Below, piece after piece: positions 1 through 64,000 of a stretch of DNA of 64,000 bases. The translations under genes and the position numbers were made by a program. Each line of letters opens with the position of its first letter. Position 1 is the first letter of the stretch. Location of the stretch: NCBI GenBank assembly GCA_013177855.1, contig JABLYA010000001.1, positions 1 to 64,000 of the forward strand, given 5' to 3'. The notes below the pieces were generated by a model, which was not told the origin of the DNA, searched no databases, and worked only from the letters and a program-made list of their open reading frames with translations. The DNA is from Ignavibacteria bacterium. Lineage in GTDB: Bacteria; Bacteroidota; Ignavibacteria; Ch128b.

Positions 1-131
1 CTAAAGAGATTAGCAAATTTTGAAACAGCCTCTTAAAGGTGTATTTTTTTCTCCTCATATTTTTAGAGTTTCAAATGTAATTTCTTCAACATTTTTGATC
101 TGAAAAACTTACTTTTTGGACAGGCTCGACC

Positions 132-490
132 TATAGAAATATTTTTTATTAAAAATCTGTGAGAATCTGTGTTCTATCTGTGTTTATCTGTGTTCTATTA
201 AGAAAATTAAAATAATGGGACACGGATGGACACAGATTTAGACTGATTTGCATAGATTGTTAAAGAATAATCTGTGAAGATCTGTGCTTCATCTGCGTTA
301 ATCTGTGTTCTATTAAAAATTTAAGATGGAACACGGATGAACACAGATTTAGAGGGATTTGCACAGATTTTTTAGAAATTTATCTGTGAAGATCTGTGTT
401 TCATCAGTGTTAATCTGTGTTCTATTAAGAAAATTAAAAATGGGACACGGATGAACACGGATTTAGACTGATTTGCACGGATGGAAGAAT
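132..490. repeat. ACACGGAT-type inverted repeat cluster (family A)
   Basis: Several imperfect copies alternate GGGACACGGATGAACACGGA with ATCTGTGTTTATCTGTGTTC, which are near reverse complements, so each unit can fold into a long hairpin. Family A recurs at 2621-2850, 2990-3115, 3415-3700, 53225-53430 and 53945-54107. No gene lies in 1-621; before position 132 I see nothing recognisable. Confidence 0.9.
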
Positions 491-621
491 GGCAAAATTT
501 TAAAAATTGGAGAATATAAATATAGGAGGGGATAGATAATAATCTATTCTCTTTAATTATATGGTTTATTTAATAGATACATAATTAATTAACTAAATAA
601 GAATAAAATAGGAGAACTTAT

Positions 622-1431
622 ATGATTCAAACCCGAATTAAAAGAAAGAATATCAATAAAGTAGAACCCCAATATGCTACAAAAGAAGAAATAGCCCTGG
701 AATTAGAAAAGACTTTTAATAAAGACTACATAAGAATTGTAGGAATAATTGACTCTTTAATCTATTTGCTTGTAGACGATCATTATATAAATAATCTTAT
801 GGCAACAGATATTATTTCTATTGCCGCCCACAAATTGTTAGATGATGAAATTCATGAATCTAAAAGAAGAAGGTGGGATAAAGCAAATTGCCCTGACTTT
901 ATAGCATTTTTTATAAATGTCTGCAAAAGTTTGGTCTGGAATGAGTACAAAAAATATTGCAGAATTAATGGTATTGATATAAAAAATAAAGATAAAGAAA
1001 AGATTAAAATGGAAAAAATTATTGATAAAGCCATGGAAGAAAATGAAAACAATCTGGATAATACTGAAAATGATGAGGACGAAGAGGTTTTAATTAATAA
1101 AAACAATAAAAGAAATATTCAATATGATTTTAATGATAGAAAAAATGCAGATTGGTCGTTGTATGACTCATTGGATAGATTGGAAATTTTATCAGAGGAA
1201 GAATATGAAAAAGAATACAAAAAACTGGAGAATAAACTAATAGATAGTTTTAAGGATGATCTAATTGCATTAGAAATCTTAAATATGATTTTGGATGGTG
1301 AATTAAGAGATCGAATTATTGCTCGTGAGCTTAATATTGACATTAAAATTGTTAGAAATACCAAGAAAAAAATTTCTCGAAAATGTATAAAATTAATTAA
1401 CAAAAATGGAGAAATGAAATATGAAAGATAA
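622..1431 (+). CDS. Sigma-70-family-like protein (divergent)
   Basis: This 269-residue protein is probably a divergent sigma-70-like transcription factor. Residues about 55-115 resemble sigma region 2 (helical, with RRRWDKANCPDFIAFFINV, reminiscent of the segment before the promoter-opening helix). Residues about 205-262 resemble region 4, with a helix-turn-helix-like stretch around GELRDRIIARELNID. A very acidic, low-complexity linker (about residues 125-160) separates them. The start has an AGGAGA ribosome site at 611-616. It overlaps the next gene by 11 bases and is the first gene of a three-gene operon with an ImmA/IrrE peptidase. I do not see canonical -10 or -35 binding signatures clearly, so a non-sigma DNA-binding role is possible. 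Confidence 0.6.
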   Translation: MIQTRIKRKNINKVEPQYATKEEIALELEKTFNKDYIRIVGIIDSLIYLLVDDHYINNLMATDIISIAAHKLLDDEIHESKRRRWDKANCPDFIAFFINVCKSLVWNEYKKYCRINGIDIKNKDKEKIKMEKIIDKAMEENENNLDNTENDEDEEVLINKNNKRNIQYDFNDRKNADWSLYDSLDRLEILSEEEYEKEYKKLENKLIDSFKDDLIALEILNMILDGELRDRIIARELNIDIKIVRNTKKKISRKCIKLINKNGEMKYER

Positions 1432-1816
1432 ACTTCTAAATTTTTTACTTTTCCTTCACAAAGAATTAGAGGGGGAAGAGGATAAGATAAAAGCAGATTT
1501 CCTAAAAAGAGGTATCAATCTTGAAGAAGAAAGACAAAAACTTCTTGATGAAATTAAAAAATACATAGCCCAATCGAAAAGGGATGACGCCTACAACTTT
1601 AAAACAGCATTTAATGAATTTATGAAATCCAGTTTCAATCTTATCAATGAAGATAAGTTAGATGAGATTGGTGAATTAGCCATTCAATTCAGAAGAAATA
1701 ATAAAAAGATTTATTACGATTTGACTACCGAAGATAAGAAGAAATTAAAATTTATCGCTGACTATAGAAGGAAACAAAGAAGTGAAGAAAACAAGGAAAA
1801 AATTGATAACCCCTAA
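1421..1816 (+). CDS. Small charged helical protein, unknown function
   Basis: The 131-residue product is rich in Lys and Glu and predicted largely helical, with a possible coiled coil around residues 20-55. I do not recognise the family. It has no signal peptide or membrane segment, so it should be cytoplasmic. It overlaps both neighbours (11 and 35 bases), so the three genes are probably translationally coupled. In ImmA-type modules the peptidase usually cleaves a partner regulator; this protein or the sigma-like protein upstream is the natural candidate for that partner, which is inference from position only. Confidence 0.7.
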   Translation: MKDKLLNFLLFLHKELEGEEDKIKADFLKRGINLEEERQKLLDEIKKYIAQSKRDDAYNFKTAFNEFMKSSFNLINEDKLDEIGELAIQFRRNNKKIYYDLTTEDKKKLKFIADYRRKQRSEENKEKIDNP

Positions 1817-2570
1817 AGAGATGGCTGAGAAAATTTATGAAGACTTTGATTTTAAATTTCCAAAGGAAGTAGACTTAGAAATTATTGCAAACTCAGAGTG
1901 TATTTTAATAGAAACAATCGAGCTGACTGAAGGTGATGGATTAATAATATTTAATCAAGATGGAGGGATAATAAAAGTAAATAGCAAGATTATCGACAGA
2001 GGTTGGATTAGATTTACGATAGCTCACGAATTGGGACATTATTTTCATGCTAAATATAATAATAGTTTGAGTTCACAATATGAAATTAAAACAGTACGTA
2101 ATAAAATGGATGACAGAGAAGGGGAATTATTTGCTAATGAATTTGCTGCGAATCTTCTGATGCCAGAAAATTTTTATTTAGACTTTATGAAATACAGAGA
2201 ACCTACAATCGAAAATTTTAAGCTAGTTTCAGAAGAATTTTGTGTTTCCCTACCTGCGGCTGCTGTACGTTATACACAATTAGGTTCAGAGCCAATAGCA
2301 GTTATATTTAGTGAAGATGGTAAGATAAAGTGGAAGTTTGAGAGTGAGGAATTTCCATTCAAGTATATTAGATCCAACAGTAATGTACCCTACAAATCAG
2401 CCGCTAATAGTTTACTAAATTCATCGAAAGAATTTGAAACAAATGAAATTAAATGTAATGCTTGGTATTATGCAGATTCGAAAGCGAAAAAATCCAATGT
2501 GATTTTGAAAGAAGAGAGTATGAGAATTGATGGTAAATCAGCAATTTTGACAATTTTAAGGTTAGTGTGA
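1782..2570 (+). CDS. ImmA/IrrE family metallo-endopeptidase
   Basis: This 262-residue protein carries the zinc peptidase motif HELGH at residues 82-86 (context FTIAHELGHYFH) and the downstream FANEFAANLLMP segment supplying the third ligand (about Glu120), typical of COG2856 proteins such as ImmA and IrrE/PprI. These enzymes cleave transcriptional repressors in response to DNA damage or mobile-element signals. The GTG at 1782 has GAAGGAAA 8 bases upstream; an alternative ATG at 1821 has poorer spacing. No HTH domain is fused at the N terminus, so DNA-binding specificity must come from another protein, plausibly the sigma-like product of the first gene. The C-terminal 90 residues are unassigned. 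Confidence 0.88.
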   Translation: MKKTRKKLITPKEMAEKIYEDFDFKFPKEVDLEIIANSECILIETIELTEGDGLIIFNQDGGIIKVNSKIIDRGWIRFTIAHELGHYFHAKYNNSLSSQYEIKTVRNKMDDREGELFANEFAANLLMPENFYLDFMKYREPTIENFKLVSEEFCVSLPAAAVRYTQLGSEPIAVIFSEDGKIKWKFESEEFPFKYIRSNSNVPYKSAANSLLNSSKEFETNEIKCNAWYYADSKAKKSNVILKEESMRIDGKSAILTILRLV

Positions 2571-2620
2571 TTATAATAAATTTTTAGGGTATGGAATTAA
2601 TTTTAGTAAAGAACAAAATT

Positions 2621-2850
2621 AGCTCGCAGATCTCGCAGATTTCGCTGATAAAATATCTGTGATAATCCGTGTCCTATTAAGAAAAAAATGGGACACGGAT
2701 AAACACGGATTGGACGGATTTACACAGATTGTTAAAAAATAATCTGTGGAGATCTGTGTTCTATCTGCATTAATCTGTGTTCTATTAAGAAAATAAAAAT
2801 GGGACACGGATGAACACGGATATGGACGTATTTACACAGATATTAATGAT
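2621..2850. repeat. Family A repeat cluster downstream of ImmA operon
   Basis: ACACGGAT/ATCTGTGTT inverted repeat units as at 132-490. It starts 50 bases after the peptidase stop codon, so the operon at 622-2570 is bracketed by copies of the same repeat. Confidence 0.88.
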
Positions 2851-2867
2851 AATCTGCGAGGAGTGAT

Positions 2868-2970
2868 GATTGGATTTATAGATCGCTCCTAATGGAGCTT
2901 TGGATTTTTTTTGTGTATGTGTTTTTCTACAAAGAGGACGCTTCTAAGGAAGCTAATAATTTATTACAAT
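2868..2970. repeat. Triloop-hairpin element (family D)
   Basis: Contains ATAGATCGCTCCTAATGGAGC followed by TTTTTCTACAAAGAGGACGC and GCTTCTAAGGAAGC. It is a degenerate copy of the element seen several times at 46567-48147: short stems such as GCTCC/GGAGC closed by three or four bases, attached to a CTACAAATAG-like tail. Confidence 0.65.
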
Positions 2971-2989
2971 CGATTTTTTTTATAAATGG

Positions 2990-3115
2990 CACGCAGATCT
3001 CGCAGATTTCGCTGATAAATAATCTGTGATAATTTGTGTTTTTATCTGTGTTCTATTCAAAAAATTTATAATGGGACACGGATGAACACGGATTTATACG
3101 GATAAAAAATTTGGT
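2990..3115. repeat. Family A repeat unit
   Basis: One inverted repeat unit (GGGACACGGATGAACACGGA with upstream ATCTGTG copies) that runs directly into the family C mosaic. Confidence 0.8.
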
Positions 3116-3420
3116 AGGTCATATCTAATCCTGAATCTATCGAAGTATGAAATCTTGCGGTATATCGATTGTCGAATAATCCCGAGTGAATGCAACGACA
3201 AATCGTATTTTGTTGAAAAACCTTAGCTGACATGCCGAACTTGTTTCGGCAACTAATGTTTTAACAGAGAAGACCCTGAAACAAGTTCAGGGTGACCCCT
3301 GAAACAAGTTCAGCCCTGAAACGAGTTCAGGGTGACATTGAAGAGGGATGTATCGAGACAACCGATTGAGTTTTTCAAAGGGAATATAACACTGAGTCTG
3401 TCGAAATGAAAAGTTATGTG
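3102..3420. repeat. Family C mosaic: GAACTTGTTTCGG / CTGAAACAAGTTCAGG repeats
   Basis: The first about 165 bases (from GATAAAAAATTTGGTAGGTC) are almost identical to a block beginning near 53418. They are followed by CATGCCGAACTTGTTTCGGC and repeated CCTGAAACAAGTTCAGG palindromes and end with AGAGGGATGTATCGAGACAA. An inverted relative is at 46795-47030. Confidence 0.88.
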
Positions 3421-3700
3421 TTCTATTAAAAAGCCTCAATGGGACACGGATGAACACGGATTTGGATGGATTTGCGCAGATTAAAAAAAATAATCTGTGA
3501 AGATCTGTGTTTAATCTGTGTTTATCTGTGTTCTATTAAAAATTCAAGATGGGACACGGATGAGCACGTATTTGGACGGATTTACACGGATTAAAAAACT
3601 TATCTGAGTGAATCTGTGCTTTTATTTGTGTTTATCTGTGTTCTATTCAAAAATACAAATTGGGACACGGATGAACACGGATTTACACAGATTTAAATAA
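3415..3700. repeat. Family A repeat cluster
   Basis: Two to three further ACACGGAT/ATCTGTGTT inverted units. From 3700 to 3950 no gene or repeat is apparent. Confidence 0.85.
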
Positions 3701-3950
3701 ATTGAAAGCTTAATGAAAGTAATTACTTACATCTTTCTACTTGCTTTTTTTTGTTAGAACCAATATCATTAATTTTGATTAATGATTAAATGAATGAATT
3801 AAAATATAAGTCTTTTCGATTAGGTGGTTAGGGTTAGTGAAGAGATACGAATTATAAATTATGAATTGTTTTGGTACTGGGTTGCTCTGGGAGTGACAGG
3901 GCGGAGCTGTAAATAAATATGAGATTACATAATTAATTAAATGATTTTGA

Positions 3951-4247
3951 GTGGTTGATATAAATAAGAAAATCTATATTGCTGGATAAACTGGAATGGT
4001 GGGTTCGGCTGTGTTGAGGAAGTTGCAATCTGAAGGTTATAATAATTTTGTTTTAAGAACATCAAAAGAATTAGACCTTAGAAATCAGAGAGCAGTAAAC
4101 GAATTTTTTGGAGCTAAAAAACCTGAAATTGTAATTATTACTGCTGCAAAAGTTGGTGGTATTTTAGCTAATAATACATACCGTGCTGAATTCATCTATG
4201 ATAATTTGATGATAGAAGCAAATATAATCTATACTTCAGATAAGTAA
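3951..4247 (+). pseudogene. fcl: Truncated GDP-L-fucose synthase remnant
   Basis: Reading from GTG 3951 gives NKKIYIAG, an in-frame TAA at 3987-3989, then [12 protein letters not shown] and [20 protein letters not shown], the N-terminal Rossmann region of GDP-4-keto-6-deoxymannose epimerase/reductase. The stop sits inside the GxxGxxG nucleotide-binding loop (family: GHxGMVGSA). The remnant then ends after about 98 codons, against about 310 in intact enzymes, with no catalytic YxxxK. No GDP-mannose dehydratase gene is in the window. It is therefore a dead remnant at the 5' edge of the polysaccharide cluster, probably left by cluster rearrangement. The 199 bases that follow show nothing recognisable. 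Confidence 0.85.
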
Positions 4248-4446
4248 TAGTATTTTAAACAATTTTCAATTATGTATAGTATTAAAGAGAAGGTATCAAA
4301 TCTAAATTCCATTCAATGTTATATAAAATTATTTTTAAAATGATTTTTTATAAAATTATTTTATGTTCATAAATTAAATCTATTAATTTAAACTTTTACT
4401 TGAATTAGGTCTACGAATTCTTTAGTAAATAGGAGTAGAATATAAA

Positions 4447-5229
4447 ATGAAAGTAATAATATTATGTGGTGGGATGGGAACTCGATTAAGAGAAGAAACT
4501 GAATTTAAACCAAAACCAATGGTTGAAATAGGTGGGAAACCGATTTTATGGCATATAATGAAAATCTATGCCCATTATGGATTTAAAGAATTTATTTTAG
4601 CTCTTGGCTATAAAGGTGATTATATTAGAAACTATTTTCTAAATTATTATAAATATAATTCTGATTTTACGATTGATTTATCAAATAACGGAAATGTTAT
4701 ACTTCATAATAGTTCTATAAAAGATGATTGGAAGGTAACTTTAGTTGAAACTGGTGATGAAACTATGACAGGATATAGAGTGAAAATTGCCGGTAAGTAT
4801 ATAAACGAAGATAGGTTTATGCTCACATACGGAGATGCAGTTTCGGATATTGATATTAATAAATTAATTGAATTTCATGAAAAGACAGGAACAATAGGAA
4901 CTGTAACCGGTGTGTTTCCTGCTTCAAGGTTCGGCGATCTTGTTACTGATGGTAATTTTGTGAAACAATTTAAACAACAACTTAAAGAAACAGAAAATAA
5001 AGAACCTATAAATGGTGGATTTTTTATATTTAAAAGAGAATTTCTCGACTTAATTCCAGATGATCCTAATGTCGATCTAGAGAAAGAACCAATTAATAAA
5101 CTTGTTGAAATGAAACAGCTTTCTGTTTACAAGCATAAAGGTTTCTGGCAATGTATGGATACATACAGAGATTATTTATTACTAAATAAAATGTGGAAAG
5201 AAAATCCATTATGGAAAGTTTGGCAGTAA
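4447..5229 (+). CDS. rfbF: Glucose-1-phosphate cytidylyltransferase
   Basis: Makes CDP-glucose from CTP and glucose 1-phosphate. The N terminus ILCGGMGTRLREETEFKPKP is the nucleotide-binding signature of this family, followed by PMVEIGGKPILWHIM; the 260-residue length is standard. A GGAG motif lies about 10 bases before the ATG. Six bases separate it from the CDP-glucose dehydratase gene, its direct pathway successor. First intact gene of the long + strand polysaccharide cluster. Confidence 0.95.
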   Translation: MKVIILCGGMGTRLREETEFKPKPMVEIGGKPILWHIMKIYAHYGFKEFILALGYKGDYIRNYFLNYYKYNSDFTIDLSNNGNVILHNSSIKDDWKVTLVETGDETMTGYRVKIAGKYINEDRFMLTYGDAVSDIDINKLIEFHEKTGTIGTVTGVFPASRFGDLVTDGNFVKQFKQQLKETENKEPINGGFFIFKREFLDLIPDDPNVDLEKEPINKLVEMKQLSVYKHKGFWQCMDTYRDYLLLNKMWKENPLWKVWQ

Positions 5230-5235
5230 TAGATT

Positions 5236-6306
5236 ATGTTTAATTCTTATAAAGATAAAAAAGTTTTCATAACCGGTCATACAGGTTTTAAAGGTTCTTG
5301 GTTGACACTATGGTTATTAAAATTGGGAGCAATTGTGTCGGGATATGCTCTTGATCCCAAAACTAATAAAGATATTTTTGTATTATGTGAGTTAAATAAA
5401 AAAATTTATGATATTAGAGATGATATTAGAAATTATTTTTCGTTAAAAGAATATATTGATAAATTTGAGCCCGAAATCATTTTTCACTTAGCCGCACAAC
5501 CACTAGTTTTAGAGAGTTATGATGAGCCAAAATATACATTTGAGACAAATACATTAGGAACATTAAATATTTTAGAAGCATTTCGTCAATCAAGGACTGC
5601 TAAAATATTAGTTGTAATTACTTCAGATAAAGTATACGAGAATAATGAATGGATTTGGGGTTATAGAGAAAATGATAAAATCGGAGGTGATGATCCTTAT
5701 AGTGCTAGTAAATCTGCAGCCGAAATTATAGTAAATGCATATCAAAAATCGTTTTTTTATAAACAAAATAATAAATTGGTTGCAACTGTTCGGGCTGGAA
5801 ATGTGATTGGGGGTGGTGATTGGTCAAAGAATAGAATTGTCCCAGATTGTATTAGAGCATTAGAAAACAAAGAAACTATCATTATTCGTAATCCAATGGC
5901 AACAAGACCATGGCAACATGTTCTGGAACCAATTGGAGGATACCTTTTATTAGCTGAAAAGTTAATGCAGGGAGAAACATTTTTACAAGGAGCTTGGAAT
6001 TTTGGACCAAATTATAATAATAATAAAAATGTTGAATTACTTGTTAAAGAAATTATAAAACAATATGGGGAGGGTACATATAAAATTGAAAATGAAATTG
6101 ATAAGCCAAAAGAAGCAAAATATCTTGCACTTGATATTACAAAAGCCATTAAAATACTAAATTGGGAACCGATATTTAATTTTGAAGAAACGATCAAACT
6201 TACGATCGATTGGTATAAAAAATATAAAAGTGAAAATGTTTTTGATTTGTCATTACTACAAATTGAAGAATATGAAAAAAGATGGAAATTAAAGAACTTG
6301 AATTAA
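5236..6306 (+). CDS. rfbG: CDP-glucose 4,6-dehydratase
   Basis: Extended short-chain dehydrogenase that converts CDP-glucose to CDP-4-keto-6-deoxyglucose with bound NAD. Residues about 10-25 contain ITGHTGFKGSWLTLWLLKLG, the characteristic N-terminal glycine-rich motif of RfbG; YSASKSAAE gives the catalytic YxxxK; RAGNVIGGGDWSKNRIVPD is the conserved substrate region. The 356-residue length is typical. Its 3' end overlaps the epimerase gene by 25 bases. Together with rfbF it commits the pathway to CDP-6-deoxysugars. Confidence 0.95.
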   Translation: MFNSYKDKKVFITGHTGFKGSWLTLWLLKLGAIVSGYALDPKTNKDIFVLCELNKKIYDIRDDIRNYFSLKEYIDKFEPEIIFHLAAQPLVLESYDEPKYTFETNTLGTLNILEAFRQSRTAKILVVITSDKVYENNEWIWGYRENDKIGGDDPYSASKSAAEIIVNAYQKSFFYKQNNKLVATVRAGNVIGGGDWSKNRIVPDCIRALENKETIIIRNPMATRPWQHVLEPIGGYLLLAEKLMQGETFLQGAWNFGPNYNNNKNVELLVKEIIKQYGEGTYKIENEIDKPKEAKYLALDITKAIKILNWEPIFNFEETIKLTIDWYKKYKSENVFDLSLLQIEEYEKRWKLKNLN

Positions 6307-6842
6307 AAGGTGTTTTTGAAATTAAATTAAAACCGCATGAAGATGAGCGGGGTTTTTTTATGAGGGTTTTTGATGAAAATATTTTTTATTCACATAAATT
6401 AAATTATAAATGGGTCCAGGAAAATCAAGCGAAATCGATACGAAGAGGAATAATTAGAGGATTGCATTTACAATTACCACCATTTTCGGAAACCAAATTA
6501 ATCCGATGTATTAAAGGCACTATATTCGATGTTTTTGTAGATTTAAGAAGAGGGTCTAAAACGTTTGGCAAGTGGGGAAGCATAGAATTAAGTGAAGAAA
6601 ATAGAAAAATGATCTTAATCCCTCGGGGTTTTGCACATGGTTATTGTACTTTGACGGATATTACAGAAGTTTTATATAAAGTTGATAATTATTATGCAAG
6701 AGAATACGAAGTAGGTATTTTATGGAATGATCCTGAATTGATGATTGAGTGGCCAGTAAATGAGCCAATTCTATCAGAAAAAGATAAATCTAATATCTCT
6801 TTAAAGGAATTTATTAATAAATATAATAGTATAGATGTATGA
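6282..6842 (+). CDS. dTDP-4-dehydrorhamnose 3,5-epimerase-like (RmlC family) epimerase
   Basis: A cupin-fold epimerase of 186 residues. HEDERGFFMRVFD near residue 20, GIIRGLHLQLPP and DVFVDLRRGSKTFGKW are RmlC family hallmarks, and IPRGFAHGYCTL includes the conserved His. Between rfbG and an aminotransferase it most likely acts on the CDP-4-keto-6-deoxy intermediate at C3 and/or C5 rather than on a dTDP sugar; rmlA/B/D genes are absent here. It starts inside the 3' end of rfbG and ends 4 bases into the next gene. Confidence 0.88.
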   Translation: MEIKELELKGVFEIKLKPHEDERGFFMRVFDENIFYSHKLNYKWVQENQAKSIRRGIIRGLHLQLPPFSETKLIRCIKGTIFDVFVDLRRGSKTFGKWGSIELSEENRKMILIPRGFAHGYCTLTDITEVLYKVDNYYAREYEVGILWNDPELMIEWPVNEPILSEKDKSNISLKEFINKYNSIDV

Positions 6843-7981
6843 ATATAAGATTATTTAAACCTTCTCTAACTGATTTGGAATTAGAGGCTGTGAGGGACGC
6901 TTTTAAGCGAGGCTGGATTGGCCTTGGCCCAAAAGTAAATGAATTTGAACAAAAATGGGCTGAACACCTTGGAGTTAATGTTGCTATTGGTTTGAATTCG
7001 GCAACCGCAGCACTACATTTAGCGCTTAGAGTTTTTGGATTTCAAAAAGGTAAAAAAGTGCTAGTACCTGCGATGACTTTTTCTGCTACTGCATCAGCTG
7101 TTTTATATAATGATTTAATCCCCGTTTTTGTTGACTCTGATCCGATAACTTTGGGAATAAGTTTAGAAGATCTGGATAAAAAATATGATAAGGATTGTGT
7201 TGCAGTTATTCCAGTACATTATGCAGGACATCCAGTTCCAATGGAGAAACTAGTACCCTGGGCAAGAGAAAGAAATCTGAAGATCATCGAAGATTGTGCT
7301 CATACAACTGGTAGTTTGTATAAAGGAAAAGCTTTAGGTACTTGGGGTGATATAGGATGTTTTAGTTTCGAAGAGAAAAAATGTATGACAACTGGTGATG
7401 GTGGAATGATTGTTTCAAATGATCCAGATTTACTTAAAGACGTAAAAGCCATGCGGTGGGTTGGAATTGATAAAGATAATTGGAAAACAGCTCAAGATTA
7501 CACGGCTCTTAATAAAGATGCTTATCATTGGTTCTATGAATTAAGAATTCTTGGTTGGAAATATAATATGAATGATCTTGCTGCATCAATAGGTCTTGCT
7601 CAATTAAAAAGATTGCCAGAAATGAACAAAAGAAGAAGTGAAATAATTAAAAAATATTTAAATGGAATTAAAAACCTGAATTATATAAATCCTGCTTTAC
7701 CATATGAACCTGATAAATATGTCTACCAGATGTTTATTATAAAAACCCAGAAAAAAGAGGACTTGATTATTTATTTGAAAACAAAAGGTATTGCAACTGG
7801 TTGTCATTATACCCCGCTTACTATGCAGCCATTATTTAAACCATATGCCAGTCCTTGTCCAGTTGCTGAAAGTGAGTACTATAAAATCATTACATTGCCT
7901 TTGCATGTGGATTTAAGAGAAGTAGAAATAGAATATGTCCTTAATGAATTAAAAAACTTTGATAGTTACACAATAATATAA
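6839..7981 (+). CDS. DegT/DnrJ/EryC1/StrS family sugar aminotransferase
   Basis: PLP-dependent enzyme of 380 residues. IEDCAHTTGSLYKGKALG and FSFEEKKCMTTGDGGM are the cofactor-binding motifs, with the Schiff-base lysine at Lys181. Because a lysine is present, it should be a true aminotransferase and not the RfbH-type C3 dehydrase, which has histidine there. The likely substrate is the 4-keto sugar made by the preceding three genes, giving a CDP-4-amino-4,6-dideoxy sugar. ATGA overlap with the epimerase gene supports co-translation. The exact regio- and stereochemistry cannot be read from the sequence. Confidence 0.9.
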   Translation: MNIRLFKPSLTDLELEAVRDAFKRGWIGLGPKVNEFEQKWAEHLGVNVAIGLNSATAALHLALRVFGFQKGKKVLVPAMTFSATASAVLYNDLIPVFVDSDPITLGISLEDLDKKYDKDCVAVIPVHYAGHPVPMEKLVPWARERNLKIIEDCAHTTGSLYKGKALGTWGDIGCFSFEEKKCMTTGDGGMIVSNDPDLLKDVKAMRWVGIDKDNWKTAQDYTALNKDAYHWFYELRILGWKYNMNDLAASIGLAQLKRLPEMNKRRSEIIKKYLNGIKNLNYINPALPYEPDKYVYQMFIIKTQKKEDLIIYLKTKGIATGCHYTPLTMQPLFKPYASPCPVAESEYYKIITLPLHVDLREVEIEYVLNELKNFDSYTII

Positions 7982-7994
7982 ATATAGCACTTTT

Positions 7995-8828
7995 ATGTCT
8001 ATTAAATTACTTTTAAAAAAAATAAAATCGTTTACAATAAAAAATGGTGGTTTTTTAAACTCAATAGATATTATTTATCTTACTTTGCTACAGAAAATTC
8101 TTCCACTAAATTTATTTCAATTTTTATACTCATTTGATAGTTATCATAGAGCTTACGTGATAAGGAAAATCTTGAAAGAATTGGAAGGAAATTATCGGAT
8201 GAGCATTCTAGATGTTGGTGGAGGATGGGGAAATTTGGAAAGAAGCTTGAAACGAAGTGATATTGCTATTTATGACCCGAATGAACAATTTTTAGAAATC
8301 GCAAGAAAATTTTCTGAAACTGTTATAAAAGGTTATGGAGAGAACATTAATATTGAAAGTAATTCATATGATATAGTGATATCTGTTCACACACTAGAAC
8401 ATATTCCGAAATCAAATAGATTAAATTTTATTAGTGAAATGACTAGAGTTTCAAAAAATTATATCATTTTATTTAATCCTTTTGGTAGTCATGCTGAGAA
8501 ATTATGTATAGATTTAATTAGATATTGTGATAAAAAGAGTATAAAAGTTTCTGATTTTACATTAGAACATATTAAATATGGACTCCCAAAAGTTGACGAA
8601 ATACTAAATATTGTAAATAGTATCAAAGGTCTTGAAATTGTCAACTTAAAAGAAACTCAAAATTATTATATGGATAGATTACTATCATATTTAAATTATA
8701 TTAAAATACCATTTATTAAAGCTTTTCTCATTCCGATCATTTCCTTATTAGCATTTTTATTTAAAGATTTAAAACCAAGCACTTGTTTAATATTAGTTTG
8801 CAAAAAAATGAATAATTTAAATACTTAA
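7995..8828 (+). CDS. Class I SAM-dependent methyltransferase
   Basis: Residues about 68-110 contain the SAM-binding motif I (ILDVGGGWGNLE) and the acidic motif II (IAIYDPNEQFLEIA); VISVHTLEHIPK is motif IV. Length 277 residues, with a hydrophobic C-terminal tail (about residues 240-268) that may dock on the membrane. Similar enzymes in polysaccharide clusters methylate a sugar or a glycan end; the substrate is not determinable. Confidence 0.8.
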   Translation: MSIKLLLKKIKSFTIKNGGFLNSIDIIYLTLLQKILPLNLFQFLYSFDSYHRAYVIRKILKELEGNYRMSILDVGGGWGNLERSLKRSDIAIYDPNEQFLEIARKFSETVIKGYGENINIESNSYDIVISVHTLEHIPKSNRLNFISEMTRVSKNYIILFNPFGSHAEKLCIDLIRYCDKKSIKVSDFTLEHIKYGLPKVDEILNIVNSIKGLEIVNLKETQNYYMDRLLSYLNYIKIPFIKAFLIPIISLLAFLFKDLKPSTCLILVCKKMNNLNT

Positions 8829-9267
8829 GAGATATTTAAAATTTAATAAAATAGAAGAATTTTTAATATTTACTTTTTCTTTACCAGCTCATTGGCCATA
8901 TGTAAATAAAATTATCAGTAAATATTTTAATATCGAATTTTATTTTTTAACCTTAAATGAGGATGTGTTAAATACTTAAATAAGGTTGTAATTGTTGATA
9001 ATGGTTCGACAGATGAAACAATTAGTACATTTATTTTAAAAATTCTGATAGCAAAGTCTTAGGTGTGTATAAAAACTTAAAGTTAAAAGATGATTTTAGT
9101 CTGGTTTAGATTATGTATTTAATAAAAAATGAAAATTTTTTAATATTAATCAATATTAGATAAAAGTAAATAGAAGCGTGAAAAGTGATGAATTAGTTTA
9201 GAACATATTAAACCTGTATGGAGAATGAGAAATAGTAATAGTAATAAAACATTATAGAAATTAATTT
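8829..9267 (+). pseudogene. Degraded glycosyltransferase family 2 remnant
   Basis: From 8982 one frame reads KVVIVDNGSTDETISTF, the GT2 nucleotide-sugar motif, then ends at a stop near 9060. A neighbouring frame continues NSDSKVLGVYKNLKL. Just upstream a frame reads FTFSLPAHWPYVNKIISKYF and stops near 8980. Several frameshifts and stops show a decayed gene. The intact GT2 at 9268 carries the same VDNGSTDNS motif, so the remnant may be a former paralogue. Confidence 0.6.
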
Positions 9268-10206
9268 ATGATAAAAAAACCATTTGTAGTCGTATCTGTT
9301 TTAAATTTTAATGGGAAAGAAATTTTAAGAGATTGTCTTTCTTCGATGTTGGCGCTAGAATACCCAAATTTTAAGGTAATTATGGTAGATAATGGTTCTA
9401 CGGACAATTCAAAAGAATTTGTCGAAAAAGAATTTCCAAGTGTCATAGTTATAAGGACAGAAAAGAATTTGGGATATTCAGGAGGAATGAATTTAGGTTT
9501 AAAATATGCATTTGATGAATGCAATGCTGATTATTGCTTGTATGTAAATAATGATACCAAAATTGATAAATTTGCACTTAGCTATTTAATAGATGCAGCT
9601 GAATCTTTAAAAAATCAAAAAGCTGGGTTTTTAACTGGTAAAGTTTATTACATGGATAATCCAGGTATTCTCCAAACTGTTGGCATCTCTGCACATCCGT
9701 TTTTATGGTATAAAGGTTCCATAGGTGAAGGTGAAAAAGATCAAGGTCAATATGAAAAAATTGAAGAACGTATTTTTTTAGATGATATTTACATGCTGGT
9801 TAAAAGAGAAGTATATAAAGATGTTGGTGGATTTGATGAAGCTTTCTTCTGTCATTCGGAAGAAATCGATTGGCAAGCTAGGGCTAAGTCAAAAGGATGG
9901 AAATTTTATTATGTTCCAGGTGCTAAGATATGGCATAAACATAGCTATACTATTGGGCCGAGCAGTCCGAGGTCAGTATATTTTGCCATTAGGAGCAGAA
10001 TATTAGCAATTTATAGGAACAAAGGATTTCTATTTTTCATTAGATTTTTAATATATCTTTTTTATTATGCTTGTAGAAATGCATTCGGCCAGATAAGAAA
10101 GAAAAGATATAAACCCGCCTTAGCAATTATAATTGGTTATTTTTCGGGGCTATTATGGTTAGTACACAAGAAAAAAGGTGAAGACGTCCCCAAATTTTTA
10201 AGATAA
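9268..10206 (+). CDS. Glycosyltransferase family 2
   Basis: GT-A fold inverting transferase of 312 residues, of the rhamnosyltransferase-like type. It shows VSVLNFNGKE at the N terminus, VDNGSTDNS (about residues 40-48), the DXD-like YVNNDTKID (about 91-99) and the acid-containing FCHSEEIDWQARAKSKGW (about 191-208). A hydrophobic segment near residues 251-272 suggests membrane association. It should add one sugar to the lipid-linked repeat unit. The polymerase gene starts two bases after its stop. Confidence 0.9.
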   Translation: MIKKPFVVVSVLNFNGKEILRDCLSSMLALEYPNFKVIMVDNGSTDNSKEFVEKEFPSVIVIRTEKNLGYSGGMNLGLKYAFDECNADYCLYVNNDTKIDKFALSYLIDAAESLKNQKAGFLTGKVYYMDNPGILQTVGISAHPFLWYKGSIGEGEKDQGQYEKIEERIFLDDIYMLVKREVYKDVGGFDEAFFCHSEEIDWQARAKSKGWKFYYVPGAKIWHKHSYTIGPSSPRSVYFAIRSRILAIYRNKGFLFFIRFLIYLFYYACRNAFGQIRKKRYKPALAIIIGYFSGLLWLVHKKKGEDVPKFLR

Positions 10207-10208
10207 AA

Positions 10209-11555
10209 GTGAATCAAACATTAATATTTTTTTTAGCTTTTGTATTATTAATTCTTTCTATAAAAAAACCTTTTATAGGGATATTTATAATTTTTTTATT
10301 ATCAACCCGCTTTTTCTACCTTATTGAGATGAATGAATTGCCAACGTTAAAGTTTAGTGGTTTGGGGGATTTTCAATTGTATGATTTATTCCTTGGAATA
10401 TTAGTATTTATAAGTTTGATCAAAATATATAAAAGAAGGGAAATAATAATATTTAAAAATATTTTTATATGGTTATTTGTTTTAGTAATTATTAACTTCA
10501 TTTTTTCGATGTTTAGTGCGAATTTTGAATTAAGAGGTGCCTTGAATTCTGTTAGAAAACTCTTTTCTTATTCATTTTATTTTGTAATAATTGCTAACAT
10601 ACGAGACAATAATGATATTACCAAATTAGTGAAAGTTATTTACACGGTATTGATAATAGCATTAGCAATTCAATTTTATGAAGTAATTTCAGGGTCAAGA
10701 TTAGTCCTTGTTGAGAGATTAGAGCTTCGACCCTATTGGGATGTTGCCCCAGAAATAACTTTAGCTTCGGGAGAGCAAGTATTATATATCTGGAACAGAG
10801 CAGCTGTGTTAACATATTTAGGTCTCTTTATTGCATTTGGATATTTATTGACTCACACAAAAACAACTAACTTCTTGAAGAATACCAATAAAATAATATT
10901 TATCTTTGGATTAATTGCTTTTATCTTGGCACTAACAAGAAGTTGGTTGCTATATATATCTTTAGGCTTAAGTATTTCCCTATTATTGGCAAAAAAGCAG
11001 AAGATAAAATTTATTTTCCTTATATTAAGTTTTTTTATTTTTTCCCTAATTATTAACCAAATTATTATCAATTATACTTCTGGAAATATAAACATTATTC
11101 AGAATTTAATTGGTAGAGCAATTACAATTTTTGATGTATTTGGCGGATCAAATGATAGCTTTAATGTGAGATTAGCTGTTTATGCTGCTCAAATTGCTCT
11201 CTTTTTGCAAAGTCCATTTTTTGGTTATGGTTTTACTAAAATTGCTATAAATGAAATTAATGGTGATGTTGGCGTGGGCAATACGCTTTTGCAATTTGGT
11301 TTATTTGGGTTTTTGTGGGTTTTATTGATAATATGGAATATATATAGTAAACTCTTTTCTTTAAGGAAAAATGGAAATAATCTCAATTCACAAGCATTCT
11401 CAATAGGTTTACTGGGTGCATTTACTGGAATGATATTGGGTTATTTTTTTAATTGGGATTTTTTTGGCAGAATTGATGGGATTATACCTTTGGTCACAAT
11501 TATGGGAATTACAGATAGATTATATTGTAGGGAAAAACAAACAGCATTAGAATAA
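10209..11555 (+). CDS. O-antigen ligase/polymerase family membrane protein (Wzy-like)
   Basis: A 448-residue protein with about ten to twelve hydrophobic segments along its length and a large loop around residues 160-200 (SGSRLVLVERLELRPYWDVA), as in Wzy/WaaL proteins. A conserved-looking segment FGYGFTKIAINEINGD and a following GNTLLQFGLFG lie in the C-terminal third. Translation probably starts at GTG 10209. With the flippase at 13312 it fits a Wzx/Wzy-dependent assembly route. Polymerase and ligase cannot be told apart from sequence alone. Confidence 0.82.
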   Translation: MNQTLIFFLAFVLLILSIKKPFIGIFIIFLLSTRFFYLIEMNELPTLKFSGLGDFQLYDLFLGILVFISLIKIYKRREIIIFKNIFIWLFVLVIINFIFSMFSANFELRGALNSVRKLFSYSFYFVIIANIRDNNDITKLVKVIYTVLIIALAIQFYEVISGSRLVLVERLELRPYWDVAPEITLASGEQVLYIWNRAAVLTYLGLFIAFGYLLTHTKTTNFLKNTNKIIFIFGLIAFILALTRSWLLYISLGLSISLLLAKKQKIKFIFLILSFFIFSLIINQIIINYTSGNINIIQNLIGRAITIFDVFGGSNDSFNVRLAVYAAQIALFLQSPFFGYGFTKIAINEINGDVGVGNTLLQFGLFGFLWVLLIIWNIYSKLFSLRKNGNNLNSQAFSIGLLGAFTGMILGYFFNWDFFGRIDGIIPLVTIMGITDRLYCREKQTALE

Positions 11556-11596
11556 TTTAATTATTAAAATTTCAATATTTCATTCAAAAAATTCTC

Positions 11597-12610
11597 ATGA
11601 ATAAAAATAATGTTCAGATTTTTACATTAGAAGATATACCGAAAGAAGAAATAGATAAAATTAAAATTTTTATTTCTCGGTCATCTAATTCTTCAATATT
11701 CCATACAATTGAGTGGAATATGATTTTAAGTAAAGTTTTCGATTCAAAATGTCAATTAGGAATTATTATTAACGATAAGAAAGAAATCACGGCATTAATT
11801 TTATATCATGTTTTTAAAAAATTAAAAAACATTACAAATATATATTCGCCACCACAGATGTATGAAGTACCATATGGGGGGTTTCTTTTTAGAGATGAAA
11901 AAGTTAATTCATCAAGAGAATTAATAAATATTTTTTTTAAGCATTTTATCTCTAATTATAAAAATTGTGCCTGCTTCATTACTGGTACTCCCGGGTTTGT
12001 TTTGAATGATTTAAATTCTTCTTGTAAAGTTAGAAATCTTAAAACTCCAATTGTGGATTTACTACCTAAGGAAGATGAAATATTTGCTTCATTTAATTCT
12101 AAAAGAAGAAATATGATACGTAAGGCTGAAAAAAATAATATTGAGATTGTTTTTGGAGGTACTGAGCTTATCAATGAATATTATAAAATGATAACCTCAC
12201 TTTATAAAAAATTAAATAAATCACCACTAACCATTGAATACTATTCTGAAATACTTAAAACTTTTTATCCGGTAGGAATGGCACGTGTGTTACTTTCAAA
12301 ATACAAGGGTGAATTTTTATCCGGAGGGATATTTCTTAAATATAAAAATACCGGTTATTATTGGCATGGCGCAAGCTTTGAAAATACACCAAATCTTGGA
12401 CAAAACGAACTTATTCAATGGGAAGTAATGAAGCAGTTTAAAAGAGAAGGTTGCACTAAATATGATTTGGTTAGGGTTGAAGAAGAAAAACTCCCCAATA
12501 TTGCACTATTTAAAATGGGATTTACGAAAAAAACTGAAGAATTTTATGATTTATACTTTACAACAGTGAAAAATAAAGTTATTAGAAAAATATATAGCAT
12601 CTTTAATTAA
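11597..12610 (+). CDS. FemAB-like acyl/aminoacyltransferase (GNAT fold)
   Basis: The 337-residue protein has the layout of lipid II:glycine glycyltransferase-like (FemAB) proteins: SSIFHTIEWNMIL near the N terminus, KRRNMIRKAEKNNIEI in the middle and GGIFLKYKNTGYYWHGASFE followed by QNELIQWEVMKQFKREG. In polysaccharide clusters these may transfer amino acids or acyl groups to amino sugars. A second, diverged member lies at 21865. Substrate unknown. Confidence 0.82.
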   Translation: MNKNNVQIFTLEDIPKEEIDKIKIFISRSSNSSIFHTIEWNMILSKVFDSKCQLGIIINDKKEITALILYHVFKKLKNITNIYSPPQMYEVPYGGFLFRDEKVNSSRELINIFFKHFISNYKNCACFITGTPGFVLNDLNSSCKVRNLKTPIVDLLPKEDEIFASFNSKRRNMIRKAEKNNIEIVFGGTELINEYYKMITSLYKKLNKSPLTIEYYSEILKTFYPVGMARVLLSKYKGEFLSGGIFLKYKNTGYYWHGASFENTPNLGQNELIQWEVMKQFKREGCTKYDLVRVEEEKLPNIALFKMGFTKKTEEFYDLYFTTVKNKVIRKIYSIFN

Positions 12611-12631
12611 AAACATCTACATATTTTAATA

Positions 12632-13315
12632 TTGAGTACTGAACTAAAAATGAATTATAGTTTACTTTTACGTTTATTAGGATTTCATATTGGAAGAAAA
12701 ACAAATGTATTTTCTTTTAAAATAAAACGTAAATCTAATATTGGTAATGGGGTTCTTATTTCAAAATTTGTAGAAATTGGTTTAAACTGTTTATTATATG
12801 ATAATGTTAAGATAGGCAAGAATTCTATACTTTTAGAGAATGTAATACTGAATTTTAATGTAACAGTTGGTCGAAATGTGATTTTAAGAAATATTGAGGT
12901 AGGTGAAAATAGTCAAATTGAATACGAGGTTCTCACTTTGGGGCTAGGTGATGGTAAAATTAAAATTGGAAAGGAAACTTATATTGGTGTTAGATGTATT
13001 TTAGATTATTCAGATAATATAACCATAGGCGATTATGTACATATTGCTGGACCATCAACAGGATTATGGACACATAGTAGTGCTCAACAGGTTTTATATG
13101 GAGACAGATTGAGTGATAAAACCCATAGGACTACAAGTCCAATTGTGATTGAAAACAATGTTTATATTGGTGGGAACTCTACAATTTATCCGGGTGTCAA
13201 GATTGGGCACCACTCAATAATAGCACCAAATAGTGCAGTTACGAAAGATGTTGAACCATATTCATTAGTAGGTGGAGTTCCTGCAAAACTAATCAAAAAG
13301 ATAGAATTGAGATGA
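12632..13315 (+). CDS. Left-handed beta-helix acyltransferase
   Basis: Hexapeptide-repeat protein of 227 residues, with isoleucine/valine-rich hexads from about residue 30 to 120 and YIGGNSTIYPGVKIGHHSII ... VGGVPAKLI at the C terminus, the standard ending of sugar O- or N-acetyltransferases. Translation could start at TTG 12632 or at ATG 12650; the latter removes six residues only. It overlaps the flippase gene by 4 bases. Probably acetylates a sugar of the repeat unit. Confidence 0.85.
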   Translation: MSTELKMNYSLLLRLLGFHIGRKTNVFSFKIKRKSNIGNGVLISKFVEIGLNCLLYDNVKIGKNSILLENVILNFNVTVGRNVILRNIEVGENSQIEYEVLTLGLGDGKIKIGKETYIGVRCILDYSDNITIGDYVHIAGPSTGLWTHSSAQQVLYGDRLSDKTHRTTSPIVIENNVYIGGNSTIYPGVKIGHHSIIAPNSAVTKDVEPYSLVGGVPAKLIKKIELR

Positions 13316-14805
13316 GCACCGCAAAAAGAGTTTTAAAAAACACAGGTTATCTAACAATAGGTCAAATATTTACACTTGGTTTTGGTATTGTATGGATGGC
13401 TCTTTTTTCGCGCTATGTTGGTCCCGAAGAACTTGGCAAATATGCTTTTGCGCAATCAACTATTGCAATAGTAGCTTTATTTGTGGAATTGGGACTTCAA
13501 AGTCTAGTAATAAGAAATGTTTCGCAGAATAAAGCCGCAGCTAATATATATTACAACAATACGATTTTTATCAAAGCATTTCTTTCTGTGTTTATCTATG
13601 GTATTTTTGTACCTACTATTATGCTCCTGGGATGGGATCGGGATACCTTACAAATTATGATTGCTGTAATTTTAACAACTACTCTTTACTCAATTAATCT
13701 TGCCGCGATAGCGATATTTTATGCTTTCGAAAAAATGAAATATGATGCCATTGGGCAAATTATAAATTCATTACTTACTTTATTGGGGGTTTTGATTGGT
13801 ATAAAACTAAAATTGAATTTGGTGGGAATTATTTATCTAATTGCTTTTGCTTCAACAGTTCGCCTTTTAGTTAATATATGGCAATTACATAAGATTGCAG
13901 AATTTAATATTTCAATAAATCCTAGGTTAATTAAATATAATTTTATTAAAAAAACAATAACAGAATCTTTACCATTTGCAGTATTGACATTAATTGGAGT
14001 GTTATATAATAATATCATTATTATCTTTCTTCGACGGTATACAAATGATCATGAAGTTGGCATTTTTTCAGCAGCACAAAAAATGAATGGATTTTTATTT
14101 ATTGTCCCTCAGATGTTTATGAATGCAATATTTCCCACATTATCATCTATTTATAAAGAATCCAAGGAAAGGATGACAGAGATATATAGGTTAGCCTATA
14201 AAACCATTTTAGTTTTATCTTTTCCCTTTGCTACTTTTATTATTTGTTTTTCTAAACAGATAATAATGGTTGTTTATGGTATTAAATATTTTGATAGTAT
14301 TCTACCATTCCAGTTATTAGCATTAATAATTTTTAACAGTGTTGGGTATGTTAATGGTGCTGCTCTGAATGCAATAGGTGAGGAAAAATATTTTACAAAA
14401 ATGTTTGGTTTTACAGTAATTCTAACATTAATACTTTCCATTTTATTCATACCCAAATATGGAGTGGTTGCAGCAAGTCTAATATTAGTATTTGGAGCCT
14501 TTTTGGGTTTTGTTATTTATTCTAGAAGGTTATTTGTCCTTTTGGGAATAAAATATCCCAAAAAGACTCTTTTAAAAGTATCTTTAATAAGTTTATTGTT
14601 AGGTTTTACCATTTATGTAGAAAAAATTATTATTGAATACGTTCTTATTGAATTTTTAATTTCTTTATTCGTTTTTTCTATATTATTTTTTTTAATAAAA
14701 CCCTTTGAAACTGAAGACATTAAACTCTTTGAAAAATTTATTCCTACTAAATATGCTAGGCTGAAAAAATACATATTAAAATCTTACATTAAAAAAGTTG
14801 CTTAA
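13312..14805 (+). CDS. wzx: Oligosaccharide flippase (Wzx/MATE-like)
   Basis: A 497-residue polytopic protein with about 12-14 hydrophobic segments, beginning LKNTGYLTIGQIFTLGFGIV, and FSAAQKMNGFLFIVPQMF in the middle, typical for polysaccharide flippases of the MOP superfamily. It should translocate the undecaprenyl-linked repeat unit across the inner membrane for polymerisation by the 10209 product. ATGA overlap with the acetyltransferase. Family-level call is firm; Wzx assignment follows from context. Confidence 0.9.
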   Translation: MSTAKRVLKNTGYLTIGQIFTLGFGIVWMALFSRYVGPEELGKYAFAQSTIAIVALFVELGLQSLVIRNVSQNKAAANIYYNNTIFIKAFLSVFIYGIFVPTIMLLGWDRDTLQIMIAVILTTTLYSINLAAIAIFYAFEKMKYDAIGQIINSLLTLLGVLIGIKLKLNLVGIIYLIAFASTVRLLVNIWQLHKIAEFNISINPRLIKYNFIKKTITESLPFAVLTLIGVLYNNIIIIFLRRYTNDHEVGIFSAAQKMNGFLFIVPQMFMNAIFPTLSSIYKESKERMTEIYRLAYKTILVLSFPFATFIICFSKQIIMVVYGIKYFDSILPFQLLALIIFNSVGYVNGAALNAIGEEKYFTKMFGFTVILTLILSILFIPKYGVVAASLILVFGAFLGFVIYSRRLFVLLGIKYPKKTLLKVSLISLLLGFTIYVEKIIIEYVLIEFLISLFVFSILFFLIKPFETEDIKLFEKFIPTKYARLKKYILKSYIKKVA

Positions 14806-15149
14806 AATTTAACTTTTAAAAAAATAATACTCGAAAAAATTAAAATAATATAAATATTAAAAATGATTTCTGGTTAAAGAAAGAGAAAATATATTGAATG
14901 AAATTTTAATTGGAATTGGTTCATTAATAGCATTTAATTTTATATTAACAATTAACAAAAAGTGTGGAAGCATATATTATTTATAGAGGTAATTCAGCAA
15001 AATTAATTAAATGAATAAGCACCAACGATATAATAGATAAAATTAGTAGAGATATTAGGGTTGATGTGGGATATATTATAAATAAAAGCAAACCTAAATG
15101 TTCTTTTTTGTATGAAAAATGATGATTTTCTTTCAAAATTTGGGAAAAA
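14806..15149. other. Gene-free stretch with short unrecognised open fragments
   Basis: Short open pieces (for example NEILIGIGSLIAFNFILT) are interrupted by stops and frame changes. They might be the relic of a lost gene, but I recognise no family. Confidence 0.4.
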
Positions 15150-16292
15150 ATGAAAAGAAAAAAAATATTTGTGGTATTTGGTACAAGACCTGAAGCTATA
15201 AAACTAGCTCCAGTAATATTGGAGTTTAAAAAAAATAAAAAATTTCTTACAAAAGTTTGTGTAACTGCTCAACATAGAGAGATGCTGGATCAGGTATTAA
15301 AACTATTTTCTATAAAGCCTGATTACGACTTGAATATTATGACCAAGAACCAGAGTTTGGATATTTTAACAGCAAAAATAATTACGAAATTAACTGATAT
15401 ATTTCTAAAAGATAGACCTGATTTGGTTGTTGTTCAAGGCGATACAACTACAACATTCACCGCGGCTTTAGCAGCATATTATTTAAAAATTGACGTTGCA
15501 CATGTAGAAGCTGGATTGAGAAGTGGTGATAGGTTCAATCCTTTTCCTGAAGAGATTAATAGAATTCTTACGAGTGCAATTGCAAGATTTCATTTTGCCC
15601 CCACAAAACTCGCTAAAAGCAATTTGATAAGAATGGGTATTAAGGAGAATTCTATAATTGTTTCCGGGAATACGGTCATAGATTCTTTGTTGCAAGTTGT
15701 TGAAAAACTAAGTTACAATAAAAAAGATTTAAAATGGTATAGATATTTTCTAGAAAATTATAAATTGGATTTAAAGAATGGTAAAAAGAACATTTTAGTT
15801 ACTGGTCATAGGAGGGAAAGTTTTGGTGAAGGTTTTAAGAATATATGTAAAGGAATTAAAAAGATTGCTGATAAATATGATGATATCCAAATTATTTATC
15901 CAGTGCATCTTAATCCAAATGTGCAAAAACCAGTTAAAGAGTATCTTTCAAAGAATACAAATATATATCTTCTTCCTCCTATGGAATATGAACCTTTTGT
16001 ATATCTTCTAAGTAAAAGTTATTTAGTTTTAACTGACTCAGGGGGTGTACAAGAAGAAGCTCCTTCTCTTGGTATTCCAGTTTTAGTTATGCGTAAAACA
16101 ACAGAAAGGATAGAAGGAATATATTCAGGTAATTGCAAATTAGTTGGGACTGATGCAAATAAGATTTTTTTTGAAACAAATAAAGTGCTTTCTTCAAAAA
16201 AAATATACTATAAAATGTCTAAGGCTAATAATCCTTATGGTGATGGATTAGCTTCAAAACGGATAGTAGAGTTTTTTATTAATAATTATTGA
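15150..16292 (+). CDS. wecB: UDP-N-acetylglucosamine 2-epimerase family (WecB/WbpI-like)
   Basis: GT-B fold epimerase of 380 residues. VFGTRPEAIKLAPVI at the N terminus, QGDTTTTFTAALAAYYL, HVEAGLRSGDRFNPFPEE, VTGHRRESFGEGF and LTDSGGVQEEAPSLGIPVLV are all hallmark motifs. It interconverts UDP-GlcNAc and UDP-ManNAc, or, as WbpI does, the 2,3-diacetamido-glucuronic and mannuronic acid forms; the presence of WbpB/D/E-type genes in this cluster makes the second reaction a real option. Confidence 0.93.
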   Translation: MKRKKIFVVFGTRPEAIKLAPVILEFKKNKKFLTKVCVTAQHREMLDQVLKLFSIKPDYDLNIMTKNQSLDILTAKIITKLTDIFLKDRPDLVVVQGDTTTTFTAALAAYYLKIDVAHVEAGLRSGDRFNPFPEEINRILTSAIARFHFAPTKLAKSNLIRMGIKENSIIVSGNTVIDSLLQVVEKLSYNKKDLKWYRYFLENYKLDLKNGKKNILVTGHRRESFGEGFKNICKGIKKIADKYDDIQIIYPVHLNPNVQKPVKEYLSKNTNIYLLPPMEYEPFVYLLSKSYLVLTDSGGVQEEAPSLGIPVLVMRKTTERIEGIYSGNCKLVGTDANKIFFETNKVLSSKKIYYKMSKANNPYGDGLASKRIVEFFINNY

Positions 16293-16293
16293 T

Positions 16294-17400
16294 ATGACTG
16301 GAAAAGTTGCTTTTATTTTTATAGGTAAATTTAAGTATCAAGGTCGGATACACAAAATGATAAAAACGCTTGAAAAGACAGGAATTCAATCTGTTGTATA
16401 TCTCGGCAACATTAATAACGAAGAAAAAGATCTAAAAAATTTTGATTTTGAAATTAACCAGAATGAAATACGTTATGATAAAGGGAAGCTTAATTCATTT
16501 ATTGAACAGTTAAAATTTGGATGGAATATCTCAAAAAAGATAAGTCTCAGAAATGATATCCAATTTGTTCAGTGCTGCGGTTTAGCTACTATTATTGGAG
16601 GAATACTTATAAAGAGGAAAAATAAAAGTATTAAGCTTATTTTTGACAATACTGAATTATCTGTTGAAAGAGAAACTGGAATTAAGCACACTATCTGGAA
16701 AACAATTCAGAAATATGCTCTGAAGTATTGTGATCATATCATACTACCCGAATTCCATAGATTAAATTTTTTTAAGAATAAATATAATGTTGATGACCGA
16801 AAACTTGTAATGATTGGTAATTATCCTTATCTCATCGCGGTTAATAAACCAAAAGTGAATTATGATGATAAAAAAAATATAAAGGTAGTATATCTAGGTA
16901 TAATCGGGAAAGGAAGAAGCCTCCCTGAACTTATCGCTGCTGCAAAAGACATAGAAAACTGTAGTTTTGATTTTATTGGTCCCGGTGAGGAAAAATATTT
17001 AAAAAAGCTTATTCAAATGATAAAAGGAATTTCTAATATAAAAATATTACCACCCGTTGAAAATTATAAAATTCCTGAGGTTCTAAAAAATTATGACATT
17101 GGAATAGCTTTCTATGAAAACACTAATTTAAATAATTACTTTTGCGCCCCAAATAAAATTTATGATTATTTGAATAATGGTCTTCCTGTAATTACAAATG
17201 ATTATCCTGGTCTTGTAGATATTGTTGAAAAGAACAAAGTTGGAGTATGTTTAAGAGAAATTAGTAAATCAAGTTTATCAGAAGCAATAAAAGAAATTAT
17301 TAACAACAACTATAAACTAAATATTACGGATGAATTAAAACGTCGTTATAGCTGGAATGAACAAGAATCGGTTTATCTTAATTTATTCGTACAAAGTTAA
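16294..17400 (+). CDS. Glycosyltransferase, GT-B fold (GT4-like)
   Basis: 368 residues. The C-terminal half has KVVYLGIIGKGRSLPELIAA, DFIGPGEEKYLKKLI and APNKIYDYLNNGLPVITND, the nucleotide-sugar binding part of retaining GT4-type enzymes. The N-terminal half is more divergent, with DNTELSVERETGIKH around residue 125. It begins two bases after the epimerase stop. Likely adds one sugar, perhaps the ManNAc-type residue made by the preceding gene; acceptor unknown. Confidence 0.85.
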   Translation: MTGKVAFIFIGKFKYQGRIHKMIKTLEKTGIQSVVYLGNINNEEKDLKNFDFEINQNEIRYDKGKLNSFIEQLKFGWNISKKISLRNDIQFVQCCGLATIIGGILIKRKNKSIKLIFDNTELSVERETGIKHTIWKTIQKYALKYCDHIILPEFHRLNFFKNKYNVDDRKLVMIGNYPYLIAVNKPKVNYDDKKNIKVVYLGIIGKGRSLPELIAAAKDIENCSFDFIGPGEEKYLKKLIQMIKGISNIKILPPVENYKIPEVLKNYDIGIAFYENTNLNNYFCAPNKIYDYLNNGLPVITNDYPGLVDIVEKNKVGVCLREISKSSLSEAIKEIINNNYKLNITDELKRRYSWNEQESVYLNLFVQS

Positions 17401-17406
17401 AGTAAT

Positions 17407-19557
17407 ATGAAGCAGATATTATTAAGAAAAGGCAATGTTCATATTGAGGAAGTTCCTGTACCTTCAATTATCGAAGGTTGTGTTTTGGTCGAAGTTAAAT
17501 ACTCGTTTATTAGTTCAGGAACAGAATTGTCATCACTTACAACTTCAGGTGAATCACTATTAACCAAAGCTAGGAAACAACCTGATAAAGTCAAGAAAGT
17601 TCTTGAGCAGCTACCCATTTATGGTTTAACTGGAATGATTGATAAAATCAGGAGGGAACTTGATCTTGGTAAGCCTACAGGTTATAGTTGTTCAGGAATT
17701 GTAAAAGAAGTTGGTAAAGGCATTGATGATCTTAAACCTGGTGATATGGTTGCATGTGCAGGTGATGCATATCATGCTGAATTTGTTTGTGTCCATAGAA
17801 ATTTAGTTGTAAAAATACCCGAAAATTGTTCAGTCCAAGATGCCTCTTCGGTTGCTTTAGGAGCAATTGCATTACAGGGTGTTAGAAGAGCTGATAATAG
17901 AATAGGTGAAACTGTCACAATATTAGGGACTGGACTTATAGGATTATTAACTCTTCAAATTTTAAAAGCGGCAGGTTGTAAGGTAATTGCTGTTGATATT
18001 AGTGATGATAAACTAAATATTGCTAGAGAATTAGGTGCAGATTTTACTATTAATCTTACGACAGAAGATCTTATATTTAAGGTGAACACTATTACAAGGG
18101 GTTGGGGATCAGATAGTGTAATAATTACGGCAAGTTCTGGTTCTTCAGAAGTTACGAATACTGCAATGGAAATTGTACGGAAAAAAGGAAAGGTCGTTGT
18201 GGTTGGGGCAGTTGGAATGAATCTGAAAAGAAAACCTTTCTATGAGAAAGAAGCTGATTTCCTAATCTCGTGTTCTTATGGTCCAGGAAGATACGATGAG
18301 AATTATGAAATTTTAGGTAATGATTATCCATATCCGTATGTTAGGTGGACTGAAAATAGGAATATGAATGAATATCTTGAACTGATAGCTTCAAAGAAAA
18401 TAGATTTATCAAAGTTACCTGTTCAAGTTTTTGCTTTTAGCGAGGCTTCAAAGGCATTTAATGCGCTGGCAACTGATAAAAAAATGATCGCAGCAATTCT
18501 TCGGTATGGAGAAATAATAATCCCGAGAGAAAACTATAACTTTTCTCGAATTGTACTAACAAACAGGACCTTCAAAAAAAATAAAATTAATACTGCTATA
18601 ATTGGTGCGGGAAGTTTTGCAATTAGCAACCATTTGCCCAATTTAAAGAAACTATCTCAATATTATTCGATTGGGGTAGTTGTTGATAGGAATCCATACA
18701 AAGCAAAGGAAATAGCAAGACAATTTGGTGCAAAATATGCAACGACTAATATTAACAGTGTTTTAAACGATAAGGATATTGATTTAGTTATTATTACAAC
18801 TAGACATAATCAGCATGCAGAACTTGTTATTGCTAGCGCCAAAGCTGGAAAATCCGTTTTTGTTGAAAAACCATTAGCTATGAATCCTGATGAACTAAAG
18901 AATATAGTAAATATCATTAAGGAATTTAATACACCATTAATGGTTGGATTTAATCGAAGATTTTCTCCCTTCTCAAAAAAAATAAAAGAAAAAATCTCTA
19001 ACAGAGTTAATCCTTTGGTTATTAATTATCGAGTGAATGCAGGTAATATTCCACTTGACCATTGGACTCGTGGTCCTCAGGGGGGAGGTAGAATTATTGG
19101 AGAAGCTTGTCATATGTTTGATTTAATGAATTATTTCACTTCCTCAAAACCAATTGATGTGATATCAAGAAGTATAAGAAATCCAACACATTATCATTTT
19201 GTCAAAGATAATTTTTCTGCAACAATATCATATGAAGATGGATCTTTTGGAAATTTAATTTATACTTCATTCGGATCACCAAAATTACAAAAGGAATATA
19301 TTGAGATTTATTGTGATGGTAACGTTTATATTATAAATGACTTTTTAAGTTTAGAATTATACGAAAATTCCAATAAAAAAATAAAATCTTGGAAAGTGGA
19401 GAAAGGTTATTTAGAAGAACTAGAAGAGTTTGCTAAATCACTTTTGAATAAAACAGAAATACCGATATCGTTGGATGAGATTATTTTTGCAACTGAAATT
19501 AGCTTTATAGTAGATAAACAAATTTCTGACGGGTTAAATCTTGCTCCAGCTCTCTGA
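17407..19557 (+). CDS. Bi-domain oxidoreductase: zinc-type MDR dehydrogenase fused to Gfo/Idh/MocA
   Basis: This 716-residue fusion has a medium-chain dehydrogenase/reductase domain (about 1-375; cofactor motif ILGTGLIGLLTLQILKAAG near residue 177) followed by a Gfo/Idh/MocA oxidoreductase domain (about 395-716; IIGAGSFAISNHLPN and FVEKPLAMNPDELK). Two NAD(P)-dependent active sites in one chain suggest successive oxidation and reduction on a sugar, for example keto-sugar shuttling. Such fusions are recurrent in bacterial exopolysaccharide clusters, but the reaction is not established to my knowledge. It overlaps the following gene by 17 bases. Confidence 0.9.
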   Translation: MKQILLRKGNVHIEEVPVPSIIEGCVLVEVKYSFISSGTELSSLTTSGESLLTKARKQPDKVKKVLEQLPIYGLTGMIDKIRRELDLGKPTGYSCSGIVKEVGKGIDDLKPGDMVACAGDAYHAEFVCVHRNLVVKIPENCSVQDASSVALGAIALQGVRRADNRIGETVTILGTGLIGLLTLQILKAAGCKVIAVDISDDKLNIARELGADFTINLTTEDLIFKVNTITRGWGSDSVIITASSGSSEVTNTAMEIVRKKGKVVVVGAVGMNLKRKPFYEKEADFLISCSYGPGRYDENYEILGNDYPYPYVRWTENRNMNEYLELIASKKIDLSKLPVQVFAFSEASKAFNALATDKKMIAAILRYGEIIIPRENYNFSRIVLTNRTFKKNKINTAIIGAGSFAISNHLPNLKKLSQYYSIGVVVDRNPYKAKEIARQFGAKYATTNINSVLNDKDIDLVIITTRHNQHAELVIASAKAGKSVFVEKPLAMNPDELKNIVNIIKEFNTPLMVGFNRRFSPFSKKIKEKISNRVNPLVINYRVNAGNIPLDHWTRGPQGGGRIIGEACHMFDLMNYFTSSKPIDVISRSIRNPTHYHFVKDNFSATISYEDGSFGNLIYTSFGSPKLQKEYIEIYCDGNVYIINDFLSLELYENSNKKIKSWKVEKGYLEELEEFAKSLLNKTEIPISLDEIIFATEISFIVDKQISDGLNLAPAL

Positions 19558-20704
19558 AAAAATATTTAGATCCTTGTTCTCACTTGAAAATTGGATAAAT
19601 TATAATGGTCATATAGGATTTGACCATTATGATATTCTTGCTCATCCATTCTTTAGATTTTTAACCAAAAATAAACTAATTAAACTCCAGACAATTTTGA
19701 TTGATTCCATTCCGAATTTTTTTGTTTTTTTATTTAATATTAATAAAAATTATAATGCGAAAGCTTTAGCTTTACTTATCAGAGCATATATTTTTCGATA
19801 CAAGACTTCAAACGATTTTAAATATTTAGATAAAGCTATTCAGTGTGCAGAGTGGCTTATAGAAAATCCCTCAAAAGGTTATAAAAATTTTTGCTGGGGT
19901 TATCCTTTTAAATGGCAGGCAGCAGAACTTTTGAATGAAGGAACCCCATCAAGCGTTGTAACATCAAATGTGATAGACAGTTTACTAGAAATTTATAAGA
20001 TTACAAAAGAGCAGAAATATCTTGATGTAATAGTCTCGGGGTGCAGATTCTTTGAAGAAGAATTAAATATTACTAATATAAGTGAGAATGAATTAAGCTT
20101 CAGTTATACACCCTTTGATAGAGAAGTATGTTATAATGCAAATATTATTTCTGCAGCTACTATATTTAAATCATCACAATTTGATAGAAAAATTTCTTTA
20201 GAAAAGGCAAAAAAAGCTCTTGAATTTACTCTTAATTCGCAACTTCCGGATGGATCCTGGCATTATATTTATCCAAATGACGGCAGGATCGATCCATATC
20301 ATACCGGGTTTATACTGCGCGCTTTATATGATATTTATAAAGTGAGTCCAGATGAGAGAATCTTAAATGCGATCAGTAAGGGAATGGAATTTTACAGGAA
20401 TAAACTGGTAAATGAGGATGGTTCACCGTTATACCGTGTGAATAGAAAATATCCCATAGATATTCACAGCTGTGCTGAAACAATTTTGTGCTTTTCTCAG
20501 ATTTCACCTTTAAATCAAAAATATTTGAATATTGCATTAAGAACCGCTAACTGGACAATAGATAATATGCAGGATAAAAGTGGATATTTTTATTACAGGA
20601 AATATCCTTTTCATAAAGTAAAAATTGCCTATTTGAGGTGGTCGGAAGCGTGGATGTATTTTGCGCTAGCAAAATTGATATACATTGTTCGAAATTATGA
20701 ATAA
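19541..20704 (+). CDS. Predicted alpha/alpha-toroid protein (six-hairpin or terpenoid-cyclase-like)
   Basis: Of 387 residues, with at least four imperfect helical-hairpin repeats of the pattern hxxAhxhhhxh (KYLDKAIQCAEWLIEN, KYLDVIVSGCRFFEEEL, KAKKALEFTLNSQLPDGSWH, KYLNIALRTANWTIDNMQDK). QLPDGSWHYIYPNDGRIDPY resembles glycan-active toroid enzymes and prenyltransferase repeats. No signal peptide, so cytoplasmic. It is coupled to the bi-domain oxidoreductase by overlap, and the next glycosyltransferase overlaps its end. Function unknown; a role as lyase, hydrolase or epimerase on a glycan intermediate is conceivable. Confidence 0.7.
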   Translation: MLQLSEKIFRSLFSLENWINYNGHIGFDHYDILAHPFFRFLTKNKLIKLQTILIDSIPNFFVFLFNINKNYNAKALALLIRAYIFRYKTSNDFKYLDKAIQCAEWLIENPSKGYKNFCWGYPFKWQAAELLNEGTPSSVVTSNVIDSLLEIYKITKEQKYLDVIVSGCRFFEEELNITNISENELSFSYTPFDREVCYNANIISAATIFKSSQFDRKISLEKAKKALEFTLNSQLPDGSWHYIYPNDGRIDPYHTGFILRALYDIYKVSPDERILNAISKGMEFYRNKLVNEDGSPLYRVNRKYPIDIHSCAETILCFSQISPLNQKYLNIALRTANWTIDNMQDKSGYFYYRKYPFHKVKIAYLRWSEAWMYFALAKLIYIVRNYE

Positions 20705-21848
20705 GAAATTAAAATACGATGTATGTATGATGACATCCTATCATCCTTATGATGATGATAGAATTTTTTATAAAGAGTTAAAAAGCCTTGTTAATAAAGG
20801 ATATAGTGTAGTATTATTAGCTCCAGCAGAAAAAGATGAGTTTGAGTTAGATGGAATAAAAGTTCTCGGTTTCAAACGCAGAAGAAATCTGGGCAGATTT
20901 ATTACTGTATTCCAAATGGCACGTACTGCATTAAAAATTAAAGCTAAAGTATATCATTTTCATGAACCGGAATTATTGGTTGCAGCACTTTTCTTAAGAA
21001 TATTTTTAAAATGTAAACTTATTTATGATGTTCATGAGGAACATGCTACAAGTATTCCAATGAAAATTAAATCTCGATTTGTAAAAAATCTTGTTGGTAC
21101 CTTTATATTTTTGATTGAAAGAATGTTTTCCAGGATTGTTGACCATATTATAGTTGTGCGTGAAGATCTAATACCAAGATTTACTTCTTATGGATGCAAG
21201 AATGTAAGTATTGTTATGGTGTGTCCTTCAAAAGAACAATTTAAAGATTATAAAAAGAGAAAAGAGATAATGAGTGGAGTTATAACAATTGTGCATGAGG
21301 GGAATTTAGACATTAAAACCAGAGGATTGGACAAATACTTATATGCCGCTAGAGAAGTTATACAGAAATATCCGGATATTAATTTTGTAACAATAGGTAG
21401 AGCTCCAAAAGAAGACATTGAATGGATGAAATCTTTTATAAAGGTAAATAAGTTAGAAAAGAATTTTACATTTACTGGTTGGGTGGATTTTAATAGAATT
21501 CCAGACTACCTCTTTAATTCAGATATTGGAATTTTATTGCTACAACCTGTTTCAAAAAATAATATGATGGGTATACCAAATAAGCTTTTTGATTATATGG
21601 CTGCTGGTATTCCAGTTGTTGCTTGTAATTTCCCAAATATTGCCAAAATTATTGGTGAATGTAATTGTGGATTTCTAATTGATTCAAGTTCGTATTCTGA
21701 AATTGCAGAAGCAATTTTAAAACTGATTGAAAATAAAAATCACGCTAAAATTTTGGGGCAGAATGGTAGAAAATGTTTTGAGACTATCTATAATTGGGAA
21801 AATATGGAGTCTAAGTTGATTTCAGTTTATAATAACACCCTTGAATAA
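20685..21848 (+). CDS. Glycosyltransferase family 4-like
   Basis: 387 residues, GT-B fold. YDVCMMTSYHPYDDDRIFYK at the start, YHFHEPELLVAALF and DVHEEHATSIP in the N-terminal domain, then TFTGWVDFNRIPDYLFNSD and GIPNKLFDYMAAGIPVVACN in the donor-binding domain. The start could be ATG 20685 or ATG 20697; the latter reduces overlap with the preceding gene and begins MNKKLKYD. It should extend the lipid-linked oligosaccharide in the cytoplasm. Confidence 0.9.
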   Translation: MFEIMNKKLKYDVCMMTSYHPYDDDRIFYKELKSLVNKGYSVVLLAPAEKDEFELDGIKVLGFKRRRNLGRFITVFQMARTALKIKAKVYHFHEPELLVAALFLRIFLKCKLIYDVHEEHATSIPMKIKSRFVKNLVGTFIFLIERMFSRIVDHIIVVREDLIPRFTSYGCKNVSIVMVCPSKEQFKDYKKRKEIMSGVITIVHEGNLDIKTRGLDKYLYAAREVIQKYPDINFVTIGRAPKEDIEWMKSFIKVNKLEKNFTFTGWVDFNRIPDYLFNSDIGILLLQPVSKNNMMGIPNKLFDYMAAGIPVVACNFPNIAKIIGECNCGFLIDSSSYSEIAEAILKLIENKNHAKILGQNGRKCFETIYNWENMESKLISVYNNTLE

Positions 21849-21864
21849 TTGTTAAATTTCTGAT

Positions 21865-22869
21865 ATGATTATTACCAAAATAGTGAATCTTGATGATGAT
21901 TGGGATGCAAAATTATTAGAATTTAATAATTGGAATATATTTCAGACTTCTACATGGGTAACAAACTATCAAAAAATATATTATCCCAATGCTAAATCGT
22001 TAGGACTTTTTATTTATGAAGATAATTCTCTAGTTGGATTAATACCATTAATAAAAGCGAATTTGTATTTTATTAAAGTTGTTGGTTCACCTATAAGACA
22101 TTCTTTAACCCCCTTTATGGGCTTTGCATTCCAAGAAGGAAAATTTGAGACATGTTTTAATGCACTTCTTGATTATGCAAAATCAATGAAGGCTAATATT
22201 TTATCATTAACTCAAGGGGAATTGTTTCCAAATAATGTTAGAAATATAAAATATTCTCAAATCAATACTTATACTACTTCTGTAATATCTCTTCTTCAAA
22301 CTGAAGATGAGTTATGGAAAAAAATTGATTCAAAAACAAGAAATCAAATTAGAAAAGGGGAAAAAAATAATTTTAATATTTCGTTTGACATTAGTCCTGA
22401 AATTATTAATTCATATTTGGAGCTAAGGACAATTTTGTATCAAAAACAGGGAATGGAATATGAATTGTCAAATAGATTTTTATTAAACATGTTTAATAAA
22501 TTACCTAAAAAATCAATTCAACTGCTTACTATTGAGTATGAAAATAAATTAATTTCAGCGGGAGTGTTTTTACTTTTTAACAAAACATGTTATTATTGGG
22601 ATGGAGTTTCAAAAGCTGAATATAATAAATTATGTCCTAATAATGTCATTCAATGGTTTATTATTAAATGGGCAAAAAGTAATGGTTTTTATTGGTACGA
22701 TTTAGGCGGTACTAACACACCATCAATAGCTCATTTTAAAAAAGGTTATGGAGGAATTACAAAAGAATATAATTCGGTTCAAATTTTTCGTCCTGAAATA
22801 CTATCAAAAATATGGAATTATTGGAAACAAAAAACAATTAAAAAAAATCCTCGTCTTAATAAGGATTAA
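21865..22869 (+). CDS. FemAB-like acyl/aminoacyltransferase, second copy
   Basis: 334 residues with the same architecture as the 11597 product: NIFQTSTWVTNYQ, KTRNQIRKGEKNNFNISF, AGVFLLFNKTCYYWDGVSK and NNVIQWFIIKWAKSNGFYWY ending in LGGTNTPSIAHFKKGYGG. The C-terminal FKKGYGG-like motif is typical of the GNAT-fold FemAB group. The two copies are clearly diverged, so they probably act on different acceptors. Confidence 0.82.
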   Translation: MIITKIVNLDDDWDAKLLEFNNWNIFQTSTWVTNYQKIYYPNAKSLGLFIYEDNSLVGLIPLIKANLYFIKVVGSPIRHSLTPFMGFAFQEGKFETCFNALLDYAKSMKANILSLTQGELFPNNVRNIKYSQINTYTTSVISLLQTEDELWKKIDSKTRNQIRKGEKNNFNISFDISPEIINSYLELRTILYQKQGMEYELSNRFLLNMFNKLPKKSIQLLTIEYENKLISAGVFLLFNKTCYYWDGVSKAEYNKLCPNNVIQWFIIKWAKSNGFYWYDLGGTNTPSIAHFKKGYGGITKEYNSVQIFRPEILSKIWNYWKQKTIKKNPRLNKD

Positions 22870-23549
22870 TAAAGACTTATTGTCATTGATCATTTGAGAT
22901 GATCTTAATCGCTTTCATGGTTAAAAGAATATTTTATTAAAACATTAAGTGAAGTAACATCTAATTTATGTTTATTAAATATTAAACTACTTATTATCTA
23001 AACGAATATACTTAATTCTTCGGTTAGTGAATGAAAAAAATATATCCAGATTAATTTTTAAAAGATTACGTTTCCTTCAAATAAGATAATCGAACTTATG
23101 TTAGGTGGTCAACATATTTATGTATTTCATTTAGAAAATTCGAAAACGTTCTCATCTTTTGTAGATGAATTAGATTGTCATAAAAAGAGAGAAGGAAATT
23201 ATATTAAAATTTTATTAAAACATGGATCAGGTGAATATAAATATGAATTAAATCATTATGAACTAAATGAACCGGGGAAATATATTAACTGGGGTTTAAA
23301 AATAGGAATGAAATATTTCTTTGGTAAGCGGTAAAGCCAAATGAACAACCTATTAGTTTAGATCCAACAACTTGCTATTCTTCAGCATTTATTATGGAGC
23401 AAAAATGTTGAAATATTGAAAACTATGATAAAAGATGACTAATTGAAAGCTCGAAGTATAAAGATATCGTCCTATTATTTCATCCTGATAATATAATTTT
23501 TAATAAAATGCTTTATGATTAACTTAATTATATACTTGATAATGTAGAA
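22870..23549 (+). pseudogene. Degraded gene, possibly WbmS-like polysaccharide deacetylase
   Basis: An open stretch at 23098-23334 encodes 78 residues including ILLKHGSGEYKYELNHY and KYINWGLKIGMKYFFG. After a shift of frame the reading continues KPNEQPISLDPTTCYSSAFI and later DIVLLFHPDNIIFNK. The order HGSG ... NWxxxxGxKYFFG ... HPDN looks like the C-terminal half of WbmS-type deacetylases, but I recall that family only loosely. Stops and frameshifts make a functional protein unlikely. No clear coding remains in 22870-23090. Confidence 0.5.
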
Positions 23550-23570
23550 GTGAAAAAAAATTATTCTGCA

Positions 23571-24752
23571 ATGAAAATAAATATATTGATGGTGGCATAC
23601 ACAAACTATTCTACAGATTCCCGAGTAATTAAGGAGTCCTCGGCTTTAGTAGAAAGAGGTATGTTTGTAGATTTTATTTGTCTTAAAGATGAAAATTTAC
23701 ACTCTTGTTCACCCTTAAAAGGTATCAATATTATAAATATACCATTAAAACGCTATCGTGGGAAAAATAAATACCTGTATGTTTTATATTATTTAATCTT
23801 TTTCTTGTTTGTTTTTTTAATTTCCAGTTTTCTTTATATTAAAAAACGTTATAAAATTATACATATTAATAATATGCCAGATTTTTTAGTTTTTGCAGCT
23901 ATTATTCCTAAATTATTTGGAGCTAAATTAATTCTTGATATTCACGATCCATTACCATTGACTTTTCTAACTAAATTTAATTTATCGAAAAACAATTTTT
24001 TTTATAAATTATTATTACTCGAAGAAAGAGTATCGGCAAAATTTGTTGATAAAGTAATAACTACTCATTCTTTTTTAAGAAACGAAGTATTAAAGACAGA
24101 TGGATTGCCAATAGAAAAAATTGATGTTGTAATGAATTTAGCTGATGAACAGAGATTCAAATTTCTATATAACTATAACCTAAATGGAAAAATTCATCTT
24201 GTATATTATGGTACGATAGCTGAAAGATTTGGATTACAATATATTCTCGAATTATTTTATAAATTTAATATATTTAATAACTTTAATATTGAGCTTACTA
24301 TTATTGGATCAGGTGATTATGAAACATATCTTAAAAACTTGATTAAAAGAAATAAACTTGAATCATATGTAAATTTTATAAATAAAAATATTCCATATGA
24401 AGAATTACCGAAAGTTTTATCTAATTTTAATCTGGGCTTAGTACCTTATGAATTATCTTATGCAACAGAATACATGTTGCCTGTAAAATTGTTGGAACTG
24501 ATTAGTCTTGGAATTCCTGTTTTGGTAATTAAGAATAAAGCGATTTCATACTATTTTACGGATGAGGATGTGTTTTTTTTCAATCTTACTGAACCTGATG
24601 TTTTTATAAAACTAATAAAAAAAATTTATGACAATAAAGACCTTTTGTACGAAAAAAGAAGAAAACTAAAAGAAATTCGAAAGAAATTCTTTTGGAGCAA
24701 TGAAGCTGTCAAATATTATAACATCATTCAAAATCTAGTAGGAGTAAATTAA
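23571..24752 (+). CDS. Glycosyltransferase family 4-like
   Basis: About 393 residues from ATG 23571 (a GTG at 23550 would add seven). MKINILMVAYTNYSTDSRVI and KLILDIHDPLPLTFLTKF mark the acceptor domain, with a hydrophobic stretch near residues 70-90. LTIIGSGDYETYLKNLIKRN and MLPVKLLELISLGIPVLVI mark the donor domain of GT4-type enzymes. The Gfo oxidoreductase gene follows with no gap. Sugar specificity unknown. Confidence 0.88.
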   Translation: MKINILMVAYTNYSTDSRVIKESSALVERGMFVDFICLKDENLHSCSPLKGINIINIPLKRYRGKNKYLYVLYYLIFFLFVFLISSFLYIKKRYKIIHINNMPDFLVFAAIIPKLFGAKLILDIHDPLPLTFLTKFNLSKNNFFYKLLLLEERVSAKFVDKVITTHSFLRNEVLKTDGLPIEKIDVVMNLADEQRFKFLYNYNLNGKIHLVYYGTIAERFGLQYILELFYKFNIFNNFNIELTIIGSGDYETYLKNLIKRNKLESYVNFINKNIPYEELPKVLSNFNLGLVPYELSYATEYMLPVKLLELISLGIPVLVIKNKAISYYFTDEDVFFFNLTEPDVFIKLIKKIYDNKDLLYEKRRKLKEIRKKFFWSNEAVKYYNIIQNLVGVN

Positions 24753-25760
24753 TTGGGAAAATTAAAATTTGCTATTGTTGGTTGTGGTAGAATAGCTCAG
24801 AGGCATGCTGAACATATTAATAGATTAGGTATTCTTACTGCTGTTTGTGATATAAAAATAGATAAAGCTATTGAGTTAGGTAAAAAATATAATGCTATTA
24901 TATATGATAATATTGATTCTTTATTATCATCTCAAATGGATACTGATGTTGTTTCAATTTGTACTCCAAATGGTTTACATGCTGAACACACTATCAAAGC
25001 ACTAAATGCTGGTTATAATGTATTATGTGAAAAACCAATGGCATTAAATGTAGCAGATTGCCAATTAATGATTGATGCTGCAAAAAAAAATAACAAAAAA
25101 CTTTTTATTGTAAAGCAAAATCGATTTAATCCACCAATAATGGCATTAAAAAAAGTTATTGATGAGGGAAGATTAGGTAAAATTTTTAATGTCCAACTCA
25201 ATTGTTTTTGGAATAGAACTGAAACATACTATAAAAATTCTGATTGGAAAGGAACAAAAAAACTCGATGGAGGGACCTTATTTACTCAGTTTAGCCACTT
25301 TATTGATCTTCTTTATTGGTTAATTGGGGATGTTATTGAAGTTAAAGGTTATCGAGCTAATTTCTTGCTAAAAGATACCATTGAGTTTGAAGATACCGGC
25401 GTTGTTATTCTAAAATTTAATAATGGTGCACTCGGAACAATTAATTACACTGTGAATAGTTATAAGAAAAATATGGAAGGGTCAATAACTGTTTTTGGTG
25501 AAAAGGGTACTGTGAAAGTTGGTGGACAATATCTTAATGTTCTGGAATACCAAAGTATTGATGGATATGAAATTACTGATGTACCCGAATCAAGGCCTTC
25601 AAATGATTATGGTTTTTATCAGGGATCAATGTCTAATCATGATAAAGTTTACGAAAATGTTATTGATGTACTTAAAAATGGAGCCGAAATAGCTACAAGT
25701 GGAGAAGAAGGGTTAAAAACTGTTGAAATCATTGAAAAGATTTATAGTTCATTAATATGA
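24753..25760 (+). CDS. Gfo/Idh/MocA sugar oxidoreductase (WlbA/WbpB-like role)
   Basis: 335 residues, TTG start. FAIVGCGRIAQRHAEHI binds the nucleotide, ICTPNGLHAEHTIKAL and NVLCEKPMAL hold the catalytic-site lysine, and FIVKQNRFNPPIM plus FWNRTETYYKN and LFTQFSHFIDLLYWL form the substrate side. Proteins of this type in polysaccharide clusters oxidise C3 of UDP-GlcNAc uronate before transamination; the aminotransferase at 26741 is the likely partner. It overlaps the fused PssD-PssE gene by 4 bases. Confidence 0.85.
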   Translation: MGKLKFAIVGCGRIAQRHAEHINRLGILTAVCDIKIDKAIELGKKYNAIIYDNIDSLLSSQMDTDVVSICTPNGLHAEHTIKALNAGYNVLCEKPMALNVADCQLMIDAAKKNNKKLFIVKQNRFNPPIMALKKVIDEGRLGKIFNVQLNCFWNRTETYYKNSDWKGTKKLDGGTLFTQFSHFIDLLYWLIGDVIEVKGYRANFLLKDTIEFEDTGVVILKFNNGALGTINYTVNSYKKNMEGSITVFGEKGTVKVGGQYLNVLEYQSIDGYEITDVPESRPSNDYGFYQGSMSNHDKVYENVIDVLKNGAEIATSGEEGLKTVEIIEKIYSSLI

Positions 25761-26737
25761 GGGGAAAAATTAAATTAGCATTGATATGTACAAGAGGGGG
25801 TCATTTTGAACAGTTAAGGAATTTAGATGAGCTTTACTCCAAGTATAATCACTTTTGGATTACTAATAAATCTTCTCAGACGGAATCTTCATTAAAATTT
25901 GAAGATAAGTATTATATAAGAGAAGCTCATTATAAAAAGCCGTGGCAGTACATTTCGCATATTCCAAAAATTATAAAAATCTTTCTAAAAGAAAGACCAA
26001 CAACTATTTTATCAACAGGTTCGGGCGTTACATGCTTAGTACCATTTTTACTCTCTATTATTTTTAGAATTAGATTTATATATATTGATACATTTTCTTA
26101 TGTAAAATCACTAACAAAATTTGGTAGATTTGTATATAAGCTGCGTGGGATTGTACTTGTACAATGGAAAAAAGAAAAGTTATTTCCTAGGTCAATATAT
26201 TGTGGGCCAGTTTTTAAAAATGAAGTTAATGTTAAACATGATTTGAACGTTAATAATTATATTTTTGTATCATTAGGAACTCGCCCTGAGCCCTTTATTA
26301 GGATGCTACAAATTTTAGACGATTTATGTAAGAAGAAAAAAATTACCCAAAAATTGATCGTCCAGGCTGGACATACAGAATATTTTTCAGATAATATGGA
26401 TTTATTTAGTTTTAAAAGCGAAAATGAAATAGAAGAATTGATCAAAAATTCATCATTTGTAATAACACAGGAAAGCGCTGGTATAGTTACCAAATGTTTA
26501 AAAATGAATAAAAAATTTATAGTAATGCCGAGAAGATATGAATTTGGCGAACTACCGGTAAAAAGTGATATGGATGAAGACCTTCATTATAAGTTAGAAG
26601 AGTTAGGATATACAAAAGTTGTTACTAACTTGGAAGAAATGGAGGATGCAATTAAACATTTAGATGAGATAAAAACGGGTTTTAAATTTGATAATTCATT
26701 AGCAATTAAAATATTAAAAAAACTGATTGAAGGATAA
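25757..26737 (+). CDS. Fused PssD-PssE (Alg14-Alg13-like) glycosyltransferase
   Basis: 326 residues combining two proteins that are normally separate. Residues 1-155 resemble PssD/Alg14: LALICTRGGHFEQLRNL, WITNKSSQTESS, TILSTGSGVTCLVPFLL with a membrane-binding segment. Residues about 168-326 resemble PssE/Alg13: NYIFVSLGTRPEPFIRML, LIVQAGHTEYF and SFVITQESAGIVTKCL followed by FIVMPRRYEFGE. In the two-subunit enzymes Alg14 recruits Alg13 to the membrane; fusion does the same job. Probably adds the second sugar on the undecaprenyl carrier. Confidence 0.85.
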   Translation: MRGKIKLALICTRGGHFEQLRNLDELYSKYNHFWITNKSSQTESSLKFEDKYYIREAHYKKPWQYISHIPKIIKIFLKERPTTILSTGSGVTCLVPFLLSIIFRIRFIYIDTFSYVKSLTKFGRFVYKLRGIVLVQWKKEKLFPRSIYCGPVFKNEVNVKHDLNVNNYIFVSLGTRPEPFIRMLQILDDLCKKKKITQKLIVQAGHTEYFSDNMDLFSFKSENEIEELIKNSSFVITQESAGIVTKCLKMNKKFIVMPRRYEFGELPVKSDMDEDLHYKLEELGYTKVVTNLEEMEDAIKHLDEIKTGFKFDNSLAIKILKKLIEG

Positions 26738-26740
26738 ATT

Positions 26741-27838
26741 ATGATACCTTTTGTTGATTTAAAAATTCAATATGAAGCTATGAAAGAAGAAATCGATTAT
26801 GTTATCTCAGAAGTAATAAAAGAAACAGCATTTATAAAAGGTAAGTATGTAGAAAAATTTGAGAATGAATTTGCAGAAAAGTATGGCGTTAAGCATTGTA
26901 TCGGCGTTGCTAATGGGACAGATGCAATTTATATTGTTTTAAAAATGCTTGGTATTGGACCCGGAGATGAAGTAATAACAACGGCACATAGTTGGATTTC
27001 TACCTCGGAGACCATTACCCAATGTGGAGCAAAACCTGTTTTTGTAGATACAGATGAGTTTTATACAATTAATTCATCAAAGATTGAAGAAAAAATTACT
27101 TCCAAAACAAAAGCAATCATCCCTGTGCATTTATATGGACAGGCATGCGAAATGGATACAATAATTAAACTAGCTAACAAATACAATCTTTTTGTTATTG
27201 AAGATTGTGCACAAGCTCATTTTGCAGAATATAATGGTAAAAAAGTGGGAACCTTTGGAATAGCTGCAACATTTAGTTTTTATCCTGGTAAGAATTTAGG
27301 AGCTTATGGAGACGCTGGAGCAATAATTACTAATGAAGATGATTTAGCTAAGAAATGCAGGATGTATGCTAATCATGGTGCACTTAAAAAGCACCGTCAT
27401 GAAATTGAAGGGATCAACAGTCGACTAGATGGGTTACAAGCTGCCATTCTTTCTGTAAAACTTAAATATATAGATGATTGGAATAGAAAAAGATTAAATA
27501 ATGCTTTAATTTATAATGATTTATTGAGTAATATTCAGCAAGTGCAAATTCCAAAAATACGAAACAATTCCAAACATATTTTTCACATTTATTGTGTTCA
27601 GGTTGAAAAAAGAGAAAGATTAAGGGAATTTTTAAGTCAAAATGGTATAGAAACACAAATTCATTATCCGACAATGCTCCCTTTTATGCCTGCATATAAG
27701 TACTTAAACCATAAATATGAAGATTTTTCAAATGCGTATAATTATCAGGATAAAATTCTAAGTCTTCCAATGTATCCTGAACTTTCTAGAGAACAAATAG
27801 AGTATATTGTTAATAATATTAAAGAGTTTTTCGATTAA
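26741..27838 (+). CDS. DegT/DnrJ/EryC1/StrS family aminotransferase (WbpE-like)
   Basis: 365 residues. [18 protein letters not shown] is the typical N terminus of C3 aminotransferases; [18 protein letters not shown] and [15 protein letters not shown] hold the PLP site, with Lys184 as the Schiff-base residue. [15 protein letters not shown] is the conserved dimer-side motif. With the Gfo oxidoreductase at 24753 it would give a 3-amino sugar. It is paralogous to the enzyme at 32996. Confidence 0.92.
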
Positions 27839-27851
27839 TTTTATTTTTCAA

Positions 27852-28316
27852 ATGTCAATAGCTAAATACATTCCTAAAATCTTTTGCAGTTTGTTTGGAA
27901 TAGGTTTTATTAAAAGAGGTGGTGCAAGTATTGGGGCGGTTCTAGGAGTAATTTTCTTTTATTTCATAAATGAGACAGGTTTTATGCTATTATTTTTAAT
28001 ATGGGCGATAATATTAATCTTAGGTATGATGTTCTCAGATTTAATTTCAAGAGATCTTTGTAATAAAGATCCACAATTTATCATCATTGATGAGTTTATT
28101 GGAGCATTTACATCTTTATTATTTCTTCCCCATTATAATATTGTAATATATATTTTAGCAATAATATTTTTCAGATTAAATGATAGATTCAAACCATTTG
28201 GTATAAAAAAGGTTGAGTTACTAGGAGGAGGTAAAGGGATAATGCTAGATGATATTTTGGCGGGAATCTATTCTAATATATTTTTAAGAATTTTAATTTT
28301 AGGAATAAAATTATGA
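27852..28316 (+). CDS. PgpA-like phosphatidylglycerophosphatase family protein
   Basis: About 154 residues from ATG 27852, just after the aminotransferase stop; an upstream ATG at 27807 would overlap that gene and is less likely. The PgpA signature is present: GGASIGAVLG, DPQFIIIDEFIGAFTSLLF, then FRLNDRFKPFGI and LLGGGKGIMLDDILAGIYSN, with four or so membrane segments. PgpA normally dephosphorylates phosphatidylglycerol phosphate. Its location inside a polysaccharide operon, overlapping an ATP-grasp gene, hints at a specialised lipid-phosphate substrate. The usual FDxxKP motif is altered to NDRFKP. Confidence 0.85.
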   Translation: MSIAKYIPKIFCSLFGIGFIKRGGASIGAVLGVIFFYFINETGFMLLFLIWAIILILGMMFSDLISRDLCNKDPQFIIIDEFIGAFTSLLFLPHYNIVIYILAIIFFRLNDRFKPFGIKKVELLGGGKGIMLDDILAGIYSNIFLRILILGIKL

Positions 28317-29434
28317 ACTACTTGGAAAAAGTAATTTTATTAGATGCACATCATCGTCACTCACTAGCTATAATCAGAAGTCTGGGGAAAAAAGGTATAC
28401 CTGTGTATGCTTGTAGTGATAGTAATTTCTTCCCAGCTCGTTTTTCGAAATATTGTTCTGGATTTATCAAATTTAACTATAATGACGACATTGATTTATT
28501 TGTAAATTTATTAAGAAAGAATAAAATCAAAATCATAATTGCATCAGCATTAAAGGGTAATGAGTTTATTTGTAAAAATGAGGAGTTATTGAAAAGGGAA
28601 TTTAAAGCTGCTTATAATACTATAGAAATTTTTGAAGTAATTTCTAATAAATATCAAACTATTAAATTTTTTCAAAATATTGGAATTAAGTTTCCTAAAA
28701 CATTAGAAATTAAAAATCCAGCTAGTATTGATTTTAAAGATTTTAAATACCCTGTTGTATTTAAATCAGTTGTAGATCAGGGTACTGTTAAATATGCTAA
28801 CAACGAATTAGAGTTGAAAAGTATCATTATTAAATTTTTTAATGAGAATAAAAATCTAATTTTATTAAAAAAATACCCAATTATTCAGGAATATATTGAA
28901 GGGAAAGCGTACGGTTTTTTTAGTTTAACTTTTAACAATGAACTTTTGGCTTATTTTATGCACGAAAGAATACATGAGGTGCCACCTTCAGGTGGTCCTA
29001 GTGCTATGGCAAAAAGCATCTATGATGAACATCTTTTTGAGTTAGGTAAAAATATAGTTAAACATATGAATTGGAATGGGGTAGCAATGCTTGAGTTTAA
29101 GAAATCGCAAAAAGATGGGGAATATTATTTAATTGAAATTAATCCAAAATTCTGGGGTTCGCTTGATTTGGCAATCCATTGTGGGGTTGATTTTCCATAT
29201 TTATTATATAAAAAATTAATAAATGAAAGTATTTCAGTGGAATATAATTCATACAAAACAGATGTAGTTTTTCGTTGGCTGACTATGGATTTGGCATACT
29301 CAATTAAGGCAAAGAAAAAATGGATATATTTAAAGAACTTTTTTAATAGAAATATTAAATCAGATTTTTTCATTAATGATATAGTACCAAATATAGTGCT
29401 TTTTATGCAAGGATTAAAAAAGATTATAAAATAA
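28313..29434 (+). CDS. ATP-grasp ligase
   Basis: 373 residues: N-terminal pre-ATP-grasp domain (VILLDAHHRHSLAIIRSLGK), central ATP-binding region (YPVVFKSVVDQGTVKYANNE, PIIQEYIEGKAYGFFSL) and metal/ATP site near the C terminus (AMLEFKKSQ ... YYLIEINPKFWGSLDLAI). Such carboxylate-amine ligases form amide bonds through acyl phosphates; in a polysaccharide cluster the carboxylate could be a uronic acid or an amino acid. It overlaps pgpA by 4 bases. Substrates cannot be read from sequence. Confidence 0.88.
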   Translation: MNYLEKVILLDAHHRHSLAIIRSLGKKGIPVYACSDSNFFPARFSKYCSGFIKFNYNDDIDLFVNLLRKNKIKIIIASALKGNEFICKNEELLKREFKAAYNTIEIFEVISNKYQTIKFFQNIGIKFPKTLEIKNPASIDFKDFKYPVVFKSVVDQGTVKYANNELELKSIIIKFFNENKNLILLKKYPIIQEYIEGKAYGFFSLTFNNELLAYFMHERIHEVPPSGGPSAMAKSIYDEHLFELGKNIVKHMNWNGVAMLEFKKSQKDGEYYLIEINPKFWGSLDLAIHCGVDFPYLLYKKLINESISVEYNSYKTDVVFRWLTMDLAYSIKAKKKWIYLKNFFNRNIKSDFFINDIVPNIVLFMQGLKKIIK

Positions 29435-29516
29435 GTTTATTGCATTAAAATAATTTTTAGTTATTTATCTATACTTTTTTCTATATACTCAATAATTATT
29501 TTATTAATAAATAATC

Positions 29517-30491
29517 ATGAATATAAATTTCTTATGTATAGATTTGGACGGTAAAATAAAAAATAGATTAACTGAGAATGATTTTGAGAACAAATTCTCA
29601 ACAAAACAAAAGGTTTACTATAATTTTATTCGGCCGTTTGTTCCAATCACAATTCGTCAAAAAATTCAGGAAAAAGTAAATGCTAGGATTAAATGGAAAA
29701 AAGATTTTATTGATGCTTCTCTAGTAGCTGAAGTTATAGAGTTACAAAGTGACATAGTAACAAAATTGAAATATAAGAATGATAAAGACTGTGCAATTGT
29801 CCTAACTCATGATGTGGAAGAGCAAGAAGGTTTTAATTTCATTCCGAAAGTAATAGAATTAGAAGAAAAATATGGCTTTAAATCTTCATGGAATATTGTT
29901 CCATATAAATATAAAATAGATGAAGGGATTATAAAATTAATAAGAGAAACTGGTCATGAAATAGGAATTCACGGTTATAATCACGACGGAAAACTTTATT
30001 ATTCTGAAAAAATATTTAATGAGCGGGTACCATTTATAAATGAAGCCTTAAAAAAATATAATGCGGTTGGTTTTAGATCACCTATGGTTCATAGAAATTT
30101 AAAATGGCTTCAAAAACTAAATATTGAATATGATGCATCCTGCTTTGATTATGACCCATTTCAACCTTTCCCTGGAGGGACTGGTTCAATATGGCCTTTT
30201 ATAGCCGGAAAGTTTGTGGAACTACCCTATACATTACCTCAAGATCATACAATTTTTTACGTTTTGAAGCAAAAAGATATTTCAATTTGGAAGAATAAAG
30301 CTGAATGGATAGCAAAGAATAAAGGTGTGATTTTAATTATCACTCACCCAGATTACCTGCAGGAAAAGAAACATTTTGAATTGTATAAACAGCTACTAAT
30401 TCATTTAAAAACTTATAAAAATGCTTGGTCTTGCTTACCAAAGGAGCTTAGCCAATTTTGGCGTAATCTGATTACTATAAAAAAATGCTAA
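29517..30491 (+). CDS. Polysaccharide deacetylase family protein (cytoplasmic)
   Basis: 324 residues with a NodB-type domain: VLTHDVEEQEGFNFIPKVI provides the catalytic/metal Asp, HEIGIHGYNHDGKLYY the two metal histidines and GFRSPMVHRN the substrate arginine region. LIITHPDYLQEKKHFE supplies the last conserved histidine. No signal peptide is evident. It would remove an N-acetyl group from a sugar of the growing unit, freeing an amine that another enzyme may acylate. Confidence 0.85.
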   Translation: MNINFLCIDLDGKIKNRLTENDFENKFSTKQKVYYNFIRPFVPITIRQKIQEKVNARIKWKKDFIDASLVAEVIELQSDIVTKLKYKNDKDCAIVLTHDVEEQEGFNFIPKVIELEEKYGFKSSWNIVPYKYKIDEGIIKLIRETGHEIGIHGYNHDGKLYYSEKIFNERVPFINEALKKYNAVGFRSPMVHRNLKWLQKLNIEYDASCFDYDPFQPFPGGTGSIWPFIAGKFVELPYTLPQDHTIFYVLKQKDISIWKNKAEWIAKNKGVILIITHPDYLQEKKHFELYKQLLIHLKTYKNAWSCLPKELSQFWRNLITIKKC

Positions 30492-30516
30492 AATAGCAAA
30501 ATAAAGAAAACCCAAT

Positions 30517-32769
30517 ATGAAAATTGATTTTTTAGCCATAAAAGTTCAAAAATACAGCTTGATAAAAGAAATTTTTTTGGAGATTAAATTTGTAATTGTT
30601 TATTTAAACTTAATATTTTTTAATTACAGTTCTTTAATATGTCAGACAAGTATATTGACCAAACAAGGTGGTATTTGTTTTCGAGTAGATGATAATCAAG
30701 CAATTCAGAATTGGACCGATTATTCGAATATTTTTAATAAACACGGGTTTAAATTTTGTGCTGCCTTAAATTTTACTAATATTGTTAATAATACTTCTTA
30801 TATTCAGTTAGTAAAAAATCTTCAATTAGCAGGTCATGAAATTCTTGACCATACACCTGACCACACTGTTGCTTATTTTAACAATGTTAGCGACACAAGT
30901 TATTATTCAGGCAGAGAAGGAGTTGATCATATTACTGAAGAAAAAAGAGTCTGTCTTAAGATTGCTAAAATAGATACAAATACATACATTAATGAGGGTT
31001 TGGTCAATATTCAAAATAATATGGTTTTTAGTGTAAAAAATGGTGAATTTTTTAAGGATATTGGTAGTACAGTTTATGTTTTATATTTTCCGACAATTAA
31101 TAAACTTTGTAATATAATCAAAGCATATAATCGTGATTCAACAGATATTGATACATTACTAGTAAAGACGATATGGAATGAAAATGTCGATCTTGGGATA
31201 CTTACTAATATTCCCTATCATAAAATTGGTATATTTGATATAACATTAGATAAAAAAGCAATTGAACTATTAATTGAAAGGTCAGTGAATTTAGCAAAAA
31301 ATATAGATATTCTTCCCCCAAAAGGATGGATCCAACCCGGTGTTTACTTAGGAAATAGTTTCTATCTTAAGCCACGAGAAATTAAATTAGCAGCGGAAAT
31401 AAAGTATGGTTATATTTGTGCGGGAATTGATGGTTTTTACAGTTATAAAACTTTTAATGAGTTTGATCCTTCTATTAAACGCTATTCAATAGGATGGGGA
31501 GACTTTTTTGAAGATCAAAAAACCTTTAATGAAATTAAAAAAATAATCGCCTCAAGAGTTGCCAGGCATTATTTTTCTGTTGGTCATTCGCACTTCTCGG
31601 GATTATTAGGTGGCTGGACAGGTTACTTAGCAAGAATGGATAGCTTATTAAATTGGTGTAAACAGAAAAAAATACCAGTAATGAATTATTCAGAAATGGC
31701 GAAAAAACTATATTTTGATAAACCCAATCCTTATGAAAATGTTTTTCCCAAATTAGATATTGATTTAGATGAAGATGGTTTCCCTGATGGTTATGATATT
31801 AATACTGCTTTCGGTATTTTTGATACTACCGATGGAGTAAGCTCAAGTTCGAAAAAATGTTTCTTGAGAAATAGTTCTGGAACTATAACAAGTGTTAGTC
31901 GTTTAGGTGGAATTGAAAAAGGGGAAAATGATTTTATAATTTATACAAAAGGAGCAAATGGTGATTCAATAAGGGTTAAATTTCAATTTGATGGGAATCC
32001 AGCTATTAGTAAAACTTTTATTTTCCCAGCTGATACAGATACATGGCAAAAATATTCACTAAGTTTGATTAATGAAAATTTTATTGTACCAGATTCAATT
32101 AATACATTAACAATAATAATAGCAACACATAAATATACAGCTGGCACAACAATAAAAATAAGTGGAATGGAATTACGTAAGAAATCTGCATATCCAATTT
32201 TACCATCTTTTTTACTACAACCTAAAATAGTCAATAATAAAATTGAACTAAATTGGATAAATAACGAAAGAGAAAAAGATTATCAGGTAATTTTACAAAG
32301 GAAAGATAGAAAAACATCAGAATATATTGACATTGTATCTGGTGATAAAAATTTAACTCATTATTTGGATACAACTGATTTAGAGGATGGTGAAATATAT
32401 ACATATAGGATTAAATGTATAACTGATTCTAACGAAATATCATATAGTGATACTGTTCAAATAAATTTTGTCTATTCTCAAATTAATGAAAATAATGATA
32501 TTCCAAGTTCATTTAAACTTTATCAAAATTATCCAAATCCTTTTAATAATGAGACAATAATTAATTATCAGGTACCTTTTGCTGTTCAAGTTGAATTGAA
32601 GTTATATGATATTCTTGGAAGAGAAATTAAAGATTTAGAAAATTCGTATAAAACAGCTGGTAATTATTCGATAAAATTAAATTCTGGCAATCTGGCAAGC
32701 GGCGTTTATTTTTATTCACTTAAGGCGGGTAATTTTTATGAAGCAAGGAAAATGCTTTTACTTAAATAA
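30517..32769 (+). CDS. Secreted polysaccharide-deacetylase-like protein with T9SS sorting domain
   Basis: 750 residues. A hydrophobic signal-like segment occupies about residues 20-43. Residues about 50-400 look like a diverged NodB/deacetylase barrel (GGICFRVDDNQAIQNW, GHEILDHTPDHTVAYF, VARHYFSVGHSHFSG). A beta-rich segment and a fibronectin-like domain follow (about 420-660), then the T9SS type A domain (FKLYQNYPNPFNNETIINY, LASGVYFYSL). It is the only cargo-type protein inside the biosynthetic cluster and may modify the surface glycan after export. No recognisable terminator follows before 32942. Confidence 0.78.
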   Translation: MKIDFLAIKVQKYSLIKEIFLEIKFVIVYLNLIFFNYSSLICQTSILTKQGGICFRVDDNQAIQNWTDYSNIFNKHGFKFCAALNFTNIVNNTSYIQLVKNLQLAGHEILDHTPDHTVAYFNNVSDTSYYSGREGVDHITEEKRVCLKIAKIDTNTYINEGLVNIQNNMVFSVKNGEFFKDIGSTVYVLYFPTINKLCNIIKAYNRDSTDIDTLLVKTIWNENVDLGILTNIPYHKIGIFDITLDKKAIELLIERSVNLAKNIDILPPKGWIQPGVYLGNSFYLKPREIKLAAEIKYGYICAGIDGFYSYKTFNEFDPSIKRYSIGWGDFFEDQKTFNEIKKIIASRVARHYFSVGHSHFSGLLGGWTGYLARMDSLLNWCKQKKIPVMNYSEMAKKLYFDKPNPYENVFPKLDIDLDEDGFPDGYDINTAFGIFDTTDGVSSSSKKCFLRNSSGTITSVSRLGGIEKGENDFIIYTKGANGDSIRVKFQFDGNPAISKTFIFPADTDTWQKYSLSLINENFIVPDSINTLTIIIATHKYTAGTTIKISGMELRKKSAYPILPSFLLQPKIVNNKIELNWINNEREKDYQVILQRKDRKTSEYIDIVSGDKNLTHYLDTTDLEDGEIYTYRIKCITDSNEISYSDTVQINFVYSQINENNDIPSSFKLYQNYPNPFNNETIINYQVPFAVQVELKLYDILGREIKDLENSYKTAGNYSIKLNSGNLASGVYFYSLKAGNFYEARKMLLLK

Positions 32770-32995
32770 TAAAATAAGTTTAAATTTATATGAAATAGCA
32801 TAGATCTTTAAGCATAAAAAAATTAAAAATCTCATTCGTTTATTTTATATAACTTTCTATTGTTATCGCTAAATCATAAAAAAATTTTTTTCTTAAAGTA
32901 AATATTAAAATTAAAATTCAGATTCTAACTTCATCTAAGTCTTGCCTTTTTATTATGTGATACTTTTACTATCAACTCAAAAAATAGGAGTAAAA

Positions 32996-34183
32996 ATGAA
33001 CATTCCTTTTTTGGACCTTAAAACCCAATACAATACAATTAAAAATGAAATACTTCATGAAATTAATGAAGTTCTTGATAATACTGCCTTTATATTAGGT
33101 AAGAAAGTTCAAGCATTTGAGGAAGCTTTTTCAAAAGCTCATAATGCAAAATATTGTTACGGGGTTAGTTCAGGTACCGATGGTAATCATATGGTTTTAT
33201 GGGCATTGGGAATTGGTCCCGGTGATGAAGTAATTCTTCCAGCAAATACATTCATTGCCACAGCCTGGGGTGCGACATTATGTGGAGCCAAACCAGTTTT
33301 TGTAGATTGTCATCCATATAGTTATAACATTGATCCAGAAAAAATTACAAATGCTATTACTCCTAAAACAAAAGCAATTGTTGCAGTACATTTATATGGC
33401 CAACCAGCAGATATTGATGGTATCAAAGAAGCTTTAGTTTCTGATGATTTTATTGAGGAAAAGGCTGGGGAATTTATTAATCACAAGACAGGTCAAAAAA
33501 TTTATCTTGTAGAAGATTGTGCTCAAGCTCATTTATCTGAATATAAGGGTAAAAAAGTTGGTACTTTAGGAATTGCTTCGTCGTGGAGTTTTTATCCAGG
33601 TAAAAATTTAGGCGCCTATGGAGAAGGTGGAGCCGTGATGACAAATGATGAGGAGCTTGCAAAAAAATTTAAGATGATACGCGATCATGGAGCTGAAGAA
33701 AAGTATATTCATCAAATTTATGGTCATAATTACAGAATGGAAGCAATTCAAGGTGCGGTTCTAGGTGTAAAAATGAAATATATTGAAAAATGGACTGAAG
33801 AAAGAAGGAGAGCTGCGAGAAAATATAATGAATTATTAAAAGATGTAAGAGAAATTGTTTTGCCAAAAGAAATGGATTATGCAAAACATGTTTATCATCT
33901 GTTTGTAATAAAATTATCTAATGAAGCAAAGTCAAATAATTCATATACAAGAGATAAATTACAAAAATTTCTTAACGAAAATGGTATCTCAACAGGATTA
34001 CATTATCCAGTTCCTCTACATCTACAGCCTTGTTTTAGTCATTTAGGTTATAAAAAAGGTGACTTTTCCGTTTCGGAAGAACTAGCTGAAAATAGCTTAT
34101 CATTGCCAATGTTTCCAGAATTGACTGATCAGCAAATTGAATATATTGCATCAAAGATTAAAGAATTTTTTAGTTCGAAATAA
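32996..34183 (+). CDS. DegT/DnrJ/EryC1/StrS family aminotransferase, second copy (WbpE/PorR-like)
   Basis: 395 residues from ATG 32996, chosen because AGGAG lies just upstream and MNIPFLDLKTQYNTIKNEI is the family N terminus; the frame is open back to 32942. LVEDCAQAHLSEYKGKKVG and [15 protein letters not shown] hold the PLP site (Lys203). Relative to the 26741 enzyme there is an insertion of about 20 residues before the Asp motif (ALVSDDFIEEKAGEFINHKT). With the Gfo oxidoreductase at 35640 and the acetyltransferase at 36640 it completes a 3-acetamido uronate set. Confidence 0.92.
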   Translation: MNIPFLDLKTQYNTIKNEILHEINEVLDNTAFILGKKVQAFEEAFSKAHNAKYCYGVSSGTDGNHMVLWALGIGPGDEVILPANTFIATAWGATLCGAKPVFVDCHPYSYNIDPEKITNAITPKTKAIVAVHLYGQPADIDGIKEALVSDDFIEEKAGEFINHKTGQKIYLVEDCAQAHLSEYKGKKVGTLGIASSWSFYPGKNLGAYGEGGAVMTNDEELAKKFKMIRDHGAEEKYIHQIYGHNYRMEAIQGAVLGVKMKYIEKWTEERRRAARKYNELLKDVREIVLPKEMDYAKHVYHLFVIKLSNEAKSNNSYTRDKLQKFLNENGISTGLHYPVPLHLQPCFSHLGYKKGDFSVSEELAENSLSLPMFPELTDQQIEYIASKIKEFFSSK

Positions 34184-34189
34184 GAAGTA

Positions 34190-35626
34190 ATGCATCTAAA
34201 AATTCCTAAATATAAATTAATTCTGGCTTGCCTTGATTTTTTAGTAATTAATTTTTCCTTTTTATTAGCCTACCATTTAACAATTAATCGATTAACACAT
34301 ATAAAAGGATTAAACTATTTATTTATTTTATTTTCATTTTTAATCTCAGGAATATTTTTATTTATTTATCAAATTCAGAATTTGTATAAAGTAAATATTT
34401 TCTTGACAAGAGCATTGCAGTTGGTTTTGTTGCTCAAATCATCTTTTTATGCATTGGTGATATTAATATTTTTGTTATTTGTATTAAATTTCCCTTTTGG
34501 ATTGATTTCGAGATTATTTGTTACTATTTTTATTCTTTTAGTAATACTTACTGAAGCAATTTTTAGAATAGGTATTTTGAAGCCTTTATATGAAAAATTT
34601 TCGAAGAATAAAATTCTTAATAGAAAAGTTATTATTGTAGGAGCTGGCAAATCGGGTCAGAAATTAGCGGCTAAATTATTAGTCGAGAATCAGGTTGGTA
34701 TTGATATCATTGGTTTTGCTGATGATAATGTGCCTATTGGAACAAAAATCACAGATAAATTTTCAGTTATTGGCAGTGTTGATGAAATTATACATATGAA
34801 TGGAAATCTTGAAGTTGATGAGGTTATAATTTCAATCGATAACATTTCTTATGAGAATTTAATCAAAACAATTGATAAACTTAATTTAAAGGGTTTCTTT
34901 GTTAGAGTAAATTCAGAACTCTTTAAAACTATCCCTGAAAATATACTTGTTGAAAAGTATGGTGATATTCCTGTGATTAATACAACCCCACAAGTTTTAA
35001 GCACTTATACTTTATTCTTTAAATCGGTTTTTGATAAGATTGTTGCTTTGATAGGTTTGATCTTCTTGATGCCATTTTTCATAATAGTTGCATTAATAAT
35101 TAAACTAACAAGTAAGGGTCCTGTTTTTTATAAACAGGAAAGAATAGGTAAAGATGGCAAGAAATTTATGTTTTTAAAGTTTAGATCAATGACATTTGAA
35201 CAAGATGATGATAGTGAAAGAATAAAGATGATGTTAAAATTTATGAAAGAAAATAAAACTCCTGATCCAAATTCAACCAAAATCATTAATGAAAGTAGAG
35301 TAACAAAGATAGGTAGATTTTTAAGAAAATATTCTCTTGATGAGTTACCTCAACTTATTAATGTACTTAAAGGTGAAATGAGTTTGGTTGGTCCAAGACC
35401 CTGCTTGCCTTATGAATATGAAAACTATGAAGATTGGCAGAAAGAAAGAGTAAAAGTTTTACCTGGTTGTACTGGTGTCTGGCAGGTTTATGGAAGGAGT
35501 AAAGTTAACTTTAAAGACTCGGTTGTTATGGATTTGTATTATATAAATAATATGTCACCGTGGTTAGATCTTCAATTATTAATTAAAACAATCCCGGTAT
35601 TGTTAACCGGTAAGGGAGGAAAATAA
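34190..35626 (+). CDS. Undecaprenyl-phosphate sugar phosphotransferase (WbaP/WcaJ family)
   Basis: 478 residues: four to five N-terminal membrane helices (about 10-120), a CoA-binding-like domain (VIIVGAGKSGQKLAAKLL) and a C-terminal catalytic domain (YKQERIGKDGKKFMFLKFRS, DELPQLINVLKGEMSLVGPR, PGCTGVWQVYGRS). It transfers a sugar 1-phosphate to undecaprenyl phosphate and so starts the repeat unit. It follows the second aminotransferase by 6 bases. Confidence 0.94.
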   Translation: MHLKIPKYKLILACLDFLVINFSFLLAYHLTINRLTHIKGLNYLFILFSFLISGIFLFIYQIQNLYKVNIFLTRALQLVLLLKSSFYALVILIFLLFVLNFPFGLISRLFVTIFILLVILTEAIFRIGILKPLYEKFSKNKILNRKVIIVGAGKSGQKLAAKLLVENQVGIDIIGFADDNVPIGTKITDKFSVIGSVDEIIHMNGNLEVDEVIISIDNISYENLIKTIDKLNLKGFFVRVNSELFKTIPENILVEKYGDIPVINTTPQVLSTYTLFFKSVFDKIVALIGLIFLMPFFIIVALIIKLTSKGPVFYKQERIGKDGKKFMFLKFRSMTFEQDDDSERIKMMLKFMKENKTPDPNSTKIINESRVTKIGRFLRKYSLDELPQLINVLKGEMSLVGPRPCLPYEYENYEDWQKERVKVLPGCTGVWQVYGRSKVNFKDSVVMDLYYINNMSPWLDLQLLIKTIPVLLTGKGGK

Positions 35627-35639
35627 TAGAGGTGAAAAA

Positions 35640-36647
35640 ATGAAAGTTGGAATTGTGGGACTCGGTTATTGGGGACCCAATTTGGTCAGGAATTTTCTCG
35701 GTAATAAAGAAGTTACCAGAGTTTATGGTTGTGATCAAAATTTATCAAGATTGAAATTTATTCAGTCCAGATTTCCTGAGGTTCAAGTTACTGAAAACTG
35801 GAATGAATTTTTAAACGGCTACGACCTTGATATTATTGCTATAGCTACACCAGTAGCGACTCATTATCCGATTGCAAAAGCTGCACTTGAAAATGGGAAG
35901 CATATCTGGGTTGAAAAACCATTTACATTTAAGAGTAAAGAGGCGGAAGAATTAATAGAATTGGCAGAAAAAAAGAATTTAAAAATTTTTGTTGATCATA
36001 CATTTATTTATACTGGTGCAGTTAGAAAAATAAAAGAAATAATAGAAAGAGGTGATCTGGGTGATGTTTTATATTATGATTCCGTTAGAGTTAATCTGGG
36101 ATTGTTTCAAAATGATGTAAATGTTATATGGGATCTGGCTGCCCATGATATTTCAATATTGAATTATTTAGTAAATAAAGAAATAAAGGAAATCGCTGCA
36201 CATGGAATTGCTAATTATTATAATCACGAAAACATAGCTCACATAAATATTTATTTTGATGGTAATTGTTTTGCACACTTTCATGTGAATTGGACTTCTC
36301 CTGTTAAAATACGAAGAGTTTTGATAGGTGGAACAAAGAAAATGCTTGTTTTTGATGATCTGGAATATAGCGAAAAGATAAAAATTTATGATAGTGGGGT
36401 TGAATTTAATTCAAAGGAAGGTGTATATGAAGCATTAGTACAATATAGAATAGGGGATATGTATTCACCAAAGGTAGATCAAACTGAGGCATTAAGTTTA
36501 GGTGTGAGTGAATTCATTAGGGCTATAAATGAAAATAGACAGCCTCTAACTAATGGTTATGATGGCTTAAAAGTAGTAAGAATTTTAGAAGCAGCAGATT
36601 ATTCAATAAAAAATAAAGGGAAATTAGTGGAGATTAAAAATGGATAA
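35640..36647 (+). CDS. Gfo/Idh/MocA sugar oxidoreductase, second copy
   Basis: 335 residues. VGIVGLGYWGPNLVRNFLGN at the N terminus, IIAIATPVATHYPIAKAALE and IWVEKPFTFKSKEAEELIE, then IWDLAAHDISILNYL. It differs in subtype from the 24753 enzyme. It overlaps the WbpD-like acetyltransferase gene by 8 bases; this oxidoreductase-acetyltransferase pairing together with an aminotransferase is common in clusters making 2,3-diacetamido uronic acids. GAGGTG lies 6 bases upstream of the ATG. Confidence 0.9.
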   Translation: MKVGIVGLGYWGPNLVRNFLGNKEVTRVYGCDQNLSRLKFIQSRFPEVQVTENWNEFLNGYDLDIIAIATPVATHYPIAKAALENGKHIWVEKPFTFKSKEAEELIELAEKKNLKIFVDHTFIYTGAVRKIKEIIERGDLGDVLYYDSVRVNLGLFQNDVNVIWDLAAHDISILNYLVNKEIKEIAAHGIANYYNHENIAHINIYFDGNCFAHFHVNWTSPVKIRRVLIGGTKKMLVFDDLEYSEKIKIYDSGVEFNSKEGVYEALVQYRIGDMYSPKVDQTEALSLGVSEFIRAINENRQPLTNGYDGLKVVRILEAADYSIKNKGKLVEIKNG

Positions 36648-37167
36648 TATCAAAAGGTTCGGAGAAACAGAATTTACTCAAGAATATCTTGAAAAAAATT
36701 TTATAAGAATCTCTCCGGATGTTGTTTTGGGTAAAAATGTTAAAATATTTGGGTTTGCTAATTTATATGGTTGTAAAATTGGTGATAATTCAAAAATTGG
36801 AACTTTCGTTGAAATTCAAAAAAATGCTTTTATAGGGAAAAATTGTAAAATCTCCTCACATACATTTATTTGTGAAGGCGTTCATATAGAAGATAATTGT
36901 TTTATTGGGCACAATGTAACTTTTATAAACGATAAATATCCAAGAGCAACAAACGAAGATGGAACTTTACAAACGGAATCAGATTGGGAACTTGTTGAAA
37001 CTTTTATTCGAAGAGGTGCATCCATTGGTTCTTCTGCAACTATCCTATGTGGTGTTACTATTGGAGAAGGAGCAATTGTTGGCGCTGGAGCAGTTGTAAC
37101 AAAAGATGTTCCCCCGTTTACAATTGTTGCCGGAGTACCAGCCAAAGAAATTAAAAAATTAAAATAG
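36640..37167 (+). CDS. WbpD/WlbB-like N-acetyltransferase (left-handed beta-helix)
   Basis: 175-residue hexapeptide-repeat protein. The repeats run from about residue 25 to 155. FINDKYPRATNEDG is the conserved loop of WbpD/WlbB enzymes, and GAIVGAGAVVTKDVPPFTIV ... AGVPAKEIKKL the ending. It should acetylate the 3-amino group of UDP-GlcNAc3N uronate. Last gene of the + strand cluster; repeats begin directly after its stop. Confidence 0.9.
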   Translation: MDNIKRFGETEFTQEYLEKNFIRISPDVVLGKNVKIFGFANLYGCKIGDNSKIGTFVEIQKNAFIGKNCKISSHTFICEGVHIEDNCFIGHNVTFINDKYPRATNEDGTLQTESDWELVETFIRRGASIGSSATILCGVTIGEGAIVGAGAVVTKDVPPFTIVAGVPAKEIKKLK

Positions 37168-37174
37168 ATTAATT

Positions 37175-37565
37175 AATATCAGCGAACATCTGCGGTATCT
37201 GCGAGACCCAATAAATTTCACGCAGATTTCGCAGATTGACGCAGATGAAAAGATCCGCGAGACTAAAATAATTCACGCAGATTGCACGGATTGACGCAGA
37301 TAAAAAGATCAGCGATAATCTGCGACATCTGTAAGACAAAAATAATTCACGCAGATGACGCAGATAAAAATTCTGTGAGCCAATAAATTTCACGCAGATT
37401 GCGCGGATTAACGCAGATGAAAAGATCAGGGAAGATCTGCGATATCTGTGTGACTAAAATAATTCACGCAGATTGCGCGGATTGACGCAGATAAAAAGAT
37501 CAGCGAAGATCTGCGACATCTGCGAGACAAAAATAATTCACTCAGATTTCGCGGATTTACGAAGT
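37175..37565. repeat. CGCAGATT-type repeat array (family B)
   Basis: About five copies of a unit near 75 bases long: CACGCAGATTGCGCGGATTG, ACGCAGATAAAAAGATCAGC, ATCTGCGACATCTGCGAGAC. The two halves are partly inverted copies, so each unit can form a hairpin. Also at 37980-38395, 39930-40150 and 46215-46500. Confidence 0.92.
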
Positions 37566-37588
37566 TGAAAGAATAAGCGAGTGAATGA

Positions 37589-37969
37589 ATGTCCTTAGAG
37601 AATGAAATCTCTTATGATATTCGAGGGGCGATATTTAAAGTGTATAATGAATTAGGACCTGGTCTACTTGAAATTGTTTACGAAAAAGCATTGAAATATG
37701 AATTAATGCAACTGGGGAGAAGGGTTCTTGAACAGATAGAATTACCAGTGATTTATAAAGGAATGAATTTAAATTACACCTTTAGGATGGATTTATTGGT
37801 TGATGATCTTGTGATAGTGGAAATAAAAGCAGTTGAAAATCTTGCGCCAGTATTTTTTAAACAGTTATTAACTTATTTGAGATTAAGTGGTAAGAAATTA
37901 GGGATATTGGTTAATTTTAATACGGATGAGATTGAAAAGAATATCTTCAGGGTTGTGAATAATTTATGA
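37589..37969 (+). CDS. GxxExxY protein, PD-(D/E)XK nuclease-like
   Basis: 126 residues. The family motif appears as GPGLLEIVYEKAL (GLLEIVY fits GxxExxY), and a PD-(D/E)XK-type core is visible as Asp68, Glu78 and Lys80 (FRMDLLV followed by VEIKAV). The family is widespread, small and of unknown biological role; a nuclease fold is inferred from this catalytic pattern. The gene stands alone, enclosed by family B repeats that end 23 bases before its start and resume 11 bases after its stop. Confidence 0.88.
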   Translation: MSLENEISYDIRGAIFKVYNELGPGLLEIVYEKALKYELMQLGRRVLEQIELPVIYKGMNLNYTFRMDLLVDDLVIVEIKAVENLAPVFFKQLLTYLRLSGKKLGILVNFNTDEIEKNIFRVVNNL

Positions 37970-37979
37970 AGGAAGTGTT

Positions 37980-38395
37980 TCTCGCAGATCGCGCAGATTA
38001 CGCAGATTGCGCAGATTACGCGGATTGACGCAGATAAAAAGATCAGCGAAGATCTGCGACATCTGCGAGACCAAAATAATTCACGCAGATTGCGCGGATT
38101 GACGCAGATAAAAAGATCAGCGAAGATCTGCGATATCTGCGATACCAAAATAATTCACGCAGATTGCGCGGATTGACGCAGATAAAAATCAGAGAGCCAA
38201 AAATTTCACGCAGATTGCGCGGATTAACGCAGATAAAAAGATCAGCGAATATCTGCGGTATCTGCTAGACCCAATAAATTTCACGCAGATTTCGCAGATG
38301 GTGCAAAAGAAAAGATCAGCGAATATCTGCGATATCTGCGAGACAAAAATAATTCACACAGATTACGCGGATCAACGCGGATAAAAATCAGAGAG
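37980..38395. repeat. CGCAGATT-type repeat array (family B)
   Basis: Five to six units of the same repeat as at 37175-37565, same orientation, starting almost at the stop codon of the GxxExxY gene and ending 25 bases before the next ATG. Confidence 0.92.
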
Positions 38396-38420
38396 CCAAA
38401 ATTAATTTTAATTCAAAACT

Positions 38421-39827
38421 ATGATTAAATATTTTTTAGTAATTAATTTATTGATAACATTTAATTTATTCAGTCAGAATTGTGATAACTTTAAATTTTT
38501 AGATTATAATCGAGATAAATCTTTTAATCTAATTTCTTATAAAGATTCAAATTTCCAATTTTACGCAAACCCCATACTCGGTATTTCGTTTGAAAATTTA
38601 TTTGGTCATAATCAGAGAACAACTACATGGGGATTTAATATTAAAGGTGTAATGAAAAATGGATTGAGTTTTGGGTTATTATTTAATGATAATATAGTTT
38701 ATAATCAGGATTTTTATAATCGTATTCCGTTTATTAAAGAGCAGGGGAGAGTTCTAACAGGCAATAATCCTAATAGAAGTGAGTTCAGTGAAACAAGAGG
38801 TTATTTGAAGTATCAAAACAACTGGTTAAATGTTGGTGTGATTAAAGATAATCTAACTTATGGAGAAGGAAGAAATTCAAAGTTAATTCTTTCAACTAAA
38901 TCTCCTAGTTTTCCTGCTTTATTTTATGAAATAAAATTTTCTGATTGGTTTAAAGTATATATGCTTCATGGATGGTTATTATCGGGTATTGTGGATAGTA
39001 CAAAATCATATCAAACTCAAACTTTTTTCAGAAAAGTGGAACATGAAAAATATTTTGCATTGCATTCATTTGAATTTAGTTTTTTTAATAGATTGAATTT
39101 AAGATTTGGTGAGACTATTATTTATTCAGATCGAGGTCCTTATATTGGTTATATGCTGCCATTCTTATTTTATAGAAGTATAGATCATATGTTTACTTAC
39201 GGCAGTGAAGACAGTGGTAATAATGGATCTTTCTTTTTTGATGGTTCTTATCAATTTTCTGATCAGCATAAGATTTATGGAAGTTTATTCATAGATGAGC
39301 TTTCTTTCTCCAATTTATTGAAAGGTAAAACTGATCGTAATCAATTTGGATTTTTAGCAGGCTACAGTAATTCCAATACTTTATTAAAGAACTTTTCTTT
39401 TGATTTAGAATATACAAGAATTCTTCCATGGGTTTATTCAAACTGGATACCTGCTCAAACCTATTCCAATCTTGGTTATTTAATGGGACATTACATTGGA
39501 CAAAATGCAGATCAATTCTACACTAATTTTAGCTATGAATATAAGCACTTTAAATTTTCTCTAAATGGAGATTACACAAGACAGGGTGGATTTTCGGATG
39601 TTATTAATCAATATACTTCACCTGGAGAATCTTTTCTATATGGTCCAATAAGGAAAATTCTAAGATTAGGTTTTGGAGTGGATTTCAAGTATCTGGAGAA
39701 TATTTTTATAAAGTTTAATTATAGTTTCTTTAATGTTAGTGATGAGGATCAGTCCAGAACACCCGATTGGCAGAAGGGCAAAAATCATTTGATAAGTTTA
39801 AGATTGTTTTACGGTTTGGATAGATAA
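38421..39827 (+). CDS. Outer membrane beta-barrel, capsule-assembly Wzi-like
   Basis: 468 residues. A signal peptide (about residues 1-19, ending NLFSQ) is followed by alternating aromatic and polar beta strands to the C terminus, which ends in an aromatic-rich strand (LISLRLFYGLDR). Segments such as LRFGETIIYSDRGPYIGYML and NLGYLMGHYIGQNADQFYTN recall Wzi-type proteins that hold capsule at the cell surface. Position after the polysaccharide cluster agrees with this. The alternative is an unrelated barrel. A strong terminator follows. Confidence 0.6.
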   Translation: MIKYFLVINLLITFNLFSQNCDNFKFLDYNRDKSFNLISYKDSNFQFYANPILGISFENLFGHNQRTTTWGFNIKGVMKNGLSFGLLFNDNIVYNQDFYNRIPFIKEQGRVLTGNNPNRSEFSETRGYLKYQNNWLNVGVIKDNLTYGEGRNSKLILSTKSPSFPALFYEIKFSDWFKVYMLHGWLLSGIVDSTKSYQTQTFFRKVEHEKYFALHSFEFSFFNRLNLRFGETIIYSDRGPYIGYMLPFLFYRSIDHMFTYGSEDSGNNGSFFFDGSYQFSDQHKIYGSLFIDELSFSNLLKGKTDRNQFGFLAGYSNSNTLLKNFSFDLEYTRILPWVYSNWIPAQTYSNLGYLMGHYIGQNADQFYTNFSYEYKHFKFSLNGDYTRQGGFSDVINQYTSPGESFLYGPIRKILRLGFGVDFKYLENIFIKFNYSFFNVSDEDQSRTPDWQKGKNHLISLRLFYGLDR

Positions 39828-39868
39828 TTAAGAGTTTTTATTGATTCAATAGTTTGTTGTTTTATATT

Positions 39869-39900
39869 AAAAGGAAGGCACTGCCTTCCTTTTTTGTTTT
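39869..39900 (+). terminator. Rho-independent terminator
   Basis: Stem AAGGAAGGCA/TGCCTTCCTT with almost no loop, then a T run (TTTTTTGTTTT); 42 bases after the barrel gene. Confidence 0.88.
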
Positions 39901-39929
39901 AAATTGAGTTTAGTTGAAGTTTGGGAATA

Positions 39930-40150
39930 TTATTTCACGCAGATTGAAGTAGATAAAACTTCTGCGAGACAAACAATTTCACGCAGATTGCGCAGATGAC
40001 GCAGATGAAGCAATCCGCGAAAATCTGTGATATCTGTGAGACACAATAATTTTCACGCAGATTGCGCGGATGACGCAGATTAAAAGATCCGCGAAAATCT
40101 GTGATATCTGCGAGACACAATAATTTTTACGCAGATTACGCAGATTGATG
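39930..40150. repeat. CGCAGATT-type repeat array (family B)
   Basis: About three units between the terminators of two converging genes. Confidence 0.88.
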
Positions 40151-40152
40151 CA

Positions 40153-40187
40153 GAAAAAAAGCCGCTCCAAGAGCGGCTTTTTTGTTT
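40153..40187 (-). terminator. Bidirectional-looking terminator
   Basis: Stem AAAAAAGCCGCTC/GAGCGGCTTTTTT with a short loop. It sits 14 bases beyond the 3' end of the minus strand T9SS gene and could also stop + strand readthrough. Confidence 0.88.
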
Positions 40188-40200
40188 TGACTAATAATGA

Positions 40201-41472
40201 TTACTTGATCAATTGAAGTTTATTTACAATACGAATATTATTGACCTGTAAAATCGTAAAGTAAATTCCACTTGAAAGTTTTGAGGCATTGTATTCAAAC
40301 TCATAAATACCCGCGTCTCGCTGGTCATCTACCAATGTTTCTACAAATCTGCCAAGAGCATCGTAAATTGAAAGTTTTACATTCCCAGATTCAGGTAATG
40401 AAAATCTTATGGTAGTTGCCGGGTTGAATGGATTTGGATAGGCTTTCAAGTCATAGACCTCTGGTTTATTTCCAACAAAAACCCTTAACTCTTCACTGAA
40501 ACTTGTCGTACCATCAATATCAATTTGTTTTAGTCTGTATGCATATTCTCCATATAGAGCATCTTTATCGACGAATGAGTATTCTTTTGGTGAATTTGAA
40601 TTGCCAGAACCTTTTACAAATCCAATTTTTTGCCATACGGCTGGTTTATTTGTTGATTTATCAATTTTACTACGTTCAACTTCCCAACCATAATTATTAA
40701 CTTCAGTTGAGGTTCTCCAAAAAAGATGTACATTTTGCGACTTAACAAAATAAGTAAATTGCTCAAGTGTAACGGGTAAAGCTGATTGATCTATAGAGAA
40801 TTCGTCTATAGCAAGACCATCATCAGAACTTGTGGCATTGTAATCTGTCCATCTAATCCAGAAATATGATCCATTTGGAATGTTCAGACCTGTAATTGTA
40901 AAGCTGATAGATGTTCTATACGAAGAAGAATTACCATCTTTAGCCCCAGGAGACTCTGTTTGAACAGGAGCAATAAAATCTAAATTATTAACATCCTGCC
41001 AGGTACCGGAGTTTAATGAATTTGCATCAAGACTATATTGAAAATCAAGCCTATCTTCTCTTCCTATTGTGCCTAATCTCCATTGTTCACCGAAATATGA
41101 AATGGGCAACTGAGTAATTGTATAACCCGTATTATTATAAAATTTTGCTCCAATTGTTGGTATTAAATTACCACTTTGCAAACCGCCAAATGCTCTTTCA
41201 TTTGAACCACTACTTCCAAAGCTATAGGTATCCCCACTATTAGATGAACCTGTACCAGCTGTATAGAGAGTATTTGCATTTGTACCAGACTCTATAAAGT
41301 ACCAACCATAAGGTAAAGTGGATTATGTGCCACTTGAGGCAAGAGAATCAAAGTTTTGTTCGTATACACCAGAACCAGTAAGTACAATTGCGCCGGTACC
41401 AACCTGTGTTTGTGATTTTAAATTACTATTGATAAGAAAAAATCCTATCAAAAATAAAATTAGATTTTTCAT
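40201..41472 (-). pseudogene. T9SS cargo gene with in-frame nonsense codon
   Basis: The whole gene reads from ATG 41472 (preceded by AAGGAG) through a signal peptide (MKNLILFLIGFFLINSNLKS) and FDSLASSGT, then a TAA at plus positions 41323-41325, then continues in the same frame STLPYGWYFIESG to the end at 40201 (423 codons). Only the part from about 41181 remains as an uninterrupted ATG frame. The body is a beta-sandwich-like domain (SSDDGLAIDEFSI), then a fibronectin-like segment (STEVNNYGWEVERSKID) and the type A sorting domain (AYPNPFNPATTIRF, GIYFTIL). One base change would restore it, so the lesion looks recent, or is a sequencing error. Confidence 0.88.
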
Positions 41473-41493
41473 TTTTAATTCTCCTTGCTTATG

Positions 41494-42819
41494 TCATTTA
41501 GTTAATATCACCTTTCTTTCAAATTTAAAATTATTAGCACTCATCTTAATAAAGTATACTCCACTCGAAAGATTAGAACCATCAAGCTCTATATTATATA
41601 TCCCTTGTTCTAAATATGTATCCATCAAATTTTTAACTAATCTTCCATTAATATCATATAAATCTATTTTTACGTTCCCAGCTTCAGGTAATGAAAATCT
41701 GATTGTGGTCGTTGGGTTGAATGGATTTGGATAGGCTTTCAAGTCATAAACTTCTGGTCTATTACCAACAAAAACTCTTAGCTCTTCACTGAAACTTGTT
41801 GAGCCGTCAATATCAATCTGTTTAAGTCTATATGCATATTCACCATAAAGAGCATCTTTATCTATGAATGAGTATTCTTTCGGAGAGTTTGAATTGCCAG
41901 AACCTTTTACAAATCCAATTTTTTGCCAAATGGATGGTTTATTTGTTGATTTATCTATTTTGCTGCGCTCGACTTCCCAGCCATAATTATTAACTTCAGT
42001 TGAGGTTGACCATTTAAGCATTACAAAATCAGAAAATTTTATAATGTTTAATTTTGTCATTTCTACAGGCAGTGGGTTATCTGAACCAGTATTTGGTTCA
42101 ACTCCGCTGACTACAGAATAGCCACCCCACCAGCTTCTAAATGTTGCAACGGTCTGATAGCCATCTGATGGGGTATTTGAATTATTTGGTGTAGCTCCAT
42201 AAACATAGGCACCGGAACCTCCATTATTTCCGTTTGTATGAAACAAAACTATTCGGATATAACTGGGTCTCCCATTCCCTTGAGTAACCGAATTCCATGG
42301 AATACTAACTTCCATATTATGAGTTGAACCCTGAATGGTAAATTGTGGGTTAAGGGAGATATTGGCATCTGACCAGCTCGAACCGTTCCAGGTTCTAAAT
42401 TCATCATAACTTGATTTTATGTAAGCAACGAAATTAACGCCACCATTAGTACCCCAATTAGGACTCCCATTTGTGGGGAAATCACCTCTAGTACCATCAT
42501 AATAAATTCCACTTGAATTATCAGTATAGGACGAACCAGAATATTGAGCCTGTATATAGATTAGAACAGGTTCACTATTATTTCCGCCCTCCCTGCCGAT
42601 ATAAAGGTTAGTATTATCCCAACTTAAGAACCAATTAACACCTGATTTACCAGAGAGTAATTCATTGCTTTCCCAGGAAGCGCCATTTGTACCGTTTGTT
42701 GCGTCTTTTTGTCCTGTAACATTACCATCGATACTTAAAGCTCTCGATGTGGTGGATGTAGTTGTTCCAAAAATTTGTGAAGTAAGGAAAAGCAATAGAA
42801 ATAAAGTATTTTTAATCAT
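41494..42819 (-). CDS. T9SS type A sorting-domain cargo protein
   Basis: 441 residues from ATG 42819, chosen because GGAGG is 6 bases upstream and a signal peptide (MIKNTLFLLLFLTSQIFG) follows. The N-terminal half is a beta-rich domain of unknown role (SIDGNVTGQKDATNGTNG, LSWDNTNLYIGREGG), resembling cell-wall or carbohydrate-associated modules. The C-terminal part is the same fibronectin-like plus sorting module as in the neighbouring genes (STEVNNYGWEVERSKID ... AYPNPFNPTTTIRFSLPE). Exported across the inner membrane by Sec and across the outer membrane by T9SS. It ends 22 bases before the upstream end of the next gene. Confidence 0.9.
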   Translation of the reverse strand: MIKNTLFLLLFLTSQIFGTTTSTTSRALSIDGNVTGQKDATNGTNGASWESNELLSGKSGVNWFLSWDNTNLYIGREGGNNSEPVLIYIQAQYSGSSYTDNSSGIYYDGTRGDFPTNGSPNWGTNGGVNFVAYIKSSYDEFRTWNGSSWSDANISLNPQFTIQGSTHNMEVSIPWNSVTQGNGRPSYIRIVLFHTNGNNGGSGAYVYGATPNNSNTPSDGYQTVATFRSWWGGYSVVSGVEPNTGSDNPLPVEMTKLNIIKFSDFVMLKWSTSTEVNNYGWEVERSKIDKSTNKPSIWQKIGFVKGSGNSNSPKEYSFIDKDALYGEYAYRLKQIDIDGSTSFSEELRVFVGNRPEVYDLKAYPNPFNPTTTIRFSLPEAGNVKIDLYDINGRLVKNLMDTYLEQGIYNIELDGSNLSSGVYFIKMSANNFKFERKVILTK

Positions 42820-43168
42820 ATTTACCTCCATTGAAATAAATTTAATTGAAGATAAGTTAAAGTAATTTTTATTTAGATTCAACATATTAAATAAGTCTTT
42901 ACATTCCGGTTTTATGATTTGAAATATTTATAATTTTTCATAATTAATTAACCAATAATTCAAGGAAAAATTATTTCTGTAAATTTTGAGTGTCTTGAAG
43001 CTTTTGATTGATTTCTTTGATTTTATGCTTATTAAAGCTAAGTCATTATGGAATATTTATAATCATCACATAATAGTTAAACCATTTTCTCCTTAAAAAA
43101 TAAAATTTTAGTTATGATTAAAAATTTGCTGATAGACAATTAAATTTTTGTAAAAGATAATTATAAAT
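42820..43168. other. Gene-free stretch upstream of T9SS gene
   Basis: Very AT-rich; it should hold the promoter of the minus strand gene at 41494-42819, but I cannot place one with confidence. No repeat or RNA gene recognised. Confidence 0.5.
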
Positions 43169-43588
43169 CCTCCCGAAAATGCAGGAAATACTTTCAAAAA
43201 GGTAATATTTGATTCCGAGGCGGTTATATAGCCTTCCGAAGAGGTAATATATGATTCCGAAAAGGTTATATATGATTCCGAAGAGGTAATATATGATTCC
43301 GAAGAGGTAATCTACGATTCCGATGAGGTAATATATATTTCCGAAAGGGTCATACATAATTCCGATGAGGTTATTTATAATTCCGAAGTGGTAATTTATG
43401 ATTCCGAAATGGTAATATATGCTTCCGCATAGGTTATAAATCTTTCCGAAAAGGTTATTAATGATTCCAAAGAGGTTATATATCTTTCCGAAGAGAATAT
43501 TTAGCTTTCCGAAAAGTAATAATGTGATTCTGTACAGGTTATAAATCACTCAGAAAAGTCAATGTGTGATTCCGAAGATGTTATAGAT
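43169..43588. repeat. 21-bp tandem repeat array, about 20 units
   Basis: Units follow GATTCCGAAGAGGTAATATA plus one T, in strict 21-base register from 43169 to 43588; central copies differ at one to three positions, outer copies more. TTCCGA and GGT(T/A)AT are the best-kept parts. There are no unique spacers, so it is not CRISPR. A minus strand open frame of 143 codons through the array simply reflects its period being a multiple of three. Confidence 0.95.
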
Positions 43589-43920
43589 CCTTTCGATACT
43601 TGAGCTTATTAATAATTAAAAAATAGATTATTATTTAGTTATTCTGATATTAAATTTTTACCTTCTAAAAATAATATTCTGGAAATAATTTTAGTTAAAT
43701 CATTCAAATACTCAGATCATATTTAATTGAATTGCCCTTATGACTCGATGCTGTCCATTGTACTTTTGCAGTAAAAACCAATTTCATTGATTTTATAATA
43801 ATTATTTTTTGTGCTTTATGATATAATTCTTTGTCCAGTTCAAAAAAATTTTGACTTTAAAAGTTATGTTGCTTTTAAAATTTTTTTTATGTATATAAAA
43901 ATCGAAAATTATTTTTAAAG
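43589..43920. other. Gene-free stretch upstream of sugar transferase
   Basis: AT-rich. Nothing recognised beyond two degenerate relics of the 21-base unit just after 43588; a promoter for the 43921 gene is expected but not assigned. Confidence 0.5.
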
Positions 43921-44628
43921 ATGTATCAAGGCTATATCAAAAATTATTTAGATAAAATTCTATCATTAATTATTTTAATCCTTCTTCTTCCACTTGTAAT
44001 TTTAATTTCTTTACTAATATTTATTGAAACCAAAAAGAACCCAATTATTTCACAAGAAAGAGCATTATCATTAAATAAAAAGAAAATTAAGATCTATAAG
44101 TTTCGGACATTTCTTGAAAATGAAGCTCCAAACATCTACAACTCTGCCAATATTCTTTCACATCCAGAATTGTCTCATTTAATAACCAAAACAGGTAAAT
44201 TCTTAAGATTAACTGGACTTGATGAAATACCTCAGCTATTAAATGTACTAAAAGGTGAGATGAGTTTAGTTGGACCGCGCCCTTTAATAATTAGAGATCT
44301 TGAGCAGATTGAGTTTTACTACCCTGAACTTTATCAAAAAAGAGAAAATATAAATATAAAACCAGGAGTTACGGGTTTATGGCAGGTTACAAAAGACGAT
44401 AACTTTTCAGTTGAATATTTAATTAAAAAGGATTTACAGTATCAATCAAACTTGAGTTTTATTAACGACTTAAAAATCCTTCTGAAGACATTAAAAATTT
44501 CAATTTTAATGCAGCATAAAGACTCATTAAAAATTTCAAAAGAAAATTATTATCTGGTCTGGGTCTTTAACTTTGTGGTTAATCTTTATATTTTTCTATT
44601 AATAGTAATTTTATTTAACAATATTTAA
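43921..44628 (+). CDS. Bacterial sugar transferase (short, catalytic domain only)
   Basis: 235 residues. One N-terminal membrane helix (about 12-35) then the phosphoglycosyl transferase core: KIKIYKFRTFLENEAPN, LDEIPQLLNVLKGEMSLVGP and INIKPGVTGLWQVTKDD; a second hydrophobic segment lies at the very C terminus (about 211-232), which is unusual. It lacks the N-terminal multi-helix part of the 34190 protein, like PglC-size enzymes. It may prime a second glycan. A T9SS cargo gene follows 21 bases later. Confidence 0.88.
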   Translation: MYQGYIKNYLDKILSLIILILLLPLVILISLLIFIETKKNPIISQERALSLNKKKIKIYKFRTFLENEAPNIYNSANILSHPELSHLITKTGKFLRLTGLDEIPQLLNVLKGEMSLVGPRPLIIRDLEQIEFYYPELYQKRENINIKPGVTGLWQVTKDDNFSVEYLIKKDLQYQSNLSFINDLKILLKTLKISILMQHKDSLKISKENYYLVWVFNFVVNLYIFLLIVILFNNI

Positions 44629-44649
44629 GACAAAAAACCAGGAGGTAAT

Positions 44650-45951
44650 ATGAAATATTTATGTTTTTTACTGATCATTCTTTCTCTGAATAAGATTTTA
44701 TTTAGTCAAAGAAATTTGCCAACCATCGACCATTTTGATTATGGTCTTGGAGAGTTGAGAACAGCTGGTAATGATTGGTCTAGAATAAGTGGAAGTTCAA
44801 ATGATTTATTAGTAGTAGACAGTAATTTAACTTATACTGGATATCCAATGCCAAGTACAGGAAAGCGGGTTAAGTTAAGTGCTGGCGGAGCTGATGATTG
44901 TAAGTTATCTATTTCTCAATTATCAAATAATGGTGATAAAATATATGCATCATTTTTAGTAAATGTGGAGAATCTTACTGGATTAACTACTTCTGGTGCA
45001 TATTTTGCCGCACTTGGAAACGGAACCAATATTTTCTTAACAAGGTTATGGATTAGACTTGATAATGACAATGATGGTTTTAATTTAGGTTTATCTAAAA
45101 ATTCAAATACTGTTGCTGGATGGTCGTCAAAATTAAATATAAATCAAACCTATTTAGTAGTTTTATATTATGAAATTGTATCTGGAACATCAAATGACAT
45201 CGCCAAAATCTGGATAAACCCAGACTTATCAGGATCCGAACCAACTCCAGATTTATCCACATCATCTAATAATGATTCATACATAGATGGTTTTTATTTA
45301 AGGCAAGCAAATGGAACTCCAAATGTTTATATAGATGCATTACGTATAGGAACTTCTTGGAATGATGCACCACTTCCTGTTGAATTGACATTTTTCAACG
45401 CATTATCAAAAAGCAATTATGTGAATTTAGTCTGGAAGACTGCAACAGAAGTTAATAACTATGGCTGGGAGATTGAAAGAAGCAAAATAGATGAAAGGAC
45501 AAATAAGCCATCAGTGTGGGAAAAAGTTGGATTTGTGAAAGGTTCTGGAAATTCAAATTCTCCAAAAGAATATTCATTTATAGATAACAAAGCATTGTAT
45601 GGTTATTATGCTTACAGACTAAAACAAATTGATGTAGACGGTGCTGTTTCATATTCAAGTGAGGTAAGGGTGTTTGCAGGAAGTAAACCGCAGGTTTATG
45701 ATGTAAAGAATTATCCAAATCCGTTTAATCCGCAGACAACAATTAGATTTGAATTGCCCGAGGCTGGAAATGTCAAGCTGGCAATTTATGATATTACGGG
45801 ACAGTTAGTGAAAGTCCTTGTTGATGAATGGATGCCAGAAGGAATTCACGAGACAATTTTTGATGGAAGTCAGCTGGCAAGTGGAATTTATATTTCAGTT
45901 TTGCAGGCAAAGGATGTGCGAGTAGTAAAGAAGATGCAATTAATTAAGTGA
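44650..45951 (+). CDS. T9SS type A sorting-domain cargo protein
   Basis: 433 residues preceded by AGGAGG. Signal peptide about 1-20 (ending LFSQ). Residues 21-245 form a laminin-G/jelly-roll-like region (DHFDYGLGELRTAGNDWSRI, GDKIYASFLVNVENLTGLTT, YIDALRIGTSWND); then the shared fibronectin-like and sorting module (TATEVNNYGWEIERSKIDE, NYPNPFNPQTTIRFELPEAG, LASGIYISVL). Surface-exposed or secreted, role unknown. A terminator follows. Confidence 0.9.
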   Translation: MKYLCFLLIILSLNKILFSQRNLPTIDHFDYGLGELRTAGNDWSRISGSSNDLLVVDSNLTYTGYPMPSTGKRVKLSAGGADDCKLSISQLSNNGDKIYASFLVNVENLTGLTTSGAYFAALGNGTNIFLTRLWIRLDNDNDGFNLGLSKNSNTVAGWSSKLNINQTYLVVLYYEIVSGTSNDIAKIWINPDLSGSEPTPDLSTSSNNDSYIDGFYLRQANGTPNVYIDALRIGTSWNDAPLPVELTFFNALSKSNYVNLVWKTATEVNNYGWEIERSKIDERTNKPSVWEKVGFVKGSGNSNSPKEYSFIDNKALYGYYAYRLKQIDVDGAVSYSSEVRVFAGSKPQVYDVKNYPNPFNPQTTIRFELPEAGNVKLAIYDITGQLVKVLVDEWMPEGIHETIFDGSQLASGIYISVLQAKDVRVVKKMQLIK

Positions 45952-45976
45952 TAACTAATTTTGTGTGATGAACAAA

Positions 45977-46006
45977 GAAGGAACGGTTAAGAGCCGTTCC
46001 TTTTTT
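45977..46006 (+). terminator. Rho-independent terminator
   Basis: Stem AAGGAACGG/CCGTTCCTT with loop TTAAGAG followed by TTTTTG; 26 bases after the T9SS gene. Confidence 0.88.
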
Positions 46007-46214
46007 GTTTTAAATTGTCTGGAAAAATGTTTGTGAAGTCTTTTCAATGAAGACGAAGAAAAACATCCGTCAATCACAGATTAAACGAATTATCCCGAAT
46101 TTTAATGAAAATTAAAATTGTAGGAATTCCGCTTGGGCTCAATGTGAATATCCAATAATGGTGTTGGGAAAAAAGTAAAGTTAAAAAATTAAATAACCCA
46201 AGAGGGTTCAATTA

Positions 46215-46500
46215 CAATAAATTGCAGATTAACGCAAATAAAGATCCGCGAAAATCTGCGACATCTGCGAGACATCATATTTCGTACAGATTACGCAGAT
46301 TGACGCAGATAAAAAAATCAGTGAGCTAAGTTATCTCACGCAGATTGCGCAGATTGACGCAGATAAAAAAATCAGTGAGCCAAGTTGTATAACGCAGATT
46401 GCGTGGATTGACGAAGATAAAGAGATCTGCGAAAATCTGCGGTATCTGCGAGACCCAATAATTTTCACGCAGATTGCGCGGATTGACGCAGAAAGGGATG
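46215..46500. repeat. CGCAGATT-type repeat array (family B)
   Basis: About four units of family B. The region 46007-46214 before it shows nothing recognised. Confidence 0.9.
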
Positions 46501-46566
46501 TAATTATCACCGACAATTTAACAGAAAAAGATTTCATAGTGCTGGAATTTATTATTGATCTTTTAA

Positions 46567-46641
46567 TGTCACTCCTTCGGAGTTTTGATTTTTTTATTTG
46601 TATGAATTTCATTCTATAATAATTACACCACTTCGTGGTTA
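46567..46641. repeat. Triloop-hairpin element (family D), copy 1
   Basis: GTCACTCCTTCGGAGTTTTG about 60 bases before CACCACTTCGTGGTTAA. Both are five- or four-base stems closed by TTC. The same pair recurs at 47088-47160, 47739-47812 and 48070-48147. Confidence 0.88.
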
Positions 46642-46794
46642 ATTTTTCATTAATCACAACGAAGAAAATTTTTTTGAAATATCTAAATCTGAATAGACAA
46701 CACAATTGTTCTGGTTCTACTCGAAAACCGGCACTGCGTTCATCGGTCTTAGAGTAATGAAGTGTATTGAGAAGACCGATGGAATACATACGCA

Positions 46795-47030
46795 AAGGTT
46801 GTCTCGATACATCCCTCTTCAATATCACCCTGAACTTATTTCAATGTCACCCTGAACTGGTTTCAGGGTCTCCTCTATTAAAATATTAGATGCCGAAACA
46901 AGTTCGGCTTGACAGCTACGGTATTTCAACAAAATACAATTTGTCAATTTCGTTGTCACCCTGAACTCGTTTCAGGGTCTCCTCTGTTAAAATATTAGAT
47001 GCCGAAACAAGTTCGGCATGACATTGTGAA
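46795..47030. repeat. Family C mosaic, inverted orientation
   Basis: GGTTGTCTCGATACATCCCT opens the block, followed by repeated TCACCCTGAACT..TTTCAGGG and ATGCCGAAACAAGTTCGGC palindromes. It is the reverse complement relative of 3102-3420 and 53418-53935. Confidence 0.88.
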
Positions 47031-47087
47031 CAATGAATGAACATCGCAAAATTTTCGAACGATAAAATTTTGAAATTGATTTGATAA

Positions 47088-47250
47088 TGTCACTCCTTCG
47101 GAGTTTTGGTTTTCGTGTTCTGTCAATTTAATTCTATAATAATTTCACCACTTCGTGGTTAATTCTACAAATAGATCGCTCCGATGGAGCTTTAATATTT
47201 TTTTTTTGTCTTTTCTACAAATAGGTCGCTTCTACGAAGCTTTTTTAAAT
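47088..47250. repeat. Triloop-hairpin elements (family D), copy 2 and tail elements
   Basis: The CACTCCTTCGGAGT / CACCACTTCGTGG pair, then two units of CTACAAATAGATCGCTCCGA-TGGAGC and CTACAAATAGGTCGCTTCTA-CGAAGC. Confidence 0.85.
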
Positions 47251-47374
47251 TCATTGAAAACGAAAATTTAACTACAGACAATAAAAAATATCTTCTAAAA
47301 ATCTATAAAGGATTTTTTTTGAAAAAATCGCAAAATGATAATCTGGATGAAGCAACAAAAGCTTAGTTAGAAAA

Positions 47375-47590
47375 ATGTGAAATTGCATAGCAACGATCTA
47401 TTTATAGAAAAAATGTTGATCAATTCCCAGATAATGTCGCAAAGCGATGACCTATTTGTAGAAAAAATATTAAACAATCCCAAAATTAAAGTTACGTAGC
47501 AACGATCTATTTGTAGAGAGAATTTTTAACAACCCCCAAATTAAAGTCGCGTAGCAACGACCTAATTGTACTAAAAATAATTTTTTGCTA
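47375..47590. repeat. CGATCTATTTGTAG repeat, four copies
   Basis: Four units at about 55-base spacing of GTCGCGTAGCAACGACCTAT with TTGTAGAAAAAAT tails. They are the reverse orientation of the CTACAAATAGATCG elements at 47167-47250. Confidence 0.85.
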
Positions 47591-47738
47591 CATAAAAAAT
47601 TAAATCCAGAATGGATGGAATTATTATAGGGAAGGATAAAACACACACAAAAAGTAAAATCCTGAAGGGATTACATTATGAATAACGAATGGATGGTCAA
47701 AATTTTATAACGCTGGAATTTTATTATTAAAATTATAA

Positions 47739-47812
47739 TGTCACTCCTTCGGAGTTTGGATTATTGTGCTTGTGTACATTACATTCTATAATAATTTCAC
47801 CACTTCGTGGTT
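47739..47812. repeat. Triloop-hairpin element (family D), copy 3
   Basis: Same pair of hairpins and spacing as copy 1; the inner stretch (TTGTGCTTGTGTACATT) is shared with copy 4. Confidence 0.88.
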
Positions 47813-48069
47813 GATTATTTACCAACAGATTAAACCAAAGAAGATAGTAACAACAGCCAAGTAGCGAGATTAATTGAAATGGATTTTACGTTTTTAGAAC
47901 AATTTTTATCATTTTATCTGTCAATAAAAAAATTAAATCCAGAATGGATGAAATTATTATAGGAAAAGTTGCTGGGATAGGAAATTATAAATCCCGAAGG
48001 GATGACATTGTGAGCAACGAATGAATAATCAAAATTTCATATAGTTAGAAATTTACGATTAATTTGTTA

Positions 48070-48147
48070 TGTCACTCCTTCGGAGTTTGGATTTTTGTGC
48101 TTGTGTACATTTCATTCTATCTATAATAATTTCACCACTTCGTGGTT
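48070..48147. repeat. Triloop-hairpin element (family D), copy 4
   Basis: Same pair of hairpins as copy 3. Nothing else is recognised in the remaining 290 bases before the peptidase gene. Confidence 0.88.
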
Positions 48148-48439
48148 GTGTGTTTTTGATAAATTATTTCAATCAATTTAATTAAAGGCTAATCTGAAGA
48201 GCGGGATGGATGATAAATAACATTTTATTTTGATTATGAAAAAATTATAAAAAGAAACCTGGAAGGTTTCATTACAATTTTATGTGCACAATATTTTAGT
48301 GATAATCTTCCTCAAAGAATTTTGAAATTCAAATTCAATTTCTTCTTCTTTGAAACAAAAATTATTCACGACGACTTGTTAATCTTTATCTTGCAAAACA
48401 TTAATTGAAAATACATTACCAAATCTTATTTTTGACTCG

Positions 48440-50119
48440 ATGAAAAAATTATTTGTCATAGGCTTTATTCATTTAATCTTTTTATTGAACCTTTACTCGT
48501 TTCTTCTCAAATCGAATGATTTTCCCTTCATTAAAAAAGATTTTATTGGATTTATTTATGATCAATCTCAATCATTTATTTTTCAAACTAAAATAGATAC
48601 AATTTATGATGACCTTAAAAACATTTATTCAATCGATTCAATCTTTCTAGACTTATTCATTGATTACGAAAAAGAACAGGTTAACGGAATAGAAGAACTT
48701 TATATCACTCTATTTGATAACAATTTTCCAAATTATCTGATATTTGATTGCGGCAGAAATATCAGGATAAAAAATATAATTCGAGATCAAAAACATTTAA
48801 TCCCATTTTTCCAGAAGAACAATTTCCTATTCATTAAAAACATAAATCCTTCTAAAAATCTAAAACTCGAAATTCATTACACTTTTAAGTTTGAAGAAAG
48901 ATTTTACAAAGGCTTTATTTTTGATAAATCTCGAAATCACTTCTATACTTTAAGTGAACCAAACTTTGCAAAATATTGGTACATCTGCAAAGAAGATCCA
49001 TCAGAAAAATTTCTCGCAAAAGTTTCTATTACCGTTCCTAAAAATATTAAAGCAGTCTCAAATGGAATTTTAATTGATACGATCAAAATTAAAGAAGGCT
49101 GGAAAAAATTTGTCTATGCTTCGAATTACCCAATTAATCATTATTTATTGTTTGTCGCTGGCGGTGAGTATGAAATAATAAAAGATTTTGCTTCGTGGAA
49201 CAAAAATGAAGAAAAATTAAATCTGGAACATTTTGTTTTCAAGGAAACTTGCAGTAGAGCAAAGGATGATCTTGAATTAATTAAGGTTATCTACAATCGA
49301 TTAAAACCATTTGTGGGTGAATATCCATTTATAAAAGAACTTTATGGAATTGTAGAAGTCAGCTGGCAATTTGGCGGTATGGAACACCAGACGAGAAGTA
49401 CAATTTCAACAAATGCATTTAAAGGATTGTATTCAGCATACAGTTTACAGGCACACGAATTTGCTCATCAATGGTTTGGTAATTATGTAACATGCAAAAG
49501 CTGGAAAGACATCTGGCTAAATGAAGGATTTGCAACTTATTTTGAAAATCTTGCTTATTTAAAGGAAAATGAACCTATTAAAGTAGATTTACCCAATTTA
49601 GATTTTTATGGAAGTGTCTATAAAACCGATGGATTTGTTTTCTCAAGAACAGTTTACGACAAAGGTGCATGGATACTGGAAATGTTGAGGGCAGAAATTG
49701 GTAATGAAAAGTTCTTTAAGGTTATAAAAGAGTATTTGAAAAAATTTCAATATTCAAGTGCATCAACTGAAGATTTTATTTCCATCGTTAATAAGGTAAG
49801 TGGAAAAGATTACAATTGGTTTTTCAGGCAATGGTTATTTTCAAGAATTGATAAGCCCTATTATGAAATTAAATTTACTTCAGAAAAAAAGTTTAATGAT
49901 TATTTTTGCATTGTAGATTTAAAACAAATTCAACCTGAAATGATTTTCAAAGCAAATCTTGAGGTAAAATTAATATTTGAAGATGGATCGGAGCGAACTA
50001 TTAATGTTTTCAATAATACAAGACATCAGATTTTATCTTTTGTTTCTCAACAAAAAATAAAACAGGTTCTGGTTGATCCTGAAAATAAAATTCTCAAAGA
50101 AGCGGTCTATAAAAATTAG
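48440..50119 (+). CDS. M1 family metallopeptidase (aminopeptidase N-like)
   Basis: 559 residues, short for the M1 family because the large C-terminal helical domain is missing. The zinc site is complete: HEFAH near residue 339 and the third ligand Glu 19 residues after the second His (IWLNEGFATYFE). FGGMEHQT stands for the usual exopeptidase GAMEN motif; the final His in place of Asn is a variation. An N-terminal hydrophobic segment (about 1-24) implies export to the periplasm or outer membrane. Only 8 bases separate it from the lpxH-like gene. Confidence 0.92.
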   Translation: MKKLFVIGFIHLIFLLNLYSFLLKSNDFPFIKKDFIGFIYDQSQSFIFQTKIDTIYDDLKNIYSIDSIFLDLFIDYEKEQVNGIEELYITLFDNNFPNYLIFDCGRNIRIKNIIRDQKHLIPFFQKNNFLFIKNINPSKNLKLEIHYTFKFEERFYKGFIFDKSRNHFYTLSEPNFAKYWYICKEDPSEKFLAKVSITVPKNIKAVSNGILIDTIKIKEGWKKFVYASNYPINHYLLFVAGGEYEIIKDFASWNKNEEKLNLEHFVFKETCSRAKDDLELIKVIYNRLKPFVGEYPFIKELYGIVEVSWQFGGMEHQTRSTISTNAFKGLYSAYSLQAHEFAHQWFGNYVTCKSWKDIWLNEGFATYFENLAYLKENEPIKVDLPNLDFYGSVYKTDGFVFSRTVYDKGAWILEMLRAEIGNEKFFKVIKEYLKKFQYSSASTEDFISIVNKVSGKDYNWFFRQWLFSRIDKPYYEIKFTSEKKFNDYFCIVDLKQIQPEMIFKANLEVKLIFEDGSERTINVFNNTRHQILSFVSQQKIKQVLVDPENKILKEAVYKN

Positions 50120-50127
50120 AGGTAAAA

Positions 50128-50847
50128 TTGAGCAAAGTTTATTTTGTTTCTGATACACATTTTGGTTTTTATGAATACGAAAGAGAAAAACCATTGATTG
50201 AGAAGTTTGAAAATCTCTGCAATTTAATCTGCCAGGATAAAGGTTCGCTTTATATTTTAGGTGATCTATTTGATTATTGGTTTGAATATAAATCTGTAAT
50301 CCAGAAATATTCATACCGCATTTTGACCTGTCTTGAAAAAATTTCAGAGAGGGGGGTAAAGATTGTTTATTTAATTGGTAATCATGATTTTGCTCACCGA
50401 GATTTATTTGAAAAACAATTGAATATTAGATTGAGTGAAAATCCAATCAGTGAAGTCATACTTGGTAAAAAATTTTTATTAGCTCATGGAGATGGTTTGA
50501 TTGGGAATGATACAGGTTATAAAATTTTAAAATCAATCGTGAGAAATAAAAACTTGCAATCACTTTATTCAAAACTGCATCCAAATGTTGGTATTGGACT
50601 TGCAAGATATTTTTCGAGAAAATCGAGACATTATACAAATGAAAAAGATTATGGTGAAAGTGATTATTTGTTTCAGTATGCAAAGGAAAAAATAAATGAA
50701 GGTTATGATTATGTTGTTATGGGTCATTCTCATAAATTCAGATTCGAAGTGATAGATGGAGGTTATTATATTAATCTTGGAAGCTGGTTAATTAAACCAG
50801 CCTATGGCTTATTTGATGGGAAAAATTTTGAAATAAAATATCTATGA
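50128..50847 (+). CDS. lpxH: UDP-2,3-diacylglucosamine diphosphatase-like phosphoesterase
   Basis: 239-residue calcineurin-type metallophosphatase, starting at TTG 50128 with AGAGGT upstream. The metal motifs are in order: SDTHFG, GDLFDYWFEY, GNHDFAHRD, LLAHGDGL and GHSHKFRFE. This set, with YWFEY after GDLFD, is typical of LpxH, which makes lipid X in lipid A synthesis at the inner membrane. General UDP-sugar or other phosphatase activity remains possible. Confidence 0.85.
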   Translation: MSKVYFVSDTHFGFYEYEREKPLIEKFENLCNLICQDKGSLYILGDLFDYWFEYKSVIQKYSYRILTCLEKISERGVKIVYLIGNHDFAHRDLFEKQLNIRLSENPISEVILGKKFLLAHGDGLIGNDTGYKILKSIVRNKNLQSLYSKLHPNVGIGLARYFSRKSRHYTNEKDYGESDYLFQYAKEKINEGYDYVVMGHSHKFRFEVIDGGYYINLGSWLIKPAYGLFDGKNFEIKYL

Positions 50848-50855
50848 ATTAAACG

Positions 50856-53174
50856 GTGAGTGGAATGGCAGGTAAAAAAATTTCACGAGATGAAATTTAC
50901 AGATATCTAAAAAATGGAGAGTTTAGAAAGAATACGCATAGAAAATTTTATCAAAGGCATAAAAAGAGCATATTGATTACACTTGGTTTAGCAATAATAT
51001 TTTTTATTGCATTTGTTGTTTACATTTTTAGCGGGCTGCCATCATTTGAAGAACTTGAAAATCCAAGACCTTACTACGCTTCTAATGTTTATGCTTATGA
51101 CGGCAGATTAATTGGGCAATTTTATATTCAAAATAGAATTGAGGTCGGGATTGACTCAATTCCAAAACATCTAATTAATGCATTAATTGCAACAGAGGAT
51201 AGAAAATTTTACTCTCATTGGGGAATTGATCTTGACAGAATTGCGAAAGCAATTTTCTTGAATGTAATTACATTATCTCGAAAAAGCGGCGGGGCAAGTA
51301 CAATCACACAGCAGCTTGCAAGAAATTTATATAAGCTTGTTGAGAAAGAACAGAATGCTCTTGATCTTGCATTAAGAAAATTCAGGGAAATGATTACGGC
51401 TGTTCAACTTGAAAGAACATTCACCAAAAATGAAATTCTTGAAATGTACTTAAACATTAGTTACTTCGGAAGAGGAAATTATGGAATTGAGGCAGCTGCT
51501 AGAAATTATTTTGGAAAGACGGTTAAACAACTAACTCTTCGAGAATCAACCATATTGATTTCTCTTTTAAGAAATCCTACTTTTTATGATCCTATTAGAA
51601 GACCTGAGAATTCTTATGGTCGCTCAAAACTTATTTTAAAACTTATGTTAGAGCAGGGATTTATAACAGAGAATGAATATAACAAAGCATTAAAAGAAGT
51701 AGTTGAATTTAAGAAAGCCCCTGAATTTACTTCGACAATTGCACCACACTTCCTTGAATATGTCAGGCAGCAGCTTGTTCAAAGAGCTGAAAAATATGAA
51801 GTTGATTTATATCGTGATGGATTGAATATTTTTACAACACTTGATTATGATATGCAGAAACATGCAAATGCAGCAGTTCAGGAACACTTAAAAGAATTTC
51901 AACCATTGTTTGAAAAATCGTGGGATTGGAAAAAGAACAAAGATAAGTTAGAGTATTACCTAACAAAAGCAATTAAATCTAATCCCGAGTACATTTCAGC
52001 GGAAAGCGAAGACGAGAAAAAATTTATTGAAACTAGATTAAGGAATAATCCTCATTTTGTTGATTCGGTTAAACACGATGCACTAAAGATCGAAGTAGGT
52101 TTTGTTGTGATAGATCCGAGAAACGGACATATTAAAGCTATGGTTGGCGGTTCAAATTTAAACTTTATGTATGGATTAAATCACGTGACTCAAATCAAGA
52201 GACAGCCAGGGTCAGCTTTTAAACCGATTGTTTATACCGTTGCAGTTGATAATGGTTTTCCTATTGCTGGTCAAATTTTAAATGAGCCTATAACTATCAG
52301 AACTGGCAATCAAGTTTATTCACCGAAAAATTCAGATGGGAAATATGGTGGATATTTAAGTCTAAGAAAAGCGTTGGCATTATCAGTAAATGTTGTTTCT
52401 GTTAGACTAATTTATGAAGGACTTGCACCATTAAACGAAATTCCTATTTACGCAAAGAAACTCGGTATAAAGAGCAAGATCAATCCATACTATTCAATTG
52501 CACTAGGCACATCAGAAGTTTCGCCGCTGGAATTAACGTCAGCTTTTTCGACGTTTGCAAATGGTGGAATTCATAACGAGCCAATTGGAATAATTCGAGT
52601 AGAAGATAAGAATGGACTTCTAATTGAAGAATTTAAATCGGAAATGAATTTTGCTATTTCACCTCAGACAGCTTACTTGATGACTGAGTTGATGAGGGGA
52701 GTTGTTGATTTTGGAACAGCTGTCGGTATTAGAAGATTTTTTAGTCTTCCAGCTGCAGGCAAAACGGGTACAACTCAAGATTTTACAGATGCCTGGTTTG
52801 TTGGATATACTCCAAGCTTGTGTGCTGGTGTCTGGGTTGGATTTGATGATCAAAATACTAAGTTTACTGGATGGTATGGGCAGGGAGCAAGAGCAGCTGC
52901 TCCAATCTGGGGAAGATTTATGCAAAAAGTTTATAATGACAGAAATATTAATTTACCATTTATGGATTTTGAGGAACCTGAAGGAATTGAATACAAAACA
53001 TTTTGTGCCCAGACATTACAAACAGGAAATCCAAAGCTTGCGACTGATTATTGTCCAGAAAAAGTTACTGATCTGGTAAATTCAAAATTTACTTATGATT
53101 ATTGTGATATTCATACATCAAGTGATTATACTCCAGTTGAAGTGGATACGACTAAAGTTAAGATTGACTGGTAG
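50856..53174 (+). CDS. Penicillin-binding protein 1A, bifunctional transglycosylase/transpeptidase
   Basis: About 770 residues; ATG 50865 (MAGKKISRDEIYRYL) is a likelier start than GTG 50856, adding or removing three residues only. One membrane anchor lies at about 40-60. The GT51 transglycosylase domain shows ATEDRKFYSHWGID, SGGASTITQQLARN and ERTFTKNEILEMYLN; the transpeptidase has the SxxK serine in QPGSAFKP (about 452), SVN near 513 and KTGTT near 636. It polymerises and cross-links peptidoglycan. The C terminus has a short acidic tail with several Cys-containing motifs. Confidence 0.95.
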   Translation: MSGMAGKKISRDEIYRYLKNGEFRKNTHRKFYQRHKKSILITLGLAIIFFIAFVVYIFSGLPSFEELENPRPYYASNVYAYDGRLIGQFYIQNRIEVGIDSIPKHLINALIATEDRKFYSHWGIDLDRIAKAIFLNVITLSRKSGGASTITQQLARNLYKLVEKEQNALDLALRKFREMITAVQLERTFTKNEILEMYLNISYFGRGNYGIEAAARNYFGKTVKQLTLRESTILISLLRNPTFYDPIRRPENSYGRSKLILKLMLEQGFITENEYNKALKEVVEFKKAPEFTSTIAPHFLEYVRQQLVQRAEKYEVDLYRDGLNIFTTLDYDMQKHANAAVQEHLKEFQPLFEKSWDWKKNKDKLEYYLTKAIKSNPEYISAESEDEKKFIETRLRNNPHFVDSVKHDALKIEVGFVVIDPRNGHIKAMVGGSNLNFMYGLNHVTQIKRQPGSAFKPIVYTVAVDNGFPIAGQILNEPITIRTGNQVYSPKNSDGKYGGYLSLRKALALSVNVVSVRLIYEGLAPLNEIPIYAKKLGIKSKINPYYSIALGTSEVSPLELTSAFSTFANGGIHNEPIGIIRVEDKNGLLIEEFKSEMNFAISPQTAYLMTELMRGVVDFGTAVGIRRFFSLPAAGKTGTTQDFTDAWFVGYTPSLCAGVWVGFDDQNTKFTGWYGQGARAAAPIWGRFMQKVYNDRNINLPFMDFEEPEGIEYKTFCAQTLQTGNPKLATDYCPEKVTDLVNSKFTYDYCDIHTSSDYTPVEVDTTKVKIDW

Positions 53175-53224
53175 TTAAGAGGTAAATCTTATAATCTTAA
53201 TCGATTTAAGTTTTCAAATTTTAT

Positions 53225-53430
53225 CAGTGAAAATCTGCGCACATCTGCGTATACCATTTTTTTAAAGTTTAAGATAGGACACGGATGAACACTGATTTAT
53301 AAGGATTTGCACAGATTGAAAAATTTATCTGTGAAGATTTGTGATTTTATCTGTATTTATCTGTGTTCTATTAAGAAAATAAAAATGGGAAACGGATGAA
53401 CACAGATTTAGACGGATAAAAAATTTGGTA
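53225..53430. repeat. Family A repeat cluster
   Basis: ACACGGAT/ATCTGTGTT inverted repeat units preceding the family C mosaic, in the same order as at 2990-3115. Confidence 0.88.
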
Positions 53431-53935
53431 GGTCATATATAATCCTGAATCTATCGAAGAATGAAATCTTGTGGTATATCGATTGTCGAATAATCCCGAG
53501 TGAATGCAACGACAAATCGTATTTTGTTGAAAAACCTTATCTGTCATGCCGAACTTGTTTCGGTATCTATTTTTTTGACCGAGAGAGACCCTGAAACAAG
53601 TTCAGGGTGACATTGAAATTGATGAATTGTATTTTTTTGAAAGTTCTAAAAGTCATGCCGAACTTGTTTCGGCATCTAATGTTTTAACAGAGAAGACCCT
53701 GAAACAAGTTCAGGGTGACCCTGAAACAAGTTCAGGGTGACAGTGAAACAAGTTCAGCCCTGAAACAAGTTCAGGGTGACAGTGAAACGAGTTCAGCCCT
53801 GAAACAAGTTCAGGGTGACTATGAAGAGGGATGTATCGAGACAACCGACTGAGTTTGTCGAAGGGAATTTCACCCTGAGCCCAGTCGAAGGGAATTTCAT
53901 ACTGAGCTTGTCGAAGTGTGAACGTTCTGTTTTAT
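53418..53935. repeat. Family C mosaic, expanded copy
   Basis: The first about 165 bases repeat the block at 3102 nearly base for base (GATAAAAAATTTGGTAGGTC ... CGTATTTTGTTGAAAAACCT). The CCTGAAACAAGTTCAGG palindrome is more amplified here (at least six copies), and the block ends with AGAGGGATGTATCGAGACAA plus two GAGC..GTCGAAG repeats. Confidence 0.9.
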
Positions 53936-53944
53936 ATTAAAATC

Positions 53945-54107
53945 CCAAATAGAACACGGATGAACACGGATTTAGACGGATTTGCACAGATTTGAATTTT
54001 TTATCTGTGAAGATCTGTGTTCCAGCAGTGTTTATCTGTGTTCTATTAAAATCTGCTTAAATGGGACACGGATGAACACGGATTTAATCAGATTTACACA
54101 GATTGAA
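53945..54107. repeat. Family A repeat cluster
   Basis: Two inverted units after the family C block, ending 8 bases before the 3' end of the convergent phosphatase gene. Confidence 0.88.
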
Positions 54108-54114
54108 ATATCCA

Positions 54115-55740
54115 TTACTTAATTAAAGGCACACCTATACAAGCATTTGGTTCTGCAATTTTTAAAAGATTAGCTATTGTAGGAGCTATATCGACAATAA
54201 AAACTTTTTCGTTTATTGTTTGTGATGGGATTTTCCATCCATAAAAAATTAGTGGAATGTGAGTATCAAAAGTATAGGGTGTTCCGTGAGTTGTGCCCTT
54301 CTCAAGAAATCTAAACATATAACCTGGTCTTAATGTAAAAATTAGATCAGCTGACTTCGCGGGATGCCAGCCATTTAAAATTAGATTTTCATTGTCTCTC
54401 GCAGCTGATAATTTTTCAAGTTCACTTCTTCGTGCGATTGTTTGAATTTCTGGAAAAACATTCCTTAAGTAAAGTTCAATCTCTTTTTCAACTTTGTAAT
54501 AATCAAGACCATTTTTCTCAATTTCATTTCGGTCAAGATAAATAAAACCATAAGAGTAAAATTCAATAATCTTATCCGTTTTGAACTTGCGAGCAGTAAA
54601 TGCTTTTAATGAATCAAGAATTTTAGAGTTTGTAAGTTCACCTGAAGGGATTTTATTGTCTCTTAAATAAGCTGGAGTTTCAACTGCACCATGATCAGAT
54701 GTTAGAAATAAAATATAATTCTTTTGTCCAATCTCTTTGTCAAGGAATTCAATCAGATCAGCTAATTGTCTATCCAAACGTAAATAAGTATCCATCAATT
54801 CATAAGAGTAATTTCCCCAGGTGTGACCAATCAAATCAGTTGATGAAAAGCTGACAGCTAAAAAATCGGGGACAGAATTTTTACCTAGTTTCTCATTCTT
54901 AATTGCGGATTTGGCAAGCTCAACCAAAATTTCATGTACAAATGGTGTAAAAGCTAAAGCGTTGTATTTCTCAGTATCTTTTAGATCCTTAAACGAGTGA
55001 GGGAAAGATGTTTTTCCTTCTTTGAAAAAATCAGGTTCATAAGGAGATTCATCGGGAGAATTAATTTCATAAAATTTCTTATCCAGTAATAGATTCCATT
55101 CACCAGAAAGATATTTATCAGCAAGTTTGAGTTTATTAAAATTTTTAACCCACTCAGGTAAATCTTTCATATAAAAAGATGAAGAAATAAAATCTCCTGT
55201 TTTGCTATTGTACCAGAATACTCCGTCAGCTAAAAAGCCGGCAGGTAAAATTGCACCTCGATCTTTAATGGAAATTGAAATTACTTTTGATTGTTTGTTA
55301 GTGAATAGTTTCAAGGCATCGGTGATTGTCGTTGCAAGCAAGTTTTTAGGTGATTTTTTGCCTTCATCATCATTTGAGCCTATTGAAATCACATCAGGGT
55401 CATTGACGCAATAAATTGTCTTCTTTGATGCTCTATCATAAAAATCATTATTAATAATTCCATGATAATAAGGTGTTGTTCCTGTATAAATAGAAGCGTG
55501 TCCCGGCCCGGTATTGGTTGGAATGTAATTATAATGCGCATAAGTAAAATTAGAACCTTCCTTCACTAACTTTTTAAATCCTTTTTCTGAATAAAGATCA
55601 TAATATCGATATAAATCATTAAATCGCATTTGGTCAACTACGATACCAACGACTAATTTGGGCTGTTCAAGTTTTTGAGCTGAAATGTTTGTGATGAAGA
55701 ATAAAATAAAGATATAAGTGAGAAATACAACTCTTTTCAT
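54115..55740 (-). CDS. Alkaline phosphatase family protein (PafA-like)
   Basis: About 541 residues from ATG 55740, where a signal peptide starts (MKRVVFLTYIFILFFITNIS, cleavage after SAQ); an upstream ATG at 55800 would add a charged extension. LVVGIVVDQMRFNDLYRYYD, then NYIPTNTGPGHASIYTGTTP with the nucleophilic Thr, HTWGNYSYELMDTYLRLDR and FLTSDHGAVETPAYLRDN give the PafA metal site. It is a calcium- or zinc-dependent periplasmic phosphomonoesterase common in Bacteroidota. Not obviously in an operon. Confidence 0.9.
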   Translation of the reverse strand: MKRVVFLTYIFILFFITNISAQKLEQPKLVVGIVVDQMRFNDLYRYYDLYSEKGFKKLVKEGSNFTYAHYNYIPTNTGPGHASIYTGTTPYYHGIINNDFYDRASKKTIYCVNDPDVISIGSNDDEGKKSPKNLLATTITDALKLFTNKQSKVISISIKDRGAILPAGFLADGVFWYNSKTGDFISSSFYMKDLPEWVKNFNKLKLADKYLSGEWNLLLDKKFYEINSPDESPYEPDFFKEGKTSFPHSFKDLKDTEKYNALAFTPFVHEILVELAKSAIKNEKLGKNSVPDFLAVSFSSTDLIGHTWGNYSYELMDTYLRLDRQLADLIEFLDKEIGQKNYILFLTSDHGAVETPAYLRDNKIPSGELTNSKILDSLKAFTARKFKTDKIIEFYSYGFIYLDRNEIEKNGLDYYKVEKEIELYLRNVFPEIQTIARRSELEKLSAARDNENLILNGWHPAKSADLIFTLRPGYMFRFLEKGTTHGTPYTFDTHIPLIFYGWKIPSQTINEKVFIVDIAPTIANLLKIAEPNACIGVPLIK

Positions 55741-55828
55741 TTTTTTATCCAAAATTTTTTTATTTACTGCTTTATTTCTTTTTACAAATTTAAGGAACAT
55801 TTGATTAGAAGACTTTAAAAAAATTTTA

Positions 55829-55857
55829 AGCCCCGAGCTTTTTCTCGGGGCTTTTAT
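55829..55857 (-). terminator. Rho-independent terminator
   Basis: Stem AAGCCCCGAG/CTCGGGGCTT with loop CTTTTT, T run on the minus strand (AAAATTTTTTT) side and TTTT on the plus side; it lies just after the 3' end of the minus strand protease gene. Confidence 0.88.
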
Positions 55858-55880
55858 TAAAGATGTGTGATTGAGAATAA

Positions 55881-58800
55881 TTATTTAATCAAAGTTAATT
55901 TTTTGATTTGATTGAAGTTACCAGCAGATAATTTGTAGAAATAGATTCCAGAAGATAATGTTGAACCATCGAAGTCAACCTGGTGAATTCCGGCTTCAAG
56001 TTCTTTGTTAATTAATTCTGCGACTTTTTCACCAATTGAATTATAAACTGATAGGTTAACAAATACTTTTTCAGGAATAACGAATTGGATGACTGTCTTC
56101 GGATTAAAGGGATTAGGATAATTTTGCATTAGCTCATAACTCAAAGTATTTTTCCATTCTTTCAAAAGCAGTTTGTCAATTAGTGGGTTATCAATTGTAA
56201 TTGTCTTTCCTTCAGTTAAAATTTGGTTGAATAACTGCTGATTAATTGCATCAGTAATTTGATATGATTTACCATTTGAATTTCTTAGTGTGATTGAAAC
56301 TGGGAAATCGTTGGTTATTATTGAAATTAAATTTGCATCTGACAAATCACTTACAAATGAATTATTTATAAATCTAACATCAAAATTTCCAAATGGCGGT
56401 ATTGGTGGAAGTTCTGTTTCCAAATTTTTCTCGGTTTTACCAAGATAAAGTTTTGATGATGATTTGCCATTTGAAAATTCTAAAACAGACCAATTAAATT
56501 TTTCTAAATCAATTTTATCTATTGAAGAAATTTTTGCACCGGTCAAGTTTAATGTCAATGTTCCGTTCGCAGTAGATTTTACCCAATAACCTTTACCTTT
56601 TTCAAGTGTATTTGCGACAAAATAATTATTTGTGTATCCGTAAATATAGCCTGAAATAATATTTGGTGGGTTGGTGATTAGAGAACTTACCGGAATGCTT
56701 CCGTTTAATGAACCAATCAAATTCCATCCGTTTCTAAGTGGGACTGAAAGAGTAGTTAATCCATTGCCAATTAACTGAATATTTTGACCGGTTGGGAATT
56801 TAAGCCAGTAACCAAAACCAGGGTGCAATGTATCTTTAATCACATAATTTGTGGAGTAACCATAGGCAAATGAATTTGATGAGGGGAATAATTCGTCTTT
56901 CCGAACCTGTAAAGTTTGAATTGGTACAGAAATTAAATTCCATCCCGAGTTAACATTTATGGTTGAAGTTATCAAATATGTTGTATCGGTGATGGTAAGA
57001 TTAATGGGGATAATTAAATTTGATTTTGCAGAATCGTTGTGAGCGATGTTCATTTCCATTCTGTAATTTCCATTAATAAGCTCATTGGTATTAAAGAGAA
57101 GTTTTACTGACATTGAATTTCCATTTGAAATAATTCCTGAAACATTGTTGACTGAAAGCCAATCTGGTTCTTTTTGAATTTTAACCAACAAACTGTCGCT
57201 CACATAGGTTTGATTGTACGCAATAAGTAATCCATCGGTACCAGTTGCATTTTCAATACCAATTGTTGCGCTGTTAAGTGTTCCAACCATTCTAAGATAA
57301 CGATATATGATTGTCCCGCTTTTTTGAATTTCGATCTGAAATGTTACTCGAGTTGTTGCATCATTGTATCTCGGAACATTATTAAATTCTACAATAAATT
57401 TATCTGCAGTTTTGTAAACATATACATTTCCTCCTGAACCTGGATTTAAATCATCCCAGAAACCATAGATTGCATTATTGGGCGCTGCAGTTGAAGGAAT
57501 AGTTCCATTTGTGGGATATGTAGAAGAGAAATTTGTGAACCTTAAGTAACCATTACTTACAACTTCGACAGATGAATAATTTGTCCCATAGAATGGAAAT
57601 TGGAAATTTAAAGTTTGAGTTGAATATGAATCGTCCGTCAATGTTATAGGTGTACCTAAATCTGAAATTGTTGACCAGGAGAATCTTGGACCATTTGGCT
57701 CTCGACTATCTTTCCATCTATAACCAAATTGATCAGGTCCGCCGCTTCCAAGTATTGAAAAACCATTTCCAGATTTATTAATCAATTTATTTTCATTTGC
57801 TTCTTCACTTATATCTGGTTGTAAAAACATCATAAAACTTTTTGTTGGAAATGTATGATTTTGAAGACTAACATTAAATTGAAGAGTTGATGGTTGAGAA
57901 GAGTTATTAAATATTCTTACAGAATCCTGGAAAGTAATATTTGCTGGTTTAATTAAGTTTAAAGAATCTGGATTAACAGAAATCACAGGTTTAGAAAGAG
58001 TAGTGCCGCTTACGTTGTTTGATATTGGGCTCCAATTATTCCAGACATCCCTTGAGCGTATTGCGAAATAGTAAGTTGTGTTGAAAGCTAATTTATCTAT
58101 TAAAATCGATTGTGGTCTTCCAGCACTATCAGGATTTGGAGTATTTAGTACTTTTACCGCATTGTTAAATGCAACAGTATCAAGTATTGGTCCAGATGTA
58201 GAATATCGAATATCGTATTCAACAACACCACCAGGCGAATTATCAAATGGTGCTGTCCAGCTTAGTTTAATGTGATTAGAACCAATTTCAGAAACTTGAA
58301 GGTTAGTGATTTGAGTTGGTGGGACAGAATCACGATTTGCCAGATACAGGAAAGCAGCGTAAACATCAATCAATCCTTTACCATAAGTGTTATCTTCACC
58401 TGGGTCACCTAAATCAACAGCAGTATTGTAAAGTGCATACTTTAATTGTGTACCTGTTAAGTCGGGAAAAACTTGTTTTAATAAAGCAATTGCACCAGCA
58501 ACATGCGGAGAAGCCATTGATGTTCCTGACATTGTTGAATAACCTCCACCACGAACAGATGAACGGACGGAAGTTCCAGGTGCAACCACTTCAGGCTTAA
58601 TTAATAATGAACCTGTTCCTCCGCAAGTTGAAGGTCCTCGACTCGATGAGCTTGCGATTGGATAGCCTGAAGTATTTCCATTAATATTTCCAACTGCAAA
58701 TACATTAACTTCGTTTGTATTTATATTTTTTGGTTTGGTGATTGTTGAAGCACCAGGACCGTTATTTCCCGCTGAAAATACAATAGCTATTCCTGCAGCT

Positions 58801-59744
58801 TCAAGAGCATCGAAAGTTTGTTTGTAAATTCCAGTGCATTCATCTGTTGCGTCAGGATCATACCAGGAATTGCTGATAACATCGGGCATATCAGTTATTG
58901 TGTTTGGATTTCCGTCTGGGTTCATTGCCCATTGAAAAGCAGCAATTGATTTACTTGTATGAGGAGATGAGCAAATTGTTTTTGCTGCAATCCATTGTGC
59001 GTTTGGTGCAACTCCAATTGTATCGGTGCCGGCACGGCCTGTCATAATTCCCATTGTGTGAGTTCCATGATCATCGCAGTCAGTTGGAAATGTTGTATTT
59101 GTTTCAGGATCAAACCATGCTTGATTTGCTGGAACAAAATTTCCTCGCCATCTTGAATTAAGAGCTGGATGTGAACCTTCAACTCCAGTATCTATGTTCA
59201 TTACAAGTCTGCCTTCACCTGTAATTCCCATTTTCCATAATTTGTCTGCATTAATCACCCTTAATCCAATTTCAGAACCTTCAGTATTTTCTGGAGCTGG
59301 ACCTTCATTCACATAAGGATCTAATTGTAGTATTGCATCAAAGTCCATTAGTTCAATTTCTTCACTACCGGCTAGGTCCATGATCACATTCTTATTTGCT
59401 TCGACCATTATCAAGTTTGTAATCCAGAAACTCTGAAATTGTTTTACTTCTCCTGAGTTGAGTTTCGCATTCAAATAATTAATTAATCTTGATTGTGTTG
59501 AATTTGCTTTTTCCTGTAAGGTTGTAATTACTATATAAGCTCTTTGCTGAGGAGTTGCTTTTATATCATATAAAAATTTATCAAGCTCTTCTATGTCCAC
59601 TCTATCTTTAAGTAAACAAAGAACTCGTAAATATTCGATGTTTGACATATTGTTTAATTTGTACTCCAACCTTGGAGTCAACTTTGCTTGTGCGAAAAGA
59701 TTTATTGAAAGAATGAATGACAAAAGAAAAAAGAAATTTTTCAT
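55881..59744 (-). CDS. Subtilisin-like S8 serine peptidase with T9SS sorting domain
   Basis: 1287 residues from ATG 59744 (GAGGTG 6 bases upstream; a GTG at 59756 would add four). Signal peptide about 1-19, then an inhibitor-like prodomain to about 130. Catalytic triad: Asp near 184 (NIDTGVEGSH), His near 225 (DDHGTHTMGI), Ser near 409 (SGTSMASPHVAG). Then a fibronectin type III domain (about 480-585), several beta-sandwich segments and a type A sorting domain (NYPNPFNPKTVIQF, SGIYFYKL). Secreted via T9SS as a protease or autolytic adhesin. Confidence 0.93.
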   Translation of the reverse strand: MKNFFFLLSFILSINLFAQAKLTPRLEYKLNNMSNIEYLRVLCLLKDRVDIEELDKFLYDIKATPQQRAYIVITTLQEKANSTQSRLINYLNAKLNSGEVKQFQSFWITNLIMVEANKNVIMDLAGSEEIELMDFDAILQLDPYVNEGPAPENTEGSEIGLRVINADKLWKMGITGEGRLVMNIDTGVEGSHPALNSRWRGNFVPANQAWFDPETNTTFPTDCDDHGTHTMGIMTGRAGTDTIGVAPNAQWIAAKTICSSPHTSKSIAAFQWAMNPDGNPNTITDMPDVISNSWYDPDATDECTGIYKQTFDALEAAGIAIVFSAGNNGPGASTITKPKNINTNEVNVFAVGNINGNTSGYPIASSSSRGPSTCGGTGSLLIKPEVVAPGTSVRSSVRGGGYSTMSGTSMASPHVAGAIALLKQVFPDLTGTQLKYALYNTAVDLGDPGEDNTYGKGLIDVYAAFLYLANRDSVPPTQITNLQVSEIGSNHIKLSWTAPFDNSPGGVVEYDIRYSTSGPILDTVAFNNAVKVLNTPNPDSAGRPQSILIDKLAFNTTYYFAIRSRDVWNNWSPISNNVSGTTLSKPVISVNPDSLNLIKPANITFQDSVRIFNNSSQPSTLQFNVSLQNHTFPTKSFMMFLQPDISEEANENKLINKSGNGFSILGSGGPDQFGYRWKDSREPNGPRFSWSTISDLGTPITLTDDSYSTQTLNFQFPFYGTNYSSVEVVSNGYLRFTNFSSTYPTNGTIPSTAAPNNAIYGFWDDLNPGSGGNVYVYKTADKFIVEFNNVPRYNDATTRVTFQIEIQKSGTIIYRYLRMVGTLNSATIGIENATGTDGLLIAYNQTYVSDSLLVKIQKEPDWLSVNNVSGIISNGNSMSVKLLFNTNELINGNYRMEMNIAHNDSAKSNLIIPINLTITDTTYLITSTINVNSGWNLISVPIQTLQVRKDELFPSSNSFAYGYSTNYVIKDTLHPGFGYWLKFPTGQNIQLIGNGLTTLSVPLRNGWNLIGSLNGSIPVSSLITNPPNIISGYIYGYTNNYFVANTLEKGKGYWVKSTANGTLTLNLTGAKISSIDKIDLEKFNWSVLEFSNGKSSSKLYLGKTEKNLETELPPIPPFGNFDVRFINNSFVSDLSDANLISIITNDFPVSITLRNSNGKSYQITDAINQQLFNQILTEGKTITIDNPLIDKLLLKEWKNTLSYELMQNYPNPFNPKTVIQFVIPEKVFVNLSVYNSIGEKVAELINKELEAGIHQVDFDGSTLSSGIYFYKLSAGNFNQIKKLTLIK

Positions 59745-60106
59745 TAGACACCTCACTTGGTTTAAAATTTGATTTTTTTAATGATACAAATTTAAAATAT
59801 AAAAATCTACTAATTTAATTAAAAAAATTCCGAGAAATTTTATTATAAGGCATCAAATCCTATCAAAGTAAAAAAGGAAACAAAAACAAAAGTAAAAATA
59901 TGGAAAAAATTTAACAGCTATTGAAACTAATATAGATTTTTAATACTTTTTATCAGCTATTTTAACTTTTGCATACAGGAAATCTACTAAATGTTCAGTC
60001 TTTATTTCAAACTATACATGCAAAAAAGAAATTCTATTTTTAGCCTTATATCGGGTTAAAAGCATAATGATAATTTTAGTAGAAATTAATAAAAAAGGAG
60101 GTTAAC
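59745..60106. promoter_or_regulatory. Divergent intergenic region with strong ribosome site
   Basis: This 362-base AT-rich stretch separates two divergently transcribed T9SS cargo genes and must contain both promoters, though I could not place them. A full AAGGAGG Shine-Dalgarno at 60095-60101 precedes ATG 60107 by 5 bases; such a strong site is rare in this window. Confidence 0.6.
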
Positions 60107-62980
60107 ATGAAATCTTTAATTTATAGTAAAAGCAAGTTTTTAATACTTGCTTTTTTTTGTTTTTATTTTCTTATAATAACCACTTTAAATTCCCAAACAT
60201 TCGATATAGTTAAATTCCAATTTTCAGATACTACAATTGTTGATGCTCAATTAGTTAATCTAGAGAATAGTATTATGTTAATTTATGTCAAAAATAACAA
60301 TATATTTTCATCAAAATCAGAGAATTTTGGTCAGAATTGGTCAGAACCGATTTTAATTAAAAGTATAAGTTCGTTGAGTAGTATTAAGTTCTCTGCATTA
60401 AGAACAAATACAGGTCGATTAATTATAGTTTTTTTACAAGGAAGTAATATTAAAATGATTTATTCTGATGACAGCGGCAATTCTTGGTCTAATGAGTTAA
60501 TAGTTGGTACTTACCTTTCAATAAGTGAAATAATGGTAACTCAAATACAGGATAATGTACTTTGGCTTACTTTTATAAAAGGAAGTAATTTGTATTATAT
60601 AATAAGTAATGATAATGGTAATACATGGGGTAACGCAACTGTTTTTCTTTCAAATGTTAATGCTAAGTCTTTTTCCATAAAATCTACAGGTGATAATAAA
60701 TTAATTGCGGTATTTCAGAAAAGTTCATCTGGCAATCAGGATATTCTTATATCATATAGCTATGATAATGGAAATAATTGGTCAACACCAATATATGTTT
60801 TAAACTCTGAGTTAAACGAAGAAAAACCAAGGCTTTTTTTAGATACACAAGGTTTTATTGGGTTAATTTATCAGGTACAAAAACCATTACCAGTTTATGG
60901 AATTTATCAGTACGATATTCATTATATTTTAAGTTCAGATGGTGGAACTACTTGGTCACCATCATTTCAATTTACAAGATATGTTGATGATGATATTTTA
61001 TTGGGCGCTGAACAAATTCAAAATGAAATAATGATCTCATTTTTTACAACACGGTTTTCAGGTTTACGCAAAAAAGATTTGGCTACTGGTTTCTTAAATC
61101 TATCTCATGATTCATTTCCACCACCAGTTATATATAATGTTTTATTTTCTAATATTGATTTAGCTAAATCAACTTTATCAATAAAAGTATTTACATATGA
61201 TGATAATGGGATTCAAGAAGTTAAAGTCGAAGTTCCCAATATGGGTATTTTTTATCTTTACGATGATGGTCTTCATAACGATAGTTTAGCTGGTGATTAT
61301 ATTTTTGGAAATAGCATTAAATATAGATTTGTAAATGCTATAACTATCAACAACATTAAAATACCAATAAGAAATAATGGAGTGATTGCTGATGATCGTT
61401 TTTCATTAAATTTAACAATTATTGTTAGGGATATTGATAATAAATCAAATTTCGTAGAAAAGCAATTAACTTTTAATGAAGGAGCTTTTTTTGAAGGGAA
61501 TTCTATTTTATTCTCTAGTGGTTTTATGCTTTCAGGTTATTCAAATGATACAATGTGGGCTAATGGTGTTGCTACATCATCGAGAATTTTAGACTACCAA
61601 TCTGGTCCGGTGGGTTCAAATCCAAATGATCCAAAAAACAAATTATATTTTATTAAAAAAGATGATCCACCTTTTGGTGATTCATGGCAAAATTGGAGAG
61701 ATGCTGTATCATCAGGAGCTTATTTTTATGATGGAGATAATGATGGTATTTATAACCCTATCGATAAAAATGGAAATGGAAGATGGGACCCCAATGAAGA
61801 TATGCCGGATATTTTAGGGGATGAAACTGCATGGTGTGTCTATAATGATGGTATAAGTGCAAATAATAGACGTTTTAGTGATGTAACCCCTAAAGGTATT
61901 GAAATAAGGCAAACTGTATTCGCGTCAAATAAAACAGGGTTCGAGAATACAATACTTGTAAGATATTCAATTTTAAATAAAGGAACTATATCATCTGTTT
62001 TGGATAGTGTCTATTTTTCTATTTGGGCTGATGCAGATATTGGTGACTATAATGATGATTTAGCTGGATGTGATACCCTATTACAATCTGGATATGCATA
62101 TAACCAGGGGTCTGATTCATATTATGGATTTAATCCCCCTGCATTTTTTATTACACTTCTCCAAGGTCCAAAAAAATTTACTGGAAATTATTCTGATACA
62201 GCATATAATAATCGTGGAATGCTACTTGGTAAACAAGTTTTTGTTGGTTATAAGAACCTGCGTCCTTCTTCTTTTATGCATTATTATCAATCTCAACCGG
62301 TTGATTTAAGCGATCCACAATCTCGTTTTGAGGCTCGTAATTATATTTTAGCATTAACTAAATCTGGCAATTTAATTAATCCATGTAATTGGTCTTATGG
62401 TATTGTAGTAGGTGGAGTAATTTGTAATTCAATTAATCCGAGATATCTTTATTCAGGTGATCCGGTATTAAATTTTGGGTGGATTAATTCGTTTGCCGGT
62501 GATCAAAGAATAATGTTGAATACAGGTCCTTTTCAACTTAAAATCAACGAGCCAGTTGATTTAATAGTGAGTTATACTGTTGGAAGGGGAAATGACGATA
62601 TGAATTCTATTACAATAGCTCGAGAATATGTAAATTCTGTTATTAACGAATATAATAGGAATTTTGGTACTATAACCTCGGTAGAAAATGACCAGTATGT
62701 AAATAACCGTTTAGAATTTAAGTTAGAGCAAAATTTCCCCAATCCCTTTAATTCAAGTACTGTAATAAGATGGCAATCAGCTGAAAGAGGTCGGATGTCG
62801 CTGGCTATTTACGATATTCTCGGTCGTCATCTAGCTACACTCGTAGATGAGGAAAGGAATCCCGGATCTTATTACGAAACTTTAGATGCTAATAAATATA
62901 ATTTATCTTCAGGTGTCTATTTTTATACATTAACTATCAATAGACATAAAGCAACTAAAAAGCTTTTATTAATAAAATAA
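60107..62980 (+). CDS. Sialidase/BNR-fold T9SS cargo protein
   Basis: 957 residues. Signal peptide about 1-30. Residues 40-330 show repeated S-x-D-x-G-x-x-W Asp-box motifs (SDDSGNSWSNE, SNDNGNTWGN, SYDNGNNWSTP, SSDGGTTWSPS), giving a sialidase-like beta-propeller. A beta-sandwich with a short acidic stretch (DNDGIYNPIDKNGNGRWDPN) follows, then a large unassigned domain and a T9SS type A sorting domain (QNFPNPFNSSTVIRW, SGVYFYTL). It may bind or cleave glycans at the surface; catalytic sialidase arginines are not evident, so binding is likelier. A terminator follows. Confidence 0.85.
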   Translation: MKSLIYSKSKFLILAFFCFYFLIITTLNSQTFDIVKFQFSDTTIVDAQLVNLENSIMLIYVKNNNIFSSKSENFGQNWSEPILIKSISSLSSIKFSALRTNTGRLIIVFLQGSNIKMIYSDDSGNSWSNELIVGTYLSISEIMVTQIQDNVLWLTFIKGSNLYYIISNDNGNTWGNATVFLSNVNAKSFSIKSTGDNKLIAVFQKSSSGNQDILISYSYDNGNNWSTPIYVLNSELNEEKPRLFLDTQGFIGLIYQVQKPLPVYGIYQYDIHYILSSDGGTTWSPSFQFTRYVDDDILLGAEQIQNEIMISFFTTRFSGLRKKDLATGFLNLSHDSFPPPVIYNVLFSNIDLAKSTLSIKVFTYDDNGIQEVKVEVPNMGIFYLYDDGLHNDSLAGDYIFGNSIKYRFVNAITINNIKIPIRNNGVIADDRFSLNLTIIVRDIDNKSNFVEKQLTFNEGAFFEGNSILFSSGFMLSGYSNDTMWANGVATSSRILDYQSGPVGSNPNDPKNKLYFIKKDDPPFGDSWQNWRDAVSSGAYFYDGDNDGIYNPIDKNGNGRWDPNEDMPDILGDETAWCVYNDGISANNRRFSDVTPKGIEIRQTVFASNKTGFENTILVRYSILNKGTISSVLDSVYFSIWADADIGDYNDDLAGCDTLLQSGYAYNQGSDSYYGFNPPAFFITLLQGPKKFTGNYSDTAYNNRGMLLGKQVFVGYKNLRPSSFMHYYQSQPVDLSDPQSRFEARNYILALTKSGNLINPCNWSYGIVVGGVICNSINPRYLYSGDPVLNFGWINSFAGDQRIMLNTGPFQLKINEPVDLIVSYTVGRGNDDMNSITIAREYVNSVINEYNRNFGTITSVENDQYVNNRLEFKLEQNFPNPFNSSTVIRWQSAERGRMSLAIYDILGRHLATLVDEERNPGSYYETLDANKYNLSSGVYFYTLTINRHKATKKLLLIK

Positions 62981-63042
62981 GTGACAAGGTAATAGATATT
63001 AAATACTGTTTAGCTCTCTATTTGGATATTAATTTCTGAAAC

Positions 63043-63075
63043 AAAAAAAAGCCACCATGATGGTGGCTTTTTTAT
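63043..63075 (+). terminator. Terminator between convergent genes
   Basis: Stem AAAAGCCACCAT/ATGGTGGCTTTT with no loop to speak of and T runs on both strands; it lies between the 3' ends of the T9SS gene and the dehydrogenase gene and probably serves both. Confidence 0.9.
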
Positions 63076-63097
63076 ACAAGTTTGATTATGATTTAAT

Positions 63098-64000
63098 TTA
63101 ATACTGTGCTAATTTCAACGCTGCATTATAGATATCATCAACCTGTGGTAAAATTGCGTTTTCCAGAATTTTTGAGAAAGCAACTGGTGTATCTTTGCCA
63201 CCAACTCTCATCACAGGTGCATCGAGATATTCGAATGCGTATTCAGCAATTAGAGCTGCAACTTCACCGCCAAATCCACCAGTTAATTTATCTTCGTGAA
63301 CGACCAAAGCTTTTCCAGTCTTTTTAACAGTCTGGAAAATTGCTGTTTTATCAAGCGGTGCTAAGCTTCTCAAATCAAGAACTTCGACATCAATATTATG
63401 CTCTTCTTTTAATCTCTTTGCAGCTCTTAATGACCAATGAACTGTTGTACCATAAGTGATAATTGATAAGTCGTTTCCGACTCTTCTAACTCGTGCACGA
63501 CCAAATGGGAAGCAATAATTTTTAGGTGGTCTTGGTGTGGCTGCAAATGGTTGATTGTATAAGAATTTTGGTTCAAGATATAAAGTAACTCCTCGATTTC
63601 GCATTGCGCATCTTAAAAGTCCAACAGCATCATCCGCAAACGAAGGAACAACCACCCTTAAACCTGGAAGGGAAGTAAAGACTGCTTCAAGATTTTGTGA
63701 GTGATAAAGTCCACCGCCAATATAACCACCTGATGCAAGTCTAATAACTACATTCGGGACAAATTTCCCATAACTTCTCCAATAGTCATGTGAGAGCTCA
63801 ATTAATTGTTCCATTGCTGGCCAGAAATAATCTGCGAATTGTGCACCTTCAACAACTACAACGATATCATCACGATATCTTGAGAAACCTTCTGCTGTTC
63901 CAACGATAAAATCTTCAGCCAGTGGTGCGTTAAATACTCTTTTTTCACCAAATTCTTGAAGCATTCCTTTTGTAACATTGAACACTCCGCCCTTATCCTT
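63098..64000 (-). CDS. 2-oxoacid dehydrogenase E1, beta-subunit-like region (partial)
   Basis: Reading is open to the window edge (KDKGGVFNVTKGM), so the true start lies outside and only about 300 C-terminal residues are seen. FNAPLAEDFIVGTAEGF, GGYIGGGLYHSQNLEAVFTS and PGLRVVVPSFADDAVGLL match the pyruvate/branched-chain dehydrogenase beta subunit. LSIITYGTTVHWSLRAAKRL and VVHEDKLTGGFGGEVAAL mark the transketolase C-terminal domain. It may be the C-terminal half of a fused alpha-beta E1 protein; the sequence here cannot tell. It decarboxylates a 2-oxoacid with thiamine diphosphate. Confidence 0.93.
   Translation of the reverse strand, partial: KDKGGVFNVTKGMLQEFGEKRVFNAPLAEDFIVGTAEGFSRYRDDIVVVVEGAQFADYFWPAMEQLIELSHDYWRSYGKFVPNVVIRLASGGYIGGGLYHSQNLEAVFTSLPGLRVVVPSFADDAVGLLRCAMRNRGVTLYLEPKFLYNQPFAATPRPPKNYCFPFGRARVRRVGNDLSIITYGTTVHWSLRAAKRLKEEHNIDVEVLDLRSLAPLDKTAIFQTVKKTGKALVVHEDKLTGGFGGEVAALIAEYAFEYLDAPVMRVGGKDTPVAFSKILENAILPQVDDIYNAALKLAQY

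Follow-up and report, generated by a model that had tools for sequence, protein, structure and literature searches.

The Three-Gene Locus and Its Products

The window is the whole stretch of 64,000 nucleotides analysed here; its position 1 is also where contig C1 begins. As described in the initial annotation, it carries three overlapping genes on the plus strand. Genes 1 and 2 overlap by 11 bp, and genes 2 and 3 by 35 bp. The features of the locus are:

120-485, no strand: dispersed repeat of the ACACGGATGAACACGGAT type, recognized by sequence; the contig start lies just upstream
490-517, plus strand: candidate module promoter, with a -35 box TGGCAAAA (490-497), a 12-nt spacer, and a -10 word GAGAATAT (510-517)
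622-1431, plus strand: gene 1, a putative divergent ECF-type sigma factor (269 aa)
682-969, plus strand: sigma region 2-like helical domain of gene 1 (residues ~21-116)
1048-1185, plus strand: acidic linker of gene 1 (residues 143-188, pLDDT below 50)
1195-1404, plus strand: sigma region 4-like helix-turn-helix of gene 1 (residues ~192-261)
1421-1816, plus strand: gene 2, a helical protein without a known family and a candidate anti-sigma factor (131 aa)
1782-2570, plus strand: gene 3, a CapP-like ImmA/IrrE (M78) metallopeptidase (262 aa, GTG start)
2025-2039, plus strand: HELGH zinc-binding motif of gene 3, invariant across the trio proteases (HExGH in relatives)
2124-2126, plus strand: Glu115 of gene 3, invariant in the alignment of trio proteases

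Gene 3 is present in a single copy in the whole genome. The ImmA/IrrE peptidase with an intact HELGH site that had been recognized from the letters alone matches Peptidase_M78 (E = 8.7e-13), and its finer identity is CapP-type: the match to the PADLOC capP profile is far stronger and covers the full length (E = 4.8e-52, residues 10-260). A profile of 11 trio proteases (A6) matches the CapP structure 7t5t at E = 2.4e-31 over residues 57-276, including the catalytic and C-terminal domains, and matches the IrrE structures more weakly. Both the HExxH catalytic domain and the C-terminal sensor domain of the CapP family were found over the full length, and the ANxFA motif is conserved among the trio proteases. 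Judging from the alignment, Glu115 is likely to be the third zinc ligand. The zinc-site cysteine of CapP has a regulatory role. This cysteine, which lies between HELGH and the third ligand, is present in seven of the 11 aligned trio proteases and is absent from the window protease, which has SLSSQYEIK there. Taken together, these sequence comparisons strongly support gene 3 as a full-length CapP-type ImmA/IrrE protease. A search of viral contigs with gene 3 gave nothing, and its plasmid matches were rejected as distant ImmA/IrrE proteins of less than 60% identity.

Gene 1 as a single sequence matched no family in the profile libraries (Pfam, NCBIfam, PADLOC, and PHROG). A profile of 23 gene 1 relatives matches the structures of SigW (3.5e-7), SigH, and SigE. 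In the AF2 model, the disordered acidic linker connects two helical domains of fair confidence; this linker is longer in the window member than in its relatives (alignment A4). The region 2-like helices (residues 21-34, 36-51, 61-73, and 93-116) have pLDDT values of mostly 71-93, and the region 4-like helices mostly 75-94. A Foldseek search with the model gave sigma factors at almost every one of the 38 top ranks; by E-value these matches are weak (best, 0.012), in part owing to uncertainty in how the domains are arranged. Among 16 gene 1 relatives, five match Pfam Sigma70_r2 (best, 2.4e-6) and five match Sigma70_r4_2 (best, 0.0013). The relative in locus L061 matches sigma70-ECF at 5e-8, and a more typical member, in the Sphingobacterium trio locus L070, lies above the NCBIfam sigma70-ECF cut-off. 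The structure and profile searches, with the relatives, showed the region composition of an ECF sigma factor, with regions 2 and 4 present and regions 1 and 3 absent, and a two-part promoter lies 5′ of the gene's own operon (490-517 here, mirrored pairs in the relatives). Thus, the sigma-like nature and the acidic linker claimed in the initial annotation, as well as the region 2/4 folds that it proposed to check by structure prediction, were supported by the model, the profile of relatives, and the NCBIfam match of a relative; on these predictions and profiles, the assignment of gene 1 as a divergent ECF-type sigma factor is well supported. Neither viral contigs nor plasmids gave a match to gene 1.

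Gene 2 is indeed an unrecognized helical protein of 131 residues. It has no family in Pfam, NCBIfam, PADLOC, or PHROG and no meaningful match among solved structures, and it is predicted to be all-helical at low confidence (pLDDT 58). The protein is weakly basic in the window and acidic in most relatives. In complete loci, its gene is placed between the sigma and protease genes, usually overlapping both, and nearly all complete loci have retained it. Its position, its size, and the absence of other domains point to a candidate anti-sigma factor. The ABC transporter loci L003 and L004 obtained in the first gene 2 search were false leads.

Spread of the Trio and Its Divergent Neighbours

Is this gene order found in other genomes? 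Profiles were constructed from the window together with two relatives and used to search for the trio. The ordered trio was found in more than 20 genomes, mostly of Bacteroidota; named records include a Melioribacter roseus MAG, Kriegella, Mucilaginibacter, Winogradskyella, and Flavobacteriaceae. Beyond Bacteroidota, a Spartobacteria MAG and a Burkholderiales MAG have the trio. In Sphingobacterium and Fodinibius, the version is more distant, and another small gene takes the middle position. Since the ordered trio recurs in distant genomes, the arrangement is not due to chance, and the neighbourhood comparison proposed in the initial annotation thus showed conservation well beyond this genome. 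A survey around the Burkholderiales MAG gave, for the most part, about one match of ~48 bits per genome without trio partners; these are presumably ordinary ECF sigma factors and are not counted as evidence of spread.

I read ~37 loci, a few of which retain only part of the trio. In 13 of them, spanning several families and phyla, an immune operon of the CBASS, Pycsar, Bil, or ubiquitin-like (E1/E2/JAB) type is divergent to the trio. CBASS nucleotidyltransferases (CD-NTases) are found in L019, L069, L070, and L071, and in L231 by similarity. The Pycsar group includes L072 (a cyclase, PycTM, and E2-like genes), L079 (a cyclase match), and L087 (assigned by reading). L051 has BilD, E2, and JAB genes, while L058, L059, L061, and L068 have E1/E2/JAB or multiubiquitin operons. 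No CRISPR genes were found among the trio neighbours read.

A protein of ~228 aa is encoded divergently to the sigma module in 15 loci (L020, L052, L055, L057, L062, L065, L224-L230, L232, and L234), most of which belong to the same class as the window. This protein starts with MAxLNKSVLGKVSGTIGDxTFRQRNGKN, has no match in Pfam, NCBIfam, or PHROG, and is a candidate for a new effector. The genome analysed here has a homologue (C1:298607), at which a copy of the promoter is absent.

Other neighbours were noticed. Three loci of flavobacterial type, L054 (7349-14411), L076, and L080, encode an unknown protein of ~416 aa divergently to the trio; in L054, a RecQ helicase with a phosphoribosyltransferase domain and a DprA protein are encoded 3′ of the trio. 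Small proteins of the DUF2188 type are encoded divergently beside the trio in L056, L060, and L061, in the last case ahead of the multiubiquitin and E1 genes. L053 (3997-10136) has a sigma gene of the family without gene 2 or the protease gene, running into an operon of a SNF2 helicase (ZorD-like) and a HATPase.

In the window, an adjacent defence operon is absent. Repeat DNA fills most of 120-485, the place in which one would look for a mirrored promoter arm and a divergent target; exact copies of the ACACGGATGAACACGGAT type lie at 445, 2804, 3076, 3444, 3665, 53954, and 54066. Nothing resembling the immune genes of the relatives turned up when the remaining contigs of this genome were searched at their ends for the absent divergent operon. 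As part of the overall explanation favoured below, the divergent partner was probably lost or lies beyond the contig end. A dispersed repeat, ACACGGATGAACACGGATTT, is found on both sides of the trio (window 120-480 and 2600-3750) and again at 53954-54090. Further 3′ of the trio, sugar-nucleotide genes (nucleotidyltransferase and dehydratase-like, by reading) at 4447-6306 look like the start of a polysaccharide cluster.

A Mirrored Promoter and a Distant Restriction Operon

The intergenic regions of the relatives often have a mirrored element, in which each arm consists of TGGCAAAA, a 12-13 bp spacer, and an 8-bp -10 word. In 13 of 24 regions, the element scored above all 200 dinucleotide shuffles (p = 0.005 each, which is the resolution limit of 200 shuffles). 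The -10 word (for example, GAGCATAT, CAGCTATA, CGACCATT, or GAGTAATA) is shared, exactly or almost exactly, by the two arms of a locus and differs between loci; the scan favours matching arms, so that the identity within a locus is partly selected, and the proper control is the zero background in 1.48 Mb. In that 1.48 Mb scan, the 13 sites at threshold were all at trio loci, with none elsewhere. Four held-out loci that did not enter the motif definition (L204, L206, L207, and L211) also score at least 5.5. A mirrored promoter of this type was undetected at L057, L059, L062, and L068-L071. The exact GAGCATA version occurs five times in ten genomes, four of them at trio loci; the extra copy comes from a Mucilaginibacter genome, and reading its locus on the forward strand revealed ordinary genes only and not the site itself.

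Within an arm, the spacer between the -35 and -10 elements is constant, whereas the two -35 boxes lie anywhere from 1 to 32 bp apart. Therefore, the element would represent two sigma promoters rather than one dimer operator. It is well supported by these sequence patterns that the mirrored element serves as a private promoter pair for the trio and the divergent operon.

The -35 word and the spacer of the window promoter agree with those of the mirrored promoters of the relatives. A second (left) arm was not found in the window, where repeat DNA and the contig end lie on that side. When the 3.66 Mb genome was searched with a preset pattern, two exact matches were obtained, the window site and C1:379262-379289 on the minus strand; 0.01 exact matches are expected under a first-order model. 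The distance from the second copy to the operon downstream of it is 146 nt; the four genes of this operon (L173) encode a PLD-SNF2 helicase, a type IIG restriction-methylase of 1524 aa, a protein of 224 aa, and a DUF3800 protein. This restriction operon, ~378 kb away, is the strongest candidate in this genome for a trans target of the proposed switch, as predicted from the shared promoter. The initial annotation had supposed that the locus may belong to a mobile or defence element; the defence link gained support from the immune neighbours of the relatives and from this second promoter copy.

A Putative Sigma-Based Switch and Its Alternatives

I consider it reasonably probable that the trio is a self-contained protease/anti-sigma/sigma transcription switch for phage-defence operons. 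Gene 1 would direct RNA polymerase to the private promoter, TGGCAAAA-N12/13-locus-specific -10 word. In many relatives, one arm of the mirrored pair would drive the trio and the other arm the defence operon. Gene 2, as an anti-sigma factor, may hold gene 1 silent until it is cleaved by the CapP-type gene 3 product, for which single-stranded DNA or damage may be the trigger, and the trio-facing promoter may provide self-amplification. In this genome, the switch would probably act in trans on the PLD-helicase/type IIG restriction operon.

It is somewhat unlikely that the trio serves mobile-element or phage-like genes at large as a sigma-based damage switch, with defence as just one use and not its role in this genome. 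In favour of this explanation, the divergent ~228-aa protein of the 15 loci has no defence annotation, and the window trio has no adjacent defence gene; however, the 13 immune-facing loci belong to several families and phyla, and the sole other exact promoter copy in the genome sits at a restriction operon. Another arrangement of the same parts, in which gene 1 itself is the CapP substrate, cut for example in its acidic linker, and gene 2 is a presenting helper or adaptor, seems improbable. Known relatives of the protease do cut the DNA-binding partner itself (CapH and DdrO), and the linker is unstructured. But destruction of an activator would turn the target off on damage, the opposite of what known immune controllers of such a type do; moreover, the long linker is found only in the window member, and gene 2 has been kept in nearly all complete loci.

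It is highly improbable that gene 1 is an ordinary repressor or dimeric DNA-binding protein resembling CapH, with the mirrored element as its palindromic operator. In favour of this, divergent genes flank the element, which is an inverted repeat, and the C-terminal helix-turn-helix of gene 1 also resembles LuxR/GerE domains. A dimer operator would fix the centre, however, whereas the half-to-half distance ranges over 1-32 bp with the 12-13 bp spacer kept in each half; the gene 1 family has a sigma region 2, and both the window site and the trans copy are half sites.

How does the proposed protease/anti-sigma/sigma switch compare with known systems? Damage-responsive immune controllers listed in 2026 are CapW/BrxR, CapH+CapP, and CapK+CapS, and the CapP protease is activated by single-stranded DNA (PMC13373217). 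The trio shares with CapH+CapP the protease family over its full length and a position beside varied immune operons. It differs in lacking a CapH-like HTH repressor: the neighbours of the protease gene encode the sigma-like gene 1 product and the helical protein, so that DNA recognition would fall to a sigma factor, accompanied by a separate small protein, and the window protease lacks the CapP cysteine. Since the trio has a sigma factor and not a repressor, its logic would be activation rather than derepression. PprI (IrrE), an M78 protease with a C-terminal GAF-like domain, is also activated by single-stranded DNA (PMC10904395); in the PprI+DdrO system of Deinococcus, the substrate is an HTH repressor, and DNA repair rather than immune genes is controlled. 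CapW/BrxR and CapK+CapS are likewise portable and control CBASS, Bil, Bub, and other operons from an upstream position (PMC13373217), but they have no protein family in common with the trio and are repressors relieved by single-stranded DNA binding or phosphorylation. The CalpL/CalpT/CalpS cascade of protease, anti-sigma, and sigma (PMC11417357) resembles the trio in having a protease, a small protein (a candidate anti-sigma in the trio), and an ECF sigma factor, and in its link to immunity. CalpL is encoded in a type III CRISPR locus and is a Lon protease carrying a SAVED domain, whereas the trio has a zinc protease of the M78/CapP kind without SAVED. By analogy, the trio is best read as combining the protease of CapH+CapP with the logic of CalpL/T/S.

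The open-access literature, to which the search was confined (preprints and subscription papers lay outside its scope), gave no description of a sigma/CapP module; judged by this literature and the profile libraries used, the trio belongs to a conserved control module that is apparently undescribed. The chances seem evenly balanced that the module represents a fourth type of portable immune controller and the first to be based on a dedicated sigma factor and CapP, in which pairs of sigma factor and -10 word proper to each locus insulate the operons, with the ~228-aa protein as a new effector. CapW, CapH+CapP, and CapK+CapS work through relief of repression; a sigma-based controller would instead activate, with self-amplification, and could reach distant operons that share its promoter. 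With a promoter this distinctive, sequence alone might suffice to find regulated defence genes, among them unknown ones like the ~228-aa family. For this genome, it is predicted that DNA damage would induce the L173 restriction operon through gene 1. The type IIG methylase gene of L173 (3103-7677) contains an in-frame match to an IS200-like transposase (Y1_Tnp, 6e-10), which adjoins a repetitive segment.
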